In this document: piece by piece, positions 1 through 64,000 of the stretch | Position numbering within the stretch: position 1 is the stretch's first letter | Layout of the letters: every line of letters starts with the position of its first letter | IMG/VR virus record: IMGVR_UViG_3300027917_000020 | Coordinates: 1 to 64,000 of that record | Length of the DNA: 64,000 nt | Strand: one strand, 5' to 3' | Source: a virus | Notes under the pieces: model-generated | What the model was told of the DNA's origin: nothing | Databases searched by the model: none | Seen by the model: only the letters and a program-made list of their open reading frames with translations | Position numbers and translations under genes: made by a program

Positions 1-1080
1 TTTTTGGAATACAATCCCAATTTAAAGGCGGAAGCACGGGCATATTCTGACCTTATGAAAAAATCTTTAGATGAGATTATTGTTACCGTTGATAAAGAAA
101 TGATAAACAAACAAATGCAGACGGCCAGAGTCTATATAAACCATTTAATAAACGAATTGCTTGGTTTAGAAAGGAAAAAAAATCAAATGCGGAAGGAAAA
201 GGAAAAAGAAAGGAAAATGTTAGGGCAAATCACTAAAGAAGAAACTGATAAATTAAGGTATTATCAAGCCGACCTTTATCATGATACCCTAAAAATACTG
301 GCTTGCGGTTTGGATAAATATGGTGGAGCAAAAAGACGGAATGATAAAAAAAGGTATTGGAAGTATATACCGGAGAATTCACATCGGGTTTTAAAGGCAA
401 TTAAATTATCTTGTGAATATCTTGAAGCAAGGGGCAAATATAAAGAAGATTTAAAATTCATCGATTGTGGTTGTGGAATAGGTAATGTTTTAAGTACCGC
501 TAAATTTGTCGGGCTTAAAAATTTATACGGAATTGAATATGATGAAAAAACCTATAACATAGCGTGGGCAATGAAAGAAATATTAAAAGATGGATGGGGT
601 AACGGAACAAAATGTTCCGTCCGAAAAGGCGATATTCTTAACCATAATGGCTATAATAAATATGATATTATTTACTATTATTGTCCGATTGATGATTGGA
701 AACTGCAGCAGAAATTTGAGCGCAAAGTAGCCGATACTTGTAAAAAAGGCACAATCGTTATAGGGTTTTATTCTAATGACACTTTTCGGAAAGATAGGCG
801 TTTTAAGCAAATAGGTGATAGCGTTTTTGTTAAATTAGGTGGATTTGAGGATGTTGAAGATGATACAATTAAACAGGGTGATAAGGTTATTCTCGCTCGG
901 AAGGGCAATACTGCGGAAGCCTATGGATGGGGCAAAGGGATGGAGAATTTACTTAGAAAGCGTTTTGTGGTTGATGAAATTGCAGGCCGTGACCGGAGAG
1001 TATCTCTTAAAAAACCAAATGGCGATTGGGTCGCAGGTGTATTTGCGATTGAGGATTTAGATAAAATAAGGAGAGATTAA
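1..1080 (+). CDS. SAM-dependent methyltransferase, 5' end cut off
   Basis: The frame is open to the left edge, so the true start lies outside the window; the first possible start inside is a TTG at base 4. The N-terminal part (about residues 35-75) is charged and predicted coiled coil. A Rossmann methyltransferase core follows: motif I FIDCGCGIGN near residue 152, an acidic motif II (YGIEYDEKTY) and a motif IV-like YYYCPID near 226. The arrangement resembles DOT1-type or general class I methyltransferases. The substrate cannot be told. It is followed after 1 base by a small gene in the same direction. Confidence 0.75.
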   Translation, partial: FLEYNPNLKAEARAYSDLMKKSLDEIIVTVDKEMINKQMQTARVYINHLINELLGLERKKNQMRKEKEKERKMLGQITKEETDKLRYYQADLYHDTLKILACGLDKYGGAKRRNDKKRYWKYIPENSHRVLKAIKLSCEYLEARGKYKEDLKFIDCGCGIGNVLSTAKFVGLKNLYGIEYDEKTYNIAWAMKEILKDGWGNGTKCSVRKGDILNHNGYNKYDIIYYYCPIDDWKLQQKFERKVADTCKKGTIVIGFYSNDTFRKDRRFKQIGDSVFVKLGGFEDVEDDTIKQGDKVILARKGNTAEAYGWGKGMENLLRKRFVVDEIAGRDRRVSLKKPNGDWVAGVFAIEDLDKIRRD

Positions 1081-1081
1081 A

Positions 1082-1276
1082 ATGTACGCAATTATCCGCA
1101 AAAAAACAAACGGTGAAGAAGATGTTTTTGCCACTTATGACGAAAAAAGGCCTGCTTTTATTGAAAGCCAGACCCTTAATGACTGGATGTCGCTCGGGGA
1201 ATCTGAGATTGCGTTTACCGTAAAAACAGTGCCAGATTCCACGGAAAAAATTAACCATAATCGGGTTTTTATTTAA
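1082..1276 (+). CDS. small hypothetical protein (64 aa)
   Basis: A purine-rich AAGGAGAG site lies 8 bases before the ATG and the gene follows the methyltransferase by one base, so the two are probably co-transcribed. The protein begins MYAIIRKKTNGEED and looks like a small alpha/beta fold. No motif or family was recognised. Its stop codon directly abuts the class B promoter box of the next gene. Confidence 0.6.
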   Translation: MYAIIRKKTNGEEDVFATYDEKRPAFIESQTLNDWMSLGESEIAFTVKTVPDSTEKINHNRVFI

Positions 1277-1325
1277 AAAAAGACTCAAGTTTTCCCTTGA
1301 CTTACCGATATTAATAGTGTAGGAT
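1277..1325 (+). promoter_or_regulatory. class B promoter, copy 1
   Basis: Upstream box AAAAAAGACTCAAGTTTTCC, then -35 TTGACT (1297-1302), a 17-base spacer containing CCGATATTA, and -10 TAGGAT (1320-1325). Box, spacer core and downstream AAAGGTATA are shared with copies at 2575 and 39494. It drives the gene at 1355. Confidence 0.75.
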
Positions 1326-1354
1326 AAAGGTATACGCTAAAGAAAGGGAGAAAA

Positions 1355-1798
1355 ATGAGCGACCATAAATTAGATAAACCATTAGAATTTATTAAGGCCG
1401 GTAAAGCGATTTTTACCATTATGAATACCAAGACCGGAAACCGCTTCACCTATAAGGTTAAAAAGGTTGACGGCAAAAAAGTATGGTTTGTTAGCGTACT
1501 TAATGGCCCAGATAATTACAGCAATTACCGTTACATCGGGTGCATTTTTGGGGACGACTTCCGCCATACGAAATCCTCAAAGGTTAGCAAGGATGCAGTA
1601 TCCTTTCAAGCCTTCGCATGGACGTTTAAAATGTTACAACAAGGCACGTTACCGGATATCGTTACCGTACACCACGAAGGACGGTGCGGACGGTGCGGTC
1701 GGCGTTTAACCGTACCGGAGAGTATTATAAGCGGTTATGGGCCTGAATGTATTAAAACGGTTAACCCGAATTACGGGCAACTTGAATTACCACTATAA
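1355..1798 (+). CDS. DUF6011-like zinc-binding protein
   Basis: 147 residues, ATG preceded by AAAGGGAG. The C-terminal third holds CGRCGRRLTVPESIISGYGP followed by EC (residues about 112-133), a treble-clef-like zinc motif in which C-x2-C is followed by a conserved S-x-x-x-G-x-G-P-x-C, as in DUF6011-type proteins of phages and bacteria. The N-terminal part is a basic beta-rich region that could bind nucleic acid. First gene after class B promoter copy 1. The biochemical role is unknown. Confidence 0.65.
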   Translation: MSDHKLDKPLEFIKAGKAIFTIMNTKTGNRFTYKVKKVDGKKVWFVSVLNGPDNYSNYRYIGCIFGDDFRHTKSSKVSKDAVSFQAFAWTFKMLQQGTLPDIVTVHHEGRCGRCGRRLTVPESIISGYGPECIKTVNPNYGQLELPL

Positions 1799-1808
1799 GG
1801 AGATTAAA

Positions 1809-1979
1809 ATGGCTGAAAAGGGTTACAGGCAAAAAGTAGTTGAAAATTGTGTTACATCTTTAGACTACTGGCATAAAAACGCAAGGGACGATAAGCAGTT
1901 TACCGAAATGGCTTATCGTGTCGTTAACGCCGCTTATGAAGCAGCCCAAAAAATTACCAAAATCGATAAGGGGGAATAA
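1809..1979 (+). CDS. small hypothetical protein (56 aa)
   Basis: I chose the ATG at 1809 rather than an in-frame upstream start because AAGGAG sits 6 bases before it and the upstream part overlaps the preceding gene. Mostly helical, begins MAEKGYRQKVVENC. The stop TAA overlaps the next ATG (TAATG), indicating translational coupling. Function not recognised. Confidence 0.6.
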   Translation: MAEKGYRQKVVENCVTSLDYWHKNARDDKQFTEMAYRVVNAAYEAAQKITKIDKGE

Positions 1980-2218
1980 TGATTGAAAAGTTATTTAAAA
2001 TCATTATTATTAGTGCGATTGTAACCAGTTGTATGCTTATGGGCATAGTTGCGATTAGCCATGCGTCCATAGATTCCGACCTTAAAGATGCGTCTATTGT
2101 AATTAAGGACGAAGTTAAGATTTATAGGCTTGATGGGCAAGTGGTCTGGACGTTCTGGCGTTTAGAAGAATACTTAAAATATCTTAAAAGTTTAATAGAA
2201 GAGAGTGAGGGAAAATGA
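1979..2218 (+). CDS. small membrane-anchored protein (79 aa)
   Basis: One hydrophobic N-terminal segment (about residues 6-29) followed by a short soluble part; topology fits a signal anchor with the C-terminus outside the cytoplasm. It overlaps both neighbours, so it belongs to the same operon. No family recognised. Confidence 0.6.
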   Translation: MIEKLFKIIIISAIVTSCMLMGIVAISHASIDSDLKDASIVIKDEVKIYRLDGQVVWTFWRLEEYLKYLKSLIEESEGK

Positions 2219-2439
2219 GTCTAACTGATTTAGTATACGATGTGATTAAGGACGAAAAGTGGTTTAAAACCCTCTCAATGGACGAACAAGGCGAGATTTG
2301 CGTGGAGTTGGCTAAAGGTATGGGGGATGTTAAAGAAGCCTTAAAAATCGCCTGTGATAACCCCAGACTTCATTACGAAGCCACTAAAAACGGCGGATAT
2401 TGCCCAAGATGCCGAGAAAGGTTGGACGAAATTGTTTGA
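2215..2439 (+). CDS. small protein with C-terminal CPRC pair (74 aa)
   Basis: Overlaps the previous gene by 4 bases (ATGA). It is helical, and ends with YCPRCRERLDEIV, half of a zinc ribbon, with another Cys (IACDNP) upstream. Possible zinc-binding or dimerising microprotein. Function unknown. Confidence 0.55.
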   Translation: MSLTDLVYDVIKDEKWFKTLSMDEQGEICVELAKGMGDVKEALKIACDNPRLHYEATKNGGYCPRCRERLDEIV

Positions 2440-2449
2440 AAATTTTAGA

Positions 2450-2587
2450 ATGTGGTTAGATGTTTTTGCGGACGCAAGCGTTCCAATCGGGCTTTTTGTT
2501 CTTATTCTTTATGTTCGTAAATTTGTTAATAAAGTTAGTATAACTTTAAAAAGGAAAAAAAGTGAGAAAAAAGTAAAAAAAGACTAA
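2450..2587 (+). CDS. possible small membrane protein (45 aa)
   Basis: A frame beginning MWLDVFADASVPIGL has one hydrophobic helix and a very basic tail, and ends inside the A-rich box of class B promoter copy 2. No clear ribosome-binding site is seen, so this is tentative. A longer version from 2354 would overlap the preceding gene heavily. Confidence 0.35.
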   Translation: MWLDVFADASVPIGLFVLILYVRKFVNKVSITLKRKKSEKKVKKD

Positions 2588-2625
2588 AGTTTTCCCTTGA
2601 CAGGCCGATATTATTATTGTAAGAT
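2575..2625 (+). promoter_or_regulatory. class B promoter, copy 2
   Basis: Box AAAAAAGACTAAAGTTTTCC, -35 TTGACA (2597-2602), 17-base spacer with GCCGATATTA, -10 TAAGAT (2620-2625). It drives the gene at 2654. Confidence 0.8.
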
Positions 2626-2653
2626 AAAGATATAATAAAAAAGGAGTTAGGGG

Positions 2654-3004
2654 ATGCGTAAATTATACCACATAGATTTAGGGCTACCAAACGGGTTAGA
2701 AGAAAACCTTAAAAAAATCGGGATCGTACCATTAGAATATAAGTATCACGCCTTAAAAGCTGCTAACGATGACCGTTACGGACGGATTGAATTACCGGAA
2801 ACGATAGACTGCTCAAAGGCCAAACCGATTGAAGTTGAGGTTATAGATAACAAGGTAAACAAGGTTGTATGGCGTACCCGATACGATAGCGAATATGACC
2901 TTATTATAGTTATGCTTATGGACTGTACGGTTAAAACCGTATGGTTAAACTCGGTTAGGGATTTACATAAAACGCTCGATGCGAGCAAATACGATAGGGT
3001 ATAA
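2654..3004 (+). CDS. hypothetical protein (116 aa)
   Basis: First gene after class B promoter copy 2. Its Shine-Dalgarno region AAGGAGTTAGGGGATG is unusual: ten of these bases (GGAGTTAGGG) are perfectly complementary to the CU-rich stretch of the predicted small RNA at 4280-4400. The protein begins MRKLYHIDLGLPNGL and is alpha/beta with no recognised motif. Confidence 0.6.
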   Translation: MRKLYHIDLGLPNGLEENLKKIGIVPLEYKYHALKAANDDRYGRIELPETIDCSKAKPIEVEVIDNKVNKVVWRTRYDSEYDLIIVMLMDCTVKTVWLNSVRDLHKTLDASKYDRV

Positions 3005-3015
3005 GGGAGATAAAA

Positions 3016-3306
3016 ATGAATTACGATACCATGCCGATGTTTGAAACAACCATAGATAACGGGGAAGAAGAATACGATGTTGAAGTTTATTTTGATTATC
3101 AGCCTTACGAAGCGATGGGACTTTATAGCCCCGGTTGCGATGAAGCCGTTGATATCTGCGAAGTACGCATAGCCAATACCGACATCGAAATTTGTCTGTT
3201 AAAGGCCGAAGAAGCGTTGATGGCCGAAAGAATCCTTGAGCATAAGGCCGAAGAAGATGCGTACATTTATGATTGTAAAAAATATGGCGCATACTGGGAT
3301 TGTTAA
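3016..3306 (+). CDS. acidic hypothetical protein (96 aa)
   Basis: ATG preceded by AAGGGAGATAAAA; 11 bases of this start region (GGAGATAAAAA) match the complement of the loop of the predicted RNA at 36641-36725. The protein is strongly acidic, with Cys residues at CDEAVDICEVR and EICLL. No family recognised. Confidence 0.6.
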   Translation: MNYDTMPMFETTIDNGEEEYDVEVYFDYQPYEAMGLYSPGCDEAVDICEVRIANTDIEICLLKAEEALMAERILEHKAEEDAYIYDCKKYGAYWDC

Positions 3307-3354
3307 AAAAAGACTAAAGTTTTTATCTTAAATGCCGATAATTATTTTAAAGCC
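3305..3354 (+). promoter_or_regulatory. decayed class B promoter copy
   Basis: The upstream box AAAAAAAGACTAAAGTTTTT and the spacer core GCCGATAATTATTTT are kept, but the -35 (TCTTAA) and -10 (AAAGCC) hexamers are lost compared with copies 1, 2 and 4. Either a fossil promoter or one that needs an activator. Confidence 0.45.
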
Positions 3355-3377
3355 AATTAAAAAAAGGGAGATAAAAA

Positions 3378-3662
3378 ATGAAAGTTATAGTTAGGGGAGA
3401 CCATCCAATTTTAGCAAGGGTTGATAAGATTTTTAGTAATGAGCATGACGGACGGGCGCAAGCCTTAGTCGGGGAACTTACCCGTTTAGGTTATGATAAC
3501 GTGCGGATTGAACCGTTTAAACCCGTTACGCACCATTTAGACGTTACCGATGATACTGAAATGATGTGCGCCGAGTGTTGCTCGATTACCACAAGGGCAG
3601 AATTAACGGAGTTAGAAGGTTGCCCCAGTTGCCGTAGTCATAAGGTTTTTGCTATTAACTAA
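3378..3662 (+). CDS. zinc-ribbon protein (94 aa)
   Basis: Two Cys pairs, MMCAECCSI and GCPSCRSHKV (residues about 62-86), form a C-terminal zinc ribbon behind a small alpha/beta domain that contains a GDHPILARV segment. The ribosome-binding site GGGAGATAAAAAATG has 12 bases complementary to the loop of the predicted RNA at 36641. Probably a nucleic-acid or protein-binding adaptor; exact role unknown. Confidence 0.6.
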   Translation: MKVIVRGDHPILARVDKIFSNEHDGRAQALVGELTRLGYDNVRIEPFKPVTHHLDVTDDTEMMCAECCSITTRAELTELEGCPSCRSHKVFAIN

Positions 3663-3686
3663 AATAAATAAAAGGGAGATATTAAA

Positions 3687-3914
3687 ATGTGTGGACCAAG
3701 ATTAGGCGTTACAAACGGATTCGATGATTTTGATACCCAAATTCAGGCCGAAGAACTTGACTCTACGGAGTACAATTTATGGTTAGATTTTTGCTCCGGT
3801 AAACTGGAAGACGAAGAAATCGAGTGCTTTAAATGCGGTGAATTTATTAACCCTTTAGAGTACACCATTAATGACGGACTATGCCCCTGTTGCGGAAGTC
3901 GGCTTGATGTTTAA
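3687..3914 (+). CDS. small double-CxxC zinc protein (75 aa)
   Basis: The C-terminal half contains IECFKCGEF and LCPCCGSRLDV, a rubredoxin- or zinc-ribbon-like knuckle pair separated by about 20 residues; the N-terminus is acidic. Preceded by AAAGGGAGATATTAAA. Function not recognised. Confidence 0.6.
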   Translation: MCGPRLGVTNGFDDFDTQIQAEELDSTEYNLWLDFCSGKLEDEEIECFKCGEFINPLEYTINDGLCPCCGSRLDV

Positions 3915-3923
3915 AATAGTTTG

Positions 3924-3952
3924 TTTACAACTGGCAAAAAGTGTTATATAAT
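3924..3952 (+). promoter_or_regulatory. class A promoter
   Basis: TTTACA (3924-3929), 17-base spacer, TATAAT (3947-3952), about 25 bases before the gene at 3977. Confidence 0.8.
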
Positions 3953-3976
3953 AAACACAAATAAAAGGAGAATGAA

Positions 3977-4243
3977 ATGGGAAACCCTTATTATGAGGAC
4001 TTAGACCTATATCAAGAAGAAATTGATGATTGCTTAGATTGCGCCATAGAGAAAATGCTAAACATGGCCAAAACAGGCAGAGGGCAAATATCGATGGTAG
4101 GCGTTAGGAAAGCCCTTGAACATTACGGTATCGAAAAGGTTCCCAATATGGTTCCCATAGCGGTTGAAAGAATTAAAGCCAAAGGTGTTAGTATAGGCGA
4201 TGCGATGAACTCCGGTACTCAGCGAGAGGCCGGTACACGATAA
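3977..4243 (+). CDS. small hypothetical protein (88 aa)
   Basis: AAGGAG lies 6 bases before the ATG, after a strong class A promoter. Acidic N-terminus with one CLDC pair, then a helical region (GQISMVGVRKALEHYG) that could be a helix-turn-helix but is too short to assign. The gene ends at the small-RNA locus at 4244-4400. Confidence 0.55.
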   Translation: MGNPYYEDLDLYQEEIDDCLDCAIEKMLNMAKTGRGQISMVGVRKALEHYGIEKVPNMVPIAVERIKAKGVSIGDAMNSGTQREAGTR

Positions 4244-4266
4244 CTCCCTAACTGTTGGGTCGACAG

Positions 4267-4274
4267 TATAAATA
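4267..4274 (+). promoter_or_regulatory. late promoter TATAAATA for the small RNA
   Basis: Exact T4-type late consensus TATAAATA with no gene start downstream. It lies about 6 bases before a block of hairpins that ends in a strong terminator, so it probably drives the small RNA. Confidence 0.6.
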
Positions 4275-4279
4275 ACGGC

Positions 4280-4400
4280 TTGCATTGCGGCCTAACCGCA
4301 CGGCCTGAAGTGCGGACGGTATTCTCACTCACCGAGAAAGTAGTGAGACCTCCCTAACTCCCTGAATGAAGGTGGGCGAAAGTTGCCCACCTTTATTTTT
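4280..4400 (+). ncRNA. predicted structured small RNA
   Basis: Between a late promoter and an intrinsic terminator lie several short hairpins: CCGCA/TGCGG and CTCACT/AGTGAG, then an unpaired CCTCCCTAACTCCCTG, then the terminator stem. No open frame with a ribosome-binding site is present. The unpaired stretch is complementary to GGAGTTAGGG in front of the gene at 2654. A second copy of the CTCCCTAACT motif lies just upstream at about 4243-4252. Predicted from sequence only. Confidence 0.55.
4369..4400 (+). terminator. intrinsic terminator
   Basis: Nine-base perfect stem AAGGTGGGC/GCCCACCTT with a 7-base loop, followed by TATTTTTT. It ends the small RNA and separates the early genes from the baseplate operon. 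Confidence 0.85.
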
Positions 4401-4475
4401 TGGTAAATCCTGTAAAGAAAAAATAAATAACTTAATGAAGGTCTCGCTTTACTTCGGTAAACGGATATTTTTAGT

Positions 4476-4508
4476 CTTTAAGGGCCTCAAACCCTTAAAG
4501 GCTTTTTT
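4476..4508 (+). terminator. second intrinsic terminator
   Basis: Stem CTTTAAGGG/CCCTTAAAG followed by GCTTTTTTT. A further UUCG-capped hairpin (TTTAC/GTAAA) precedes it at about 4448-4461, so read-through into the baseplate operon is blocked more than once. Confidence 0.75.
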
Positions 4509-4515
4509 TGTTGGA

Positions 4516-4523
4516 TATAAATA
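4516..4523 (+). promoter_or_regulatory. late promoter of the baseplate operon
   Basis: Exact TATAAATA, 16 bases before the ATG of the gp53-like gene, with GGAG in the leader. It matches the site used by gp55-type late sigma factors; such a factor is encoded at 23799. Confidence 0.75.
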
Positions 4524-4539
4524 ATAAATAGGAGTACTT

Positions 4540-4932
4540 ATGGGCCAAACAACCAAAGTTACCGATTCTTTTTTTGAATTAACGGGGATTAAATTACCAC
4601 CAACGTCCCAGTTGCGTCTATATGATATAATGTTGGATACCGACCGGAATACTAAATTTCTTAATATATTTAAAAATTATAGCGTTAATCAGGAAGTTTT
4701 AACCAACGTAAACTTTTTTGATACTTATGAAGTAGAGGGAGAAGGGGAAGCGTGGTTAGATAATATTTCTTTTGACGTTTATGGTACGCCATTTTTATGG
4801 TGGGTAATTGCTATTTTTAACAATATGACCAATCCATTTGAAGAGTTGGAACCCGGCTCCAACTTAACCATTCTTAAACCTTCATATCTATATACATTAT
4901 TTAAAGATATTGAAGCTATTGCGGAGTTGTAA
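4540..4932 (+). CDS. 53: baseplate wedge subunit gp53-like
   Basis: 130 residues, first gene after a late promoter. The C-terminal part GTPFLWWVIAIFNNMTNPFE is the characteristic W-x-I-x-x-x-NN-x-x-[DN]-PF segment of gp53-type wedge proteins, in which a LysM-like fold clamps neighbouring wedges. It is shorter than T4 gp53 (about 196 residues), as in many simpler myophage baseplates. Overlap with the hub gene (TAATG) fits a structural operon. Confidence 0.8.
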   Translation: MGQTTKVTDSFFELTGIKLPPTSQLRLYDIMLDTDRNTKFLNIFKNYSVNQEVLTNVNFFDTYEVEGEGEAWLDNISFDVYGTPFLWWVIAIFNNMTNPFEELEPGSNLTILKPSYLYTLFKDIEAIAEL

Positions 4933-6242
4933 TGGGAACAAGAGTTGACGGCACAAGACAATCTACACAGACTGGTAATTTAAGTGTTAAAATAACTGTG
5001 GATGAAACACATACCGGAATTATAGATGCTGCAGATTTGGTGCGGTGCTATTTTATTGAGGATATTTTCGGCTTTTGTATGATGGGTAAACTTGTTTTTT
5101 ATGATAGGTCAGGTTTAATGGAATACGGGCCATTTACGGGCAATGAGACTATATCTTTGGTTTATGGTACGGAAGAAGAGCGAGAAGTTGTATTCCATAT
5201 ATGGAGAGTAAAAAATATAGTACAGGTCAAACAGGGCGGCGTTCAATCATCTGATGAGAATTTAATAGAAATTCTTTTTGTTGATAATTCATACGGGGCT
5301 TCTTTTGAACCTAAATATAGTCGGTCATTTGCATCGGGCAAAACCTATATGGATATTATAAATCATATCCTTAAAAATATGATAGGATGGCCGACCAATC
5401 GTATTAATTTAGAACAATCTAATTCTGCGCCGACTGAGGGGTTTGTTATGCCGTATTGGTCACCTGCGAAAACGATAAATTGGATATTAAAACGATGTGT
5501 TAGCAAAACAACCGGAACAAGTGGTTATTTATGCTATGGTAGTACATATAATGAACGGACTATAAATATCCGCACGTTAAATTATCTTTTTAGTGGAGAT
5601 AATATATTAGATGATGTTGATTATGAATTTGGCTCAGCGGATAACGCTTTAAAAAATAAAATTTTAGAGTGGAATATTGAGGGTGCGGATAGAAATTCGA
5701 TGGGTAAAGTGTTAGGTGGAACGTGGAGAGGTTTTAATCCGGCTACTAAAAAACTTATAAAAACTGAATATGGGTTTACAGATGGTATACAAGATACCGT
5801 TTTATTAGGCCGACAATCGGTTTTGCCTAATGTAACCGATGCGACCCTCGGGTCATCGGTAGAAAACGTAACAGGTGAGGCTTCAGAGGCTGATTTAAAG
5901 GCATTTCTTTATGATGAGTGGGCAAGGCAGTATAATCGGCAAAACGCTATTATAATAACTGTGGAGGGTAATGAAAAGCGGTATGCCGGTCATCAGATTC
6001 AAATAAGATGGCCAAGTGCGGATAAGGTATCACAGATTTACCATAAACAATATCAGGGCAAATATCTTGTTAAAAGCATAACCCATCATTTTACGGGAAG
6101 AACGAGCGGCTCATCTTTTAATTATACGCAAAAAATGGTGTTATTAAAGAATGCGTTTCAAGATGGAGATGCTACTTCTCTTGTTAAAGCGACAAAGCAG
6201 AATACACGGGCCAGAAAAAAGTATACTTTTGTGAGGAATTAA
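4932..6242 (+). CDS. 27: baseplate hub protein (gp27-like)
   Basis: 436 residues. It lies between gp53-like and gp5-like genes, the expected place of the hub. A first beta domain (VKITVDETHTGIIDAADLVR, FGFCMMGKLVFYD) is followed by a segment typical of hub proteins that form the tube-like ring, including PYWSPAKTINWILKRCVSK and a C-terminal beta domain that handles the fit to the spike. Length is close to T4 gp27 (391). The assignment rests on fold-type signatures and gene order rather than close identity. Confidence 0.65.
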   Translation: MGTRVDGTRQSTQTGNLSVKITVDETHTGIIDAADLVRCYFIEDIFGFCMMGKLVFYDRSGLMEYGPFTGNETISLVYGTEEEREVVFHIWRVKNIVQVKQGGVQSSDENLIEILFVDNSYGASFEPKYSRSFASGKTYMDIINHILKNMIGWPTNRINLEQSNSAPTEGFVMPYWSPAKTINWILKRCVSKTTGTSGYLCYGSTYNERTINIRTLNYLFSGDNILDDVDYEFGSADNALKNKILEWNIEGADRNSMGKVLGGTWRGFNPATKKLIKTEYGFTDGIQDTVLLGRQSVLPNVTDATLGSSVENVTGEASEADLKAFLYDEWARQYNRQNAIIITVEGNEKRYAGHQIQIRWPSADKVSQIYHKQYQGKYLVKSITHHFTGRTSGSSFNYTQKMVLLKNAFQDGDATSLVKATKQNTRARKKYTFVRN

Positions 6243-7042
6243 TGATAAAAGACGAAGCGCAAAACATTCGGCCAATGACCGGAAATTTGAATAAATTTTA
6301 TAGGGGTGTCGTTGAAGATAATAATGACCCTTTAAAAAAAGGTCGATGCCGAATACGAATTTGGGGAATACATACGCCAAACAAAACAAAATCAGTTAAA
6401 GATGGCATTCCGACTGAGGAGCTTCCGTGGGCAGACCCTTGTCTTCCAATTATAGAAGGTGGTACATCAGGTTTCGGAATGTTTGGTGTTCCTGTAAAGG
6501 GTTCACACGTTATGTGTTTTTTTGAAAATGGACATATTTTACAACCACGATATTTTGCGAGTTTGCCCGGATTCCCGACAGAAGCTTCAAAACCGAAAGA
6601 AGGGTTTAATGACCCTGATGGAATTTATCCGACTTCACATAGATTAAATCAACCGGATTGGCATAGATTAGCACGGGGATTGCCGGGTGCGACTTTAGTT
6701 GAAACTAAAAATTCTATGCGAGACGGTATTGAACCATCTTCACCATTTGCGGCACAATATCCCCATAATTTTGTTTTTGCGACTCATGGCGGAGTGGTTA
6801 TAGAGTTAGATTCAACACCGGGGTCTGAACGGTTACATTTATATCATCCTTCTAATAGTTATATAGAAATAGATAAAAACGGGAAAATGGTAGTGCGTAG
6901 TCAGTCGGATAAGATTGAAGTAGTGCTTGGGGAAAAACGTATACATATCCAAAAAGATGAAACTAAAGCAGTCGATGGGGCAAAAACGACTACCGTACAG
7001 GGTAATATCACCTATACGGGGCAAACAATTAATTTAAACTAA
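6242..7042 (+). CDS. 5: baseplate central spike gp5-like (no lysozyme)
   Basis: 266 residues. The N-terminal OB-fold is visible: FYRGVVEDNNDPLKKGRCRI, WGIH, LPWADPCLPI, and GSHVMCFFENG (about residues 18-100), as in gp5/VgrG spikes. The C-terminal 60 residues are a repetitive beta stretch (IEIDKNGKMVVRSQSD onward) that would trimerise as a beta-helix. The lysozyme domain of T4 gp5 is absent, so cell-wall cleavage must come from elsewhere or be unnecessary. Overlaps the hub gene by one base. Confidence 0.8.
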   Translation: MIKDEAQNIRPMTGNLNKFYRGVVEDNNDPLKKGRCRIRIWGIHTPNKTKSVKDGIPTEELPWADPCLPIIEGGTSGFGMFGVPVKGSHVMCFFENGHILQPRYFASLPGFPTEASKPKEGFNDPDGIYPTSHRLNQPDWHRLARGLPGATLVETKNSMRDGIEPSSPFAAQYPHNFVFATHGGVVIELDSTPGSERLHLYHPSNSYIEIDKNGKMVVRSQSDKIEVVLGEKRIHIQKDETKAVDGAKTTTVQGNITYTGQTINLN

Positions 7043-7051
7043 GAGGTAAAT

Positions 7052-7774
7052 ATGGCTTTTAAGGCGCAAGGGTTAAATCCCTGTGAAAATTTAAACAGGT
7101 CAGTGGATTCTAAAATCGGAGAATTAGAACAAAAAGGTGTGGGTTTAAAGTCACAAATTAGGGCTTTTAAGGACCAGTTAGCCAGTTATGCTGAAGTACC
7201 ATCGTCAGATGAGGCATTAAATAGCGCAATCGCTGGAGCAACTGTAAATGATACGAGTTGTGGCCAGACGGCTATTGCTCAAATACGGAATTTTACAGGT
7301 ACGTGTTTGGATAGAATTTATAATTCAGCTCGAATAGCATCCACAAGTTTAGATGCGTTTATTAGGGATAGCGTGGACGACCTTACAAGCATAGTGGCGT
7401 TACCGGAAGCCAATTTATTAGGGCCTTTAAGAAGTATACGGGATGCTTTGGGTGTATCAAAAATATCAGAATTATTGGCGGATATAGATAGCGCACTTGG
7501 GTGTTTGGCGGAACGCAGTGAATTAGACGAGTGCCTCGGTTCACTTGATAATTTTAATGGCAGAGTAGACGATGTTTTAAGTTATCTTGGGTTAGGTGAA
7601 AACGGGGACTTTGATTTAGAACATTTTAATGAGCATTTTGATATAGGTTTAAATCCATCCACTTTAAGCAATTTGGATTCATTAGACCAACATATGGAAG
7701 TTATAAAAGCAGATGCTCTTAAAAATATTAATAAAACAATACCATCAACGGTTAATCCGTTTAATAAATTTTAA
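7052..7774 (+). CDS. baseplate-associated protein, function unknown (240 aa)
   Basis: Located between the spike and the PAAR tip. The N-terminus is a predicted coiled coil (residues about 15-50), followed by helices with several Cys residues (NPCEN, DTSCGQ, GTCLDR, LGCLAE, DECLGS). Similar-sized genes sit here in other T4-related marine phages, but I do not recognise a named family. Preceded by AAGAGG. Confidence 0.6.
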   Translation: MAFKAQGLNPCENLNRSVDSKIGELEQKGVGLKSQIRAFKDQLASYAEVPSSDEALNSAIAGATVNDTSCGQTAIAQIRNFTGTCLDRIYNSARIASTSLDAFIRDSVDDLTSIVALPEANLLGPLRSIRDALGVSKISELLADIDSALGCLAERSELDECLGSLDNFNGRVDDVLSYLGLGENGDFDLEHFNEHFDIGLNPSTLSNLDSLDQHMEVIKADALKNINKTIPSTVNPFNKF

Positions 7775-7780
7775 TAAATA
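7773..7780 (+). promoter_or_regulatory. late-type promoter AATAAATA
   Basis: Seven of eight late consensus bases, overlapping the stop of the previous gene and 9 bases before the PAAR gene ATG, with AAGGA between. An internal late promoter of the structural operon. Confidence 0.45.
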
Positions 7781-7789
7781 AAGGATAGT

Positions 7790-8095
7790 ATGAGTAACGT
7801 ATCACGAATAAGCGATATGGGTTCAGGAACTTGTTGTGAGGGTGACCCTCATAGTGCAACGGGTATTATAATTACAGGTGCAGGGACGGTTTTTGCGGAA
7901 GCCTCAAATGTAGCCCGAATAGGCGATATTTTAATATCAACTTCTTGTGGGCATGAACGAGTTGGTACGATAATTAGTGGTTCCAATACAGTGTTTGCTG
8001 AAGGCTCGAATGTGGCCAGAATAGGTGATAGTTTTGATGGGTGTTTTAGTGGTACTATTATCACCGGAGCAAATACTGTTTTTGCGGGAGGTTAA
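7790..8095 (+). CDS. PAAR-repeat tail spike tip
   Basis: 101 residues built from PAAR-type repeats: VSRISDMGSGTCCEGDPHSA, NVARIGDILISTSCGHERVG and NVARIGDSFDGCFSGTII, each followed by GAGTVFAE or a variant. PAAR proteins form a sharp cone on the end of the spike and bind a metal through Cys/His residues, here CC, H and C. It should cap the gp5-like trimer, as T4 gp5.4 does. Abuts the next gene. Confidence 0.85.
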   Translation: MSNVSRISDMGSGTCCEGDPHSATGIIITGAGTVFAEASNVARIGDILISTSCGHERVGTIISGSNTVFAEGSNVARIGDSFDGCFSGTIITGANTVFAGG

Positions 8096-8632
8096 ATGGG
8101 TGATTCTGAAACCAGAAGTAAGTTAGATGAATTAATAGAAAGTTTGCCGGATACGATAACGCAGTTAGAAACTTCTATTGAAAAAATAGATGACCAGATA
8201 GATTTTTTAACAAATGACCAGACGGGTGTAACTGAAAGTATGTCTATGATGACGACTGCGGCATTGGCGTGGATGGGCGCAAAGGCTACTGCTCTGAATC
8301 CAACTTATAGTGTTGTGACTTCAGGTACATGGGGTGTGGATAATTTAACGGATTGGTGTATTGTAGACCCCGGAGAAGCACCGGGCACTCCATTGTATAA
8401 AATATATTCATGGGGAGAGGTTACAAGTGCCGGTGCTGATATTCCGCAGTATAGACGGCAAGATGATTTTCCAGAAGCTTATGACCATATTAATCATGAT
8501 TTAGGTACAGATGGTACTTATGGTATAGCTGATAAAATATCAAAATTAGGGACGGCGAAAACTTTACAACAAACAAATAAAACAAAATATGAGGGCTTTT
8601 TAAAAGCATATACGAGAAATAGGGATATATAA
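8096..8632 (+). CDS. probable baseplate protein (178 aa), function unknown
   Basis: Starts directly after the PAAR stop codon and overlaps the gp25-like ATG by one base. N-terminal coiled coil (LDELIESLPDTITQLETSIE onward), then a compact domain rich in Gly/Tyr/Trp. No recognised family; position implies a baseplate or spike-related role. Confidence 0.55.
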   Translation: MGDSETRSKLDELIESLPDTITQLETSIEKIDDQIDFLTNDQTGVTESMSMMTTAALAWMGAKATALNPTYSVVTSGTWGVDNLTDWCIVDPGEAPGTPLYKIYSWGEVTSAGADIPQYRRQDDFPEAYDHINHDLGTDGTYGIADKISKLGTAKTLQQTNKTKYEGFLKAYTRNRDI

Positions 8633-9036
8633 TGGCACATACACGAAGTTCAGTTTATTCTGACGTAGATATAGAATTATCTAAACAAACGGACGGTGAT
8701 GTTACTAAAGAAACAAACATCGATGCGATTATTAATAGCCTTACTAATATTGTATCAACCATGCAGGGTTCTCGCAGAATGTTACCGGAGTTTGCCCAAG
8801 ATTTATGGAATTTACTTTTTGAACCATTGGATGATGAGACGGCACGTCAGATTGGAGAAAGGCTTTTAGAAGCTGTTCGTATTTGGGATAACAGGGTTGA
8901 AGTTACACTTGTAAACATGTCCCCTGATTATGACCATAATACATATAGATGTAGCATGAATTTTAGAATAAAAACATTTAGACAACAAGTCGAGCAAACA
9001 GAGCAGACCGTTGACTTTGTTCTATATGCTCAATAA
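8632..9036 (+). CDS. 25: baseplate wedge gp25-like
   Basis: 134 residues, matching gp25/GpW-like (W in P2) size. Motif TMQGSRRMLPEFAQDLWNLL followed by FEPLDDETARQIGERLLEAV and a W-D-NRVEV strand is the standard gp25 pattern. The sheath-initiator/wedge protein links the sheath to the wedge; it precedes the gp6-like gene exactly as in contractile injection systems. Confidence 0.9.
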   Translation: MAHTRSSVYSDVDIELSKQTDGDVTKETNIDAIINSLTNIVSTMQGSRRMLPEFAQDLWNLLFEPLDDETARQIGERLLEAVRIWDNRVEVTLVNMSPDYDHNTYRCSMNFRIKTFRQQVEQTEQTVDFVLYAQ

Positions 9037-9047
9037 TTGGAGGCAAA

Positions 9048-10751
9048 ATGACGCAAGTATTAACTCCTGATTATATTAGTATCGATTTTACAACCGTTAT
9101 AGAACGAATAAAAACTCAATTAGCGGCTTCTGATACATTTCAGGACTATAATTATGAGGGTTCAAATTTTACGGTTTTAATGGAGTTGTTCGCTTATGTA
9201 GCGGAGCTAAATATTTATTATCTTAATAAATTGGCCAAAAATATCCATATCGAAACTGCGGATACTTATGAGGCTGCAAATAGAGCTTCTCGAATGATGG
9301 GTTATGAACCCAAAGGTCCAATTTCTTCACGAGGTGTTGTAACGGTAACAGTCTCAGGCGCAGAAGTTGGTAGAGAGTATAGAGTAAATGAGTTTACGCA
9401 ATTAACATCAACCGAGGAAGATGAAAACGGTGATGCTATTCAGTTTGCTAATACGGTTTTATATAGCGTTACGCCCACTGCTTCTCAATTTTCTTTTGAT
9501 ATGTATGTAAGACAGGGTGTTGTTACCGATTTAACCGGATATACGGGCGAAGATTTAATTGATAACGAATTGCTTTTGCCGGATAATTATGCATATGATA
9601 GTAATTTGGATGATGATTATCCTTCCCTTCAATTATGGGTAAATGATGACTTATGGAGTAGATTAAGCGATTTTTATGATAATTTATCTCCTTATTATAC
9701 TGATTTGGATGCGTATATGTTTATATATGATAGGTATGAGCGAAGTAAGGTTTTGTTTAGTTCATCCCGAAATGTACCATCTTCTGACGATATAATAGCA
9801 TTAAAAGTATTAGTATCGTTAGGTGCGGACGGCAATGTCGGCGCAAATACTATAACAGGATTCCCTGAAAGTTTTGTTTATAAACCTTGGGAAACAAATG
9901 AAGATAATCAATATGTAAGTTCTGAAAATATAGTTATTACAAATCCTGCGGCTACAACTGGTGGTGCTGATGCTGAAACTATTGATACAATACGGGAAAA
10001 TGCAAAAGCAGTATTACATTCCCAGTTTAGAAATGTGACTGCCGTTGATTATGAATCACATCTTGAATCAAGGTCGGATGTAGTTGTGGCGCAAGCGTGG
10101 GGTGAACAAGAAATAGCCCCATCGGGTGATGTTTTAGAATTTAATAGGGTACATTTATCGGTTATTCCGACTGAATTTAGTACCGCAACAATTAATACGA
10201 GCGCAATGAGTTGGTATCCGGGTTGGGAAACAGCAGGCTCGATTGCTATACCTTCAGCTTTTAACCCAGCGTGGCGGAATACGTTATTACAATGGGTTGA
10301 GCCACGAAAAATGATATCAGCTTATGAGGTTATGGAACGACCTGACCTTGTGTATTTTAGTTTTGATTTTGGTGTTAGAAAAAAACGTCTAACTGAAATG
10401 GATGAATTGGCCGCAGATATTAAAAATAAACTTAATTATTGGTTTAGGGCATCTAACCATGATTTTAATGAAACGGTTAATTTTAATGATATAATTGAGT
10501 ATATTATTGACCCGACAGAAGTGTCTCCGACAGATAATTTTTCAAATGTAACGGGTATACGGAATTTAAACCTTAGAGATATTGATGTACATAAGACGGT
10601 TTATGAGCCAAATGAAATAGGCAATTATCCGCAATATATTGAAACAAGCGCAGAATATATAGGCGAAAATAAGTTAAGAAAGATTAAACTTGGTTTTAAC
10701 CAGTTTCCAGTATTACAACTTAATACCGTGGAAGTTACCGAAGAAACCTAA
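9048..10751 (+). CDS. 6: baseplate wedge gp6/gpJ-like
   Basis: 567 residues (T4 gp6 is 660). N-terminal signature FTVLMELFAYVAELNIYYLN and KNIHIETADTYEAANRASRM, then beta-rich regions, then ETIDTIRENAKAVLHSQFRN with VTAVDYESHLE, the gpJ/gp6 core that dimerises around the hub. Preceded by GGAGG. Lies between gp25-like and gp7-like genes, the conserved wedge order. Confidence 0.88.
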   Translation: MTQVLTPDYISIDFTTVIERIKTQLAASDTFQDYNYEGSNFTVLMELFAYVAELNIYYLNKLAKNIHIETADTYEAANRASRMMGYEPKGPISSRGVVTVTVSGAEVGREYRVNEFTQLTSTEEDENGDAIQFANTVLYSVTPTASQFSFDMYVRQGVVTDLTGYTGEDLIDNELLLPDNYAYDSNLDDDYPSLQLWVNDDLWSRLSDFYDNLSPYYTDLDAYMFIYDRYERSKVLFSSSRNVPSSDDIIALKVLVSLGADGNVGANTITGFPESFVYKPWETNEDNQYVSSENIVITNPAATTGGADAETIDTIRENAKAVLHSQFRNVTAVDYESHLESRSDVVVAQAWGEQEIAPSGDVLEFNRVHLSVIPTEFSTATINTSAMSWYPGWETAGSIAIPSAFNPAWRNTLLQWVEPRKMISAYEVMERPDLVYFSFDFGVRKKRLTEMDELAADIKNKLNYWFRASNHDFNETVNFNDIIEYIIDPTEVSPTDNFSNVTGIRNLNLRDIDVHKTVYEPNEIGNYPQYIETSAEYIGENKLRKIKLGFNQFPVLQLNTVEVTEET

Positions 10752-10764
10752 TGTGGAGAAATAG

Positions 10765-13700
10765 ATGAGTAAATTCTCAGATTCAAGTCATTATATTTTA
10801 AAGACATACTTTGACCAGTTATTAGACCCACGTACTGGTACGCATAATTCGTTTTTATCTGGCCAACGTAAGACTATTTGGGCAGATGGCGGTCTTAATA
10901 CCACTTTATACCAAAAAAACGATAGTGGCGATTATATAGCGCATAAATTTTTAATTCAAAGCGTATCCGATGATAATTTTATATTTACATATGTGGAACG
11001 ATTGTCTGACCATAGTGAAGCTACCGAGCTTGAAGTGGATAAAGAAATGTATTTCCGCAAGGATTCACTTTTCCATGACTGGTTACGGGTACACGCTTCA
11101 ACTTATGAGCAATCATTAAACACTAATAAAACCTTTATTTATTTTGGTAAAATTTATACCCTAACAAATGAGCTTCGGAGATATAATATCATATTTGATG
11201 GTATGAAAAACTATGTGGTTTATGCGATACCGGAGCATAATAGAACGGAAAAGTTAGTTGAATTGTTATCTATTTTCTTTGATGAGGTTTATCAAGATAT
11301 TTATAATATGACCAAAACCTTATGGTCGTTTTTTGATGCGAGAGAGGTATCTCTTGACCATATTAATTATATGGCCACTCGTGCTAATATAGAAACTGAT
11401 AAAGATAAAATAGAGACCGAGTTGCTTTTGAGGGAATTCGTTGATACACTTCCGTGGTGGTTAAAACGTAAAGGCAGTTATTCATCTTATCTGGATATTT
11501 ACAAACTGTTACTTGGAAATACCAAAAACAAGCTTAATTTTTATGAGCGTTGGATAGAATGGTGTTTGAAAACGGTACGGACTGGATATGGCAGTATACC
11601 GGACTCAGATTTTGAAGACCATCATTATTTGGAGTTTTATGGTTTAGAACCTACGGGCGGAGCAGGACCTTTTTATTATGGTCAGTATACATCAGCGAGT
11701 TATCCACAGTATGCAGATACTGCGCCGAATGTAGCCAATTGTGGAGAGATTAGTGTAAATTGTAGCAACCTTACTTCATTTGTGGGTTGGGCCGGTCAGG
11801 ATACTGGAAATGATATGACCGCAGTTGGATATAATATACAAATTGATGGATTTAATGCGGCTACAGAAAGTGCTTATTTATACTCTAATGTAACAAGTGC
11901 TGCAAATATTAGAAACTGTATAGAAGTTTCTATGGATTCTTCTTCTGTCCCAAGTGGTGGTTTGTTTGTATGGGCGGCAAGTAATTATCCAGATAAAACC
12001 CTGACTGCTCATGAAACAAATGGTAAAAATTATATCGGTATTTCATATGAAGTTTTAGGCGCAACGCCAAGTGGTGCCGTCACCGGAAGGCGTTTTAAAG
12101 TATGGGAGCATTATAACGGTACTATGTATGCGAGTTCAAGCATAGAAACCTATAATGCTGATACGGAATATTATTTAACAATTCAAAAACTTGGCACTGA
12201 TTTTAAAGTATATGTTTATGATAATTCCCTTAGACGTACTCAAGATTATATAGAAACAATACAATTAAGCCTTCATGAGAATGCTTCTTATAGTGTTAGG
12301 TATGCGGTTAATAGCAGAACCGAGCCGGTAGGTGGTTCATGGACTGGTGATATACAAAATTATTATCAATGGTTTAGGTCAGTTGATTCAGTTGCGATAT
12401 CAGGATATAAAGTATTATCTCCACATTATAGGCTTGAAATTGACTTATCTTCTGAACCGATGGGTGAAGATTTTATTATTAGTCAAAATCAGGCGGATGA
12501 GCTTCTTAGATATTGGGAATATTTAAAACCTGTAAGTAAATTTATCCACTATAATTGGTTAATATCACCCCTTGGTCAAATTGATTCATTATCAACTTCT
12601 GTACCTTTATACAATCAAGCAAATTATACAGCATTTTTAAATACACAGTTTGTCGGCCAGAATTTTGTATCAGCAGGCGTACCATCTGCCGCCGGCGATT
12701 TTTATGAAGAGACATTTAGAGAAATAATTACAGCCGCTGATAGTTTATGGATTGTTCGTCATGGACTTGCATCGGATGAATTAATTATACAAACATATAC
12801 AGCGGCTGGTAAGCAAAATTGGGGGATTCGTCATTATTATCCCGATGAGAATAGGGTAGAGATTGAGTTTGCTGGTTCGGAAAATGGAATTGTATTAGCG
12901 GCGGGATTAAAACCAGCAAATATTGCGTATACCCAATCAACTCCTCTTACTGCATGGAGTGTTCAACATAATCAAGCAACAGCGGCCGCCGCAAGTGGCG
13001 TGGTTTTTGAGTGCGTATCAATATCCGGTAATACTGCGGTTGATTTAACGGCTTCAACAGAACTCGATACTCATTTTAATATAGGTACGGAGGCTTTAGG
13101 TGGATGGACGTCTTATATCGGACCGTCTTATTGGAGTACATCAGCCGCATCTCCTTCTGCAACTTGGGTATGGGATGGAACTCAATATACGCTTAATATT
13201 CCGGTATCGGGAGTAGCGGGACAAAATATATCAGTTCCATTGGTCCCGATAGGAAGTTGGAAAAATGATTTTGTAAGAGAAAAAATTAGATTAACATATA
13301 CAGCTTATGGTAATACACCATCAGCCGGTACTCAGTGGATTTTAGAAGGTACACCTGCGGCCTCTGCGATAGCGGTAAGTCAGAGTCCGCCTGTTAGTTT
13401 AAGAGAAATAAAAACCACTAATTTTGGCGATTGGTGGTATGAATTAGGTAATATAAGTAAGTTAAATTGGGATGTTTATTCTGGAGATATTGTTTATTCT
13501 TATGCGGCGGCATCTGCCGGTTATTATTTTGATGCGCTTATACAAAATAATTATTTTATTGACGCAGACAATGTAGTTGATGGTGATTCTGGAACAAATG
13601 GCACTATTACAGGAATAGATGGTCATATAGTAACAAGTTTATATACATCAGGTGCATTTAGTAGCCAAACAGTGTCGGGTGATTATTTGAATCTAACAGG

Positions 13701-16700
13701 TGGGTTTAAATTTGATTCTGGACTTAATTTCGAAACTGGAGGAGGCTTTTTAACGACCCGTGCGGCAAGTGGTCATTATGTTCAAAAAGATGATGATACA
13801 AGATTAATATTTGATTTTGGCGACAACGGTATCGGAGATTTTGAGATTTGGTTTGATGTATTTTGGGAAGGTGCTCTTCTTGGACCAGAACCAAGATATG
13901 CATATAATACGAATGGTGGACTTGGTGCACCTCCGTATACAGGCTCAGAAATTAGTTATTTCTTCTTAACAGATGTTCTTGGAACCGTAAAAGAGCACAG
14001 TACATACCAAGAGGGTTTAAAATGGGGAACACATAGGAATGCGTTTAATAATATTACATGGCACGTTCATGATTTTAGTCAATACCCAACCGGATATAAT
14101 CTTAATGGGAATCACAATGTAAATTATCCATATGGTGTGGCTAAACGTACAGGGGCTGATATATCTATTCGATTTTGGGATAGTCCAACTCGAGATGGTG
14201 GTGCTCAGACTTTAACTTCAATTACCACAAACCAAACCGATAAAAAGAGATATTTATACGTGTTTGCTTCATGGGGAAATGATAATGAAGAAGCAGATTG
14301 GGTTAGAATCGGTATGAAAAATGTTAGATTAATAAGTGGTGATTTTATACCAAGTGCTGCCTCTACTTTCTGGTTTCCTGACCCCTCATATGATATTTCA
14401 AAAGTTGAAGTGAGACCGATAGGAAGCGGTACTCAAAATGCAACTGCTATACCTTTATTTTCGAGAACAACTTCTGGAGATAACCATACTATACCAAGTG
14501 GTGGGTTATCGGAATTTGAATGGTTTGATATTACAAATGATACAAATGCCCCATCACCGTGGACATGGCAAGATATAGAGGATTTAAACTTTAAGGTTAA
14601 GTTTACACCTCAGTCCAGATTTGATGGTGGATTTTATGTTGATGTAAGCGATTTTGAAGTAAATGGAAAAATTAATGCTTTAACAGATTTTCCGATGAAG
14701 GTATTTCTTAATAATCATTCTGGTAAAAATAATTTAGATTTAACCGGAATATTTAATACGATAGGTAATGATTATACTAAGTTTAGAGTCGTAGATGATT
14801 TGGGCAATACTTTATGGACGGAAGTTGAGCAATGGGATGGTACTGCGGCATCACCTTCTGCTTCGGTTTGGGTTAGAGTGCCAAGTTTTCCAACCACAGG
14901 AATTAAACGATTTAGAATAGAATATGGTAATGAAATAAACAACAATCGAATTGGTACGACAGGTTCGGCTAAAGCGGCTAAAGTATGGGATAGATATTTT
15001 GTTCATGTTTATCATATGAATCAAGTTCCAACCACGGCTTCATATCCAAATCCCCTTATAAATAGTCAAGTATCAAGCGGTAGCAATATGACTGCGTATG
15101 GTCCATTTGGTCCTGATACTGGAGGCCATGCTTGGCAAAATGTTGGAAGCGATAGAACATCAGGAGCAATGGCCATCCGTTTTGATGGAGTTAATGATGG
15201 TTATAGATGTAAAAACGGATTGTTTAATACATTAGGAATGGCAGCTTTTACGATTGAATCAGTTGTAAGCCCACATTCTCCAAATGGTGGAGGAACTGAT
15301 GATTGGATTCTTGATTATAAACATAGTGATGATGCCAATGCGGTACTTGCTCAAAGAAGGGATTATGGCACTCAGAGATTAGAAACATATGCATGGGTAA
15401 ATGGTGGCGGCTTTACGGTAACTTTGCCAATAGGTGTGGATGTAGGCAAATGGTATTATATGGGTGGTAAATGGTCAAACGCAAGACCTTTGGTAGTTGG
15501 CGGCAACACAGGTGAATATTTTAACTTAGTTTCAGGTGGTACTGTAAAAACTGGAAATTTTGATAGAGGTAGCACGATTCATTATATTGGTGATTATCAA
15601 GATGATACTCACAGATGTTGGCCCGGATATATTGGTGAGGTTAGATTATCTAAATGTGAACGACCTAATTCATATTTAAAAGCAACTTATGAAACTATAT
15701 TTGATAGGCTAATAAATTATGGTACGCCATCAGGAGCATCAGGTGAAACTTTTAGTTTAAGCAGAGAAGATATACGGATAACATATCAGCAGCCACTTGG
15801 TCAAACCGGCTATACAGGGCCGTCTTCATATACGTTAGAGAATATAGAGTTTTATGATGTTCCGGTATCGGCTACAAAAATAGAATTTGACGGTTTACCA
15901 CGTGAAGCCGCAGGATATGTATTATTAAACGGTAGAGGTGACCCACCTGATTATGAATATGATTTCGAGGTTGAAATTACTTCAGCCGGTGCCGGTGACC
16001 TTTACACACCGGTCGGCGGAGGCGGCGGAGGATATGATAGCACTTATTATATTTTTGCCACTGAAGTAGCAGGAACAGAAGAATGGGTTTCTTATAATCA
16101 AGCATTGTTTCCATTTGGTGAACAAAAAGGCAATAATGGGAACGCATATGAAGGTGGTATTTGGGTAGATAATAATGGTCAATATGTTTATTTTGGTTCG
16201 ACAGGAGGCGGAAACGCATCACTTGAAGTATGGGAGCATGACGGTTCCGGTGGATTAACTCTTATAGATACAGATGAATATTATGTTGGTGACCCAATTT
16301 TAGGTATATGGGGAGATGGAACTTATATTTATTCAACAAGATATTCTCAATTGACTGCTTATAGTTTCAACGGGACTACTTTAACTCCTATTGATGCTGA
16401 AACCGGCGGAGCCGCAAATGTCTATAAAGACGTATGGGGAGACGGTGATTATATTTATACGGTAGATGATACTGGCGGTCTTGGTGTATGGACATTTGAT
16501 GGCGCAACTCTTACGGAAGAATATAATGAATGGAATGCTTGGAATTATGAAGCAGTATGGGCGTACAAAGATGATAATGGAAAACATATTATCTTTGCCG
16601 CCAGTAGACAAGGGGGCAGTAATTATGGCCCTGCCGGATTAGAAGTTTGGGAATGGGTGCCCGGAGATGCTTTATATTTTAGAGATGGAATAGCTTTTAA

Positions 16701-18216
16701 TAGTGCTGACCATATGGCAGTACATAGTGCTGCACAAAATGGAGATGGTAATATAATATTATATTGCTGTACCAAGGACCCGTCACCTGTATCACCCGGT
16801 GTATTTGGCCTTGTAAGTTATGCTTATGATAGTACGACACAAACTTTAAGTACGGTAGATTGGTATAATAATGATACTTATGATTTTACGGATTGTTGGG
16901 CAACACCAGACGGCACAAGAGTTTACTTCACTATGGGATTAGACGGAATTGCTTATTGTGATGTTGATGGTTCCGGTAATATTACATCACCACCCGGTGC
17001 TGATTATGACCCCGATTATAATTTTAATGCTATTTTTGGTTATCAAGGTTATAGCGCAGGGTCATCTCCATTTAACCCACGTGGTGGAGAAGTTGCCGTA
17101 TTTGGCGCAAGCGATAATATCGGTAATTTGGAATATTTCTTAGATACCCCTTCGGCTAATGGGTATGCGTTGAGAGCAGTTGCGGTATCGGCTAATATGA
17201 ATTATATGCTAACCAATTATTGGGGTTTAAGTGGTGGAGACGCTTTTCATGCTAACGATAACAATAGGGTATGGACAGTAGGCAGTACATCTTATGGTAG
17301 CAGTACCACTGCTGATAGGCTTTATGCTCGATTTATAAAATATTCAAACTGGGGTGGAAACCCTGCGGTAGCGGCAGAGTTTTATAGTGATGCGAATAGA
17401 CAAACATTGCTTAGAAGAATGATTATAAATAATGATAAGGTTCCAAGTAATGCGCCTAATTATGTATATGGTCTTATAGAACCCGGAGATACCACATGGC
17501 CAAATGGTAAAATAACTGGATATATATCTAATATGTTAGGATTGGGTCATGATGCGCCTGAACTTATTATGCCGAAAAGAGCAGTTTCTATGCCTAATAG
17601 ATTGCTCCTTGAATGGAGCAAGCCTCAAAGTGGTAGGGTATATATTCGGGATGATGATTATTATCATATTCAGAGTACAGCCGCAACGATATGGAATATA
17701 AATCATAATTTAAATACTGCCGGTGCTATTATTATGTGTTATGACGAGAGTAGACAGCTTATATTTCCTGATGAAATAGAGCTTGTGGACGCTGATAATA
17801 CCAGAGTAACCTTCAATGAAGCAGTGGCCGGTCATGCTGTTTTTGTCGTATTCCAGAGGGATTATGAGACGGCTTCATTCCTTTCACCGTTTGGCAATCC
17901 AGATATTATAGGATTTTGGAAAGTAGGTACTGGTGGGGATGAAGTTGGTTTTGAGCCAGTAGATAAAAACGATTTAAATACACCAGTTGTAAGTGGCAGT
18001 TTATTATCGTTTACCGAAACCGCTTCAGGCAATGCTGGTTATGTATTAATTAATTTTAAAGTACCCGAAAATGGGGCATATACGTTGAATGAATTCGGTG
18101 TATTTGATGAGAATAAAAATTTACATTATTATAGTAAACTAAGCGATTTACATAAACCGGATGGTGTTAGTTTAGATGTGTTATATAGAATATCCAAAAC
18201 ACCATTAGTAAATTAA
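10765..18216 (+). CDS. giant gp7/gpI-like baseplate protein with lectin and propeller domains (2,483 aa)
   Basis: Residues 1-270 and about 545-612 (LRYWEYLKPVSKFIHYNW) resemble the gpI/gp7 wedge-to-fibre connector, split by an inserted lectin-like beta domain (about 300-540). A W-x-V-x-H-x-L domain occurs twice, near 656-718 and 2299-2364. In between are a beta-sandwich shared with the minus-strand fibre (about 1197-1300), a DUF2341-like domain (about 1293-1412), a LamG/concanavalin-like domain (about 1450-1660) and a probable beta-propeller (about 1760-2130, repeats with GxYIYxxD and LEVWE). The C-terminus looks like a fibre collar. Inferred role: wedge connector fused to host-surface adhesins. 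Third of the 25-6-7 wedge set. Confidence 0.7.
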   Translation: MSKFSDSSHYILKTYFDQLLDPRTGTHNSFLSGQRKTIWADGGLNTTLYQKNDSGDYIAHKFLIQSVSDDNFIFTYVERLSDHSEATELEVDKEMYFRKDSLFHDWLRVHASTYEQSLNTNKTFIYFGKIYTLTNELRRYNIIFDGMKNYVVYAIPEHNRTEKLVELLSIFFDEVYQDIYNMTKTLWSFFDAREVSLDHINYMATRANIETDKDKIETELLLREFVDTLPWWLKRKGSYSSYLDIYKLLLGNTKNKLNFYERWIEWCLKTVRTGYGSIPDSDFEDHHYLEFYGLEPTGGAGPFYYGQYTSASYPQYADTAPNVANCGEISVNCSNLTSFVGWAGQDTGNDMTAVGYNIQIDGFNAATESAYLYSNVTSAANIRNCIEVSMDSSSVPSGGLFVWAASNYPDKTLTAHETNGKNYIGISYEVLGATPSGAVTGRRFKVWEHYNGTMYASSSIETYNADTEYYLTIQKLGTDFKVYVYDNSLRRTQDYIETIQLSLHENASYSVRYAVNSRTEPVGGSWTGDIQNYYQWFRSVDSVAISGYKVLSPHYRLEIDLSSEPMGEDFIISQNQADELLRYWEYLKPVSKFIHYNWLISPLGQIDSLSTSVPLYNQANYTAFLNTQFVGQNFVSAGVPSAAGDFYEETFREIITAADSLWIVRHGLASDELIIQTYTAAGKQNWGIRHYYPDENRVEIEFAGSENGIVLAAGLKPANIAYTQSTPLTAWSVQHNQATAAAASGVVFECVSISGNTAVDLTASTELDTHFNIGTEALGGWTSYIGPSYWSTSAASPSATWVWDGTQYTLNIPVSGVAGQNISVPLVPIGSWKNDFVREKIRLTYTAYGNTPSAGTQWILEGTPAASAIAVSQSPPVSLREIKTTNFGDWWYELGNISKLNWDVYSGDIVYSYAAASAGYYFDALIQNNYFIDADNVVDGDSGTNGTITGIDGHIVTSLYTSGAFSSQTVSGDYLNLTGGFKFDSGLNFETGGGFLTTRAASGHYVQKDDDTRLIFDFGDNGIGDFEIWFDVFWEGALLGPEPRYAYNTNGGLGAPPYTGSEISYFFLTDVLGTVKEHSTYQEGLKWGTHRNAFNNITWHVHDFSQYPTGYNLNGNHNVNYPYGVAKRTGADISIRFWDSPTRDGGAQTLTSITTNQTDKKRYLYVFASWGNDNEEADWVRIGMKNVRLISGDFIPSAASTFWFPDPSYDISKVEVRPIGSGTQNATAIPLFSRTTSGDNHTIPSGGLSEFEWFDITNDTNAPSPWTWQDIEDLNFKVKFTPQSRFDGGFYVDVSDFEVNGKINALTDFPMKVFLNNHSGKNNLDLTGIFNTIGNDYTKFRVVDDLGNTLWTEVEQWDGTAASPSASVWVRVPSFPTTGIKRFRIEYGNEINNNRIGTTGSAKAAKVWDRYFVHVYHMNQVPTTASYPNPLINSQVSSGSNMTAYGPFGPDTGGHAWQNVGSDRTSGAMAIRFDGVNDGYRCKNGLFNTLGMAAFTIESVVSPHSPNGGGTDDWILDYKHSDDANAVLAQRRDYGTQRLETYAWVNGGGFTVTLPIGVDVGKWYYMGGKWSNARPLVVGGNTGEYFNLVSGGTVKTGNFDRGSTIHYIGDYQDDTHRCWPGYIGEVRLSKCERPNSYLKATYETIFDRLINYGTPSGASGETFSLSREDIRITYQQPLGQTGYTGPSSYTLENIEFYDVPVSATKIEFDGLPREAAGYVLLNGRGDPPDYEYDFEVEITSAGAGDLYTPVGGGGGGYDSTYYIFATEVAGTEEWVSYNQALFPFGEQKGNNGNAYEGGIWVDNNGQYVYFGSTGGGNASLEVWEHDGSGGLTLIDTDEYYVGDPILGIWGDGTYIYSTRYSQLTAYSFNGTTLTPIDAETGGAANVYKDVWGDGDYIYTVDDTGGLGVWTFDGATLTEEYNEWNAWNYEAVWAYKDDNGKHIIFAASRQGGSNYGPAGLEVWEWVPGDALYFRDGIAFNSADHMAVHSAAQNGDGNIILYCCTKDPSPVSPGVFGLVSYAYDSTTQTLSTVDWYNNDTYDFTDCWATPDGTRVYFTMGLDGIAYCDVDGSGNITSPPGADYDPDYNFNAIFGYQGYSAGSSPFNPRGGEVAVFGASDNIGNLEYFLDTPSANGYALRAVAVSANMNYMLTNYWGLSGGDAFHANDNNRVWTVGSTSYGSSTTADRLYARFIKYSNWGGNPAVAAEFYSDANRQTLLRRMIINNDKVPSNAPNYVYGLIEPGDTTWPNGKITGYISNMLGLGHDAPELIMPKRAVSMPNRLLLEWSKPQSGRVYIRDDDYYHIQSTAATIWNINHNLNTAGAIIMCYDESRQLIFPDEIELVDADNTRVTFNEAVAGHAVFVVFQRDYETASFLSPFGNPDIIGFWKVGTGGDEVGFEPVDKNDLNTPVVSGSLLSFTETASGNAGYVLINFKVPENGAYTLNEFGVFDENKNLHYYSKLSDLHKPDGVSLDVLYRISKTPLVN

Positions 18217-18228
18217 GGAGAGTTTAAA

Positions 18229-19011
18229 ATGGCAAGAGTCCATTATTGGCATTATATAGTAGATGAAGAGGGACGACCTTTAGAGAATTGTGATATCCGA
18301 TTTTATTTACAGGATAACCAAACAACCGAGGCAAAGATATTTACCCATCCTTCACTTGGTATATCAACAACCACGTCCAGTGCTTTGATAAAAACTGATG
18401 GTAACGGGTTTTTTGAGTTTTGGATAGGTGATGAGTTTGAAACAAATGGATATTCAGCATCTCAAAAATTTTATTTAACATGGAGTAGAGCTGGTATTTT
18501 TCAGGGCGGAATTGAAAACGTGGATGTATTTCCGCCGATTTATACAGTAGACCAAGCTGATAATACGTCAGTAACCAGAAATCAAAAGAATAAGTTGGTT
18601 AGTAATGCTTTAGCTTACAAATGGGATACTCACGTTGATGCAACAACAAATGATAATCCTCACGAATTTGATGCGGTAGATACTTCAAAATCGGATACGG
18701 TTTTTAATAAACTGGTTAGTAATTCTTTGATTAATTATTTATTAAGTGCTCTTGCATCAGCCGGTACATTAAGCATTGCGGCCACTGCAGCTATTGAACG
18801 GCAATTTACAATTACATCGTGGTCGGCTTCCGGTGATTTGTATTATGCCAATTTAAATCACTTTTTAGGTAATGAATATCCGGTTGTCCAACTTAAAAAT
18901 TCGGTTACTAAAAAACAATACATCCCGGCACGGATTGTATCGGTCAGTGAAAATCAAACACGGGTTTTTGTATCAGATACCGGAAATACTAATGTAACCA
19001 TAATAGGATAA
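18229..19011 (+). CDS. tail-fibre-associated protein, paralog A (260 aa)
   Basis: N-terminal beta-sandwich (HYWHYIVDEEGRPLENCDIR, then NGFFEFWIGDEFE), a repeated linker N-K-L-V-S-N-x-L (twice), and a C-terminal small beta domain (ASGDLYYANLNHF). The next gene has the same plan, so they arose by duplication. SD AAGGAG. Probably a baseplate-attached fibre or connector. Confidence 0.6.
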   Translation: MARVHYWHYIVDEEGRPLENCDIRFYLQDNQTTEAKIFTHPSLGISTTTSSALIKTDGNGFFEFWIGDEFETNGYSASQKFYLTWSRAGIFQGGIENVDVFPPIYTVDQADNTSVTRNQKNKLVSNALAYKWDTHVDATTNDNPHEFDAVDTSKSDTVFNKLVSNSLINYLLSALASAGTLSIAATAAIERQFTITSWSASGDLYYANLNHFLGNEYPVVQLKNSVTKKQYIPARIVSVSENQTRVFVSDTGNTNVTIIG

Positions 19012-19015
19012 AATA

Positions 19016-19828
19016 ATGGGACGTAAACATATATATTATTTTTTAAAGACGGACGATGGTGAACCGATAGAGGGTGCTGAAATTGCGTTAAAACTGACGG
19101 GGACATTAACAAATGCAACCATTTATAATACGCAGACAGTGTCGGCGGCAATTAGTCCATCGGGCGGATTGGTTACGGATTCAAATGGATTTTTTGATTT
19201 TTGGATAGGTGACCAATTTGAAACTACTTATGTGGGCTATGAACCAAGTCAGTATTTTGATTTATATTGGACGTCCCCGAGTGGTACAGGACTTGTTGAT
19301 GGAGTTCAATTTTTTGAATTTCTTTATCCGGTAGATGAGACTGATTCAACGTCATCTACCAAAAATAAAATGTTAAATAACGAGCTGGCTTATAAATTTG
19401 AAACTCATGTGGGTACGTTATATACCGGAGTGCCTCACGGTATATATCCAGTAGATGAAACTGACTCGTCAGATGGTACTCTAAATAAGGTTGTAAGTAA
19501 TGAGTTATTAAATAGGCTTTATAGCTTTTCACTTACCAGTGGTGCGAAACCGGGGCTAACAATTGCAGCGTCTGGTGCTCTTATAACAACTCATACTTTA
19601 TATGCAAGTGCTATGTCGGCTTCAGGGGATTATTGGCAGGCTACATTTGACCCGGAGTTAAATAAAGCGGATGGGAATCATATGCCTGTTACTCAGGTTT
19701 ATGAAAAAGCGAGCGGCAATATAATACTTCCGTGGGAAGTTAGAATTAATTCGGCTACACAAATGAAAATTATAGTAACTGAGCAATCTGATATGATGGT
19801 CACTACTGTGGCAGAAGCGGGTAAATAA
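19016..19828 (+). CDS. tail-fibre-associated protein, paralog B (270 aa)
   Basis: Same architecture as the preceding gene: HIYYFLKTDDGEPIEGAEIA, NGFFDFWIGDQFE, YPVDETDS twice with N-K-x-x-x-NEL linkers, and ASGDYWQATFD near the end. Four bases separate the two genes. The N-terminal domain resembles an Ig-like or carboxypeptidase-regulatory beta-sandwich. Confidence 0.6.
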   Translation: MGRKHIYYFLKTDDGEPIEGAEIALKLTGTLTNATIYNTQTVSAAISPSGGLVTDSNGFFDFWIGDQFETTYVGYEPSQYFDLYWTSPSGTGLVDGVQFFEFLYPVDETDSTSSTKNKMLNNELAYKFETHVGTLYTGVPHGIYPVDETDSSDGTLNKVVSNELLNRLYSFSLTSGAKPGLTIAASGALITTHTLYASAMSASGDYWQATFDPELNKADGNHMPVTQVYEKASGNIILPWEVRINSATQMKIIVTEQSDMMVTTVAEAGK

Positions 19829-20178
19829 TGAAATTTAGGGACTATTTAGATAGCGATGTAAAGGAGTTTACGGAATTAAAAATAGGTTTAGTTGATAAAA
19901 AGACCAAAACCGAGTCTGAAGTAGTTCAGAAAATACAGACGAATTTCGATTTAGGTACGGATTTAATTAAGTTAATAAAAGATTTAAATGAAAAATTAGG
20001 CAACACATATCACGGCAAATTTAAGTTTGATTATGTTTTACAGGATAACAGCAGTATAGATAAATTGAAAATAAATAAAAACAGAAAGGAAGGTTTAAAG
20101 AAACAATGGTTGCGGAGCTGTGGAATGTTAGCTCGAAAACAAAACGAAGTGGAACAGCTTCAAGGAGATAAGGATTAA
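19828..20178 (+). CDS. small fibre-operon protein (116 aa)
   Basis: Overlaps both neighbours (TAATG at each end), so it is translationally coupled to the fibre genes. Highly charged and helical, begins MKFRDYLDSDVKEF. The start looks like the capsid-targeting peptides on the minus strand but lacks the L-x-E cleavage Glu. Could be a fibre assembly chaperone; no family recognised. Confidence 0.5.
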   Translation: MKFRDYLDSDVKEFTELKIGLVDKKTKTESEVVQKIQTNFDLGTDLIKLIKDLNEKLGNTYHGKFKFDYVLQDNSSIDKLKINKNRKEGLKKQWLRSCGMLARKQNEVEQLQGDKD

Positions 20179-21086
20179 TGGATTTTCACGAAATAAATAC
20201 GGTAGGTAAACTTTGGATTGAAAGAGTTAATACATTACCAACATGGACTACCGCAGATGCAGGCAGGCTTGTTTATGTTGTTTCGGAAGATAATTTTTAT
20301 AAAGGCGGAAGTACAGACTGGGAATTGTTTGGTAGGTCGTATGCTTTATGGGCAGGACTTGTGGAAAGAGCGACTTTTGAATACAATACAGCATTAAGCA
20401 TAAACATCAAGGGCGGAAGATACCATCATGCGACTAATACTGGAACTGAAATTATCGCAAAAATTGGGGATATAACTTTTGCATTTGGTAGTGCGGGCAG
20501 TAATTCTAATAGTGATAATTTAACTGCAAGTGATTGGCATTATCTTTATTTGGATAATTCAAGATTAGATGAAGATGTTACTGCCGGTATGTTTATAAAT
20601 TCAACAAGTGAACCACAATGGATAGATTCCAAACTCGGATGGTATGGATTGGCGGGCAATGTAACAACAAATGATAGATGTATTGGAGCTTTTTATACTA
20701 ATTCATCGTCTCAAATTGCAAGATTTTGGCAAGTACAAGATATGTTTATGTGGGACGCTCCTCTAACAATTTTTCAAGGAACATGGCCAACTTCTTGGAC
20801 TGTTAAAAATGTATTTGCTCCGACATTTACAAAATTTATTTATGGTACTATTTATGCCTATTCTACGTCTCCCGGTACAGCAGATTGTTATTGGAGACCT
20901 ATTTATTCAACAGGGGCCGGTTTCCGTGTTTTAAGAGTGGCCAATAATCAACAGTCAAGCATGAATGAAATATCAAGAATGGTAATAACAGATACAATCA
21001 GTGGTCCACAAATAGCCATAAGAGCTACTGCCGCAGCTGCGGTAACTTTGTTTCAAAATGGTTATTATTTACCATATGGAATGTAA
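20178..21086 (+). CDS. receptor-binding/tail fibre protein, tandem copy 1 (302 aa)
   Basis: First of three tandem paralogs. Shared N-terminus MDFHEINTVGKLWIERV, LPTWT, GRLVYV, YKGG, and shared C-terminus QNGYYLPYGM; the middle has a common DRCI and LYLDNS pattern but has diverged strongly. Conserved ends with variable centres suit an attachment peg plus variable receptor-binding surface. Overlaps the previous gene. Confidence 0.65.
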   Translation: MDFHEINTVGKLWIERVNTLPTWTTADAGRLVYVVSEDNFYKGGSTDWELFGRSYALWAGLVERATFEYNTALSINIKGGRYHHATNTGTEIIAKIGDITFAFGSAGSNSNSDNLTASDWHYLYLDNSRLDEDVTAGMFINSTSEPQWIDSKLGWYGLAGNVTTNDRCIGAFYTNSSSQIARFWQVQDMFMWDAPLTIFQGTWPTSWTVKNVFAPTFTKFIYGTIYAYSTSPGTADCYWRPIYSTGAGFRVLRVANNQQSSMNEISRMVITDTISGPQIAIRATAAAAVTLFQNGYYLPYGM

Positions 21087-21097
21087 GGAGATTTTAA

Positions 21098-21985
21098 ATG
21101 GATTTTCATGAAATAAATATGAAAGGCAAAATTTGGGTTGAAAGATTGGCTACGTTACCAACGTGGACTTCAAGCGATAAAGGACGAATGGTTTATATAA
21201 CATCAACCGGAATTTATTATAAAGGGGAGGCTACAGGTTGGGGTGAAATTGGAAGACCATTGGATGCTTATACTGGTTATATTCGCAGGCCTTTGTTTTC
21301 TTATAATACAACAAATTCTATTACCATTTCACCGGGCAGATATCATATCAATGGTTCGACAGAAAGATTTATAACTTGGGATTCGGAATTGACCTATACT
21401 TTTACTTCACTTGGGGCAAGTGAATATCATTATTTATATATTGATGATAGTGATGTCGGTTCGGATAATGTGCTTGCCGCTACCGATTTGTTTAATACAA
21501 CAACTGCGCCTACATGGAGTAATTCGAAATTAGGTTATTATAATAATAATGATAGATGTATTTTGGCTTTAAGAACAAATACTACAAACGGATTAAGGGA
21601 ATTTTATCATTCTAATGATTTAATTCATTGGGATTCAGGATTAAACATATGGAATGGTTATCCCCGTTCCACTGCATGGCAAAATGTAACAACTACTGTA
21701 CCGGCTTTTACGGATTTTGTTCCTATATTGTTTTATTCAGTCTATCAAACGAAACATCATGGGAGTGAAATATACTATCGTCCTTCGATTACAGGAAATG
21801 CAATTATATGTGGAAGAACTTGTTATGATAAATCTGGAGATAATCAATGTAACCAAATTGATGCAAATAATTGTGGAAGAATTAGGATAGATGAAAATAA
21901 ACAATTTGCAGTGGCATCAAATGTAAACGGTCATGCTTTCACCTATATTTATCAAAATGGTTATTATTTACCACAAGGGCTTTAA
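21098..21985 (+). CDS. receptor-binding/tail fibre protein, tandem copy 2 (295 aa)
   Basis: MDFHEINMKGKIWVERL start and QNGYYLPQGL end as in copy 1; NNNDRCILALRTN and YHYLYIDDSD mark the conserved centre. AAGGAG in front of the ATG. The C-terminal third differs from copies 1 and 3, including its Cys-rich CGRTCYDKSG segment. Confidence 0.65.
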   Translation: MDFHEINMKGKIWVERLATLPTWTSSDKGRMVYITSTGIYYKGEATGWGEIGRPLDAYTGYIRRPLFSYNTTNSITISPGRYHINGSTERFITWDSELTYTFTSLGASEYHYLYIDDSDVGSDNVLAATDLFNTTTAPTWSNSKLGYYNNNDRCILALRTNTTNGLREFYHSNDLIHWDSGLNIWNGYPRSTAWQNVTTTVPAFTDFVPILFYSVYQTKHHGSEIYYRPSITGNAIICGRTCYDKSGDNQCNQIDANNCGRIRIDENKQFAVASNVNGHAFTYIYQNGYYLPQGL

Positions 21986-22000
21986 GGAGATTAGATTTAA

Positions 22001-22885
22001 ATGGATTTTCATGGATTAAATACAAAAGGAAAAATTTGGATAGAAAGATTGTCGACTTTACCAACGTGGACGGCAAATGATATTGGTCGGATGGTTTATA
22101 TTACAGGGACTGATAAATATTATAAAGGGGATGCTACGGGCTGGAGCCTTTTTGAAAGAGCTGCTAATTTATTTGCTGGGTTTTTAGTTAGACCTAAATT
22201 TGAATGGAATAATACATCCAGTATTATTATTAATCCCGGACGTTATCATCATAGCGGAACTGCTGAACAATTCTTAAAATGGTCAACTCCAATAACATAT
22301 ACGTTTGCTGGATTAGGAAGTTTTTCGAACTATTGGCAATATTTGTATATTTGGGATGGGGCTTTAACAAGTGATACTCTTTCAAGCTCGACTCTGAGAA
22401 ATAATATAATTCCTCCAACTTGGAATAGCACTAAAAGTGGATGGTATAATAAAGAAGATAGATGTATTTTTGCAGTCTATGTGGATGGCTCATCACAAAT
22501 TGTTAAATTTTTCCATTTAAATGATTATATTCGTTGGGATTACCGATATGAACCTTATCGAGCAAGTACGGTAACAGCATCTTGGCAACCGCTTTGCACA
22601 TTTCGTGCGCCGAGTTTTTGTACTCAGGTGGGAGCAGCTTTTCATGCAGAAAATGTTAGTCAATGGTCTTGGATATGGTATAGACCAGAAGGGGCTACAA
22701 CAAATACTGGTATTCCGATAGCACAGCATTATCATACAAATTCGAGATATCAAAGAAGTACTGATGAAAAAACCAGAGTACAAATAAATTCAAGCACTAA
22801 ACGAATTGATATGAAAGTAACATACGGCACTGGTGGTGGTGTTCGTATTATGCAAACCGGCTGGTGGTTGCCAGATGGAATGTAA
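22001..22885 (+). CDS. receptor-binding/tail fibre protein, tandem copy 3 (294 aa)
   Basis: MDFHGLNTKGKIWIERL start, EDRCIFAVYV centre and QTGWWLPDGM end. It is the last gene of the structural operon: a terminator and a new promoter follow immediately. The three copies could be alternative or co-assembled receptor-binding tips. Confidence 0.65.
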   Translation: MDFHGLNTKGKIWIERLSTLPTWTANDIGRMVYITGTDKYYKGDATGWSLFERAANLFAGFLVRPKFEWNNTSSIIINPGRYHHSGTAEQFLKWSTPITYTFAGLGSFSNYWQYLYIWDGALTSDTLSSSTLRNNIIPPTWNSTKSGWYNKEDRCIFAVYVDGSSQIVKFFHLNDYIRWDYRYEPYRASTVTASWQPLCTFRAPSFCTQVGAAFHAENVSQWSWIWYRPEGATTNTGIPIAQHYHTNSRYQRSTDEKTRVQINSSTKRIDMKVTYGTGGGVRIMQTGWWLPDGM

Positions 22886-22919
22886 CCTATTTTTTAATTA
22901 ATAAATTTATTAGTTTACG

Positions 22920-22944
22920 AAAACCCTCATATAGAGGGTTTTTG
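22920..22944 (+). terminator. intrinsic terminator after the fibre operon
   Basis: Stem AAACCCTC/GAGGGTTT with loop ATATA followed by TTG; it directly abuts a class A promoter at 22945. Confidence 0.8.
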
Positions 22945-22973
22945 TTTACAGTTTTCCCAATATATGGTATAAT
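22945..22973 (+). promoter_or_regulatory. class A promoter
   Basis: TTTACA (22945-22950), 17-base spacer ending TATGG, TATAAT (22968-22973). It starts the unit with the S74-like gene; the leader is about 27 bases with AAAGGGGG. Confidence 0.85.
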
Positions 22974-23006
22974 GTACCATAAACCTATAACTTTAAAGGG
23001 GGAATT

Positions 23007-23315
23007 ATGGCCGATAATATGAAAAAATGGGGATTGGATTTTATCCGTAAATTAAAGCCGTGTTTTTGGAAGTATAAATTACCACGATTAAACGATGGCC
23101 GATATCATTTTGGCATGGTAGCGCAGGATATTATAGATATTGTATCTAAGGATGATTTTGGGTTTGTTACGGTAAAAGAGTTTGAAGATGGACGACCTAT
23201 GTATCGGGTTAATTATTTTGAATTTATGGGCCCGCTTATTGCCGCTATACAGCAGTTGGACCAGAAGGTTAAAAAGTTAGAAAAAGAGTTAAAGACTGTA
23301 AAGGGAAATAAATAA
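23007..23315 (+). CDS. stand-alone S74-like intramolecular chaperone domain (102 aa)
   Basis: The whole protein corresponds to an endosialidase-type C-terminal chaperone: WGLDFIRKLKPCFWKY, HFGMVAQDI, VNYFEFMGPLIAAIQQLDQK and a C-terminal coiled coil. In fibres this domain is normally fused and cuts itself off using a Ser-Asp...Lys motif. Here the domain is alone, starts ADNMKKW, and the usual N-terminal Ser/Asp pair is not visible. It may act in trans on the repeat fibres encoded at 59283-63966, which lack an S74 tail (inference). Confidence 0.75.
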   Translation: MADNMKKWGLDFIRKLKPCFWKYKLPRLNDGRYHFGMVAQDIIDIVSKDDFGFVTVKEFEDGRPMYRVNYFEFMGPLIAAIQQLDQKVKKLEKELKTVKGNK

Positions 23316-23318
23316 ATA
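23311..23318 (+). promoter_or_regulatory. late-type promoter AATAAATA, leaderless
   Basis: AATAAATA ends exactly 5 bases before the GTG of the acyltransferase gene, where no Shine-Dalgarno is present. Confidence 0.5.
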
Positions 23319-23323
23319 TTTTT

Positions 23324-23809
23324 GTGAACCCGGATAAATTAAAGAAATTAGAACAGGCACATATTGGAAAAGATTGCCAAATTAATGGCACTATTGATAT
23401 TAATAGACCGCATACGGTTTTTATAGGGGAAAAAGTTGTATTAGGAGGCGAAGGTAGAATTATTACCCATTGCCCTATTCGTTCATTTTTGCCCGATGAT
23501 AGAATTATTATAGGGGATTGTGCGTGGATAGGATATCGGACAGTTGTATTGCCCGGAGTTAAAATAGGCCGATTTGCTATTATAGGCGCACAATCGGTTG
23601 TGAGTAAGGACGTTCCTGCCTATTATATCGCCGCCGGAAATCCATTACGAGTCTTGCGAAAACGGGATAAGGATGAAATTCGCCGGTGGTATATCCAAAA
23701 ATGGAAGTTGGGCAGAGAACCTAATAAGGACATTAAATATGACCCTAATATGTTAACTGAAGAAGAGGAGAAATGGATATTTAAGGATTACGAGATTAAT
23801 GGGAGTTAA
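23324..23809 (+). CDS. left-handed beta-helix (hexapeptide) acyltransferase
   Basis: 161 residues, GTG start. Hexapeptide repeats: IGKDCQINGTIDI, VFIGEKVVLGG, IIIGDCAWIGYRTVVLPGV, IGRFAIIGAQSVVSKDV, then the standard closing AYYIAAGNPLRVLRKR. This is the CysE/LacA/WbbJ-like O-acetyltransferase pattern; the catalytic His is probably the one in ITHCPI. A likely role is acetylation of a surface sugar or of phage glycans. No good ribosome-binding site; a late-type promoter 5 bases before the start suggests leaderless translation. Confidence 0.8.
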   Translation: MNPDKLKKLEQAHIGKDCQINGTIDINRPHTVFIGEKVVLGGEGRIITHCPIRSFLPDDRIIIGDCAWIGYRTVVLPGVKIGRFAIIGAQSVVSKDVPAYYIAAGNPLRVLRKRDKDEIRRWYIQKWKLGREPNKDIKYDPNMLTEEEEKWIFKDYEINGS

Positions 23810-24230
23810 AGCAAGTAAGAATTATGTAAAAAACGAAGACCTAATGCCGCATATATTTTATTACAGGGAGACGGGCAAGGTCACCGAAGAATTCGGAGAA
23901 ATGCTATTAAAGATAGCGGAGAATTATGCCAATAAGGGCAATTTCCACGGCTATACATGGAAACAGGATATGGTAATGGAAGCCGTCTATACTTGTATCC
24001 GCTATATGCATAACTTCGACCCTATCAAAAAAGCAAAACCAAATCCATTCGCATATTTCACATCTATTATCAGGAATGCATTTCTAAATTATATCGCAAA
24101 ACAAAAAAAGCATAGTAAAATCAAAGACCATTGTTATAATTACCACCACTTAATGAATGATGAGGAGTGCGAGGATGATTATTTTAGGACGAAAGGAATA
24201 GACTATACGGTATTAAAAGAGGAGAAGTGA
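23799..24230 (+). CDS. 55: late transcription sigma factor gp55-like
   Basis: 143 residues. HIFYYRETGKVTEEFGEMLL, then IAENYANKGNFHGYTWKQDM and KPNPFAYFTSIIRNAFLNYI are the gp55 sigma region 2-like pattern of T4-type phages. The protein replaces the host sigma on RNA polymerase and recognises TATAAATA, sites of which are seen in this window. T4 gp55 is 185 residues; this one is shorter, and its C-terminus (TVLKEEK) lacks an obvious clamp-binding peptide. Overlaps the acyltransferase by 11 bases. Confidence 0.88.
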   Translation: MGVKASKNYVKNEDLMPHIFYYRETGKVTEEFGEMLLKIAENYANKGNFHGYTWKQDMVMEAVYTCIRYMHNFDPIKKAKPNPFAYFTSIIRNAFLNYIAKQKKHSKIKDHCYNYHHLMNDEECEDDYFRTKGIDYTVLKEEK

Positions 24231-24231
24231 A

Positions 24232-24786
24232 ATGTTTAAAAAGCTGAAAGAAGCCGTTATTTTAAAATGGTGGTTTCTTGTATGCTTGATTAGTTTCGGA
24301 ATAGTGGTTAGTGCAGTGGCCGGGATTTTTCAAATGGCATATGAGGCTGATGCTACTAAAATTAGTTTTGGTATTTTCGGTTTATTTGTTATATTAACTG
24401 GCTGGACAGGGATGCTTACATATAAAGCGTCCATTAAGGAGATAGGTAAAAAGGAGTATGAAAAAATAATAAGACAGAATGGGTTAAGTCATTTCTTTTC
24501 CGATATATTGTTTTATATGGGAATGACGGGTACGGTACTCGGTTTTATTATGATGCTGAGACAGAGTTTTGAAAATATAGTAGCAGGCAACACGGCAAGT
24601 ATGCAGGCCGCTTTAACCAGTATGGGTTCCGGTATGAGTACAGCATTGTTTACGACAGCGGCCGGTCTTATTTGTAGCATATTATTAAAATTACAGGTTT
24701 ATAATCTGGATTATTTTTTGGAGGAGTTGGAACCCAAAGATTGTGGGGGAAATTGTTCATGTAGGGATTCTGGCGGACAAGTTTAA
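24232..24786 (+). CDS. MotA/TolQ/ExbB-family channel subunit
   Basis: 184 residues, four predicted membrane helices (about 13-33, 42-62, 87-108, 133-155). The last two carry the family signature: MGMTGTVLGFIMML and GMSTALFTTAAGLICSILLK, matching the G-x-x-G-T-V-x-G and A-L-x-T-T-A-x-G-L of ExbB/TolQ. Such proteins form the pentameric ring of proton-driven motors. The gene follows the late sigma gene by one base and overlaps the ExbD-like gene. A phage copy is unusual. Confidence 0.8.
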   Translation: MFKKLKEAVILKWWFLVCLISFGIVVSAVAGIFQMAYEADATKISFGIFGLFVILTGWTGMLTYKASIKEIGKKEYEKIIRQNGLSHFFSDILFYMGMTGTVLGFIMMLRQSFENIVAGNTASMQAALTSMGSGMSTALFTTAAGLICSILLKLQVYNLDYFLEELEPKDCGGNCSCRDSGGQV

Positions 24787-25421
24787 TGATACGGAGAAAT
24801 AGACAAACCACAACTCCGTTTTTGGATTTACTTTTTAACTGCTTAGTCGGTTTCGTGTTTCTATTTGTGGTGGCGTTTTTAATGATAGCACCTGAGAAAA
24901 AAGAAGCCGGAATAAAAACTAAAGCGGAATTCGTTATAACATTAACATGGGATAAAGCAAATCCCGATGATGTTGATTTATGGCTAAAGAATCCTCTTGG
25001 TCAGATTATGTTTTTTAGGCGTAAAGAGGTTAATTTTATGCATTTAGATAGGGATGATGTGGGACATGCAAATGATAATGTCTATGCAAATGGAATACTT
25101 ATTGAATATCCATATAATCAAGAAATAGGAACAATTAGAGGAGCGATACCCGGTGAATGGATAGTAAACGTCCATATGTATGCTAAACGTTCTTCAACTC
25201 CTGCAAATGTTACAGTACGGATAGATAAAATTAATCCAAAAGTAACAACTATATTTTTAGAAACTTTTAAATTAACTGAATTTGAAGAAGTTACCGTCCT
25301 TCGTTTTAGAATGACTACCGATGGAAGTATACTTTTGACAAGCAAAGAACCATATGAAATGGTAAAAGAAGAATTACAACATACAGGCGGAAATTTATCA
25401 ACGGGATATATTAGGAGATAA
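24786..25421 (+). CDS. ExbD/TolR-like subunit with periplasmic domain
   Basis: 211 residues. A basic N-terminus (MIRRNRQTTT) is followed by TPFLDLLFNCLVGFVFLFVV, one membrane helix with the Asp (residue 14) in the position of the proton-carrying Asp of ExbD/TolR/MotB. The periplasmic part has ITLTWDKANPDDVDLWLKNP and GEWIVNVHMYA, resembling the beta-sandwich of DUF2135-type domains rather than the ExbD or OmpA fold. It overlaps the ExbB-like gene (TAATG), indicating one complex. Confidence 0.75.
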   Translation: MIRRNRQTTTPFLDLLFNCLVGFVFLFVVAFLMIAPEKKEAGIKTKAEFVITLTWDKANPDDVDLWLKNPLGQIMFFRRKEVNFMHLDRDDVGHANDNVYANGILIEYPYNQEIGTIRGAIPGEWIVNVHMYAKRSSTPANVTVRIDKINPKVTTIFLETFKLTEFEEVTVLRFRMTTDGSILLTSKEPYEMVKEELQHTGGNLSTGYIRR

Positions 25422-25423
25422 TT

Positions 25424-25987
25424 ATGTGGGAAGGAACAACAGGACTGGCCGCTACTTTTGTGGTTTTGGCCAGTGTATTGTTATGGATTTTTATTAAACC
25501 CGACACTAAAGGATGGATTAAGGCAATCGTTATTCCGTTTGTAATTTGGTTTGGTTTTGCAGCGTGGTATACACCTCAAAATCTAATGGGATGGGCTAAA
25601 ATCACTACATTAGAAGAAGTGCCGGGGAATTCGATAGTTCAGAATATTATGATAATTGAACCAAATAATAATGATAAAGGGGCTATGTATTTTTGGTTAA
25701 TACCTTTAGAGAAAGAGCCGGATTCTTTGTTTTGGAATCCAAAATATGCGTTTGTATATAATTCAAAGCCCGGAGAACCTCGAGTTTATAAAACACCATA
25801 TGATAAGGAACTTCATAAAAAATTATTAGAAGCCCAAAAGGAAAAGGGTAAAAACAGGGGAAGCGTATTAATTTTTAAAGGTCTTTTGAAGGGCGAAAAG
25901 GGTAAAATGAAAGGAGAAGAAGGTCCGATGAATCGGGAGAAACAACCATTTAAAATATTAAAACCGCAGGATATTTTTATAAAATAG
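25424..25987 (+). CDS. third subunit of the membrane module (187 aa), unknown
   Basis: Two N-terminal membrane helices (about 7-24 and 32-49), a globular part (NSIVQNIMIIEPNN, AMYFWLIPLEKE), and a very basic tail (EKGKNRGS, KGEKGKMKGEEG). Two bases separate it from the ExbD-like gene, so it likely belongs to the same complex. No family recognised. The gene ends immediately before a class A promoter. Confidence 0.6.
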   Translation: MWEGTTGLAATFVVLASVLLWIFIKPDTKGWIKAIVIPFVIWFGFAAWYTPQNLMGWAKITTLEEVPGNSIVQNIMIIEPNNNDKGAMYFWLIPLEKEPDSLFWNPKYAFVYNSKPGEPRVYKTPYDKELHKKLLEAQKEKGKNRGSVLIFKGLLKGEKGKMKGEEGPMNREKQPFKILKPQDIFIK

Positions 25988-26016
25988 TTTACAATTGCGG
26001 TTATTTGTGGTATAAT
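25988..26016 (+). promoter_or_regulatory. class A promoter
   Basis: TTTACA (25988-25993), 17-base spacer ending TTGTGG, TATAAT (26011-26016); starts the recombination operon. Confidence 0.85.
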
Positions 26017-26043
26017 GTATGTTTATGGGAGTAAGTTGTAAGA

Positions 26044-27015
26044 TTGAGACTTTTGTTTGTTGCCGATAGTCATCTTGGCATTTATAAATCTAATGATTTT
26101 TATCATAACGTGGTATACAACCTCTTTAGTGAGATTAGGGATGTTTGTATAACTCGTAATATTGATACAATACTGCATTTTGGGGACTTTTTTGATGAGC
26201 GTAAAGCCTTAAATACTAAGACCCAAAATGTAGCTCACCGAATAGCCTCAATTCTTGAGGGACTTACCACCTTCATTCTGGTGGGGAATCACGATATTTA
26301 TTATAGGGATAAGTTAGACCCGACTGCACTTGAGCTGTTTAAAAACTATGACCATATAAACATAGTAGATAAGCAGTTTAAGTTAGGCGATATTGTACTC
26401 GTTCCGTGGGGTGTTTTGCCCGATTCAGGATCCGGGTACTGCGCCGGTCATTTTGATATTATGGGGTTTAAAATGAATAATTATTATACCTCAACAAAGG
26501 GTATAGACCCCAAAATATTAGGCCGGTTTAAGCACGTTTATAGCGGTCATTTTCATATTCCCAATTCACATAGCAATGTGACGTATTTAGGTTCCCCATA
26601 TGCTCATACGTTTAATGACGTAGATAGCAGAAGGGGTTATTATATCTGGGAGGATGGCGAACTGGAGTTTATAGAGTTTGAATTTGCGCCGAAGTTTAAA
26701 ATAATTCATACTTCAACTATAAATAAAGAAGAGGTACAGGGCAATCACGTTAAACTGGTTTTTGATGAAGATTATGGGAGTGTTAAAAATCAGCAAATTA
26801 TAGACGAGATAATACAACTCAAACCTTATAAACTCCGGCCAGACTTTTCGGGTGTTAAAATTGAGGGTACAGATGAGAGGTTAGAAGAGTCGGAGGCAAG
26901 CCTGTTAGACCATCCGAAAATAATTGAGGAGTATATTAACAAAACAGAGTTTCCACCGGCTATAAATAAGAGTACGTTGTTAGGCATGATTACTAAACTT
27001 AGGGAGGAAGAATGA
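26044..27015 (+). CDS. 47: recombination endonuclease subunit gp47 (Mre11/SbcD-like)
   Basis: 323 residues, TTG start with GGGAG 12 bases upstream. Calcineurin-like phosphoesterase motifs in order: ADSHLG (7-12), HFGDFFDE (about 46-53), VGNHD (about 79-83), SGHFHIP (about 167). With gp46 it forms the nuclease/ATPase that resects double-strand ends for recombination-dependent replication. Same order as in T4 (47, small genes, 46). Confidence 0.92.
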   Translation: MRLLFVADSHLGIYKSNDFYHNVVYNLFSEIRDVCITRNIDTILHFGDFFDERKALNTKTQNVAHRIASILEGLTTFILVGNHDIYYRDKLDPTALELFKNYDHINIVDKQFKLGDIVLVPWGVLPDSGSGYCAGHFDIMGFKMNNYYTSTKGIDPKILGRFKHVYSGHFHIPNSHSNVTYLGSPYAHTFNDVDSRRGYYIWEDGELEFIEFEFAPKFKIIHTSTINKEEVQGNHVKLVFDEDYGSVKNQQIIDEIIQLKPYKLRPDFSGVKIEGTDERLEESEASLLDHPKIIEEYINKTEFPPAINKSTLLGMITKLREEE

Positions 27016-27401
27016 ATACAGATTATACAGACGGAGATAATGGCAATGGTTGGGTTTATTACGATAACACTGCCGGAATAAAACCTTTTAATAATTGGGA
27101 TGATATTATACAGGATAAAAACCAAAACATTTATTATGATAATAACAGCAATAACTGGTCATTTACCGTCAGTGATAGCACGACTCAGGAAAAATTACGG
27201 CTTTTACAGGAGTTCTGTGTAAACATATATAAAATGTTTGATAAAATGATGATTAAAGAAGCCCATAAGCCCGTTAGGGAAATGGAAAGAATAATAAAAG
27301 AGTTAAAGAAGCTTGATGAGCCAGTATGGGTAGACGCAAGCAAGTTTAACAATATAAAGGTGGATTTGGATAATCTGCCAGAGGAGTTATTTGAAATATG
27401 A
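27012..27401 (+). CDS. hypothetical protein with C-terminal LPEELFEI tag (129 aa)
   Basis: Overlaps gene 47 by 4 bases. The N-terminal half is Asn/Asp/Tyr-rich and probably disordered; the C-terminal half is helical (QEKLRLLQEFCVNIYKMFDK) and ends NLPEELFEI, a tag shared by at least five other genes in the window. Its position within the 47-46 unit suggests a role near the replication/recombination machinery. Confidence 0.65.
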   Translation: MNTDYTDGDNGNGWVYYDNTAGIKPFNNWDDIIQDKNQNIYYDNNSNNWSFTVSDSTTQEKLRLLQEFCVNIYKMFDKMMIKEAHKPVREMERIIKELKKLDEPVWVDASKFNNIKVDLDNLPEELFEI

Positions 27402-27628
27402 ATATGCAACAAATGCAACCACAACCGTTGACTCCAGAGGAGCAACAAAAATTAAAGGAGTGCCAGACTCGTATTGACGCACTATTGTTAGAGTATAATT
27501 GCGTACTTAGACCGATTATTACGCTATCAGATACAGGCGTTATTCAATCGGCAATTACCGTCACTGTTAGACGTGGAGGCGTACAGGAATTAAATATCCC
27601 GACACCGGAACCGGATATACCCGAATAA
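27398..27628 (+). CDS. small hypothetical protein (76 aa)
   Basis: Overlaps the previous stop (ATGA). Gln/Pro-rich start, a helix (LTPEEQQKLKECQTRIDALL) and a beta stretch (RPIITLSDTGVIQSAITVTV). A helix followed by beta strands fits a small multimeric adaptor, but no family is recognised. Confidence 0.55.
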   Translation: MNMQQMQPQPLTPEEQQKLKECQTRIDALLLEYNCVLRPIITLSDTGVIQSAITVTVRRGGVQELNIPTPEPDIPE

Positions 27629-27631
27629 TAA

Positions 27632-29548
27632 ATGCTTTTAAAGTTAGAAAATGTTAAATTTAAGAACTTTCTATCATTTGGTAGTCGGTTACAAGATGTG
27701 CCGCTTAATACAGGCGTTAATATCGTATTAGGCAAAGACTCAGCAACAGGCAGGTCTAATGGTAGTGGCAAAAGTTCATTCCTTGAGACTATTCCGTATG
27801 CTTTGTTTGGACAGACGCATAAGGATATTAAAAAGGCGCAGTTAATAAACTGGCGCAGTCGGAAGAACTGCGAAGTTGTTTTGTCGTTTAAAAAAGGCGA
27901 TGATTATTACGAGGTATTACGGGCGATAAAGCCTGATAAGTTTGAGGTATACGAAAACGGAAGCCTTATTGATTTTACGGGCGTTAAGGATTATCAGCAG
28001 ACCCTTGAGGATATCATAGGGCTTAATTTTAATACCTTTTGCTCGTTAATTCATTCTAATATAAACAGCTCTATCCGTATACTATCTATGAAAAAAGACG
28101 TTAAGCGTAAATTCATAGAAAATGTATTCGGGTTAGAGCTGTATTCGTTCATAGACGTGCGAGCACGGGATAAGTTAAAAAACACCGAACTTAAAATCCA
28201 GAAATTGACGGATGATATAGACCGGAACAGTTTATCCATTAAGGAAGCGGTAAGCAGGGCTAATAATTTAGACCAAAAACTAAACCTTATTAAATCTTCA
28301 GAAGTGGCGTTAAATGATGCTATTATGGAGTTTACAGATTTAGTTAATAATAATCCCGATATAAACGAAAAATGTAAGGAACTTGATAGTAGGTTAGAAG
28401 ATGCTGTTAAAGTTATAATTAGAATGCGGGAAATATCAAATAATGTAGATAACCGCATAAGAATGGTAAATAGGTGGATAGTAAAAGGCAATCGGCCTGT
28501 CGAAGTTCATTATGAGGATGAAAAGGAATTTGTTCGTGTTGAGACTATGCTAAAAGCGGAACAGGCTAAACTTAATAATTTAATAGACCATGAGCGTTGT
28601 CCGACTTGTGACCAGACCTTAAAACATGGTAAAAAGGATATTAAGGCCAATATACAGGCGGATATTGAGCGTTTGATGGGTTATTTGAGCGAGATTAACG
28701 ATAGGCTGGCTGAAAGTAAAGCAAAAGACGTGCTTAACCGGAAACAAGCGAAATTACGTTATCAGAAAACGGGAGATAAGTTAGATAAATTGAGTAATAG
28801 GTTAGCGTCTAAATTGACCCGTTTAGAGAATACGCATAGTTTGCTCCGGGAGGAGCGGGATGGATTGGGGGCCATAGATGCCGCTATCGCTTTAAAAAAG
28901 GCCAAAATAGAGGAGTTAAAACGACAGACTGCGTTAGAGGAGTCGGCACGGGAAGAGTTTAGGGCTATGATAGCCACAGAGGAGCAGACCGTAAAACGGC
29001 TTAGTGCGGAAAACAGGGAATTGGATAAGAAAGCTAAGACCCTGAGTGTTGTAAAAGATTATTTAGTGGTTATTCGGGATATTTGTAAGGATGAGAATAT
29101 TAAGCAGTTCGCAATTAGCTCGATTATGCCATATTTAAACAAACAGACTAACCATTATTTATCGGAAGTCGGTTATGGCTTTTATACATTAATTGATAGG
29201 TGGTTAGATGCGGATATAAAAGGCCCCGGTGTTACCGGAGCAACATACGGCAGTTTATCGGGCGGAGAAAGTCGGGGCATAGACCTTGCCCTGCAGTTTG
29301 CCTTATTAGATATTGCCCGTATACAAGCCGGTATATGGCCGGATATCGTTATTATGGACGAGATACTGGATAGTTCAGTGGACAGTGAGGGTATAGCGAA
29401 GTTAACAAGTATTATAAGGTCAAAACAGCACGAAGACCAGAGTAAAATGTTTATAATATCCCATAGGGATGAGATTGACGATTTTTCAGTAGACAATACC
29501 TATTATGTTAGCAAAATGGATGGGTATTCAAATGTAGAGGTACAATAA
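27632..29548 (+). CDS. 46: recombination endonuclease subunit gp46 (Rad50/SbcC-like)
   Basis: 638 residues. Walker A NGSGKSS (about 46-52), long coiled-coil arms, zinc-hook RCPTCDQ (about 322-328), ABC signature LSGGES (about 542) and Walker B DIVIMDEILDS (about 572-582). SMC-like ATPase partner of gp47, length close to T4 gp46 (560). The stop overlaps the next ATG. Confidence 0.95.
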   Translation: MLLKLENVKFKNFLSFGSRLQDVPLNTGVNIVLGKDSATGRSNGSGKSSFLETIPYALFGQTHKDIKKAQLINWRSRKNCEVVLSFKKGDDYYEVLRAIKPDKFEVYENGSLIDFTGVKDYQQTLEDIIGLNFNTFCSLIHSNINSSIRILSMKKDVKRKFIENVFGLELYSFIDVRARDKLKNTELKIQKLTDDIDRNSLSIKEAVSRANNLDQKLNLIKSSEVALNDAIMEFTDLVNNNPDINEKCKELDSRLEDAVKVIIRMREISNNVDNRIRMVNRWIVKGNRPVEVHYEDEKEFVRVETMLKAEQAKLNNLIDHERCPTCDQTLKHGKKDIKANIQADIERLMGYLSEINDRLAESKAKDVLNRKQAKLRYQKTGDKLDKLSNRLASKLTRLENTHSLLREERDGLGAIDAAIALKKAKIEELKRQTALEESAREEFRAMIATEEQTVKRLSAENRELDKKAKTLSVVKDYLVVIRDICKDENIKQFAISSIMPYLNKQTNHYLSEVGYGFYTLIDRWLDADIKGPGVTGATYGSLSGGESRGIDLALQFALLDIARIQAGIWPDIVIMDEILDSSVDSEGIAKLTSIIRSKQHEDQSKMFIISHRDEIDDFSVDNTYYVSKMDGYSNVEVQ

Positions 29549-29721
29549 TGGCAACTTATTATCATAATGGTGGAACGAGTACATCATATAATTCAAATGA
29601 TGCGAGTTCTCGATATTATTATAAAGTGGATTATGTTAAATTTCTTGATAATTGGCAGGAAGCAATGGAAGAGGATGATAGGAAAAAAGAGTGGCTTCCA
29701 GAAGAGCTGTTTGAGATATGA
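29548..29721 (+). CDS. microprotein with C-terminal LPEELFEI tag (57 aa)
   Basis: Begins MATYYHNGGTSTSYNSN, a Ser/Asn/Tyr-rich disordered start; then KVDYVKFLDNWQEAMEEDD and WLPEELFEI at the end. It overlaps gene 46 (TAATG) and the next gene (ATGA), so it is real by context. A disordered protein ending in a short hydrophobic/acidic peptide suits a tethering factor. Confidence 0.6.
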   Translation: MATYYHNGGTSTSYNSNDASSRYYYKVDYVKFLDNWQEAMEEDDRKKEWLPEELFEI

Positions 29722-29966
29722 AATTTGTGTATCCTAAATCATTTAACGAAGCAATGCGGTATTATAGTAATCTTGACCATTGTTCGTGCCGACCGGGTGG
29801 AAAGGGATGTCATATTTGTAACCCACAAGAATGGGTACATACGAAGATAAATGAAGGCAATACATATGAGTTTGATATGTGGCAATATAGACCTATAAAT
29901 CCACCAGAGGGTTATGAAAAACATTTATCAAAAGAAATATTACCGGAGGAATGGTTTGAAATATGA
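29718..29966 (+). CDS. small zinc protein with C-terminal LPEEWFEI tag (82 aa)
   Basis: Cys cluster HCSCRPGGKGCHICNP (residues about 22-37) is a compact zinc site. The protein ends EILPEEWFEI. The DNA for the tag differs synonymously from the other copies, so the peptide is under selection. Overlaps uvsX by 4 bases. Confidence 0.65.
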   Translation: MKFVYPKSFNEAMRYYSNLDHCSCRPGGKGCHICNPQEWVHTKINEGNTYEFDMWQYRPINPPEGYEKHLSKEILPEEWFEI

Positions 29967-31039
29967 GTGAATTATTTGAAAAATTAAAACAAAGCATAAG
30001 TAAGAATGTCGCCGGAGTACACGCCGCAGTATTGGCAGAATCCGATATAGCGACAGCTCGTTATTGGGTTAAAACACCTGCGTTAGACCTTAACCGGATT
30101 CTCTCAGGAAGCCTTAATTTGGGTATCCAGAGTCGGAATTTAGTCGGCATAGTTGGCCCGGAGCATAGTATGAAGTCATCTTTTATGATTTTGTGTATGG
30201 TGGAAGCTCAAAAACAGGGTAAGGACGTGGTTATTATAGATACCGAAGGTGGTATTACTAAAGAATTTTGTGAGCGTTGGGGTTTAGATACGAATAAGGT
30301 ATTTTATACCTATACGCCTTTTGTGGATGAGGTTAAATCCATTTTAGGACAGATTAGAGAATCGGGTGAAAAAGATATGGTTATAGGGCTTGATTCAGCC
30401 GGTGGATTGGAACGCAAAAAGCAATTTACGGATGCCGCAAAGGGTGAATTAAAATCCGACCAAGGCCTGCTACAAAAAGATATTAGGGGGATGCTTAAAC
30501 TATTTCTTAATATTTGCGTGGCGCAAAATTCAATAGGTATTGTATGTGGTCATTTATACGGCAAACCCAGTCAGGGTGTACCAATGCCCGACCAGATAGG
30601 CGGAGGAAAGGCCATGAAGCTGTTCCCATCTATTTTAATACAGCTTTATAAACAGACCCTTTATGAATTTCCTAATAAGAAAGGTAAAGAAAGGGGCAAT
30701 GTGATAGGCAGTGAGATTACAGCTACTACTATTAAAAATCGCTATTATCCTCCTTTTCAGACGGCTACGGTTAAGTTAAATTACATTGAGGGTATCCAGA
30801 CTCACGCAGGAATTTTAGACCTCGGGATTAAGGCCGGAATTATAGAGAAGAAAGGTTCGTGGTATAGTTATGGTGATAATCGATTAGGTCAAGGTGAGGT
30901 TAATGCGGAAATGGCTATTATGGAGTTCGATAGTATTTTAACCGATTTAGATTCATGGTTAATGGATACTGGATATAGTACGGTTAACCAACAAGTTAAG
31001 GAAGCGGTAGAATTATTAGACGAGGAAGAAAGTGGTTAA
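29963..31039 (+). CDS. uvsX: UvsX/RecA-like recombinase
   Basis: 358 residues (T4 UvsX 391). Walker A GPEHSMKSS (about 65-73) with the variant seen in T4-like UvsX, Walker B-type VVIIDTEGG (about 89) and VIGLDSAGG (about 140), and a RecA-like core with PDQIGGGKAMKL. Catalyses strand exchange for recombination-dependent replication. Lies in one operon with 47 and 46. Confidence 0.92.
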   Translation: MSELFEKLKQSISKNVAGVHAAVLAESDIATARYWVKTPALDLNRILSGSLNLGIQSRNLVGIVGPEHSMKSSFMILCMVEAQKQGKDVVIIDTEGGITKEFCERWGLDTNKVFYTYTPFVDEVKSILGQIRESGEKDMVIGLDSAGGLERKKQFTDAAKGELKSDQGLLQKDIRGMLKLFLNICVAQNSIGIVCGHLYGKPSQGVPMPDQIGGGKAMKLFPSILIQLYKQTLYEFPNKKGKERGNVIGSEITATTIKNRYYPPFQTATVKLNYIEGIQTHAGILDLGIKAGIIEKKGSWYSYGDNRLGQGEVNAEMAIMEFDSILTDLDSWLMDTGYSTVNQQVKEAVELLDEEESG

Positions 31040-31226
31040 AAAAGCGTATCCTCATACAGGTCTTTTAAAGCGTTTGAATAAATACTATGATAAAATAGCA
31101 TGGTTCGCAAAACATAGTGAAAAAGGAACGAGACCTGAACTTGAGGAAGCGATGGAACTTATTGAATCGGAAATAAAAAGGATAGAAGCGGAAAAGGAAG
31201 CAAAAATAGACGAGGTATTTAAGTGA
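31032..31226 (+). CDS. small helical protein (64 aa)
   Basis: GTG start overlapping uvsX; GAGGAAG precedes it. Basic N-terminus, then an acidic/basic amphipathic helix (ELEEAMELIESEIKRIEAEK). It ends IDEVFK and overlaps the next gene by 4 bases. No family. Confidence 0.5.
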   Translation: MVKKAYPHTGLLKRLNKYYDKIAWFAKHSEKGTRPELEEAMELIESEIKRIEAEKEAKIDEVFK

Positions 31227-32260
31227 AAATAATTATTACAGGCGGAGCTGGTTTTATTGGTCATCATATAGTAGAGCATTTTCTTAAAACAACCGATTGG
31301 GATATTGTTAGTTTTGATAAGCTAACATATGCCTCAAACGGTTTTGACCGTATACGGGATATTAATGCCTATGATAATAAAAGGGTGACTATGTTTACGG
31401 GGGATATAACGACCCCAATAACACCGGGAGTGGCCAAAGAGGTGGAAGATGCGGAATATATCCTCCATTTAGCTGCAGAGACGCATGTGGATAGGTCTAT
31501 AAGCGACCCTGAGCCATTTGTGCGCTCGAATGTGATAGGTACTATGTATATGCTTGATTTTGCTAAGACCCTTAAAAACCTTAAAGCGTTTTGCCTGTTC
31601 AGTACGGATGAGGTATTCGGGCCCGCATTAATGTTAGATACGGTTGTTCCTAAAGTACCACGTTATCCAGAGGGTTATAAATTACAATTAAAAAAGACAT
31701 ATAGGGAGTGGGATAGGTATAATTCCACAAATCCATATTCGGCTACAAAAGCGGCCGCTGAACAGTTGACCCTTGCGTATATGAATACATACGGGTTGCC
31801 GGGATTTATTGTACATTGTATGAACGTATTTGGGGAACGCCAACATCCTGAAAAGTTTATTCCGTTATGTATACGAAAAATAAGAGATGAAGAAGAGATT
31901 ACAATACACGGCTCACCGGATGGTAAGACTTCGGGAGCACGGTTTTATATACACGCCAGAAATGTTGCGAATGCCGTACACTGGCTGTTGGAGAGGTTTG
32001 AACAAAGAGAAATATATAATATAGTTGGGGAAAAGGAATTAACAAATTTAGAGGTAGCACAGACAATATCAAAAATTATAGGTAAAAAATTAAAGTATAA
32101 AATAACAGATTTTCATAGTAGCAGACCGGGACACGACCTTCGTTACGCATTAGACGGCACTAAGTTAAAAAATATGGGTTGGGAGATACCTATGAGTGTT
32201 GAGAACTCCATTAAAAGCACAGTTAAATGGATGTTAAAACACGAGGAGTGGTTAAAATGA
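31223..32260 (+). CDS. rmlB: dTDP-glucose 4,6-dehydratase-like / NAD-dependent epimerase
   Basis: 345 residues, the RmlB length. NAD-binding GGAGFIG (7-13), HLAAETHVDRSI, catalytic STDEVFG (about 126-132) and Y-x3-K within NPYSATKAAAEQL. The DE pair after ST is diagnostic for the 4,6-dehydratase reaction. It would make a 4-keto-6-deoxy sugar nucleotide for glycan modification of the virion, DNA or host surface; two glycosyltransferase-like genes lie downstream. Confidence 0.82.
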   Translation: MKIIITGGAGFIGHHIVEHFLKTTDWDIVSFDKLTYASNGFDRIRDINAYDNKRVTMFTGDITTPITPGVAKEVEDAEYILHLAAETHVDRSISDPEPFVRSNVIGTMYMLDFAKTLKNLKAFCLFSTDEVFGPALMLDTVVPKVPRYPEGYKLQLKKTYREWDRYNSTNPYSATKAAAEQLTLAYMNTYGLPGFIVHCMNVFGERQHPEKFIPLCIRKIRDEEEITIHGSPDGKTSGARFYIHARNVANAVHWLLERFEQREIYNIVGEKELTNLEVAQTISKIIGKKLKYKITDFHSSRPGHDLRYALDGTKLKNMGWEIPMSVENSIKSTVKWMLKHEEWLK

Positions 32261-32499
32261 CAAAGCGATGTATTGAAGGCTGTGAATTTTTAAAACTGAA
32301 AAAGGATGGATTAAACCGGATGTGGTGCGACTTATATGAGCAAATACTCGCATGGGGTTGGGCGTATATACCGGGAGATTATACAGAAAACGCAAAAAAT
32401 AAAGCAATTCTTGTAAATAGATGTGACGAATGTATAGAAGAAGATAGAATATATAGCATATTAAAGGATTTAGAGAATGAAACAGAAAAATTGGATTAG
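32257..32499 (+). CDS. small Cys-rich protein (80 aa)
   Basis: ATG at 32257 chosen because GAGGAG precedes it and it overlaps the epimerase stop (ATGA). Cys pattern RCIEGC-x14-C-x-LY ... RCDEC, a probable zinc site, belonging to the family of Cys-rich microproteins seen throughout the window. Function unknown. Confidence 0.6.
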   Translation: MTKRCIEGCEFLKLKKDGLNRMWCDLYEQILAWGWAYIPGDYTENAKNKAILVNRCDECIEEDRIYSILKDLENETEKLD

Positions 32500-32722
32500 C
32501 ATATTACGATTAGAAGATAAGGATGATTTTAGCGTAAAACTGAAAAAGGGAGACGTGTTTTTATATGGGACACGGATGACCGAGCAACAGCAGACTAAAA
32601 AAGTGGGAGACGATATAACCTATTTTACGGTTATACAGAAAAAGGATAAAAGCGTTGAATACGCACAAGTATTTGACGTATTAGAGAAGGATAGTAAGGA
32701 GGAAAAAGATGGCACAACCTAA
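32477..32722 (+). CDS. small hypothetical protein (81 aa)
   Basis: Overlaps the previous gene by 23 bases. Beta-rich, with VKLKKGDVFLYGTRM; the LKKGDVF segment recurs in the gene at 45208, suggesting related beta-barrel-like folds. Overlaps the next gene. Confidence 0.55.
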   Translation: MKQKNWISILRLEDKDDFSVKLKKGDVFLYGTRMTEQQQTKKVGDDITYFTVIQKKDKSVEYAQVFDVLEKDSKEEKDGTT

Positions 32723-32957
32723 ACCAATTCACGTTTTTAGGTTTGATTATGACCTAAACGGAAACCAATGGACTGCTTATATTGCGGCCTATGGCCAAGA
32801 GGATGCACAACAGTATTTAAGTGATACTGTTGGTCATGTATCTATTAATTCAATCGGACAGGAATGTCCGCTTCACGCAGTTTCTAATAAGGTTAGGGCC
32901 TCTATTGCGGAGACCTCAAAGAGGAAACCCGGTAGACCGCCCAAAGAGCCTCAATAA
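32709..32957 (+). CDS. small protein with AT-hook-like tail (82 aa)
   Basis: AAGGAGG precedes the ATG. A small beta domain (IHVFRFDYDLNGNQWTAYIA) is followed by a flexible region and the C-terminal SKRKPGRPPKEP, an AT-hook-like GRP core flanked by basic residues. Likely binds the minor groove of AT-rich DNA, which this genome offers in abundance. Confidence 0.6.
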   Translation: MAQPKPIHVFRFDYDLNGNQWTAYIAAYGQEDAQQYLSDTVGHVSINSIGQECPLHAVSNKVRASIAETSKRKPGRPPKEPQ

Positions 32958-33799
32958 TGATGTTAGGTGTTTTAAACATCCGACCCGATTTAAAAGCCAA
33001 ACTATCTCAGTATTTTGAGGTAGCCGAAAGCGGTAAAACAGACGGGCTTTTTATAGATTGGGTTCCTAAAAGCAGTGACGATTTTACAAAGCAAGCTGTA
33101 ATGGTTGAAGAGTACGTTAAAAAGGGTATACCGACTGTTTTATATGATAGGTATTTAACCATAACGACTCAGGAATATATGTGGCTTAGAAAATTTAATG
33201 TTACGTTTTTTGAGCCGGTTATAAACCATCGAGCAGGCTTTGAATTTTTGCCTCAGTGGACGGAACCTTATAAATGGAAGCATACCGAAGAAACTCGTGA
33301 GATAGATTTGGCTTTTAATGGGGTTATAAAGGACAAGATAGCGTCCTTTGAAAAGTATTATGGTACATACGCAAGCCTTTTCCCCGACAAACGGGTTATA
33401 TACGAGTCATCACCGGCTGGTATGCCGTTACCTATTAAAACAGAAAAATGGGCTAATAATAATTTAGTTCATCAACATTTTAGTTGGGGAAGCGTTAATT
33501 TTACGGTATTAATAGGTACTTTATTTGACTATAAAAGAGGGTATCTGCGTGAAGACTTATTTGATATTATGCGAAAAGGTGTAATACCCTTATGTCCGAT
33601 AGAGCATAGATTTTACGGCAGTATGTTCCAAGACCTCGTTATAAAAGACGAGCGTGATTTAGATTATTATGTTGGGACGTCCTCAATGCGTAAAGTTGGG
33701 GGAGTTTTAATAGAGGAGATATTTGAGAATATGCTTAAATATTATCCTGAGTTTAGTATAGATTATACTGTGGATAGACTAAAGGAGTGTTTTAAATGA
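32957..33799 (+). CDS. glycosyltransferase-like protein (280 aa)
   Basis: A Rossmann-like N-terminal half and a C-terminal region DLFDIMRKGVIPLCPIEHRF followed by GSMFQDLVI, resembling the donor-binding end of CgeB/GT1-type glycosyltransferases, where a conserved E binds the nucleotide sugar. Position between the epimerase and a second transferase supports this. Identity below certainty. Confidence 0.45.
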   Translation: MMLGVLNIRPDLKAKLSQYFEVAESGKTDGLFIDWVPKSSDDFTKQAVMVEEYVKKGIPTVLYDRYLTITTQEYMWLRKFNVTFFEPVINHRAGFEFLPQWTEPYKWKHTEETREIDLAFNGVIKDKIASFEKYYGTYASLFPDKRVIYESSPAGMPLPIKTEKWANNNLVHQHFSWGSVNFTVLIGTLFDYKRGYLREDLFDIMRKGVIPLCPIEHRFYGSMFQDLVIKDERDLDYYVGTSSMRKVGGVLIEEIFENMLKYYPEFSIDYTVDRLKECFK

Positions 33800-34062
33800 A
33801 GAAATATGAGGTAATATATGTAGCTCACCGAATAGACTCAACGGATATAGTTGATGCCGATGGTTTTGATGTAAAGCAAGGTGTTTTGTTTTTTTATAAA
33901 CAGGGTACACATACTCAATGGTTAATACAGGCATATAATGATTGGCAAAGTGTTAAACAGATACGGGAAGAGGGGGAGAGGCCAGCTTTTGCTCCTTTTG
34001 CTTTGTCTGAAGCAAGAGCCAGAGCAATTATTGAAGAATCTATGGGAGATACCAGTGTTTGA
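33796..34062 (+). CDS. small hypothetical protein (88 aa)
   Basis: Begins MKKYEVIYVAHRIDSTDIVD, a beta-rich small domain, overlapping the previous gene by 4 bases (ATGA). A related plan (short beta strands, D-G-F near residue 25, WxxxY later) is seen in the 63-residue gene at 43721. Function unknown. Confidence 0.5.
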   Translation: MKKYEVIYVAHRIDSTDIVDADGFDVKQGVLFFYKQGTHTQWLIQAYNDWQSVKQIREEGERPAFAPFALSEARARAIIEESMGDTSV

Positions 34063-34198
34063 TGATTTGGTTAAGAAAAAGGAAAAAAATAATAATAGCC
34101 AAATTAAAATTTTTATAAAGTGTATTAGCTGTAACAGGCAGATACTTAAAGGTACAAAATGTCCGTGGTGTAACCCACCAGAGAGAGAGGAAGCATAA
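34055..34198 (+). CDS. zinc microprotein with N-terminal MFDDL tag (47 aa)
   Basis: GTG start with GGGAG six bases upstream. Reads MFDDLVKKKEKN, then CISCNRQ and KCPWCNPP, a C2-C2 zinc knuckle. It is in the family of small proteins that begin MFDDIL/MFDDLL. Overlaps the next ATG by one base. Confidence 0.6.
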   Translation: MFDDLVKKKEKNNNSQIKIFIKCISCNRQILKGTKCPWCNPPEREEA

Positions 34199-34359
34199 TG
34201 GGTGATTTTGACGATATTTTAGGACCGGATGAGTTCGAAAAAGAAGAAGAAAAAGCCCCGATAAAACCTTCATTTCAGAAAATATGGGAGGCTTACGAAA
34301 GGTCTAAACGAAAATGGGATAAGGAGTCAGATGATGAGCCAGAAAATACAGGTTGTTAA
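34198..34359 (+). CDS. acidic microprotein with FDDIL tag (53 aa)
   Basis: Begins MGDFDDILGPDEFE; the FDDIL core is the same as in the MFDDIL family with two extra residues. Highly charged and helical (FQKIWEAYERSKRKWDKE). Overlaps the downstream glycosyltransferase-like gene by 29 bases. Confidence 0.55.
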   Translation: MGDFDDILGPDEFEKEEEKAPIKPSFQKIWEAYERSKRKWDKESDDEPENTGC

Positions 34360-35023
34360 AGAACAAAACTGTGAGAACACAAAACCCCGTTTATTAGTGG
34401 TTACTCCGCTATTACCGGGGCATAAAATAAGCAAGCAGACTAAGAGGACTATTAAAAATAATCTTTTACCGCTTGTATGGATAGCCTCAGAAGGGGATAA
34501 TAACATTCCGACCAATTTAGAGTTAGGGCTAAAATGGTATAAGGAGAATCATGAGGAGATTCCGTATTATTTTATGCTTGATAGGGATATCGAGTTAGGT
34601 AAGCATTGTTTAGATAGATTATATGACGCTATTACGGCCGCACCGGATTATATAGCTTTCGCATATGCATCTTTTAAATATAGAGGGCATATTAACGCAG
34701 ATTTTCCGGCCAGACCATATGATATAAATGCGTTAGTACAGCACAACTATATATCTTCAAATTCTATGTTTAAAACGGTTATTACCGAAAAGGTGGAGTT
34801 GGTTAAAGAGGATGTATATAAACGATTATTAGATTGGGCGTTTTTCTTAAAACTATTTTATAATGAATATTTTGGCGTACCAGTACCGACTGCGGAGTTT
34901 GTAGCACATTCAACTGAAAGCGATATATCAGCTCGCAGCCCGGAGGATTATCAGGCAAAGCGTAAATTGGTTATAGAGCACTTTGTAATGCCGATTATTA
35001 GGAAGCATCAAAATGCGAGTTAA
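34331..35023 (+). CDS. GT-A (family 2-like) glycosyltransferase
   Basis: 230 residues. PRLLVVTPLLPGHKISKQTK, then IPYYFMLDRDIELG with a D-x-D metal-binding motif (about residues 84-90), then acceptor region with AHSTESDI. Start at 34331 or three bases later (ATGATG). Probably transfers the sugar made via the RmlB-like enzyme. Confidence 0.55.
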   Translation: MMSQKIQVVKEQNCENTKPRLLVVTPLLPGHKISKQTKRTIKNNLLPLVWIASEGDNNIPTNLELGLKWYKENHEEIPYYFMLDRDIELGKHCLDRLYDAITAAPDYIAFAYASFKYRGHINADFPARPYDINALVQHNYISSNSMFKTVITEKVELVKEDVYKRLLDWAFFLKLFYNEYFGVPVPTAEFVAHSTESDISARSPEDYQAKRKLVIEHFVMPIIRKHQNAS

Positions 35024-35192
35024 ACCGGATTTTGATTACCCATTCAAATGGTTTATAAAACACTGGGATTGGGTTGTAACGGGATTGGTTGTTTTAGCCT
35101 GTGCAATCGGTGTGTATATTTTTTGTTGGGCTATGTTCCATGATTTTGGTATATTTGAGTCAGCATGGCCGCCGTGGCCTTTTAATAAATAA
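35013..35192 (+). CDS. small membrane protein (59 aa)
   Basis: ATG overlaps the preceding stop. A basic/aromatic N-terminus (MRVKPDFDYPFKWFIKHW) and one membrane helix (VVTGLVVLACAIGVYIFCWA), then a Trp/Pro-rich tail (AWPPWPF). Could be a host-envelope effector; no family. Confidence 0.55.
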   Translation: MRVKPDFDYPFKWFIKHWDWVVTGLVVLACAIGVYIFCWAMFHDFGIFESAWPPWPFNK

Positions 35193-35195
35193 ATA
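35188..35195 (+). promoter_or_regulatory. late-type promoter AATAAATA, leaderless
   Basis: Ends exactly 5 bases before the ATG at 35201; no Shine-Dalgarno present. Confidence 0.5.
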
Positions 35196-35200
35196 TTATT

Positions 35201-35815
35201 ATGGGACTAATATGCAATCAAACAGAATATATGTATGCCGGTATTTTGCGGTATGAGAAAAAGTATGTAAGCAAGAATCCTAAAAAATTGCAAGAGATTA
35301 AAAGATTTATAGAAGGTCTTGCGGCTCATAATAAATTTTCTGTACATATGTTAGCATACTATAAAGCCTTTTATGAACCAGATTGGAATTGGAGTCAGTT
35401 TGGATTATATCAGGATGGTGTTAATTATGCGAAGGAACTGCGGGATAAGGCCGATGAGATAATCCGTAAAAAGGTAAAAATAGATGGTTTTGATACTACC
35501 AAAATGCCTCAAGTTTTACATAAAGATGGATATCGATTGGTAAACGGTTTTGCTAATATCTATTTTAAATGCCAAAAAATAATAAGCAATATGGAAGAGG
35601 ATGAGAGGGAGTATTTTGAAGGTGCTGTAATATCTCCGCTTTTAAGGGCATATAGTATGGCTGAACGTATTGAGGAAAAAATTAAAGAATATGAAAAAAG
35701 ACCTGATTCACCTCAAGCCGTAAAAAAGATAACAAATCAGAAGGGAAAGTTTGATTATGAGCCTGAAAAAATGGCTTGTGAATATCGGGAAGAAATGCTC
35801 TCAAAACATTCTTAA
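35201..35815 (+). CDS. hypothetical helical protein (204 aa)
   Basis: Predicted mostly helical (KLQEIKRFIEGLAAHNKFSV, REYFEGAVISPLLRAYSMAE), basic. Preceded by a late-type promoter at the leaderless spacing. Ends convergently against the minus-strand gene at 35812, overlapping by 4 bases. No family recognised. Confidence 0.6.
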   Translation: MGLICNQTEYMYAGILRYEKKYVSKNPKKLQEIKRFIEGLAAHNKFSVHMLAYYKAFYEPDWNWSQFGLYQDGVNYAKELRDKADEIIRKKVKIDGFDTTKMPQVLHKDGYRLVNGFANIYFKCQKIISNMEEDEREYFEGAVISPLLRAYSMAERIEEKIKEYEKRPDSPQAVKKITNQKGKFDYEPEKMACEYREEMLSKHS

Positions 35816-36360
35816 AGGTCAAATAATTCATCCCAAGTTAGGGAGTTAAGATTAGTGGGGACTACTTTAGGTGGTTCCCATAATACTTTTCGGGAGGCTT
35901 CGGCTTCAACGACCCATTCCGGTATTTGATTCGGGTCTTTTACAAATACATCATCAAGTTTCCATACATCATCATCTGGATTTGGCTGACGGGTTTGTAC
36001 AATTTCCACAACGGGTTCGTCATTATCCACTACTAAAACAGTTTCCGGTTCTGGCACATCTTCATCGGGCAAATCCTCTTCAATCCACTCAAACCATTCA
36101 CGCCATGCTTTGAATAACGTATTGCCACGTGCGCTAACGACCTTGAATAAATCAGGGTCTATGATTTGCCGTTGACGGTTTTTGGCTAACTCTATTTTGA
36201 CCTCTTTTCCGAAATAAAATTCCGTTACCCATAGAGTCATGCCCCGATAGGCAAGTTGCCAGTGGCGTTGATTATGACCATGACGGAACATTTCTCTCAT
36301 ATCCGTCTCACGGCAATAGGTATAAATTACATCGGTAAGGTTTTTAAGTTTAGCTCGCAT
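35812..36360 (-). CDS. hypothetical protein ending LTWDELFDL (182 aa)
   Basis: N-terminal basic part (MRAKLKNLTDVIYTYCRETD), aromatic centre (LWVTEFYFGKEVKIEL; FKAWREWFEWIEEDLPDEDV) and a long acidic disordered C-terminus. The final residues LTWDELFDL resemble the LPEELFEI tag found on other proteins. Starts inside the end of the upstream minus-strand gene. Confidence 0.6.
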   Translation of the reverse strand: MRAKLKNLTDVIYTYCRETDMREMFRHGHNQRHWQLAYRGMTLWVTEFYFGKEVKIELAKNRQRQIIDPDLFKVVSARGNTLFKAWREWFEWIEEDLPDEDVPEPETVLVVDNDEPVVEIVQTRQPNPDDDVWKLDDVFVKDPNQIPEWVVEAEASRKVLWEPPKVVPTNLNSLTWDELFDL

Positions 36361-36529
36361 TTTCTAATTTACAATCCTTATGTATTTTGTTTAGGTCAGA
36401 CCATTTACTTTCGTCAATTAAAATGATGCCAAACTTATCGCAGATATCAAATGGCTCAATAAATCCACCACCATTATCCTCTCGGCGATAGGGACACTCT
36501 TTACAATTTTTAACTTTTATTATTTTCAT
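36350..36529 (-). CDS. Cys-rich microprotein (59 aa)
   Basis: Translation begins MKIIKVKNCKECPYRRED and continues to DICDKFG and DCKLENAS, the spaced Cys pattern of the microprotein family. A class A promoter lies just upstream on the minus strand, with only 9 bases between the -10 and the ATG, so it may be translated from an almost leaderless mRNA. Overlaps the start of the next minus-strand gene. Confidence 0.6.
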   Translation of the reverse strand: MKIIKVKNCKECPYRREDNGGGFIEPFDICDKFGIILIDESKWSDLNKIHKDCKLENAS

Positions 36530-36538
36530 AGTATGGAT

Positions 36539-36567
36539 ATATTAACACAACGGGTTTAAGTTGTAAA
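36539..36567 (-). promoter_or_regulatory. class A promoter (minus)
   Basis: Read on the minus strand: TTTACA (36567-36562), 17-base spacer, TAATAT (36544-36539). It drives the minus-strand pair 36529-35812. Confidence 0.7.
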
Positions 36568-36605
36568 CAAAAAAGTGTTAACCAGTATAGATTTTTTTAG
36601 TTTTA

Positions 36606-36634
36606 TTTACAATATTTTAATGTTGTGGTATAAT
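36606..36634 (+). promoter_or_regulatory. class A promoter of RNA 1
   Basis: TTTACA (36606-36611), 17-base spacer ending TTGTGG, TATAAT (36629-36634). No gene follows before the terminator-like hairpin at 36656-36719. Confidence 0.8.
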
Positions 36635-36640
36635 GTCCCT

Positions 36641-36725
36641 GTAATATTAAGTATTTGAGGGGTTTGCGATTAAATGTTTTTTTATCTCCTTTCTTTTTCA
36701 TTTAATCAAAAACCCCTCACTTTTT
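36641..36725 (+). ncRNA. predicted small RNA 1 with anti-Shine-Dalgarno loop
   Basis: A near-perfect inverted repeat (19 of 21 bases; arms 36656-36676 and 36699-36719) encloses a 22-base loop containing TTTTTTTATCTCCTTTC, followed by CTTTTT. The loop's ATCTCC with the U run is complementary to GGAGATAAAAA(A), the start regions of genes at 3016, 3378 and 39566 (11-12 bases). No open frame with a ribosome-binding site lies inside. The hairpin also serves as its own terminator. Prediction from sequence only. Confidence 0.6.
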
Positions 36726-36728
36726 CTG

Positions 36729-36757
36729 TTTACAATTTGGAGTTGTTGAGTTATAAT
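36729..36757 (+). promoter_or_regulatory. class A promoter of RNA 2
   Basis: TTTACA (36729-36734), 17-base spacer, TATAAT (36752-36757), directly after the RNA 1 terminator. Confidence 0.8.
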
Positions 36758-36763
36758 GTGTTC

Positions 36764-36855
36764 ATGCTGTGGCACGATGTTCGTGCTTCAATGTTTCTCA
36801 CCTCCTTTATTTTGGGCAGCCCCTAACGCTTTTTACGGTTAGGGGCTTTCCTTTT
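36764..36855 (+). ncRNA. predicted small RNA 2 with 16S-tail-like motif
   Basis: Hairpin GCACGA/TCGTGC (36772-36786), an unpaired stretch holding TCACCTCCTTTA (36798-36809), then a terminator. TCACCTCC is the sequence at the 3' end of bacterial 16S rRNA, so the RNA could pair with Shine-Dalgarno sites or mimic the ribosome tail. No coding frame fits. Confidence 0.55.
36818..36855 (+). terminator. intrinsic terminator of RNA 2
   Basis: Ten-base stem AGCCCCTAAC/GTTAGGGGCT with a 10-base loop, followed by TTCCTTTTG. Confidence 0.8.
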
Positions 36856-36856
36856 G

Positions 36857-36885
36857 TTTACAAGTGACCACAAATGTGTTATTAT
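36857..36885 (+). promoter_or_regulatory. class A promoter
   Basis: TTTACA (36857-36862), 17-base spacer, TATTAT (36880-36885); third promoter in this block, reading into the gene at 36913 whose leader has AAAGGAG. Confidence 0.75.
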
Positions 36886-36912
36886 TATTAAAAATAGGAA
36901 AGGAGACGAGTT

Positions 36913-37158
36913 ATGAACGAATTTGATTTGTGCGTAATGATATGGGGTTTAATGTTGTTTTCAGCCGTTTTAATTGATTATCATATTATAAGAAAGCGGA
37001 TTGACCCCAAGGCAGTGGAAGCCCGTTATCAGGCATATCGAAAAGCCGAAAAAGAAAAACGGGAAATTGAAAACTGGAAGCGATGGGGACTGGCTATCAA
37101 TGGACAGACCCTTGAAGGCAATTACGTTAAACCTAAAATAGAGGATTGGGTACGATGA
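36913..37158 (+). CDS. small membrane-anchored protein (81 aa)
   Basis: N-terminal membrane helix (about residues 5-24), then a basic/acidic cytoplasmic helix (EARYQAYRKAEKEKREIENW). Strong AAAGGAG site. First gene after the triple promoter block and overlapped by the next gene (ATGA). Function unknown. Confidence 0.6.
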   Translation: MNEFDLCVMIWGLMLFSAVLIDYHIIRKRIDPKAVEARYQAYRKAEKEKREIENWKRWGLAINGQTLEGNYVKPKIEDWVR

Positions 37159-37295
37159 AATTTAGCACTTGGTTACATTTAACATGGGCTATTGCACTCG
37201 GTATTGTGGCATCTAAAGCCTTGTGGATTGTTATACATTTTATTGCAATGCTGTTAACAATGGGTATTGGGTCATCACGAATGCCGGGAATTTAA
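37155..37295 (+). CDS. small hydrophobic protein (46 aa)
   Basis: MKFSTWLHLTWAIALGIVAS and a second hydrophobic stretch (LWIVIHFIAMLLTMGIG): one long or two short membrane helices. Overlaps the previous gene by 4 bases. Real by context, function unknown. Confidence 0.5.
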   Translation: MKFSTWLHLTWAIALGIVASKALWIVIHFIAMLLTMGIGSSRMPGI

Positions 37296-37313
37296 TATAA
37301 GGAGAGTTTATTT

Positions 37314-37493
37314 ATGCCAAAGTTCGAGATTTTTAAGGACAAAAAAGGTGAGTATCGTTTTCGCTTAATAGCAAAAAACGGGCGCACCATTGCGGTATCA
37401 GAAGGTTATAAATATCGTAAAAATGTTTTAAGAGGTATTAACTCAGTCCGTGAAAACTGTATGGACGCTGAAATGGTCGAAGTTATTGATTAA
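37314..37493 (+). CDS. DUF1508/YegP-like protein (59 aa)
   Basis: FEIFKDKKGEYRFRLIAKNG, then SEGYKYRKNVLRGINSVREN and a final AEMVEVID follow the single-repeat DUF1508 (YegP) pattern: F-x-[IV]-[FY]-x-[DS]-x-x-G-x-[YF]-x-[FW]-x-L-x-A-x-N-G-x-x-I-A. GGAGAG lies 7 bases before the ATG. A small alpha/beta fold of unknown role, widespread in bacteria. Confidence 0.8.
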   Translation: MPKFEIFKDKKGEYRFRLIAKNGRTIAVSEGYKYRKNVLRGINSVRENCMDAEMVEVID

Positions 37494-37590
37494 AAAATAC
37501 CTTCATATTATTATAGCTATCCCTGTGGCTTTTTTCCTTGTGGGATTATTGTACGCAGGGATAGCTGTTGCCTTTCTTTATAGGTGGTGA
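37486..37590 (+). CDS. possible 34-residue membrane peptide
   Basis: A frame from TTG at 37486 reads MIKKYLHIIIAIPVAFFLVG and ends FLYRW; it is one hydrophobic helix with basic ends. No clear ribosome-binding site, and it overlaps the DUF1508 gene by 8 bases. Tentative. Confidence 0.3.
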   Translation: MIKKYLHIIIAIPVAFFLVGLLYAGIAVAFLYRW

Positions 37591-37592
37591 GA

Positions 37593-37778
37593 ATGAATAA
37601 GATAGAATACTGCTTAAATGTAGCAAGAAGAAGTGTAGCCAGTGCAATTGTATTTAAGGTGCTTGGTGATAGGGCTAAAATGGAGTACCATATTAAAAAA
37701 GCCGAAATCTATACTGGAGCCGCATATAAGTTAGTTTACGGTGTAACTGAATCAATTAATTTTAGTCGACCGAGATAA
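37593..37778 (+). CDS. small hypothetical protein (61 aa)
   Basis: ATG at 37593 with GGTGAG before it. Helical (MNKIEYCLNVARRSVASAIV), basic, no known motif. An upstream GTG at 37584 is less well placed. Confidence 0.5.
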   Translation: MNKIEYCLNVARRSVASAIVFKVLGDRAKMEYHIKKAEIYTGAAYKLVYGVTESINFSRPR

Positions 37779-37788
37779 GGAGATTGTT

Positions 37789-38223
37789 ATGAAAAAGACG
37801 ATTGCTATTCTATTATGCGTTGTTTTTTTGGTATCGGTTTTTGGTTGTGCAACTGCTAACCGAAGACAGCAAGGCGCAGGATGGGGTGCCGCCGTTGGTG
37901 GAACCATAGGCGCACTTGCGTGGCAGAGTAATTCGTGGCTTGGTTTGCTTATAGGAGCAACCGCAGGAGCTGTGGCCGGTATGTTAGTCGGGGACGCAAT
38001 TGACCAACAGGAACAGGCTGCAATTCAGGCCGCTAAAGAAGATAGGCGTGTTGTTTATTATGATAAAAACGACAGGGCAGTTGAGGCCATGCCTATTAGT
38101 TCTAACCAACATACCCATTGTAAAAAGGTGAGAACCCGTATTTGGGAAAACGGGGAAGTTGTTAGCGATAAAATACAAGAGGTATGTGAGGCGACAAAAG
38201 ATACGCCTACTTATTTAGAGTAA
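37789..38223 (+). CDS. outer-membrane-type lipoprotein with glycine zipper (144 aa)
   Basis: Signal peptide MKKTIAILLCVVFLVSVFGC with lipobox VFGC (Cys 20). Residues about 30-72 are a glycine-zipper membrane segment (GAGWGAAVGGTIGALAW, LIGATAGAVAGMLVGD) as in SlyB/Rcs-type lipoproteins. The C-terminal part has CKKVRTRIWENGEVV. It would insert in the host envelope and may alter permeability or block superinfection. Supports a diderm host. Confidence 0.75.
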   Translation: MKKTIAILLCVVFLVSVFGCATANRRQQGAGWGAAVGGTIGALAWQSNSWLGLLIGATAGAVAGMLVGDAIDQQEQAAIQAAKEDRRVVYYDKNDRAVEAMPISSNQHTHCKKVRTRIWENGEVVSDKIQEVCEATKDTPTYLE

Positions 38224-38224
38224 T

Positions 38225-39499
38225 ATGATATATTTTGAAAGTGCGTCAGGGACGCTACATCAAGGACATGTTTTAGATATATTAAAAACCTTACCGGAGA
38301 AGTCCGTATATACTTGCGTGACTTCTCCGCCTTATTGGGGGCTTCGTGATTACGGAACCCTTCCACTCGTATGGCCCGGATCCGGGCTACCTAATTGTGA
38401 GCATAATTGGGAACCAATCGAATTAAAATCCAGAGGGGGAAAAATAAACCCTGATAATCCAGATGCCAAAATGGTGCCGCAACGACAGGCGCAAGGAGAT
38501 TTGCGTGGTAAAGGCATAAGGTCTAATATATGCCATCGGTGCGGTGCGTGGTTAGGTTCTTTGGGTTTAGAAGACCATCCCGATAGGTTTATAGAGCATT
38601 TAGTGCAGATTTTTAAGGAAGTTCGCCGTGTATTGAGGGACGATGGTACTCTCTGGCTTAATTTGGGCGATACATACGCTGGTGGCGGATATCGGTCTCG
38701 TACAAAGGCCCGAAACGAACAGGAAGGATGGAAGGGGAGTAAACAGGAAACCAATAAGGGTACATCCGGTTTTTTAACGGAGCAAGTGGTTACGCCAGAC
38801 GGGTATAAGCCTAAAGATTTAATGGGCATTCCGTGGCGTACTGCTATCGCTTTACAAGAGGATGGATGGTATTTACGCAATGATATAATTTGGGCTAAAC
38901 CAAATCCTATGCCCGAATCCGTTACCGATAGATGTACCAAATCGCATGAGTATATCTTTTTGCTATCTAAAAATAAGAATTATTACTTTGATAATGATGC
39001 TATAAGGGAACCCCATGCGGACGCAAATCGTATGAATTTTACACCGGGGTCACGGCTACATGGGAATGACCCCGATAGAAATGATAACGATATGGCTGAA
39101 CGCTATAAAACGAAGTATGTGGGTAAAGGTGAATATGGCGGAGGCGGAACCAGTTTTGTGGGGCATAGTGGTAATTTTAAAGCTGATGGTACGCCTATTG
39201 GTCATCCCGGAGGGCGTAATAAAAGAACGGTCTGGACGGTCACCCCGAAACCATACAAGGGTGCTCATTTTGCGGTGTTTCCGCAGGAGCTGATAACCCC
39301 TTGCGTGTTAGCCGGAGCACCGGAGAATGGGAGAGTTTTAGACCCATTCTTCGGTTCCGGCACGACCGGCTTAGTGGCTGAAGAATGGAATCGTAAATGG
39401 GTAGGGATAGAGTTAAATCCAGAATATTGCGAATTGGCTCAAAAGCGGTTAGCCAATATATCTGCCGCAAAAAACGTAATAAATGAACTTTTTCTCTAA
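38225..39499 (+). CDS. DNA methyltransferase (N4-cytosine/N6-adenine type)
   Basis: 424 residues. Motif IV TSPPYWGLRDYG near residue 33 comes before motif I DPFFGSGTTG near residue 372 and GIELNPEYCELAQKRL, the beta-class order. TSPPY is found in both m4C and m6A enzymes. A Cys/His cluster (CHRCGAW region, also CEHNW) in the N-terminal third may bind zinc. No cognate nuclease lies beside it, so it is an orphan enzyme, probably protecting phage DNA. Confidence 0.88.
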   Translation: MIYFESASGTLHQGHVLDILKTLPEKSVYTCVTSPPYWGLRDYGTLPLVWPGSGLPNCEHNWEPIELKSRGGKINPDNPDAKMVPQRQAQGDLRGKGIRSNICHRCGAWLGSLGLEDHPDRFIEHLVQIFKEVRRVLRDDGTLWLNLGDTYAGGGYRSRTKARNEQEGWKGSKQETNKGTSGFLTEQVVTPDGYKPKDLMGIPWRTAIALQEDGWYLRNDIIWAKPNPMPESVTDRCTKSHEYIFLLSKNKNYYFDNDAIREPHADANRMNFTPGSRLHGNDPDRNDNDMAERYKTKYVGKGEYGGGGTSFVGHSGNFKADGTPIGHPGGRNKRTVWTVTPKPYKGAHFAVFPQELITPCVLAGAPENGRVLDPFFGSGTTGLVAEEWNRKWVGIELNPEYCELAQKRLANISAAKNVINELFL

Positions 39500-39537
39500 A
39501 GTTTCCCTTGACAATGCCGATATCAATAGTGTAAGAT
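39494..39537 (+). promoter_or_regulatory. class B promoter, copy 4
   Basis: CTCTAAAGTTTCCC box, -35 TTGACA (39508-39513), 18-base spacer with GCCGATATCAATAGTG, -10 TAAGAT (39532-39537). It overlaps the end of the methyltransferase gene and drives 39566. Confidence 0.8.
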
Positions 39538-39565
39538 AAAGGTATAATAAAAAAGGGAGATAAAA

Positions 39566-39970
39566 ATGAGGGAGATTAAAGCTAAATATAACGGAACCTG
39601 CAAGACCTGCGGTAAGGAAATTAAGATAGCCGATCCGATAGTCAATGTAAACGGAGTATGGGTTTGCTTAGAATGCGCTGAGAAGTTTGTACCGGAACCC
39701 GAACCGGAGTGCAAGTTTGAACCTTTTTATAGGGTTAGTTTTAGACCGCAAATTAGGGATAGTTACTGCGACCCGACCCGTTCACGGACTTTCAAAACGG
39801 AAGCGGAAGCCATTGAGTTTGCGGAGACCTTAAAGGGTATGTACAGGGACGTTATTTATGCTTATGGCGAGAAAAAGGTTTATGACGCCATCGTTCTTAA
39901 ATATAAAACGATAGCCAAATGGGGACGTAAAACGGTTAACGGTAAAAAGGTTATAGGGAGAATTAAATAA
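39566..39970 (+). CDS. zinc-ribbon protein (134 aa)
   Basis: N-terminal GTCKTCGKEIKIADPIVNVN with VCLECAEKF (residues about 9-40), a C4 zinc ribbon, then a proline linker and an alpha/beta domain (KTEAEAIEFAETLKG). Promoter and start region (GGGAGATAAAAATG) are of the class B type seen in the left-end genes, so it belongs to the same regulon. Confidence 0.65.
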   Translation: MREIKAKYNGTCKTCGKEIKIADPIVNVNGVWVCLECAEKFVPEPEPECKFEPFYRVSFRPQIRDSYCDPTRSRTFKTEAEAIEFAETLKGMYRDVIYAYGEKKVYDAIVLKYKTIAKWGRKTVNGKKVIGRIK

Positions 39971-40155
39971 TGGCCAGATTACTAATTAGCGGTAAAGAAT
40001 ACGATGCTCCGGTTATTGAAATTAAAGGTGGACATCTTATAGTCGGGGATATTGATATGGGCGTTATAGGTTATGAGTGTTGTATTAAAAGACTTGACGC
40101 TGATACGGTTTTTACAGTTATTGAGCCGGGGCATCTGCGATGGGAAACGGTATAA
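39970..40155 (+). CDS. small beta-rich protein (61 aa)
   Basis: Overlaps the previous gene (TAATG). MARLLISGKEYDAPVIEIKG and ECCIKRLDADTVF suggest a compact beta-barrel. No family. Confidence 0.55.
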   Translation: MARLLISGKEYDAPVIEIKGGHLIVGDIDMGVIGYECCIKRLDADTVFTVIEPGHLRWETV

Positions 40156-40156
40156 T

Positions 40157-40318
40157 ATGAAAATTAAACATACAATTGAATCAATACGTTTAGAATATAA
40201 ATTAGGTCGTGGCGTTGAATTATCTAAAGATGTGGCTAAAGTCATATTAGAGGGTAGATTGCGCCATGATGGAGTGCCCGAAAAGGAGATACAAAAAATA
40301 TTAAAAAAGGGGGAATAA
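40157..40318 (+). CDS. small hypothetical protein (53 aa)
   Basis: Starts at the ATG one base after the previous stop; a longer in-frame start would run through that gene. Basic, helical (MKIKHTIESIRLEYKLGRGV). Unknown. Confidence 0.5.
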   Translation: MKIKHTIESIRLEYKLGRGVELSKDVAKVILEGRLRHDGVPEKEIQKILKKGE

Positions 40319-40321
40319 ATC

Positions 40322-40540
40322 ATGGGTAGCTGTTGGTGTACATGTCCTATTTGCGATAAGGATATGGAAGATTGTGAATGTTTATCCGATGAGGAGCTTG
40401 AAGCCGCTGATTTTTTTGAGTATAAGGAAGCCAAATGGGAAGATTTCCGTGGGGCTATTATTTTCTGGCTTATTGTGGTCGGTATAGTGCTTTTCGGTAT
40501 CGTTCCGTGGGTAGTCGGAGTCATAGCAATTCTATTTTAA
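40322..40540 (+). CDS. small membrane protein with N-terminal Cys cluster (72 aa)
   Basis: MGSCWCTCPICDKDMEDCEC gives a dense zinc or metal site, then an acidic linker, then one membrane helix (AIIFWLIVVGIVLFGIVPWV). GGGGGAAT upstream serves as the ribosome site. Metal-binding head on a membrane anchor; function unknown. Confidence 0.6.
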   Translation: MGSCWCTCPICDKDMEDCECLSDEELEAADFFEYKEAKWEDFRGAIIFWLIVVGIVLFGIVPWVVGVIAILF

Positions 40541-40551
40541 GGAGAATTGTT

Positions 40552-40974
40552 ATGTGTTATGATGAGAGTAAGAGCGATTTAAGAGTTAAATTAATAATGA
40601 CCTTTTTGGTTATATTAGCCATTATAGGTGGGGCTTTTATTGGTTCAGCGTGGGGTTTTAGTGAACCTTTGCCTGAACCCAGTGAGGGCATAACCGTTAA
40701 AGACGTTAGTGGTGTTGTTTGTACTATTCCGGTTGATGAAGAGATTTATGTCTATTCACGTAATTTTGGGGAATATATGATAACCTCTTTTGAAGACCAA
40801 TATGTAAATGTTGTTCAAATTTGGAGTAAAAACGGAAAGCCTGATGTAATTACATTTGATATCAAAGGATTTATTCATAATTGTCCTCATCATGGTCGTG
40901 AGGTTATTGATAGACTAACCGGATGGGGCTATGCGGAGCTAAAAAAGGATAATTGTAGAGGCCTGTCAGAATAA
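40552..40974 (+). CDS. membrane-anchored periplasmic protein (140 aa)
   Basis: ATG at 40552 with AAGGAG seven bases before. Basic N-terminus, one helix (MTFLVILAIIGGAFIGSAWG), then a beta-rich extracytoplasmic domain with Cys residues (VVCTIP, HNCPHH, DNCRG). No family recognised. It ends the operon begun at 39566. Confidence 0.55.
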   Translation: MCYDESKSDLRVKLIMTFLVILAIIGGAFIGSAWGFSEPLPEPSEGITVKDVSGVVCTIPVDEEIYVYSRNFGEYMITSFEDQYVNVVQIWSKNGKPDVITFDIKGFIHNCPHHGREVIDRLTGWGYAELKKDNCRGLSE

Positions 40975-41025
40975 ATTTAAAAGGTTTTTTGGTAATTAAG
41001 GTAATTAAATTGATAATTATTAGGG

Positions 41026-41063
41026 TTTTTGACCCAAAAACGACCCCAAATATGGGTCAAAAA
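41026..41063. repeat. 11-base perfect inverted repeat in a non-coding gap
   Basis: TTTTTGACCCA and its exact complement are 16 bases apart. The arms are symmetric (T-run on each strand), so it could be a bidirectional terminator or a protein-binding palindrome. The surrounding 40975-41267 holds no convincing gene; I see nothing else there. Confidence 0.5.
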
Positions 41064-41267
41064 TAGCCTCAAATTCCCCGAAATATCCGCCCGGACATAT
41101 ATACCTGAAAAACGCCAAAAAACGCAGTATACAATATATCTATTATTTACTATACTATATGCGGACTTAGGGGCATATTGGCTAAATAAAAGCGTTATAA
41201 TACGACTTGTGAGCCAATGAGAGGGGTTTAGGGATTAGAAATTAATTATGGGGGTTTTTGAATAATT

Positions 41268-41375
41268 ATGGATGATGATAATTATGCGTACAATATACTC
41301 GTATTTATGGAGTATTGGAATTTATGTTTATCTCCCACTATGTTTAATACGGTAAATATTGAGAGGATATTATGA
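41268..41375 (+). CDS. possible microprotein (35 aa)
   Basis: Reads MDDDNYAYNILVFMEYWNLC and ends overlapping the next ATG (ATGA), which favours a coupled gene, but no Shine-Dalgarno is seen. Tentative. Confidence 0.3.
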   Translation: MDDDNYAYNILVFMEYWNLCLSPTMFNTVNIERIL

Positions 41376-41536
41376 AATGTTCAATGTGCGGTATGAATAC
41401 ACCGAAGCATATGCAGGTGAAATTTACCGAAGTGGAGTATTTAAATGAGCAAGTGTTTTTAGCTTTAAACGATATAGTATGTAAAAAATGCTATGTGCTT
41501 TTTAAAATAATGAGGTTATTACAGAGAAATGGTTGA
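41372..41536 (+). CDS. zinc-knuckle microprotein (54 aa)
   Basis: MKCSMCGMNTPKHM and VCKKCYVLF make a C2-C2 site around a short helix (EVEYLNEQVFLALND). Ribosome site GAGAGGA. Overlaps the next gene. Probable zinc protein, function unknown. Confidence 0.55.
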   Translation: MKCSMCGMNTPKHMQVKFTEVEYLNEQVFLALNDIVCKKCYVLFKIMRLLQRNG

Positions 41537-41741
41537 TGCCTGTGGCGTAGATGATATGCCTAAACAAAAATGGGACGATAGCGGCTATTGTATAGTTAGA
41601 CCCGGCCAAAGTTGGGTTCATGCTGGCTGTGAAAAATATACACCAAATGACGATAAACATGTGCATTGTAAATGGTTTAAAGATAGCTGTGAGTACCGTT
41701 GTATATGGCGAGATTATATGAAGGAGATTTTTGATGACTAA
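41529..41741 (+). CDS. Cys-rich microprotein (70 aa)
   Basis: Pattern YCIVRPGQSWVHAGC-EKY, HCKWF, SCEYRC: spaced Cys with aromatic neighbours, as in the genes at 43527, 46395 and 46600. Ends MKEIFDD. Overlaps both neighbours. Confidence 0.6.
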   Translation: MVDACGVDDMPKQKWDDSGYCIVRPGQSWVHAGCEKYTPNDDKHVHCKWFKDSCEYRCIWRDYMKEIFDD

Positions 41742-42324
41742 AGATATAAAAGGGGCTAAATGGTATGGCGTTTTGAATAAATCGGAACCAGTCTGTGTTC
41801 CGGCACCGAGTAGCCGATATGACCCCAATTCTCCTGCGGTTTTAAAAGGTGAATATGGGGAAATGATAGGTGATGACGTTTTATTAAAAAACGGTTATCA
41901 ATTTTTAAGACCGCCTGAGAATGAGGGAAGACCGCATAAAATTGACCGCTATGTAGGGGGAACTTTTGGATTTGTTGAGTTTAAGACTAAAGAACCTTTT
42001 TTCTATCAAAACGCATTAAGAACGGGATTTAATCAACCTAATTATGAAATATATATGCGTGAGTATAATGAGACCAATATCCCCGTTACGGTACTGTTTG
42101 TAGACTGCCAGATTAAATGGATATACGGGGGAGATTTAAAATGGTTAGATGAAAACTGCGACCCTGTAATTACGTCAAATAATATTAGGGTTTATACCCA
42201 GTTTCCGATGATTAAATATTGGCCGATTGATAGTCAAATATATGGCGTTTTAATTGAGAAAGTATTGGCTAATACAAATAAAAATACCGGCGAATATAAT
42301 ACGGCTGATTTTCAGGTTAAGTAA
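41734..42324 (+). CDS. PD-(D/E)XK-like nuclease candidate (196 aa)
   Basis: KGEYGEMIGDDVLLKNGYQF, then KIDRYVGGTFGFVEFKTKEP: the D...E-x-K arrangement with an upstream Glu and a hydrophobic core strand is the PD-(D/E)XK nuclease pattern (residues about 33-90). Could be a resolvase or repair nuclease. AAGGAG precedes the ATG. A structured terminator follows. Confidence 0.55.
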   Translation: MTKDIKGAKWYGVLNKSEPVCVPAPSSRYDPNSPAVLKGEYGEMIGDDVLLKNGYQFLRPPENEGRPHKIDRYVGGTFGFVEFKTKEPFFYQNALRTGFNQPNYEIYMREYNETNIPVTVLFVDCQIKWIYGGDLKWLDENCDPVITSNNIRVYTQFPMIKYWPIDSQIYGVLIEKVLANTNKNTGEYNTADFQVK

Positions 42325-42337
42325 ATAAATAGATTAT

Positions 42338-42410
42338 GAAGCCTCTCCATCAACCTTCTCAGGGTTGTGCAGATGGACCGTTATAGTCGGAGAGGCTTCT
42401 CCTTTCTTAT
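42338..42410 (+). terminator. branched terminator-like RNA structure
   Basis: An 11-base perfect outer stem GAAGCCTCTCC/GGAGAGGCTTC encloses two smaller hairpins (CAACC/GGTTG and CCG/CGG) and is followed by TCCTTTCTTATTTCC. More elaborate than a normal terminator; it could be a three-way junction RNA. Confidence 0.6.
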
Positions 42411-42438
42411 TTCCTAATATTAGTCTCAATACAATTTT

Positions 42439-42467
42439 TTTACATTTTCTTTAATATGTGGTATAAT
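42439..42467 (+). promoter_or_regulatory. class A promoter, leaderless
   Basis: TTTACA (42439-42444), 17-base spacer ending TATGTGG, TATAAT (42462-42467), only 6 bases before the ATG at 42474; the transcript should start at or next to the start codon. Confidence 0.75.
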
Positions 42468-42473
42468 AGGAAT

Positions 42474-43088
42474 ATGGATTATTGTAAAATTTGTAATAAA
42501 AAGACAGATAAATATATAGTAAAAGGTATATTTGGTGATAACGAACCTCCACGAAGAGTCGGGATAGATTTAAGGTATAAAACCAATATAGAAGTATGTC
42601 CTGAATGTGGATTTATGAAATTACTCGGCTCAGACCTTCCTTTTACCCAAATGCGATATAAAGGCTATCCACCAGTTAGCATAGATGATATTAAAAAAAT
42701 AGATACCGAACAAATAATAAATGAAATGGAATTGCCTCTTATTCACTCAGAAGAGATAAAAATATGGGTGGAGTTTGATATATTTAAAAATAACCTTTTT
42801 GAGGTGGATGTTTTAACGGACGGCATAACCTTTGACCATGTTAATTATTATAGGTTAGTTCATTTTATGCTTCTTCCGTTAGAGAAACGAAGATTAATAA
42901 GCGGTACATTTAAATGTCCATTTATAGAAATAGCCATAGAAACTTTTGAGCCTCGTCCGTGGTTTTGGGATGGTAGACGGAGATTTTCGTTACTTCATTA
43001 TTTGGGGGTAAAAAGAATACCAGTTGCGGTTTTAAAGGATAATTTAGAAATAGCTGAAAATCATGGGTTTAAGTATTATAAGGATTAA
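42474..43088 (+). CDS. zinc-finger plus ParB-like domain protein (204 aa)
   Basis: ATG at 42474 (an upstream ATG lies inside the promoter). N-terminal C4 zinc finger MDYCKICNKKTDK ... VCPECGFMKL; C-terminal ParB/sulfiredoxin-like segment WDGRRRFSLLHYLGVKRIPV. The last part is similar to the minus-strand CTS-tagged protein at 53413 (NGRHRFAVLRDLGAEKIPV). mRNA predicted leaderless. May be a DNA-binding or nucleotide-hydrolysing regulator. Confidence 0.65.
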   Translation: MDYCKICNKKTDKYIVKGIFGDNEPPRRVGIDLRYKTNIEVCPECGFMKLLGSDLPFTQMRYKGYPPVSIDDIKKIDTEQIINEMELPLIHSEEIKIWVEFDIFKNNLFEVDVLTDGITFDHVNYYRLVHFMLLPLEKRRLISGTFKCPFIEIAIETFEPRPWFWDGRRRFSLLHYLGVKRIPVAVLKDNLEIAENHGFKYYKD

Positions 43089-43090
43089 AA

Positions 43091-43255
43091 ATGTTTGACG
43101 ATATATTAGATAAAGAAAAAGATTACGGCAAATGCGGTGAATGTGAACATATAGCAAAGCAGAATAAGCCTGCTATTGTGCCTAACCGCTATTGTCCTGT
43201 TATTAAAAAATATGTACATTTAGAACAATTTGGATGTATGGAGTTTAAGAAGTGA
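43091..43255 (+). CDS. Cys-rich microprotein with MFDDIL tag (54 aa)
   Basis: MFDDILDKEKDYGKCGECEH then RYCPVIKKY and FGCMEFKK: N-terminal tag plus four or five spaced Cys. Two bases after the previous gene and overlapping the next. Confidence 0.6.
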   Translation: MFDDILDKEKDYGKCGECEHIAKQNKPAIVPNRYCPVIKKYVHLEQFGCMEFKK

Positions 43256-43557
43256 TAGCATATAAACTTTTACGGAAACGGAAAGATGGTACATATGGAC
43301 CATTATATATAGAGAGAAGGCGCAGAGTGCCGATAGGGGAATGGGTTGAGTCTAATGCGGTTAGAACGAAGGGCTATAAGTATAGACCCGGATGGCATTG
43401 TTGCCATAAGCCCGAAGCTCCACATATTAAAGATAAACCGGAACGGGTATGGGCAGAGGTGGAAATAAAAGAATATGACGCTTTTCAGCGACCCGAAAAT
43501 CAGGGCGGTCTTTGGTATATAGCAAAATGGATGAAAATAAACAAAATTATTGCATAG
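43252..43557 (+). CDS. basic hypothetical protein (101 aa)
   Basis: GTG start overlapping the previous stop. YRPGWHCCHKPEAPHIKDKP and RVWAEVEI are strongly patterned (Cys-Cys-His-x7-His), suggesting a metal or RNA-binding fold that I have seen described only as a phage hypothetical. Ends with GGLWYIAKWMKINK. Confidence 0.55.
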   Translation: MIAYKLLRKRKDGTYGPLYIERRRRVPIGEWVESNAVRTKGYKYRPGWHCCHKPEAPHIKDKPERVWAEVEIKEYDAFQRPENQGGLWYIAKWMKINKIIA

Positions 43558-43724
43558 TTAAAGTCGGGGATTTATGGGGCAAATGTGACCTTTATAAAGG
43601 AACCGAATATTTTAATGATGAGGATAAAGGGGGCCGCTGTAAATATTATTATGATAGTGAATTAAGCATGAATGCCTTTTGTCATTATTATACATTTTTA
43701 ACTGATAAGGATTTTGAATTATGA
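43527..43724 (+). CDS. Cys-rich microprotein (65 aa)
   Basis: Start at 43527 inside the end of the previous gene. YCIVKVGDLWGKCDLYKG, GGRCKYYYD and AFCHYYTF follow the family pattern; compare YCIVRPGQSW at 41529. Ends DKDFEL. Confidence 0.55.
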   Translation: MDENKQNYCIVKVGDLWGKCDLYKGTEYFNDEDKGGRCKYYYDSELSMNAFCHYYTFLTDKDFEL

Positions 43725-43912
43725 AACAATACAAAGTACACTATAATCGTGGGTTTTCTGCTCCTGTTTTTGCCGATGGGTTTTCACATGCCACCAGTGA
43801 CCATTTATGCTGTTTTTATCGTTATGCTGAAAACGGCACTAAAGACTTTTTTAAGTGGGTAAGTGTTTATAATATTCTTAGTATTGAATTGATGCCTGAT
43901 GATGAATCTTAA
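43721..43912 (+). CDS. small hypothetical protein (63 aa)
   Basis: Overlaps the previous gene by 4 bases. MKQYKVHYNRGFSAPVFADG and LLCCFYRY-type centre; weak similarity in plan to the gene at 33796. Unknown. Confidence 0.5.
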   Translation: MKQYKVHYNRGFSAPVFADGFSHATSDHLCCFYRYAENGTKDFFKWVSVYNILSIELMPDDES

Positions 43913-44042
43913 AAAATGTTGGTTTTGTAGAGGGGTTTTTTGGAAACGAAGTTGGATACCTTTATGCGCCAGTTGCCGTAAAGGTATATGGAGATGTTGT
44001 CGATTAGGAGGGCATAAACATTCCGATACAAATATATCCTAA
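43899..44042 (+). CDS. zinc-knuckle microprotein (47 aa)
   Basis: Reads MMNLKKCWFCRGVFWKRSWI then CASCRK and WRCCRLGGHKH: a compact C4-type basic zinc finger, probably nucleic-acid binding. Overlaps genes on both sides. Start is one of two adjacent ATGs. Confidence 0.55.
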   Translation: MMNLKKCWFCRGVFWKRSWIPLCASCRKGIWRCCRLGGHKHSDTNIS

Positions 44043-44583
44043 ATATAAGGTCATATTTTTTGGCCAAGATAAGTGCGCTTCAGAGAATATAAGGCGCACT
44101 TTTGGTATAAACGAATCAGCACCACCGTTTAATGGTAAGACTATTCCCGGTTTGTTAGGTACTCCTATACTAAGGAATAAAAAACCCGACCTTGCGCCAT
44201 ATAGGGATTATTATAGGGTTACATTTATCCGTAACCCGTTTGACCGTATGGTATCTGCTTATTATTACAACTTACAGGTCGGTATTAAACACGATTCCTT
44301 TAGCCATTATCTAAAAACGAGAGATAAATGGCTCACGCCTTTTAATAAGCATATGCCCTATAATTTTGTGGGTAGGTTTGAATCCTTATATGAGGATTAT
44401 AACCGTTTATTGGGCATATGGGACATACCAGTACCCGACCCTCATCCGCTTGACATAGGCCGACAAAATAAGAGTAAACTCCGACCTAAAAAACATTATC
44501 GGGAGTATTATACGGACGAATTGAGGGAACTGGTAGCCCGTCAGTATGCCCAAGATTTAAAGATTTTCAACTATGACTTCTAA
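44020..44583 (+). CDS. sulfotransferase-family protein, probable ATT start (187 aa)
   Basis: PAPS 5'-phosphosulfate loop-like FGQDKCASENIRRTFG, then the 3'-phosphate motif VTFIRNPFDRMVSAYYYN. No ATG, GTG or TTG occurs in frame upstream of the first motif; the only codons with a good ribosome site are ATT at 44020 (AGGAGG 8 bases before) or ATA at 44014. Starting at TTG 44152 would delete the cofactor loop. Related to the minus-strand gene at 56974 (HDKCASTSI). Probably sulfates a sugar or other surface group. Confidence 0.65.
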   Translation: MPIQIYPKYKVIFFGQDKCASENIRRTFGINESAPPFNGKTIPGLLGTPILRNKKPDLAPYRDYYRVTFIRNPFDRMVSAYYYNLQVGIKHDSFSHYLKTRDKWLTPFNKHMPYNFVGRFESLYEDYNRLLGIWDIPVPDPHPLDIGRQNKSKLRPKKHYREYYTDELRELVARQYAQDLKIFNYDF

Positions 44584-44713
44584 TAGGGTATAGTTGTCTT
44601 TCTTTAGCCTCAAGAATGCGCCTAATAATCAACCGGACGGATTTATGCGCTATTTCATCCCTTGACCTATCCGGGCATCTGTAAACCGGATTTTTCCTTC
44701 GTTCGATTCCCAT
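44567..44713 (-). CDS. small basic protein (48 aa)
   Basis: Minus-strand frame beginning MGIERRKNPVYRCPDRSRDE with AAGGAGGTATATT before the ATG. Basic and helical (VRLIIRRILEAKERQL). Its end overlaps the end of the sulfotransferase gene on the other strand. Unknown function. Confidence 0.55.
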   Translation of the reverse strand: MGIERRKNPVYRCPDRSRDEIAHKSVRLIIRRILEAKERQLYPIRSHS

Positions 44714-44724
44714 AATATACCTCC

Positions 44725-44919
44725 TTAATCCCTAATAAGGTAATTAGCAGAAATCGTGCCAAGATAGGGTTTTTCTGGTTGTTTTTCTGTAATGGTTACT
44801 TTAATTCCGGGACCTTCTGGGCGGCCTAATGATGTTACCTTAATGGTGCAGCCGCCCGTCAATAGCCAGATTGCGTTAAGCACTAACGCAGTGATTAGTA
44901 CTCGCACTAAAGCAGTCAT
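44725..44919 (-). CDS. small lipoprotein (64 aa)
   Basis: Signal peptide MTALVRVLITALVLNAIWLL with lipobox LTGGC (Cys about 24), then a short soluble part (VTITEKQPEKPYL). GAAGGAG precedes the ATG. Small phage lipoproteins can be o-spanins or superinfection-exclusion factors; neither is shown here. Confidence 0.6.
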   Translation of the reverse strand: MTALVRVLITALVLNAIWLLTGGCTIKVTSLGRPEGPGIKVTITEKQPEKPYLGTISANYLIRD

Positions 44920-44964
44920 TTTTGTTCTCCTTCTTTTTCGTCAGCCTAATATTGACGGTTACGG

Positions 44965-44993
44965 ACTATAACATAAAGGTTCTAAATTGTAAA
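44965..44993 (-). promoter_or_regulatory. class A promoter (minus)
   Basis: Minus strand TTTACA (44993-44988), 17-base spacer, TATAGT (44970-44965), 45 bases before the lipoprotein gene. Confidence 0.75.
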
Positions 44994-45055
44994 CAAAAAT
45001 TTCCCATTATTATTACCTTTTTTACATAAGGCGCAAATATCATTAATAAAATCCA

Positions 45056-45084
45056 TTTACAATTTTAACTGATTGTGTTATAAT
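45056..45084 (+). promoter_or_regulatory. class A promoter
   Basis: TTTACA (45056-45061), 17-base spacer ending GTGT, TATAAT (45079-45084), followed by a long structured leader. Confidence 0.8.
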
Positions 45085-45090
45085 ATATAA

Positions 45091-45207
45091 AAATTTGTAT
45101 AGAATAAGTAGGGATGTAAGTCCGTATCGTTGTCGTCAAATCCACTATGTGGTGGCATCGTTAAGATTAAATTCCGGCATTCCCTACAACCATTAAGGTG
45201 GTTTATG
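45091..45207 (+). promoter_or_regulatory. structured 5' leader
   Basis: About 115 bases between the predicted transcript start and the first gene, closed by GTAGGGATG (45108-45116) pairing with CATTCCCTAC (45178-45187), with inner CCG/CGG and CCAC/GTGG helices. No known riboswitch recognised. The ribosome site AAGGTGG lies just after the closing stem. Confidence 0.5.
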
Positions 45208-45426
45208 ATGTTTGATGATATTTTGCCCCAAGAAAGACCGTTTTATAAAATGGTCTCCGAAGGTTGGATAAATGTAGATTTAACCGACCTTAAAAAAGGA
45301 GATGTTTTTTATACCATACATGAACCCCATAAACATCAACTTGCCACGAGCGACCCCTTTACAGATGGTACAGGAGAGTGGACTATCACATCCCAAAGCG
45401 TAAAAATCCATGAGGTAAAATTATGA
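45208..45426 (+). CDS. small protein with MFDDILP tag (72 aa)
   Basis: ATG at 45208 (six bases after AAGGTGG) reads MFDDILPQERPFYKM; three bases upstream another ATG would add one Met. The LKKGDVFYTIHEP segment resembles LKKGDVFLYG in the gene at 32477. Beta-rich; unknown role. Overlaps the next gene. Confidence 0.6.
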   Translation: MFDDILPQERPFYKMVSEGWINVDLTDLKKGDVFYTIHEPHKHQLATSDPFTDGTGEWTITSQSVKIHEVKL

Positions 45427-45758
45427 AGAAAATATATATCGTTTTTAGAGAAGAAGGTGTGTATGATGATTATCGTACTGTTAATATAAAAGCCTTTTAT
45501 AATAGAGGTAATGCTAAACAGTTCCGAAGTAAGTGTAATGCTGATGCAGAACGTATAAAAGCCGAAATTAAAAAATTAGAAGAAGAGCATGATAAGCTAT
45601 GGACTTGGGAGCAAGAAGATACGCCTGAATACGAAGAATGGTCATTGGGTTATTGTGACCGGATTAATGAAATTTACAGTAGCGGTGAATATGATAAATC
45701 AACCATAACCACTTACGAGGGTTTAGAATATAAAATTGAGGAGCTTGAAATAGAATGA
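45423..45758 (+). CDS. hypothetical coiled-coil protein (111 aa)
   Basis: MKKIYIVFREEGVYDDYRTV, then a helical region (DAERIKAEIKKLEEEHDKLW). Acidic C-terminus overlapping the pilin-like gene by 4 bases. No family. Confidence 0.55.
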   Translation: MKKIYIVFREEGVYDDYRTVNIKAFYNRGNAKQFRSKCNADAERIKAEIKKLEEEHDKLWTWEQEDTPEYEEWSLGYCDRINEIYSSGEYDKSTITTYEGLEYKIEELEIE

Positions 45759-45925
45759 AAAGGGGTTTTACATTAATCGAATTAATGGTTGTTATCATAA
45801 TAATGGGCATACTGGCTATGATAGCAATCCCGAATTTTTTAAAATATATGGATAGGACTTTACAAAAATCGCCGATTGAAGAACGGTATGTGCCTAAAAA
45901 AAATGACCATATAGGAAATTATTAA
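45755..45925 (+). CDS. mini type IV pilin/pseudopilin-like protein (56 aa)
   Basis: Reads MKRGFTLIELMVVIIIMGIL then AMIAIPNFLKYMDR: a textbook class III (prepilin) signal with a 4-residue leader, cleavage after Gly, Phe+1 and Glu+5, then the pilin N-terminal helix. The globular head of normal pilins is missing; only a short charged tail (EERYVPKKNDHIGNY) follows. It should be processed by host PilD and enter the pilus assembly site. Inferred role: interference with host pili or superinfection block. Confidence 0.8.
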   Translation: MKRGFTLIELMVVIIIMGILAMIAIPNFLKYMDRTLQKSPIEERYVPKKNDHIGNY

Positions 45926-45926
45926 A

Positions 45927-46019
45927 ATGAAAATTATACTTTATTGCCTTATAGCGATTTTGCTAATAGCCATCTTTTTCCTTGCTAATATAGTTAATGG
46001 CGGAGGTTGTAATGTTTAA
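45927..46019 (+). CDS. possible 30-residue membrane peptide
   Basis: MKIILYCLIAILLIAIFFLA then NIVNGGGCNV; overlaps the next ATG. One hydrophobic helix; a Cys near the end follows GGG but is not a good lipobox. Real by tight packing only. Confidence 0.4.
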   Translation: MKIILYCLIAILLIAIFFLANIVNGGGCNV

Positions 46020-46209
46020 CGATATATTAACACCTGATATACCTAAAAACGATGCCGACTTATATGAATTCTGTTGCCATTTAACGAAGGATGAGCATGG
46101 GGATACAACTATATGTATGTGGTATTATCAAGGCAAAGTTGACCCTAATAAATGTATACATTCAACTAAAGAGGGGTTTTGTCTTAAACGCCTATTAAAG
46201 AGAAAATAA
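46012..46209 (+). CDS. Cys-rich microprotein with MFNDIL tag (65 aa)
   Basis: ATG at 46012 preceded by GGAGG. MFNDILTPDIPKN, then EFCCHLTKDEHGDTTICMWY, NKCIHS and GFCLKRLL: tag plus spaced Cys/His residues. One-base overlap with the next gene. Confidence 0.6.
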   Translation: MFNDILTPDIPKNDADLYEFCCHLTKDEHGDTTICMWYYQGKVDPNKCIHSTKEGFCLKRLLKRK

Positions 46210-46379
46210 TGTTTGATGACTTGTTACCTAAAAAACCCGTTTTAAATGAAGCCGATTTCAAAAGGCTTATATGTACGGAATGCGATGACGTAGAGGATTG
46301 TCGTACTAACGGCAAATATTTACAATCTTGTATGAGTCACTGGACTCCTGAATTATGGGAAGAATATTTCAAGATTTAA
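46209..46379 (+). CDS. Cys-rich microprotein with MFDDLLP tag (56 aa)
   Basis: MFDDLLPKKPVLNEADFKRL, ICTECDDVEDC, SCMSHW, ending PELWEEYFKI. It seems to carry the N-terminal tag and a degenerate version of the C-terminal tag in one protein. The start overlaps the previous stop (TAATG). Confidence 0.55.
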   Translation: MFDDLLPKKPVLNEADFKRLICTECDDVEDCRTNGKYLQSCMSHWTPELWEEYFKI

Positions 46380-46394
46380 AAGAAAGGGAAGGTA

Positions 46395-46598
46395 ATGTTT
46401 GACGACTTATTAAAATCTATACAACACGAAGCTATTTGTATGGTCAGACCCGATGGCCTGCCGAGAGAGTGTAAGCATTTTGAGCCTTCAGGGGATACCA
46501 ATTGGTGCGATTTTTATAACTCTAAAACCTTACAAGGTGGAAACGGGGAGATAAGCATAACAATATGGTGCTCTTGTCCTATTAAGCCGGAGGATTAA
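46395..46598 (+). CDS. Cys-rich microprotein with MFDDLL tag (67 aa)
   Basis: MFDDLLKSIQHEAICMVRPD, RECKHF, NWCDFYN and IWCSCPIKPED: four spaced Cys sites, closest to those at 41529 and 46600. GGGAAGG before the ATG. Confidence 0.6.
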   Translation: MFDDLLKSIQHEAICMVRPDGLPRECKHFEPSGDTNWCDFYNSKTLQGGNGEISITIWCSCPIKPED

Positions 46599-46599
46599 A

Positions 46600-46950
46600 A
46601 TGGAATGGGAAGATGAAGAAGAATATAGCCGTTATCGATGGGAAGATGATGATGATGATGATGATGAAGATGATGATGAAGAGATGCCGCCGGTGTGGGA
46701 TAATGATACATGGGATATAACGGATGAATATGAAGAATACCCATGTAAGCCTGTTTCCAAATGGAATGAGTGTAAACATTTTGTGGAAAATCATAATGGT
46801 AATTGTAAATACGTTATATGGAAGCATCGGGACGATGATGTACGCTTTTGTCGTATAGGCCAAAAATTAAAAAATAAAGAATTGCATAATAACGCAAAAA
46901 ACACGGCTGAAACTATTATAGCCGATTTATTGGATGATATAGATATATGA
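46600..46950 (+). CDS. acidic low-complexity protein with Cys module (116 aa)
   Basis: The N-terminal 35 residues are extremely acidic, with a run of Asp encoded by repeated GAT codons at 46639-46680. The C-terminal part carries NECKHFVENHNGNCKYVIW and RFCRIGQ, as in the Cys-rich microproteins, and ends LLDDIDI. The acidic tract could mimic DNA. AGGAGG precedes the ATG. Confidence 0.55.
   Translation: MEWEDEEEYSRYRWEDDDDDDDEDDDEEMPPVWDNDTWDITDEYEEYPCKPVSKWNECKHFVENHNGNCKYVIWKHRDDDVRFCRIGQKLKNKELHNNAKNTAETIIADLLDDIDI
46639..46680 (+). repeat. GAT trinucleotide repeat
   Basis: Run of GAT with interspersed GAA codons inside the acidic protein gene; prone to length change by slippage without breaking the frame. 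Confidence 0.7.
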
Positions 46951-47282
46951 CGATAGCACAATTTATAATACTAATTTTCTGGGCGCATTTTATAGGCGAT
47001 TTTATCTTTCAAACGGAAAATATGTCTATGAATAAAAGCAAGGATTCGATGGTTTTAGCGACCCATTGCTTCGCCTATATGATACCGCTTTTGTTTATTA
47101 ATGTATGGTGGGGCTTATTAAACGGTTTGCTCCATTTTCCCGTGGACTATATAACATCGAGAATCACATCTAAACTATACGCCAAAAAGGAGTATCACTG
47201 GTTTTTCGTTGTTATAGGCTTTGACCAAGCTGTCCATATGACCGTTTTAACGATGACTTTTTGTTGGGTTTTTTACGCATGA
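46947..47282 (+). CDS. DUF3307 membrane protein (111 aa)
   Basis: FWAHFIGDFIFQTENMSMNK and later ATHCFAYMIPLLF, then HFPVDYITSRITSKLY: the H-x-x-x-D-x-x-x-Q and second His pattern of DUF3307 integral membrane proteins, three to four helices. The family is common in phages and bacteria but its function is unknown. Overlaps the previous gene by 4 bases. Confidence 0.8.
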   Translation: MTIAQFIILIFWAHFIGDFIFQTENMSMNKSKDSMVLATHCFAYMIPLLFINVWWGLLNGLLHFPVDYITSRITSKLYAKKEYHWFFVVIGFDQAVHMTVLTMTFCWVFYA

Positions 47283-47298
47283 AAGGGGTTATTTATTA

Positions 47299-47562
47299 AT
47301 GACGATAATACACGAAAATACCAAGGATTTTACTAAAGCCGATTTTGAAGTGAGACCTTTTGAGAAGGGCTTATGGTATATAACTATGATGAGTAGAAAT
47401 GTTTTAGACAAACATCATGCGAGTTTAGGGCTTTATCTGCATAAGGACGGTACAGTTCACGATATTTGTGGTACTCAAAATATGTGGTCTCAAGAAGAAG
47501 CCGAAGCGTTTTTAGATAGCCAATTTCCACCATTACCGGATGACCTGTTTGAGATAATATGA
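47299..47562 (+). CDS. small protein with C-terminal LPDDLFEI tag (87 aa)
   Basis: Beta-rich body (GLWYITMMSRNVL, GLYLHKDGTVHDI), ends PLPDDLFEII, a variant of the LPEELFEI tag with one extra Ile. Ribosome site is weak (AAAGGGG 15 bases before). Confidence 0.55.
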   Translation: MTIIHENTKDFTKADFEVRPFEKGLWYITMMSRNVLDKHHASLGLYLHKDGTVHDICGTQNMWSQEEAEAFLDSQFPPLPDDLFEII

Positions 47563-47574
47563 AGGGAGATAGCA

Positions 47575-47769
47575 ATGGATAAATTTGACGAGTTTATGGC
47601 TAAAGTGTATAAGGACAAAACGCTTAAAAAAATCTATGATGATTATATCATAAAGGACATAACCTTTAAAGAATTCGTGGACAGCCGGGTGCTCCAAGCC
47701 TATGGTACGACCCGTGTAAGGAGCATAAAGGGAATAAAGGCTAAAATCGAAAAGGAAATAATGGAGTGA
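47575..47769 (+). CDS. small basic helical protein (64 aa)
   Basis: MDKFDEFMAKVYKDKTLKKI and a final helix (KGIKAKIEKEIME); GGGAG before the ATG. Last plus-strand gene before the GC-rich gap. Unknown. Confidence 0.55.
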   Translation: MDKFDEFMAKVYKDKTLKKIYDDYIIKDITFKEFVDSRVLQAYGTTRVRSIKGIKAKIEKEIME

Positions 47770-48777
47770 GCACCTCTGCAACGGCATATATTTGTGATGA
47801 ATAAAGAACCTTTCAATAAATACATACCTAAAAGAGGCTAACTGAGGCATCGGCAATTTTTTTTTATCGACCCATCAATGCCCCTTATGCCCCTATAACT
47901 CCCCAATAGTCATCCCCAAGTCGTAATATAAGGAATAACTCGCACAAAATAAGCCCAAGATAGCCCCTGTGAGGCCATATATCGAGCGTTTGAGGGTGCG
48001 TTAGCCCCTTATCGCCTGACATATAGCGTACACGGGAATAAAATCTGTACTCTCCAAGTTGGCGTTTCGGACAAAGTAGCATTTTATCAAAGAAACAAAG
48101 GGGTATACGCAGGCGCAAAAAATGGAGTATAGGGGGGAGCGGGGCATTTATATGCCCCAAAAATCCGCCTCCGGTATATCGCCACCCCGGACACATAGGC
48201 CGCCGGCGGCACCCCTGCCCGAGGGTCATTCGGCGGCTGAATCCCCTTCAGCGTAGGCCACACTGGCCCCGCTTCAGTCACTGAATCCCCTTCAGCCACC
48301 CAATGACGCAAATTGTCACTACTAAAGTGTACACTCAGGGTGCCTGCGTAGGCCATGTGTACACTGTAGTGTACACCAGAGTTTACATAATAAGATATTA
48401 TAGGACGTTACATAGCACATGAGTGCACTATTGTATACGTTAAAGGGATGACGCAGGCTTAATGTATACAAGAGTGGGGTGAGCGGGGCCTTATGGTGAC
48501 GTAATGCGTCACTGCATACGCCGAATGACATTTATTGACTGAATGAACCTCGGTGAACGGAATTATATTGACCGAGTTTGATTCGGCGGGGACTCCGGTA
48601 TCCATCGATTAGCAACATAATGTACCCGGATATACAAGCCCCGCTCAAAGTCGAACCCCACCAACGGATGCCTGCGTCTGCCTGTCCATGTGTTTTGCTT
48701 TTTGGATTGGTTTTTCTGGATTTCAGAAATGCGATATGGGGGGAAATTCCTTTTGGGCTACAGGTCGAACTATATAA
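47770..48777. other. GC-rich non-coding region with palindromes
   Basis: About 1 kb between convergent gene blocks, clearly richer in G+C than its flanks. No frame here has a good start site or protein-like composition. It holds three GTGTACAC palindromes (48327-48334, 48357-48364, 48369-48376), a 12-base palindrome GCCGCCGGCGGC (48199-48210), two GAATCCCCTTCAGC repeats (about 48238 and 48283) and paired TGACGCA/TGCGTCA-type elements. Candidate replication origin, recombination site or structured RNA; possibly acquired DNA. Confidence 0.5.
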
Positions 48778-49152
48778 CTATATACGCTTGCCGGTGGTTA
48801 CATTGTATACACCTATTACCCTTGCTCTATCGGTGTATGCTAACGGGTCTATAAAGTACTCTATACCTTCTTCCCCGTTCCATTCCCACTCATCGGCATC
48901 GCCTTTGACTATGGCTATGTAAGTTGGGTTGTATGGATAGGTGCTCTCTATTAGGTGGGATAATCTTTTACCGTAATAGTATGAGCGTTTGAACCTACCC
49001 AGCCTAAAACCCAATGAGTTATACGCTATACGGGGAACCACATCTAAACAGGAAGCAAGCCAGATAGCGAAAGGCCGCACAACCATGCCGTTTAGCGAGG
49101 CAAATGATGTTCCGGTTATTTTAGTCTCTGTTAGGTAGGTTTTTAATCTCAT
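48778..49152 (-). CDS. CTS-tagged protein (124 aa), putative injected effector
   Basis: N-terminus MRLKTYLTE|TKITG fits the capsid-targeting pattern with an L-x-E cleavage site. The body (FAIWLASCLDVVPRIAYNSL, then IAIVKGDADEWEWNGEEGIE) has no recognised family. Overlaps the upstream CTS gene by 4 bases; both are read from the late promoter at 49640-49647. Confidence 0.6.
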   Translation of the reverse strand: MRLKTYLTETKITGTSFASLNGMVVRPFAIWLASCLDVVPRIAYNSLGFRLGRFKRSYYYGKRLSHLIESTYPYNPTYIAIVKGDADEWEWNGEEGIEYFIDPLAYTDRARVIGVYNVTTGKRI

Positions 49153-49634
49153 TGCGTCCTTATCCCCACCGACTTAAAGGCTTTATCAAACCATTTGCCG
49201 GTCTTTTGAATATCTTTAAAAACAACCCCTGCTGAAGAGAGGTATGGGTCTATATACCATTGTTTTTTAGTAAACGGTTTTTTACCGTATGCTATAAAGG
49301 AGTGACCGTTTACAGTGCCATCTCCGATGTCCTCGACTAACTCTATGAACGGGCGGACTTTTATTTTCTGCCAGCTCTTATCGGTTTTAATATAGTCCAT
49401 CATTTTACTCCATTTGCTCTCATCCCATATATAAAAGGTGAGCATGGAATAAAAGCTAAACCGACCGAGTTGAAGGTCTTTGCCCTGTTGTTTTACCTTA
49501 TACACGGCGGCATGGCATACCTTATAATTGTTTATATCACATCCGGTGCCTTCTGTGAAGTCATCTATAATATCGGCTATTGCTTTGGCGTTATCACCTT
49601 CGGCTGATTCGTTTAAATAGTTTAATAGTCGCAT
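49149..49634 (-). CDS. CTS-tagged protein (161 aa), putative injected effector
   Basis: MRLLNYLNE|SAEGD start. The remainder includes FTEGTGCDINNYKVCHAAVY, a His-containing KVCHAAV segment and GHSFIAYGKKPF; the Cys...His...D spacing could be a papain-like or NlpC-type arrangement, but this is speculative. It starts exactly 5 bases after a TATAAATA on the minus strand. Confidence 0.6.
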   Translation of the reverse strand: MRLLNYLNESAEGDNAKAIADIIDDFTEGTGCDINNYKVCHAAVYKVKQQGKDLQLGRFSFYSMLTFYIWDESKWSKMMDYIKTDKSWQKIKVRPFIELVEDIGDGTVNGHSFIAYGKKPFTKKQWYIDPYLSSAGVVFKDIQKTGKWFDKAFKSVGIRTQ

Positions 49635-49641
49635 ATAAATA
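49634..49641 (+). promoter_or_regulatory. late promoter TATAAATA (plus)
   Basis: Plus-strand half of a palindromic TATAAATATTTATA; ends 8 bases before the small frame at 49650. Confidence 0.45.
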
Positions 49642-49647
49642 TTTATA
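49640..49647 (-). promoter_or_regulatory. late promoter TATAAATA (minus), leaderless
   Basis: Exact consensus on the minus strand, 5 bases before the ATG at 49634. It drives the first CTS pair late in infection. Confidence 0.65.
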
Positions 49648-49649
49648 TA

Positions 49650-49817
49650 ATGAAACGGTTTTTATTAACTGCGTTAGGTATATGGCTTCTGCCCGGAGGG
49701 ACTCTGTGGCTTGGGCTGTGGGTTTTGTGGTTAGTGGTTGGTAAGGGGGAGAGGGGCTTTAGTCCGGTTAAAAAAATCTGTCGGAAAAAGCCTAAAAATT
49801 CTCTGAAAAAAATCTAA
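49650..49817 (+). CDS. possible small membrane protein (55 aa)
   Basis: Reads MKRFLLTALGIWLLPGGTLW, hydrophobic to residue 30, then a very basic tail (PVKKICRKKPKNSLKKI). It lies in the otherwise empty space between two minus-strand units, under the plus-strand late promoter, without a Shine-Dalgarno. It would be a small cationic membrane protein. Confidence 0.4.
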   Translation: MKRFLLTALGIWLLPGGTLWLGLWVLWLVVGKGERGFSPVKKICRKKPKNSLKKI

Positions 49818-50923
49818 ATGGCCATCTTCTTTCTATTACATGACTTGCACAACATCTGGCAATTTTCAATAACCGTTTTTCCACCTTTAGACCAAGGTTG
49901 TATATGGTCGGCTTCCATTTCTTTTAGGTCAAATTGTTCTTTGCAATGAGCACATAAACCATTCTGTCTTTCATATGCAATCATTTTTTCTTTATCATTA
50001 AAAGTCCTGATATTTAATTCCCGTTCATCCCTGTTAATTACATAAGACCAAATGCCTTTAATATTAGTTACATCCCTATCATTAATAAGTTCGTATATTT
50101 TACTTTCTAACAATGTAGGGTCAAAATTTTCATCTTTATATTCGTTGTATAATAAACCGAATTGTACGCCTTTCATTTGTGCTCGATATTTAAAAAGAGT
50201 CTCCGTCCATTCCATTACTTTAATAAAATATTCCCATAGCTCATTGGCATTCTCATCATGCTGGTGATGTGCCATATAATTTTCTATATTATTATTGCTT
50301 ATCCATTTCAGGATGGTCTCTAAATATGCTTGTCGATTAATCTTTCCGAGCATATATTTTCCATAACAATCTTGCGCTGGACAAGACTGTTTACTAAAAT
50401 ATTGTTTAGCCGACTCTAACCAAGGACCGGGGTATACGGCATTTCTTAATTCCTGTTTTGAATGCGTTTTTCCTGCTATATTAATCCGTTTAAACCAGTT
50501 TAGTTTTTCTTCTTTAGTCCCCTCGCAGATACGGACATCTAATGGATAATTGAGTATATTTTTTTGTACATCATCGGGTAGGTTATCAAAATATCTTGGA
50601 GTGCCATTATAGATAATGGTATAGCTTCTGTTTACAATATATGCACAGATGCTTAATGTCCGCTGCTGTCCGTCCAGTACTTCATTATATATATGTCTAT
50701 AATCCTCTTTATGCACATGCCAGTATATAATACCTAATGGAAAATTATTAATAATAGAATCTATTACCGCTTTCTGTTCCGGTAAATTATATATGAATTC
50801 TCGTTGATAAGAAGGTCTTATATTAAGTTTTCCATTTAAAGCCCAAACACCTCTATCCTCTGATAACTCTTCATAACCTTCTATAATTTTTTTAATAGGA
50901 ATTTCTTCTTTACTAATTCTCAT
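49814..50923 (-). CDS. DUF262 plus HNH endonuclease
   Basis: 369 residues. The N-terminal DUF262 (ParB-like, GmrSD-type) domain has RPSYQREFIYNLPEQKAVID, NFPLGIIYWH and LDGQQRTLSI (about residues 37-108). The C-terminal HNH domain has LCAHCKEQFD, MEADHIQPWSKGG and CQMLCKSCNRKK (about 325-366), catalytic DH and zinc-binding Cys pairs intact. Follows the EcoRI-family methylase gene with an 11-base overlap; together they look like a restriction-modification or defence cassette. Confidence 0.82.
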   Translation of the reverse strand: MRISKEEIPIKKIIEGYEELSEDRGVWALNGKLNIRPSYQREFIYNLPEQKAVIDSIINNFPLGIIYWHVHKEDYRHIYNEVLDGQQRTLSICAYIVNRSYTIIYNGTPRYFDNLPDDVQKNILNYPLDVRICEGTKEEKLNWFKRINIAGKTHSKQELRNAVYPGPWLESAKQYFSKQSCPAQDCYGKYMLGKINRQAYLETILKWISNNNIENYMAHHQHDENANELWEYFIKVMEWTETLFKYRAQMKGVQFGLLYNEYKDENFDPTLLESKIYELINDRDVTNIKGIWSYVINRDERELNIRTFNDKEKMIAYERQNGLCAHCKEQFDLKEMEADHIQPWSKGGKTVIENCQMLCKSCNRKKMAI

Positions 50924-51854
50924 TAGTTTCTTCCTTTCTCTTCTGTATCACAAGGCGGACATAAATTCTTTTACCTTTCAAGTCTGGAGGTCCGAAATCG
51001 TATTCAGTTTTTTTAGAGTGAAGTTTCCCTAAAATTTTAAACTGTACAGGTGTATAACATCCGCCCGTCATAAACGAAACAGGAACACCCATTGGGCCAT
51101 CATAATCCTTTGGAATATCTCTTGTTTTATCAACATTTATAGCATCATAATTATCATATTTTGGATAAGCATCTTTGTTTTTATAATAACTTTTATATAA
51201 TAATAGTTTTCTATTTATTCTATCATGTCGTAAATTTGTAAACCAACAAGCAACTTGATGTGATAATGTACCATCTGGAGTTTTAAACCATAATTTCCGA
51301 TTTTTTGGAGTAACCCCTAACCACATTTTTTCGTTTTTTATTAACGGGAATATTTCATTATAAGTTATTGCATTTTGATTGCCAATAATCAAAAACTTCT
51401 TTTTATATTCCATCAACTGAGCTATATACTCTCGTAATAAACTAAATGGTGGATTGGTAACAACAATATCTGCTTCTTTGAGCAATTCGATACTGGCTTG
51501 ACTTCTAAAATCACCGTTCCCTGCCATTTCATAAGAAGCACTTGGTAAAGTACTGTTATCAAATGAGTTTTTTTCTATTACATATGCATAATTTTTTTTG
51601 TTTTTATCCTGCAAATATTTCACTGTCGGTATATAATGCGTAGCTATTAATTTTTTTAAGCCAAGATATTCAAAACTTAATGCAAAATACTTCCAGAAGT
51701 TGCTTTTTTCCGGGTCATCACAATTGCAGAATACAATTTTATCTTTGAAATGATGTTCGTAATGTCTTAACTCATTGCTTATATCATCAAGTTGAGTATA
51801 ATATTCATCCTCTTTTTTCTTTTTTGCTGCATTTAAACTTTTAATTGTACCCAT
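50913..51854 (-). CDS. EcoRI-family adenine-specific DNA methyltransferase
   Basis: 313 residues. KEDEYYTQLDDISNELRHYE, then VFCNCDDPEKSNFWKYFALS, ADIVVTNPPFSLLREYIAQL (motif IV NPPF, about residue 137) and MTGGCYTPVQFKILG match the EcoRI methylase family. First gene of the cassette, with its own class A promoter placed so close that its mRNA should be leaderless. It would methylate adenines in the sites cut by the partner, or protect phage DNA. Confidence 0.8.
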   Translation of the reverse strand: MGTIKSLNAAKKKKEDEYYTQLDDISNELRHYEHHFKDKIVFCNCDDPEKSNFWKYFALSFEYLGLKKLIATHYIPTVKYLQDKNKKNYAYVIEKNSFDNSTLPSASYEMAGNGDFRSQASIELLKEADIVVTNPPFSLLREYIAQLMEYKKKFLIIGNQNAITYNEIFPLIKNEKMWLGVTPKNRKLWFKTPDGTLSHQVACWFTNLRHDRINRKLLLYKSYYKNKDAYPKYDNYDAINVDKTRDIPKDYDGPMGVPVSFMTGGCYTPVQFKILGKLHSKKTEYDFGPPDLKGKRIYVRLVIQKRKEETNEN

Positions 51855-51862
51855 AACTTTCT

Positions 51863-51891
51863 ATTATAACACAATCTCTATATATTGTAAA
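51863..51891 (-). promoter_or_regulatory. class A promoter (minus), leaderless
   Basis: Minus strand TTTACA (51891-51886), 17-base spacer, TATAAT (51868-51863), 8 bases before the methylase ATG. Confidence 0.8.
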
Positions 51892-51931
51892 CAGATTTAT
51901 TTACAAGGACAACACGGATACAGATAAACCA

Positions 51932-52051
51932 TTAGGCCGACAAAATCCAGAAAAACCACAAAAAAACGACCACCATTAAAATACCCACTAACCATCCGCC
52001 ATCTCTAAGCATTTCTTTTATAAAATCCTTTATAAAATTTATTAAATTCAT
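51932..52051 (-). CDS. small membrane protein (39 aa)
   Basis: Reads MNLINFIKDFIKEMLRDGGW then LVGILMVVVFLWFFWILSA: amphipathic N-terminal helix and one membrane helix. The ATG overlaps the stop of the preceding minus-strand gene. Holin-like size but a single helix; function unknown. Confidence 0.5.
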   Translation of the reverse strand: MNLINFIKDFIKEMLRDGGWLVGILMVVVFLWFFWILSA

Positions 52052-52344
52052 ATCTCAAACAGCTCTTCTGGTAATAAAGGTTTTTCTACAATAGATAGGT
52101 CTTCGTAATAGTATACATTTTTTTTACCGTTGTCCCATTTAACTCTGATGCACATACCTTTATATGACCGAACGAAGGAAAAATCCGGTTTTATTTTTTC
52201 TATCGTACCCATACAGGCATATCGGCTACCTAACAGTGGATTGGTCTCGGCCACTCCGTGACGGTTACTCGTCAGGAGAACCCGTAGACCGACCTCTGCG
52301 GTCTTATAAGTAAGCTTCTTTAAGTCTTGAAATTTTGGCAACAT
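52048..52344 (-). CDS. small protein with C-terminal LPEELFEI tag (98 aa)
   Basis: VGLRVLLTSNRHG, SRYACMGTIEKI and VKWDNGKKNVYYYEDLSIV form an SH3-like beta barrel pattern often seen in phage hypotheticals, ending PLLPEELFEI. A class A promoter lies only 6 bases before the ATG, so the mRNA should be leaderless. Confidence 0.65.
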   Translation of the reverse strand: MLPKFQDLKKLTYKTAEVGLRVLLTSNRHGVAETNPLLGSRYACMGTIEKIKPDFSFVRSYKGMCIRVKWDNGKKNVYYYEDLSIVEKPLLPEELFEI

Positions 52345-52350
52345 GGGGCT

Positions 52351-52380
52351 ATTATAGCACAGGTCAGTTAGGATTGTAAA
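52351..52380 (-). promoter_or_regulatory. class A promoter (minus), leaderless
   Basis: Minus strand TTTACA (52380-52375), 18-base spacer, TATAAT (52356-52351), 6 bases before the ATG at 52344. Confidence 0.75.
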
Positions 52381-52385
52381 CAGGA

Positions 52386-52991
52386 TTATGGCGTATAATT
52401 TAATAACTCAAACTCTGCTTGGCAGATATCCTGTATAATGCGCTTGTGCTCTTCGGTTAGTATGTCATCTGTACTGGGTCGGGGTCTGGATTTTTTGGCA
52501 TGGGGAAAATCCTTTGCTATGGATATGCCGATTGCCTGTTCAATTTCTGTAAGGCAGTCAGGGAGGTCTTCGTATTTAAAAACCTTGTTCACTAAAAGTT
52601 TACCATTTGTATTTGTATATAAATCGATATTTTTATATTCGCCTTTTTTAATAATCGTATCAATAAAATTTTTATCAGGCGGCCCTGTTAAATTAGTTCT
52701 CCAGTATGCTTGGGATATAGCTTTATCATAAGGATGCCGGTCAATTGCAAATTTAAAAAACTGTCGGAAAATTTTAGGTTTCATTTTATTCCTAACACTT
52801 GTAATGGGCATATGGTTATACCATCCTTCATTTTTGGGAAAGGTTCTATATACATTACGCAAATGTTCTTCTATTATAGGCGTGATTATATCCGGCTTTT
52901 TACAATGACGACTGAGGGCAATCTCCATACTGGTGCTTGCGGTCTTGCGGGTTTTAATAAAAACAAATTGATGGGTATAACTGAGTATCAT
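52386..52991 (-). CDS. sulfotransferase-family protein (201 aa)
   Basis: FVFIKTRKTASTSMEIALSR is the 5'-PAPS loop (K-x-x-S-T-S) and FKFAIDRHPYDKAISQAYW the 3'-phosphate motif (R-x-P-Y/F-D), followed by KVFKYEDL. Length fits compact sulfotransferase-2-like enzymes. It ends the large late minus-strand operon; overlaps the CTS protease gene by 4 bases. No CTS on this protein. Confidence 0.78.
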   Translation of the reverse strand: MILSYTHQFVFIKTRKTASTSMEIALSRHCKKPDIITPIIEEHLRNVYRTFPKNEGWYNHMPITSVRNKMKPKIFRQFFKFAIDRHPYDKAISQAYWRTNLTGPPDKNFIDTIIKKGEYKNIDLYTNTNGKLLVNKVFKYEDLPDCLTEIEQAIGISIAKDFPHAKKSRPRPSTDDILTEEHKRIIQDICQAEFELLNYTP

Positions 52992-53413
52992 GTTCTAAAT
53001 TCAGGTGAGTTAACTTTTTTAAATATCTCCTTAACTATTTTAATATATTTGTTTTTGTTACCAACCCACTTGGCCATGCGGCCGTACTGTTCCGGGTAGC
53101 GTTTTTTGAGGTGGTTGGGGTCGTATAGGTAATACATAAAGGCTTCGGCAAATCCTTCTTCGGAGTTCTCCCGGTCTAATATATAAAAATTATCTTCGGG
53201 TTCCCATCCCATTATATCTATTAATTTTACATACTGCTCTCTAAACCAGTGACCTAACTCATGAGCCAGAGTCCACTCCTGTGCGCCTTTAGTTAGATTA
53301 AAAAACTTCTGGCCAATTTGCATAATACCCTTTGTATCCATACGGGCTTCATGTGGTATATGTTTATTGTATATAGGTTTAATTTGTTCTGTTAGGTAGG
53401 TTTTTAATCTCAT
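52988..53413 (-). CDS. CTS-tagged zincin metallopeptidase (141 aa)
   Basis: MRLKTYLTE|QIKPI tag followed by a small metallopeptidase: EWTLAHELGHWFREQ (HExxH at about residues 70-74) and the downstream glutamate helix NSEEGFAEAFMYY, the gluzincin arrangement (as in anthrax lethal factor/ImmA-like enzymes). If packaged and injected it could cleave a host protein at the start of infection. Confidence 0.72.
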   Translation of the reverse strand: MRLKTYLTEQIKPIYNKHIPHEARMDTKGIMQIGQKFFNLTKGAQEWTLAHELGHWFREQYVKLIDIMGWEPEDNFYILDRENSEEGFAEAFMYYLYDPNHLKKRYPEQYGRMAKWVGNKNKYIKIVKEIFKKVNSPEFRT

Positions 53414-53805
53414 TATATGTATCCAAATTTCTTTGCGTTTTTAATTGATGGGACGTATAAACCAACGGGTATCTTTTCCGCACCGAGGTCTCTAAGAACG
53501 GCAAACCGATGACGGCCATTTGAAAATGATACTTTCCCATCATCGTCCACATATACAATCGGGGTTTCAATCTTACCTGTATAATTGGCCAAAAAACTAA
53601 TGAACCGTTTGTAACGGGAACCTATGGATGCTCCGCTACCTCCCGGTCCTACATAAAAATCTCTATCCTTTGACCAAGCCTTATCAAAGGGGTTTGCTTT
53701 AACCCATTTAATAACATAGTTTTTTTCTCCGGGCGGGAGAGTCATGTTTTTTAGTATATTATCTAAATCTAATTCGGCTTCTGTGAGATAGCGTTTTAGT
53801 CTCAT
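53413..53805 (-). CDS. CTS-tagged ParB/Srx-like protein (130 aa)
   Basis: MRLKRYLTE|AELDL tag, then a ParB-like core: TPIVYVDDDGKVSFSNGRHR, FAVLRDLGAEKIPVGLY. G-R-H-R-x-x-x-x is the ParB/sulfiredoxin nucleotide-binding motif (CTP or ATP in known members). A relative without the tag is encoded at 42474. Overlaps the next CTS gene start. Confidence 0.68.
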   Translation of the reverse strand: MRLKRYLTEAELDLDNILKNMTLPPGEKNYVIKWVKANPFDKAWSKDRDFYVGPGGSGASIGSRYKRFISFLANYTGKIETPIVYVDDDGKVSFSNGRHRFAVLRDLGAEKIPVGLYVPSIKNAKKFGYI

Positions 53806-54167
53806 TTTAGTTTTTTAAATTCTTTAGGTGATAGTATTTGATTTAATGGTGCTTTTGGTCCGGCACTTAAAGATAAAAACTGATTCCACTCATCTTTAGT
53901 TTTAAACGATACAGTTAAAGGCAGTTTATCAATTGGTTTTATTTTATTAGGGTTTACATAATCGGGCTGGTCATCATAATCGGGGCTTGTAATATACTTC
54001 CACGTTTCTGTATCATATGTCTGAATATTCATTCCGGGTTTGCTTCCGGCTAACCATATTCTTTTTTCAGCGGCAACATATGATAGGAATGGCCCGTATA
54101 TATTTTTTTTATAAAATATCCAATATTGGTTTGTAGTCGATTCTTTTATATATCTTTTTAGTCTCAT
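53802..54167 (-). CDS. CTS-tagged protein (121 aa), unknown
   Basis: MRLKRYIKE|STTNQ tag (I-K-E). The body has an aromatic beta region (YWIFYKKNIYGPFLSYVAAE) and a C-terminal basic part (ILSPKEFKKLK). No family. Tightly overlapped with neighbours on both sides. Confidence 0.6.
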   Translation of the reverse strand: MRLKRYIKESTTNQYWIFYKKNIYGPFLSYVAAEKRIWLAGSKPGMNIQTYDTETWKYITSPDYDDQPDYVNPNKIKPIDKLPLTVSFKTKDEWNQFLSLSAGPKAPLNQILSPKEFKKLK

Positions 54168-54415
54168 TTAGAAAGCCTTTTCATAATAGTATCTATATAC
54201 ATTAATAATTCTCTTTTTGTTTGGGCGTGAGTATTCTCTACCTCATAATCATCATCACCATATTTGCCCAATGTTATTTCGGCACCCCAATATTTATTAG
54301 GGCCTTCAGTTTGCCAAACGCTTACATAAAATCTACCGGATTCAGCAGAGTAATTTCCCGGGCCATTTCGTTTTAATCTTAATTTACCTTCGTTTAAATA
54401 ATTTAATAGTCTCAT
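54164..54415 (-). CDS. CTS-tagged protein (83 aa), unknown
   Basis: MRLLNYLNE|GKLRL tag, then a small beta domain (GNYSAESGRFYVSVWQTEGP) ending with a helix (LLMYIDTIMKRLSK). The plan resembles small dsDNA-mimic or single-strand-binding folds, but no family can be given. Confidence 0.58.
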   Translation of the reverse strand: MRLLNYLNEGKLRLKRNGPGNYSAESGRFYVSVWQTEGPNKYWGAEITLGKYGDDDYEVENTHAQTKRELLMYIDTIMKRLSK

Positions 54416-54437
54416 TTATTTTCTCTAAAAATCATAT

Positions 54438-55079
54438 TCATCTTACTATCTTTTGTAACCTATCGACTTCCTGTTTTGTTTGCCGATACCACGAGCGCAG
54501 TTTGCTCCCTACTGTCCGAATGTCCTTATTAATATCATCCGTTAAATCCGGTATAAAAAATGATAGCTGAGAGAGAACATCATTCATAGCCCATAAACAT
54601 TCCTTCATTGTGACATCTTTGCTATCTCTTGTTTTTTCATATTTATTCGCAAGAGTTATTACATTGGCGAAGTTCTTTTGAAAATTGCGGACTCGTTTTA
54701 GTTGTTTAGGCAATGGCTGAATAATTTTTTGCAGGGTTTTTACAGGATCGCCCAGTTTTTTTAAAAAATCCGCATTACTAAAATCCATACCCTCCATAAT
54801 CCATCTATATTCTTTCTCGTCCCACCTCATAAACTCTACGGCAATGCTCTTAGGGTCTTTCATTTCTTTTTGTAATGATTTTACATACTTTAATACTTGT
54901 TGCTTGGTCATCGGCTTGCGTTTTTTTGACTTAGAAAACTGGTCGTACCCCGCCAGACCGTGCTGAGTTTTTTCTGTGGTTACTATATACTTGCCGGGTT
55001 TATCCTCTCGTGCCGTAACCCTCACTCCGCTAATATATATATCTCCATACTGTTCAGTTAGGTATCTTTTTAGTCTCAT
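54438..55079 (-). CDS. CTS-tagged helical protein (213 aa)
   Basis: MRLKRYLTE|QYGDI tag, then a short beta hairpin (SGVRVTAREDKPGKYIVTTE) and a long helical, basic part (LQKIIQPLPKQLKRVRNFQK; DIRTVGSKLRSWYRQTKQEV). Fits a DNA-condensing internal protein, as known for T4 IPs. Function inferred only. Confidence 0.6.
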   Translation of the reverse strand: MRLKRYLTEQYGDIYISGVRVTAREDKPGKYIVTTEKTQHGLAGYDQFSKSKKRKPMTKQQVLKYVKSLQKEMKDPKSIAVEFMRWDEKEYRWIMEGMDFSNADFLKKLGDPVKTLQKIIQPLPKQLKRVRNFQKNFANVITLANKYEKTRDSKDVTMKECLWAMNDVLSQLSFFIPDLTDDINKDIRTVGSKLRSWYRQTKQEVDRLQKIVR

Positions 55080-55094
55080 TTATTTTCTCTTACC

Positions 55095-55970
55095 TCATTT
55101 AAAAAACTCCGATGCGTTTTCAAAGTCACCGTTTTTATCTAATTTTAATTCTACGTTGACGTTTATATCCGGTTCACTTATTCCCAAGCCGGGGAGATAT
55201 AAACGTCCGCCGGTTTTTTTATCAGCCAGAAAGAATCCCTTACCTTGCCGTTTAATTTCGTTAGCAGTAGTCTCGTCTGTCCAACTCCATGAGAGACCGC
55301 TATTAAGCGACCTCTTTGGCCCTTGGGATGCTATAATAGGATGTTTTATTTTGTAACATTCAACTCTCCATACTCTGGGTGAATGGGTTACATGGTATGT
55401 TAATTGTTTTGCGAATAATAAATATTTACTTTTTACAAATTTATCTGACCATACGGTTGCGCCTATCTTTCCATCGGTTGAATATATTATCATTACTAAA
55501 CCATCTTTGGCTTGTAGCTTCGGGGACTTTCTAAAATCAGATTCTTTAAACGGCACGTTTAGGCCGGACTCCAGTCTAAGGTTTTTTATATATCCAACAA
55601 ACTCTGATGTATCATGGTGCCTGCCTAATTTTTTCTTAGTATATAATAATATATGAACCATCTCATGAAGCATTACAGCTTTTATATCATCTAATTGTAA
55701 ATCGAAGGTTGTGGACATTGTTATTTTGAGGGAATCCATTTTTATTTCAGCGGCGGCATGAACGGGTATTTCTTCTAAGTATTTTTGCATTAATGAACGG
55801 TCTGCTTTACCTCCAGTATATCTTACCGTAGCCAGACCTATTGCACCTTTTAATCTCCCACTCCAAGCCAATTTAATATTGGGCAATGCTCCGCCAAAAT
55901 AATTCCGATTTAATTCGGCATAAAGAGGTTTTAATTTTATATCACCTTCTGCCCCTTCCCGTATATACAT
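55095..55970 (-). CDS. SprT-like zincin, possibly CTS-type (291 aa)
   Basis: LYAELNRNYFGGALPNIKLA, then AVMLHEMVHILLYTKKKLGR-HH with HExxH at about residue 101-105: the SprT/Spartan fold. A C-terminal part of about 150 residues is of unknown fold. The N-terminus MYIRE|GAEG holds only a minimal I-x-E|G site rather than the full MRLKRYLTE tag. In hosts SprT-type proteases remove DNA-protein crosslinks. Confidence 0.7.
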   Translation of the reverse strand: MYIREGAEGDIKLKPLYAELNRNYFGGALPNIKLAWSGRLKGAIGLATVRYTGGKADRSLMQKYLEEIPVHAAAEIKMDSLKITMSTTFDLQLDDIKAVMLHEMVHILLYTKKKLGRHHDTSEFVGYIKNLRLESGLNVPFKESDFRKSPKLQAKDGLVMIIYSTDGKIGATVWSDKFVKSKYLLFAKQLTYHVTHSPRVWRVECYKIKHPIIASQGPKRSLNSGLSWSWTDETTANEIKRQGKGFFLADKKTGGRLYLPGLGISEPDINVNVELKLDKNGDFENASEFFK

Positions 55971-55984
55971 TTATACCTCTTCTA

Positions 55985-56212
55985 TTATTTAACCTTTTTT
56001 CCATTTTTGAATTTTGCTATTATGTCACTTTCTTTATAATTACCTGTACCAGCTTCAACAGTATGCACATCACCGCCGAATTTTCCAGTTCCAGAGTCAA
56101 CAAATACAACTAAAGTTTCTTTTACTCTTTTACTTGTCGCTTTAGCAAATTCCAATTCCTGTTCGATTTGTTCTTTGGTGCTTTTTTCATTTATATATTC
56201 ACTAAATTTCAT
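55985..56212 (-). CDS. CTS-like small protein (75 aa)
   Basis: MKFSEYINE|KSTKEQ resembles the tag with substitutions. Helical middle (EQIEQELEFAKATSKRVKE), then a short beta/Gly region (VDSGTGKFGGDVHTVEAGTG). Unknown function. Confidence 0.55.
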   Translation of the reverse strand: MKFSEYINEKSTKEQIEQELEFAKATSKRVKETLVVFVDSGTGKFGGDVHTVEAGTGNYKESDIIAKFKNGKKVK

Positions 56213-56222
56213 TTTCTATCCC

Positions 56223-56423
56223 CTATACCTCTTCTAAATTATGAACGTGACCGGCAGCGGGTTGAACAAGCCACTGGAATATATTATGAACGTGGTCGTC
56301 TGCGCCTTTAGTTCCAATGGTTTTTCCGTCCCCGTCTTCATTGACCATAGCGGTATGTATATGGCCGGTCTCGTCTGATTTTGTTGTTAGTCCTATTTTG
56401 CTTTCGATTAGATATTGTCTCAT
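56223..56423 (-). CDS. CTS-like His-rich protein (66 aa)
   Basis: MRQYLIE|SKIGL carries a short form of the tag. The rest has H-x-H clusters: GHIHTAMV, DDHVHNIF and AGHVHNLEEV, a likely divalent-metal site, reminiscent of small phage structural proteins with repeated HxH. Overlaps the next gene by 4 bases. Confidence 0.6.
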   Translation of the reverse strand: MRQYLIESKIGLTTKSDETGHIHTAMVNEDGDGKTIGTKGADDHVHNIFQWLVQPAAGHVHNLEEV

Positions 56424-56962
56424 AACTTTTTAAATTTTGCGGCTGATATCGGTTTGCCGTCCACTCGTATTCTGGCAGGGAACTGATTAAACAGAGTCCG
56501 CCTTGCTGATACATTAATAATCATTTGCTGTTCTATATAAACATCATGGCCATCTTTTTTGCCGGATATTCTGAAACTGGTGCCGGTTAGATTATGAATT
56601 TCCACGTTATCAAGTAAACCGACCTTCTCATCAATTTTATCCGCCCATGCTTTTAGGGTATCTTCGGCATAGACTTCTGCGCCTTTATCTATTTTGTTTT
56701 TATCAAGTTGTCTGGCCTCACCACTCCACATTATATTTGATTTAGTCGGTGCCAGATATGGTTTAATCATTTTATCAAAAACATTTACCCATTTGCGGTT
56801 ATTATAAACGTGTTTCAATTCGGGCCCTATATCGGCAACCATATCTCTAAATACTCTATCGATATTATCTTTAAAGCGTTTAATTAGTTCCGGTTTATAA
56901 GGCTTGAGCATATTAATAATATCTCGCTCGCTCATTTCTGTTAGGTATCGTTTTAATCGCAT
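56420..56962 (-). CDS. CTS-tagged protein (180 aa), unknown
   Basis: MRLKRYLTE|MSERD tag, then helical domain (IINMLKPYKPELIKRFKDNI, VNVFDKMIKPYLAPT) and a C-terminal mixed part (EIHNLTGTSFRISGKKDGHD; LFNQFPARIRV). First gene of the main CTS operon, preceded by a late-type AATAAATA with a leader of only a few bases. Confidence 0.62.
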   Translation of the reverse strand: MRLKRYLTEMSERDIINMLKPYKPELIKRFKDNIDRVFRDMVADIGPELKHVYNNRKWVNVFDKMIKPYLAPTKSNIMWSGEARQLDKNKIDKGAEVYAEDTLKAWADKIDEKVGLLDNVEIHNLTGTSFRISGKKDGHDVYIEQQMIINVSARRTLFNQFPARIRVDGKPISAAKFKKL

Positions 56963-56970
56963 ATCATTAA

Positions 56971-56978
56971 TATTTATT
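56971..56978 (-). promoter_or_regulatory. late-type promoter AATAAATA (minus)
   Basis: On the minus strand, 8 bases before the ATG at 56962; seven of eight late consensus bases, within TAAATAAATATTAATGAT. Probably drives the CTS operon to 52386. Confidence 0.5.
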
Positions 56979-57456
56979 TAATCTTATTATATAATCGAAA
57001 ATCAGCCTCAAACCTTTTAGCCACTATCTTACGCAGGCCATCTGTCCATGTTACGGGATATGATGTGCTTTGATTTTTACGACCTATATTGCCATCCATT
57101 ATATATCCCCAATCAAACTCAAGACGCTCGACCAATCCTATGAAATTTATGGGTATATCAAGAGGTCGGGTAAATGGGATAAGGCTATTATACATATTAG
57201 AGGTTATCCAGTTTTCAAAAGGCATATAGACGTGGTTCTGGCGCATACGATAGCGGTATAAAGATTCAACTCTATCCCACGGATTACGGATGAATGTTAA
57301 TATTTCGTGCTTGGGATATTTCCTGCGGTACGCAGAAGCCATAAGCGGCTGTATCGGATTAAGAGGTGCATCCTTCGGGAGCATTGCGATAATACTCGTG
57401 GATGCACATTTGTCGTGAACTATAAAAACTTTTTGGTTATGTAAATAGAATTTCAT
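56974..57456 (-). CDS. sulfotransferase-family protein (160 aa)
   Basis: KVFIVHDKCASTSIIAMLPK holds the PAPS loop and LTFIRNPWDRVESLYRYRM the 3'-phosphate motif (R-N-P-W-D-R). Close in plan to the plus-strand gene at 44020. Late-type promoter 5 bases before the ATG. Might sulfate host or phage glycans. Confidence 0.78.
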   Translation of the reverse strand: MKFYLHNQKVFIVHDKCASTSIIAMLPKDAPLNPIQPLMASAYRRKYPKHEILTFIRNPWDRVESLYRYRMRQNHVYMPFENWITSNMYNSLIPFTRPLDIPINFIGLVERLEFDWGYIMDGNIGRKNQSTSYPVTWTDGLRKIVAKRFEADFRLYNKIK

Positions 57457-57461
57457 ACAAT

Positions 57462-57469
57462 TATTTATT
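57462..57469 (-). promoter_or_regulatory. late-type promoter AATAAATA (minus), leaderless
   Basis: Ends exactly 5 bases before the ATG at 57456, as at 23311, 35188 and 49640. Confidence 0.5.
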
Positions 57470-57477
57470 TTTTTATG

Positions 57478-57506
57478 TTTACATACCTATTAAAATATGT
57501 TATTAT
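57478..57506 (+). promoter_or_regulatory. class A promoter
   Basis: TTTACA (57478-57483), 17-base spacer, TATTAT (57501-57506); divergent from the late promoter of the minus-strand sulfotransferase. Leader has AAAGGAGG. Confidence 0.75.
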
Positions 57507-57549
57507 ATATTATAAAAAGCCCAAAACCCCTTAAAAAAGGAGGATTTTT

Positions 57550-58191
57550 ATGACTATCGATACAAAAAGATGTATACACGGATGCAGTGAGTATTATTCA
57601 AATGGAAAGTTTCTTTATTGTGATTGTGCCATTTGTAGAGGCGAGGTCGGTTTGGTAGGTAATAAAGAATTCCATAGCACTAAAACCGGAGCACATTGGC
57701 CTTATGAAGATTATACTCACCCGCAAGGTATTGATTATTATAGACGTTTGGGGGAGTTAGTCTTTTTAGACCTGACCATCAAATGTACAATGCCCAATAC
57801 CGAAACCATTACATCTCGATGGGAAGAGCAAATGGAAGAGGTATATCCCGAATGGCGTGAAAAAGCAGTATCCCCATATTTCAAATATACTCCTCACGGG
57901 GGTCAGCATTCTTGGCATTTAGATTATATGGCTGAACTTACGCCAGAAGAAATTCTTATCTGGACAGGCCCAATGCAAGAATGGAAAACCGGACACAGAC
58001 CTACCAATAAAAGTAACTGGATTTTTTCCCTGTTTACGTTAGGCTTTACTTTCGGTCCGAACCAAGAAAACTTCAGCCGTATAAAAGAACGGATTGCTCG
58101 ACTGGGGAATGAGTATGCTTCTGAATTTGAGGCCGGATATCGGGAAAAAGAAAGCAAAGCCGATGCCCCGATAAACGAAGTGTTTGGTTGA
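57550..58191 (+). CDS. Cys-rich N-terminal hypothetical protein (213 aa)
   Basis: RCIHGCSEYYSNGKFLYCDC followed by CRGEVG resembles the microprotein Cys module. A long Trp/Tyr/His-rich domain follows (YPEWREKAVSPYFKYTPHGG; HSWHLDYMAELTPEEILIWT). AAGGAGG lies 7 bases before the ATG. No family. Confidence 0.6.
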   Translation: MTIDTKRCIHGCSEYYSNGKFLYCDCAICRGEVGLVGNKEFHSTKTGAHWPYEDYTHPQGIDYYRRLGELVFLDLTIKCTMPNTETITSRWEEQMEEVYPEWREKAVSPYFKYTPHGGQHSWHLDYMAELTPEEILIWTGPMQEWKTGHRPTNKSNWIFSLFTLGFTFGPNQENFSRIKERIARLGNEYASEFEAGYREKESKADAPINEVFG

Positions 58192-58195
58192 TTTA

Positions 58196-58224
58196 TTTAC
58201 AATATATTTTTTGTATAGTATAAT
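58196..58224 (+). promoter_or_regulatory. class A promoter, leaderless
   Basis: TTTACA (58196-58201), 17-base spacer, TATAAT (58219-58224), 8 bases before the ATG at 58233; no Shine-Dalgarno. Confidence 0.75.
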
Positions 58225-58232
58225 AAGATATT

Positions 58233-58511
58233 ATGGGCAAAACAGAATTTGGTGAATATAAAAAGTACCTTAGAAATAAAGGTGTCGGAGGTACATTTCG
58301 TACCAGAGATTATCGTGGTCTATCCCGTTGGTCTCGCCAAAGCGTAGACCGATACAGGTCTATGTTTACAAAGGCCGGTTTTTTAAAAATGATAAAACCC
58401 GGTGTTTATAAAATAGAAAAAACGATTCCACCCGATATTACCACTACTCAACTTCTAAATGAAACTTATGTACCCAAACAGCACTTACCGGATTCTTGGT
58501 TTGAGATATAG
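58233..58511 (+). CDS. winged-helix-like protein with LPDSWFEI tag (92 aa)
   Basis: TFRTRDYRGLSRWSRQSVDR, YRSMFTKAGFLKMI and KPGVYKIEKTIPPD give helix-helix-strand-wing spacing, a plausible winged helix-turn-helix DNA-binding domain. The end HLPDSWFEI is a variant of the shared tag. mRNA predicted leaderless. Candidate regulator. Confidence 0.6.
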   Translation: MGKTEFGEYKKYLRNKGVGGTFRTRDYRGLSRWSRQSVDRYRSMFTKAGFLKMIKPGVYKIEKTIPPDITTTQLLNETYVPKQHLPDSWFEI

Positions 58512-58520
58512 GAGTGGATT

Positions 58521-58763
58521 ATGTTTGACGATATATTACCGAAGCCTGTTAAACAATACAATTATACATTTGGTAAGGGAACGGTTGATATTGATTTTAT
58601 AGAGAAAACCGTCAGAGTAAAATGCCATAAAAGTTCAGACCATAATTGGGAAACCATGAAAGGAATGTTTGAGATTATTAATGAAGCCCTTCATGATGAT
58701 TCCCCGTTTTACGATTTATCTGATGTAAAAGCATTATTAAAAGACGGATGGAGATTTTCATGA
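58521..58763 (+). CDS. small protein with MFDDILP tag (80 aa)
   Basis: MFDDILPKPVKQYNYTFGKG, then a small alpha/beta domain (ETMKGMFEIINEALHDD; DVKALLKDGWRF). GGAG before the ATG. The tagged N-terminus follows directly after a gene whose C-terminus carries the other tag. Overlaps the next gene. Confidence 0.6.
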   Translation: MFDDILPKPVKQYNYTFGKGTVDIDFIEKTVRVKCHKSSDHNWETMKGMFEIINEALHDDSPFYDLSDVKALLKDGWRFS

Positions 58764-59044
58764 ATAAACCAAATCCAGAAATAGTAATAAGACGTAGTGG
58801 CTCAAGCCTAAAATTTACCAGTTGGCTCACCTTAATATTTGTTGTAGCAAAAATAATGGGTTACATAGATTGGTCATGGTGGTGGGTATTTGCACCTACA
58901 TGGATTCCATTTGCCATAGGCATCGGTATTATGGTCGTGGGACTGTTTATATTTGGGCTTGTGCTTGCGGGCGCACTTATACTGGATACAATAGATAAAA
59001 CAAGAGGGAAGCGTGGCAAGAAGAGTAATAGTCGAATTCGATAA
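58760..59044 (+). CDS. transmembrane Fragile-X-F-like protein (94 aa)
   Basis: ATG at 58760 with GGAG 6 bases before. Two membrane segments; IDWSWWWVFAPTWIP is the recognised W-S-W-W-W-V-x-x-P-x-W-I-P signature of the TM Fragile-X-F family (two helices, unknown function, frequent in phages). Basic C-terminus (KTRGKRGKKSNSRIR). Confidence 0.75.
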   Translation: MNKPNPEIVIRRSGSSLKFTSWLTLIFVVAKIMGYIDWSWWWVFAPTWIPFAIGIGIMVVGLFIFGLVLAGALILDTIDKTRGKRGKKSNSRIR

Positions 59045-59291
59045 TGATACCGCTTTAGGTGTATCCTATCAAGGACATATAAATTTATTTAAACATTTAG
59101 CGGAGAATTTTAAAAAGTTTGAAGAGAATGACCCGCATGAGGGAAGAACTGCAAAGCATATGATGTACTGGATAGAAGACCACGAAGAAAAAGAGGGAGA
59201 AGAAGTATGGTACGCAATCATAGCCTCTAAAGTCCCTCTTCAGTTTAAACGTATAATGGAAGATGTTGTAGGTGATATAGAATTAGACTAA
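59013..59291 (+). CDS. small acidic protein (92 aa)
   Basis: GTG start overlapping the membrane-protein gene by 32 bases. MARRVIVEFDNDTALGVSYQ, then a helical acidic region (EDHEEKEGEEVWYAII). Ends GDIELD and overlaps, convergently, the fibre gene on the minus strand. Unknown. Confidence 0.5.
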   Translation: MARRVIVEFDNDTALGVSYQGHINLFKHLAENFKKFEENDPHEGRTAKHMMYWIEDHEEKEGEEVWYAIIASKVPLQFKRIMEDVVGDIELD

Positions 59292-60659
59292 AGCGAGCAA
59301 CTTCTCCAGTTGTTCTGCGGTTACTCTTACTCCCTTATATTCTATAAAATCATCGGTTACAACAAATAGCGGTTTATTATCTCCCATGACTTTTGTTACT
59401 TCACCCGGAGTAAACCCTTCATATCCGACTGCGAGGCCTACAGGATAGCCTTCATATTTTTCGGCTTCAAGTAAACGCCATCCATTATCCAGTCCAATAT
59501 CAGCACCGTTTACAAGATTAGCCCATAGGTTTTTCCATTTATTATCAGTCTTACCTAAATCATATGCACCAGATACAGCAGGAAGGATATCCGCATCTGC
59601 ATAAACATCACCACCGGCCGATAGCCATATATCATTAGTAGTGGCTAATATAAGGTCATTATCAACTGCTCCATCGTACCCTTCAAATAATTCAGGGCCG
59701 GTAGATGAGTTGCCAAGTCTAATACCACGTCTTCGGGTAACAAAGGCATAATGGCTTGAATCTGGATATGTAGCGGGGTCCCAAACCTGAACTGGCCCAT
59801 CTGGGAACATAGATATAAAACCAACTCCAGTGGCATCCGCTTTTACGCCACCAAGTTGTAAATTGCCTCCCACTCGTCTGCAATTAATTAGACCAGCACC
59901 TTCATAATCTTTAATTTCAATATAATTAGTTGCATCGGCACCAATTTTTACTCCACCTTGGCTTGTGGTACTCATAAGCATACCATTGCCTGATACATGA
60001 ATATCATTAGTGCTTGATATAACAAGGTCGTTTAGATTATTGGCTTCTTTGCCGACAAACATATTAGCCGTTGTCGCCCCATTATTTAATATAAGTTTAG
60101 GTACTGTAACACCACCATCTGGTTGCCTTGCTTGAAGCATGACAGTATCATTATGTATTAATTGTATAGATTCTACAGTATAGCCGCCGGTGCCAATAGC
60201 GTCATTTATTCTAATTTGACCATTTATACCATTACCGTCTGTAGCTATTACTTTAAAATATCCACCACCTTCTTCAGTATTATTAGAAAAATATATATAA
60301 TTGTTTGTATCTACTATTTGGGCATAAAAGATTCCCTCAGTTCCGCTTTGCGTATTTACTCTTAAATAAGTAGTTAAACCATCGAAATCACCGATATACT
60401 GGTTTACATCTTCAAATTGTCCACGATTTAATTTATTAGTGTTTATATAGGCAATTGAACCAGCCGATAGATGAATATCATTAGTGCTTGCTACAACAAG
60501 GTCATTTAAGGTTGCTCCATCTTTACTAATAAATATATTATAAAGCCCACCTCCGCCTAAACTCACATTTCCATTATCCAAATAAAGAGCATCTTGTCCA
60601 CCTATAAGAATTTTCTCATTTGCTCTAAGTTCTAAATTGCTATTTTTAAATTTTGCCAT
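59283..60659 (-). CDS. repeat-containing tail fibre protein (458 aa)
   Basis: Contains three copies of the repeat (F-I-S-K-D-G-A-x-L-N-D-L-V-V-A-S-T-N-D-I), e.g. TLNDLVVASTNDIHLSAG, NLNDLVISSTNDIHVSG and VDNDLILATTNDIWLSAG. The C-terminus has AYDLGKTDNKWKNLWA, the neck that in other fibres precedes an S74 chaperone, but here ends without one (EYKGVRVTAEQLEKLLALV). It is a trimeric adhesin or fibre subunit; partner of the next gene. Confidence 0.75.
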   Translation of the reverse strand: MAKFKNSNLELRANEKILIGGQDALYLDNGNVSLGGGGLYNIFISKDGATLNDLVVASTNDIHLSAGSIAYINTNKLNRGQFEDVNQYIGDFDGLTTYLRVNTQSGTEGIFYAQIVDTNNYIYFSNNTEEGGGYFKVIATDGNGINGQIRINDAIGTGGYTVESIQLIHNDTVMLQARQPDGGVTVPKLILNNGATTANMFVGKEANNLNDLVISSTNDIHVSGNGMLMSTTSQGGVKIGADATNYIEIKDYEGAGLINCRRVGGNLQLGGVKADATGVGFISMFPDGPVQVWDPATYPDSSHYAFVTRRRGIRLGNSSTGPELFEGYDGAVDNDLILATTNDIWLSAGGDVYADADILPAVSGAYDLGKTDNKWKNLWANLVNGADIGLDNGWRLLEAEKYEGYPVGLAVGYEGFTPGEVTKVMGDNKPLFVVTDDFIEYKGVRVTAEQLEKLLALV

Positions 60660-63600
60660 AGTTTCTCCGTCCTAAGACCGTCTGTTTCCAGACCGAGTAT
60701 TATCTTAATAATTGCCAATCTAATTCAAAGTTAGTTGAATCCAATACACCATTAAATAGGATTTTAAATCCGGCAGTTGTTTTTTCGTATATAACGTGAC
60801 TATAAACTGACGGCGGATTATCAACCGTGTTTACAAGTTGCGTTACGATTTTATATGTTGTATCTGCTTGTGCTACACCGAATGCGATAGATGCGCTTAT
60901 AGCACCGGATGTTAATGTTGCTGTTCCAGTTATATTATCCGGTAGGTCAATACCTCCGCTAACGCTTAATGAACCTTCAACAATTACTCTACCTTCAAAT
61001 ACGTTAGTGCTATTTGCACCGGCTGAGTATAGGTTATATTTGTTAACCCAACTATTAGCGGTTGATTGGTCTTGGATATATAAACCGTATAAATTTTGTA
61101 ATACACCAGTTGATGCACCATTTCCCGGTGTTTCTATTAAAATACCATATCCATTTGTAACAGATATTTCACCAGTACCATATTCAAATAATCTAAAATT
61201 ACCAGCCATATAATTAGTTGCTTGATAATCTACCATACCAAATCCGGTATTGGCCCAACCCTGCAATCCAATTACATCTGTTATTTGACCATAATCAGCA
61301 GTTGGAGCACCAGTTGCCCTAACACCTAATACTAAATTACCAGATGCATTTTCTGATGACATATTAGCAGTAATATTTGCGCCTTGAATTTCATCAAATT
61401 GAGTGCCACCGACATCAGAAGCAAAAAGTAATCCAGTTGATTGGATAGTAGGACCGCTACTTGTATTAGTAACACCACCATATACTCCCCATATGCCAGT
61501 TGAATAAGAACCCGATTCAAAAGCAGTTAATAAAATACCATATGCTGGGGCTGCGCCAAAATCAACAGTTTGAGAACCTATTGATACATGACCGGGGATA
61601 TATACGCCTTGATTTGTATTTGCGGTATGTAAATATATATCACCAGAATTGGCCGATACGTGAATATCGTTTGTTGTGCTTGCTACAACAAGGTCATTTA
61701 AAATTGCGCCATCATTGCTAATGAATATATTATCTTCCCATCTCAATTCACCCGGAGAAGATATAATAATGTTTTGTTCTGTAGTTATATCTTTGCCGAA
61801 AATCCATCTTCTATAATCTGAGTTTACATCATAAACAAGAGCATTAATATCATTATTTGGACCAAGAGTAAAATATGGAAATAAACCAGCATAACCAGCA
61901 CCAATTTCAAAATATTCACTATCGGAATCAAAATCAGCGGGCATATATATTCTTAATGAACCACCTGATTGCGAATTGCCACCATAAAGAGCAAGAATAC
62001 CTCTATTTTCATCATCTCCGCCGACATTTATAGTGGTACTGCCGCCTGCTGCTGAAACATTTAACGAACTATTGATATATGAGGTTCCTTGTGGGTCAAA
62101 AATTGCAATATTTCTATCATAAACACTATCGTTACCTATTAATTGAACAAGACCGCCGGAGCGATTGTTTTCAATTATAAAATTATCACCAGACCTATAA
62201 ATTTGCATATAAGATGAACTTATAAAATTTAAAGTTCCACCTTGTATATTGGCATTATGACTTATAGTAAATAGTTGATTGTCTATATCACAAGATAATA
62301 GATTTGTAATACCTTCTCCGTCGAAATAACCAATATCAAAAGCCCCATTAGCTCGGATTACATAATAATCATATGTGTCAAGGTCAGCTCCGTTATAAAG
62401 ATAGATAATACCACCAGTTTCGGCTGCATCTCCATATACATTAATAATTCCCTGTGTTGTGTCATCTTGACCAACTGATAATCCATCAGGTATATGGACT
62501 TCGCCAGCAGATAAGTGAATATCATTTGTGCTTGCTACAACAAGGTCATTTAAATTAGCACCATCTTGGCCAATAAACAAATTAGCAGGATTGGTTCCAC
62601 CAATATTTAATTCTAATTTTCCTTTCCATAATTGCCATGTTTGTTCACCGTTATCAAAAAATAAATTATTTTCACCATTCCATCCTATATTAAAATCATC
62701 AGTATAACTGCTTAATCTATAATTATTTACCACCTGCTGATTAGTATAAATGTTTATCTGCCCACCATTTTTGGCACCGTCTCCATAAACATTAAATATT
62801 CCTCTAACACCACCATTGGACTTTCCTAAGTTTAATGTGGTGCTTGCATTGTTGGTAATGTTTACAACAGAAGCCGATACATGAATATCGTTTGCTGTAT
62901 TTTCTATAACAAGGTCATTTAAGTTTGCTCCATCTTTACCGATAAATATACTTGCGGGAGATAGGTCTAAACCACCTGTACCTCCGAAATATATTGTATT
63001 ACCGGCTGATAGCCATATATTATTTGTATTGGCTACAACAAGGTCATTTGCGTTTGCCGGTTCTTTTCCGACAAAAACGTTTCCTTCAACGGCATTGCTG
63101 TTTTGAACAATCAAACCACCTTGTCTTGTTCGTGTTACTATGCTATTACCGGAATATTGCTGTACGCCACGTTCCGGTCCTAATTTCATTAGTTTATCAT
63201 ACCTACCACTTTCGGCATAGGTGATTCTGATTTGTGCTTTGTTTACACGAACATCACCAGCGGAAATGGACTGAACAATAAACATTAAATAAAGATTTTG
63301 AACATCTGTCCAAGTCCAGTTGCCTGTACCCGGAGCATTTGTATCATCTGTAATATCTATCCAATCCATCCAAGTTGGATACTCATTATAACCGCTTGAT
63401 AGGTTGAGAGCAGTTCCATCGTTTGCACCCGGGCCGAATCTTGGTTGTAAATTCATAACTGAGAAGCCAACACAAGTCATCAAGCCTCTCATTTCAACTT
63501 TGGTAATAGTTCCCAAATTAGTTCCATCACAAGGAGTGCCGTTTAGAATTAAATAACTGCCCGGACTGGTTGAGTTTGCGTATGTGGCTTCATCTGCATC

Positions 63601-63860
63601 GGTTGCGTTATCATGGTTATTCCAACCTTCTCCATCCGTCCATGAGGTGTAACTATATGTAATTGATTGTTCTGGGCCTAATTCATTCGGATTCCAACCG
63701 TATGCGGTAATTGAATTACCACCATATTCATAAAGGTTAACTCCGGGTGCGCCTGCGGATATTACAAGGTTGCCACCGGCATTAACTAAAAACGATTGAC
63801 CGGCTGAAATCCATATATCGTTAGTTGTATTTGATATTACAAGGTCATCAATAACGGATG
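59617..63860 (-). repeat. eight dispersed fibre repeats
   Basis: About 55-base units recur near 59640, 60000, 60480, 61670, 62530, 62890, 63020 and 63820; each encodes the NDLVVASTNDIHLSAG-type peptide. Some are nearly identical in DNA (GTGCTTGCTACAACAAGGTC), so recombination between them is plausible. Confidence 0.75.
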
Positions 63861-64000
63861 CTTCTTGGCCGATAAATAAATCAGCTCTGGCTCCTGCTAA
63901 ATCATCAGATATGGAAACCTTTCTTTCTAAAAATCTCCATGTATGAGATGTTGCCTCATAACGCAATGAATCTGTTTTGATATCAGGGCCTAATGTTAAA
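60700..64000 (-). CDS. large repeat-containing tail fibre protein, 5' end beyond window
   Basis: More than 1,088 residues; the frame is open to the right edge with the first ATG inside at 63966, so the true start may lie outside. It has five copies of the NDLVVASTNDIHLSAG repeat, an N-terminal beta-sandwich (W-I-D-I-T-D-D-T-N-A-P, about residues 103-250) shared with the giant baseplate protein, and a C-terminal domain with YKIVTQLVNT and FNGVLDSTNFELDWQLLR typical of phage fibre tips. Adhesin function is inferred. Confidence 0.72.
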   Translation of the reverse strand, partial: LTLGPDIKTDSLRYEATSHTWRFLERKVSISDDLAGARADLFIGQEASVIDDLVISNTTNDIWISAGQSFLVNAGGNLVISAGAPGVNLYEYGGNSITAYGWNPNELGPEQSITYSYTSWTDGEGWNNHDNATDADEATYANSTSPGSYLILNGTPCDGTNLGTITKVEMRGLMTCVGFSVMNLQPRFGPGANDGTALNLSSGYNEYPTWMDWIDITDDTNAPGTGNWTWTDVQNLYLMFIVQSISAGDVRVNKAQIRITYAESGRYDKLMKLGPERGVQQYSGNSIVTRTRQGGLIVQNSNAVEGNVFVGKEPANANDLVVANTNNIWLSAGNTIYFGGTGGLDLSPASIFIGKDGANLNDLVIENTANDIHVSASVVNITNNASTTLNLGKSNGGVRGIFNVYGDGAKNGGQINIYTNQQVVNNYRLSSYTDDFNIGWNGENNLFFDNGEQTWQLWKGKLELNIGGTNPANLFIGQDGANLNDLVVASTNDIHLSAGEVHIPDGLSVGQDDTTQGIINVYGDAAETGGIIYLYNGADLDTYDYYVIRANGAFDIGYFDGEGITNLLSCDIDNQLFTISHNANIQGGTLNFISSSYMQIYRSGDNFIIENNRSGGLVQLIGNDSVYDRNIAIFDPQGTSYINSSLNVSAAGGSTTINVGGDDENRGILALYGGNSQSGGSLRIYMPADFDSDSEYFEIGAGYAGLFPYFTLGPNNDINALVYDVNSDYRRWIFGKDITTEQNIIISSPGELRWEDNIFISNDGAILNDLVVASTTNDIHVSANSGDIYLHTANTNQGVYIPGHVSIGSQTVDFGAAPAYGILLTAFESGSYSTGIWGVYGGVTNTSSGPTIQSTGLLFASDVGGTQFDEIQGANITANMSSENASGNLVLGVRATGAPTADYGQITDVIGLQGWANTGFGMVDYQATNYMAGNFRLFEYGTGEISVTNGYGILIETPGNGASTGVLQNLYGLYIQDQSTANSWVNKYNLYSAGANSTNVFEGRVIVEGSLSVSGGIDLPDNITGTATLTSGAISASIAFGVAQADTTYKIVTQLVNTVDNPPSVYSHVIYEKTTAGFKILFNGVLDSTNFELDWQLLR

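Follow-up and report, generated by a model that had tools for sequence, protein, structure and literature searches.

A widespread, unnamed gene trio for a probable ion motor with a new output module in phages and Proteobacteria

We found that three adjacent genes of a T4-like phage, here called P1, P2 and P3, make up a real and widespread set that has no name and that we read, with good support, as an ion motor with a new output module. Known 5:2 motors that run on ions drive flagella, gliding, transport by Ton and Tol, and defence by Zorya. The initial annotation of this locus had proposed an ExbB/ExbD-like module and considered it not to be a described phage function; our literature search likewise found no account of such a module in a phage. 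Because P2 and P3 lie outside every curated family, the trio system is invisible to current annotation. We tentatively propose, with somewhat less than even confidence, that P1, P2 and P3 form one PMF-driven inner-membrane machine, in which P3 would pass the output to the periplasm or envelope, most likely to peptidoglycan.

The window, meaning the whole stretch of DNA that was analysed, spans positions 1-64000 of a virus record that is 161607 bases long. The make-up of this record is T4-like (baseplate and tail-fibre genes, a late sigma factor, and SbcC/SbcD- and UvsX-like genes), with several of the gene names behind this assignment read from the sequence and not from a scan. The features of the locus are:

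22945..22973, plus strand: early-type promoter, TTTACA-N14-TGGTATAAT, preceding the block of genes whose last members are the trio
23799..24230, plus strand: late sigma factor, T4 gp55-like (phrog_234, E=2.8e-32; Pfam Sigma70_r2), immediately 5' of P1
24232..24786, plus strand: P1, MotA/TolQ/ExbB-type channel subunit, 184 aa (PF01618, E=2.9e-9; family alignment; PDB profile matches)
24532..24534, plus strand: codon of P1 Thr101, invariant in 49/49, in a GTV-G motif aligned with TolQ Thr145
24655..24657, plus strand: codon of P1 Thr142, invariant in 49/49, in a TxxGL motif aligned with TolQ Thr178
24786..25421, plus strand: P2, ExbD/TolR-like membrane anchor with predicted periplasmic beta-sandwich, 211 aa (AlphaFold2; family alignment)
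24825..24827, plus strand: codon of P2 Asp14, the putative ion-carrying membrane aspartate, invariant in 52/52
24924..25343, plus strand: P2 periplasmic beta-sandwich, as modelled, with invariant D62, D64, D88, D90, D91, D97, E113 and H130
25424..25987, plus strand: P3, third subunit, two helices and a predicted periplasmic domain, 187 aa (structure model; topology; fusions)
25988..26016, plus strand: the early-type promoter again, in a second exact copy immediately 3' of P3, at the start of the SbcD/SbcC block

The trio has the late sigma gene on one side and SbcD on the other. It had been described as three overlapping genes; the tight packing stands, but the overlap is confined to P1 and P2 and amounts to one base. 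The late sigma context, also part of the original description, is found here and in the Pootjesviridae, but not in most other phages with the trio. The early-type motif TTTACA-N14-TGnTATAAT has 16 matches in the window when up to two mismatches are allowed, compared with 2.7 expected, and given this enrichment the trio most likely shares one transcription unit with the sigma gene. The 16 sites include 22945, 25988, 36606, 42439, 45056 and 51863. The T4-type late promoter TATAAATA is not enriched in the window (15 found, 17.6 expected), so late control of the trio cannot be argued from this motif. Upstream, at 20178-22885, there are three tandem paralogues starting with MDFHEIN or MDFHGLN, which are probably tail-fibre tips, followed by a gene with an S74 chaperone domain at 23007.

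P1 has about four hydrophobic helices and matches the MotA_ExbB family (PF01618, E=2.9e-9; score 37.2 bits, cut-off 22.9). When a family profile of 49 P1 relatives was compared with all PDB chains, it matched MotA, TolQ, PomA and ExbB only. The proposed proton path of the Tol motor consists of TolR D23 and TolQ T145/T178 (PMC12583513), and the two TolQ threonines align with Thr101 and Thr142 of P1. By sequence, P1 is a member of the MotA/TolQ/ExbB superfamily that keeps both putative proton-path threonines, and the Pfam match and the confinement of the profile matches to this superfamily bear out its earlier identification as a subunit of this type.

In P2, the counterpart of TolR D23 is Asp14, which lies within the segment FLDLLFN. 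It is invariant in the family alignment of phage relatives (52/52) and is also kept when the window is aligned with five Rhizobium phages; the corresponding helix in TolR reads L21LDVLLVLLL30 (PMC12583513). The initial annotation had named loss of this residue among homologs as one of two findings that would speak against it, and with Asp14 conserved throughout, that finding did not materialise. The AlphaFold2 model of P2 (pLDDT 86.8) contains a helix at 10-33 and strands at 47-186 that make up an all-beta domain, and the N-terminus is positively charged in 49/52 relatives. P2 is predicted to have a single N-in helix carrying the membrane Asp, which is what an ExbD/TolR subunit requires. Because the P1 profile matches are restricted to 5:2 motors, and because the equivalents of TolR D23 and TolQ T145/T178 are invariant in P2 and P1, the reading of the trio as an ion motor is well supported at the sequence level.

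The periplasmic part of P2 is of a different kind. P2 belongs to no Pfam family, its profile gave no ExbD/TolR match, a PDB search with its fold gave no match at E<=0.001, and neither Pfam nor PADLOC detected an OmpA-like peptidoglycan-binding domain. The model confidently predicts a beta-sandwich of neither the ExbD/TolR nor the OmpA type, in keeping with the unusual periplasmic domain that had been noted for this subunit alongside its key Asp. The invariant acidic residues of this domain (D62, D64, D88, D90, D91, D97, E113) are accompanied by R89, R118 and H130, and the DVD/DID and RDD motifs are present again in the cellular and rhizobiophage copies; the acidic set looks like a candidate site for a metal or a partner. 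A beta-sandwich in common with P2 is found in the phrog_1735 family (phiCbK gp145, Serratia phage ChuuTotoro; E=4.9e-6), but those proteins have about 670-710 aa and lack both the membrane Asp helix and the partner genes. The viral Foldseek match of P2 was a Cellulophaga phi4:1 protein similar in size to the phrog_1735 proteins (E=1.4e-5).

P3 was modelled with a pLDDT of 76 as helices at 2-24 and 30-54 followed by a small soluble domain, which has no known family in Pfam and no PDB match for its fold; the early suspicion of a third subunit of no known type thus held. A net positive charge is found in the inter-helix loop of 53/53 relatives and at the N-terminus of only 2. With this distribution of charge, P3 should be N-out/C-out, both of its ends facing the periplasm.

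We compared the trio with known systems of this kind. TolQ-TolR-TolA is alike in that P1 matches the TolQ channel helices with the Thr145/Thr178 equivalents present, the P2 helix resembles the TolR D23 helix, and three inner-membrane genes occur together; it is unlike in that P2 has a beta-sandwich as its periplasmic domain and P3 has two helices, whereas TolA has a single anchor and a long periplasmic helix. The neighbours at the locus, a sigma factor before P1 and SbcD and SbcC after P3, include no TolB or Pal partner. ExbB-ExbD-TonB shares the motor core and the membrane Asp, but P2 is without the ExbD periplasmic fold and the third subunit is not TonB-like: TonB and TolA have one anchor and a long periplasm-spanning segment, while P3 has two helices and a short, compact domain. 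The MotA-MotB/PomA-PomB stators resemble the trio in the number of P1 helices, and a MotA is the best PDB profile match of P1, but their OmpA-like peptidoglycan-binding domain is missing in P2.

In the motor explanation, we infer the assembly, stoichiometry, ion flow, envelope target and purpose in infection. P1, expected to be a pentamer, and P2, expected to be a dimer, would form a motor powered by ions, as MotAB, TolQR and ExbBD do. The ions would move by way of P1 Thr101/Thr142 to P2 Asp14, turning or displacing P2, and the P2 beta-sandwich together with the two-helix, N-out/C-out P3 would bring this movement into the periplasm. In the infected cell, the motor would then exert its output on the envelope, with peptidoglycan as the most likely target.

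Looking for the same trio in other phages, as had been suggested at the outset, was productive. A scan of IMG/VR gave at least 167 contigs with P2 relatives, and the best 80 of the 167 were analysed and fell into 57 distinct loci at 90% identity. P3 is found close to P2 in 57/57 of these loci and P1 in 53/57, some contigs ending before P1. Gene order and tight packing of the trio are kept at the 57 phage loci, in rhizobiophages and in cells, and the conservation of the trio over so many distinct phage loci excludes chance. Among named phages, full-length P2 is encoded by Rhizobium and Sinorhizobium phages only; the carriers include Pootjesviridae, RHph_N3_19, RHph_I1_18 and the classic phage 16-3, in which the trio is annotated as hypothetical throughout. 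In the Pootjesviridae it adjoins the late sigma gene and SbcD/C. A tblastn search of named phages with P1 gave no match, whereas the P2 query did find the rhizobiophages. In PHROGs, P1 and P3 have no counterpart family, and that of P2 is distant. Altogether, carriers of the trio include T4-like, temperate and giant phages. By eye, genes for ClpS-like and ClpP-like proteins and for a BacA/SbmA-like transporter recur near the phage trio (L058, L020, L049 and relatives).

The trio is not phage-specific: it is chromosomal in Proteobacteria, mostly in PQQ/quinoprotein alcohol-dehydrogenase clusters. We scanned one genome per species for 84,980 species and obtained 340 relatives, of which 80 were kept. 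These are P1-P2-P3 sets on bacterial contigs, from Burkholderiales, Gammaproteobacteria, Alphaproteobacteria and a small number of other groups. One or more PQQ-cluster genes are present at 56 of the 80 kept loci (PqqB-like at 26, PQQ-dependent alcohol dehydrogenase at 33, with gene names by NCBIfam for representatives), which is a lower bound because many cellular flanks are short. PqqB scored above its cut-off in 23/32 of such trio genomes. When 250 Burkholderiales genomes were drawn evenly, the five strong trio carriers, one of which was the sampling centre, all had PQQ-ADH no more than about 25 kb from the trio on one contig (5/5), compared with 61/250 genomes overall. A lipoprotein gene accompanies the trio at 60 of the 80 kept loci (of 340 relatives); NCBIfam models gave no match to this lipoprotein. 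Of 61 copies of it, at cellular loci such as L104, L108, L141 and L154, at least 46 have a recognisable lipobox. A weak trio-like match was also seen in G057.

The phage copy could, then, have the same role as the cellular one, probably energising periplasmic uptake or cofactor supply (PQQ, Ca or lanthanide) so that the energy metabolism of the host is maintained. The cellular gene clusters and the PQQ-ADH association in Burkholderiales favour such a helper of host physiology, as does the acidic site of P2, if it is metal-binding. We nevertheless consider it unlikely. PQQ-ADH is absent from 21 trio-bearing phage records, and neither a PQQ-cluster gene nor the lipoprotein gene was found near 80 phage copies (the best 80 of 167). 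In a phylogenetic tree of 146 P2 sequences, which has long branches and many open forks, only two phage/cell changes are needed, and the copies of phages and cells appear as deep and nearly separate groups; four copies from marine alphaproteobacteria, closely related to one another, are placed among the phages. This deep split and the long phage branches are unlike what would be expected of a recently borrowed metabolic gene, and the lysozyme fusions described below also argue against a helper of host physiology. A recent auxiliary metabolic gene for PQQ is ruled out, since PQQ genes are missing from the trio phages covered here and the tree is deeply split.

Alternatively, the motor might change the envelope or the membrane potential such that a second phage is unable to inject. 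Consistent with superinfection exclusion, the trio is located in the membrane, an early-type promoter probably drives it in the window's phage, and the related ion motor ZorAB functions in phage defence (PMC12204202). This seems improbable to us, as no defence partner genes were recognised, PADLOC returned no match for P2 or P3 and only a weak one for P1 through the shared MotA domain, and the cellular copies are located in metabolic clusters.

Fusions of P3 bear on what the motor may act upon. In 11 contigs from several metagenomes (among the matches listed), P3 is extended by a phage lysozyme domain (PF00959, at E=4.7e-47 in contig L044), and the E-8-D-5-T catalytic spacing is intact in all 11. 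They fall into a single clade of the P2 tree, to which the fusion is confined. The initial annotation had considered a block to superinfection, lysis or uptake as possible roles; the fusion is the one feature that hints directly at what the trio does, and it favours an output at the cell wall. With a lysozyme that looks active joined to the periplasmic end of P3 in some phages, peptidoglycan is the most likely target.

The same fusions, with their catalytic residues intact, could also point to a dedicated lysis machine, in which the motor would open or time lysis and P3 would be the endolysin carrier, with a logic like that of the membrane-held SAR endolysin. The trio block is moreover downstream of tail-fibre genes, as is the T4 holin gene t. 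We doubt that this is its function, because the fusion is limited to one clade, lysozymes are not adjacent to the trio in most phages, and the candidate wall genes of the window's phage are elsewhere in the record. No PF00959 gene was found in that phage, and the domain is absent in 15/20 other trio records, none of the five matches being beside the trio. The candidate wall genes are an SLT/LysM gene at 126836 and a DUF5675 gene at 136982 of the record. The former (126836-127927 of the record, minus strand) encodes an SLT transglycosylase that also has a hydrophobic helix and a LysM-like segment, and is a candidate endolysin. The 16-3/AP-16-3 paper makes no mention of an endolysin or holin.

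That the phage carries an anti-phage system of the Zorya type is highly implausible: the channel region of P1, like that of a cellular P1, resembles ZorA (best E=1.9e-6), but the long ZorA tail is missing from the 184 aa of P1, P2 has no ZorB-like domain or match and P3 no match to ZorC/D/E, so that anatomy (P1 length, P2 model, PADLOC) largely refutes this identity.

For the proposed PMF-driven machine of P1, P2 and P3, a role in the envelope or wall during infection, as in peptidoglycan remodelling, is our reasoned guess. Standing against a wall role are the position of the trio and sigma gene behind an early-type promoter and not in a lysis cassette in the window's phage, the restriction of the lysozyme fusion to one clade, and the cellular copies, which neighbour PQQ genes and not wall genes. 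It is conceivable, if rather unlikely, that the trio is an unnamed PMF-driven envelope machine common to many phages and to PQQ alcohol-oxidising bacteria, with a motor that drives a third subunit in the periplasm, and that the tethered lysozyme of the one clade is powered or controlled by the motor as it cuts the wall during infection. If true, a phage-borne motor with its own output domain would mean that viruses use such motors on the host envelope, and the P3-lysozyme fusion would be a direct test case for energy-coupled wall remodelling. The cellular counterpart poses a separate, genetically tractable puzzle, namely why periplasmic alcohol oxidation would need a dedicated motor.

Apart from the trio, we observed an N-terminal tag like M[RK][LF]KxYLxE at 48778-56962 (minus strand) and across the whole record, in at least 30 of 248 ORFs (0.8 expected from shuffling). 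It resembles the T4 capsid-targeting sequence, which is cleaved by the prohead protease, and by this analogy the phage may pack a large number of internal proteins into its capsid and inject them.
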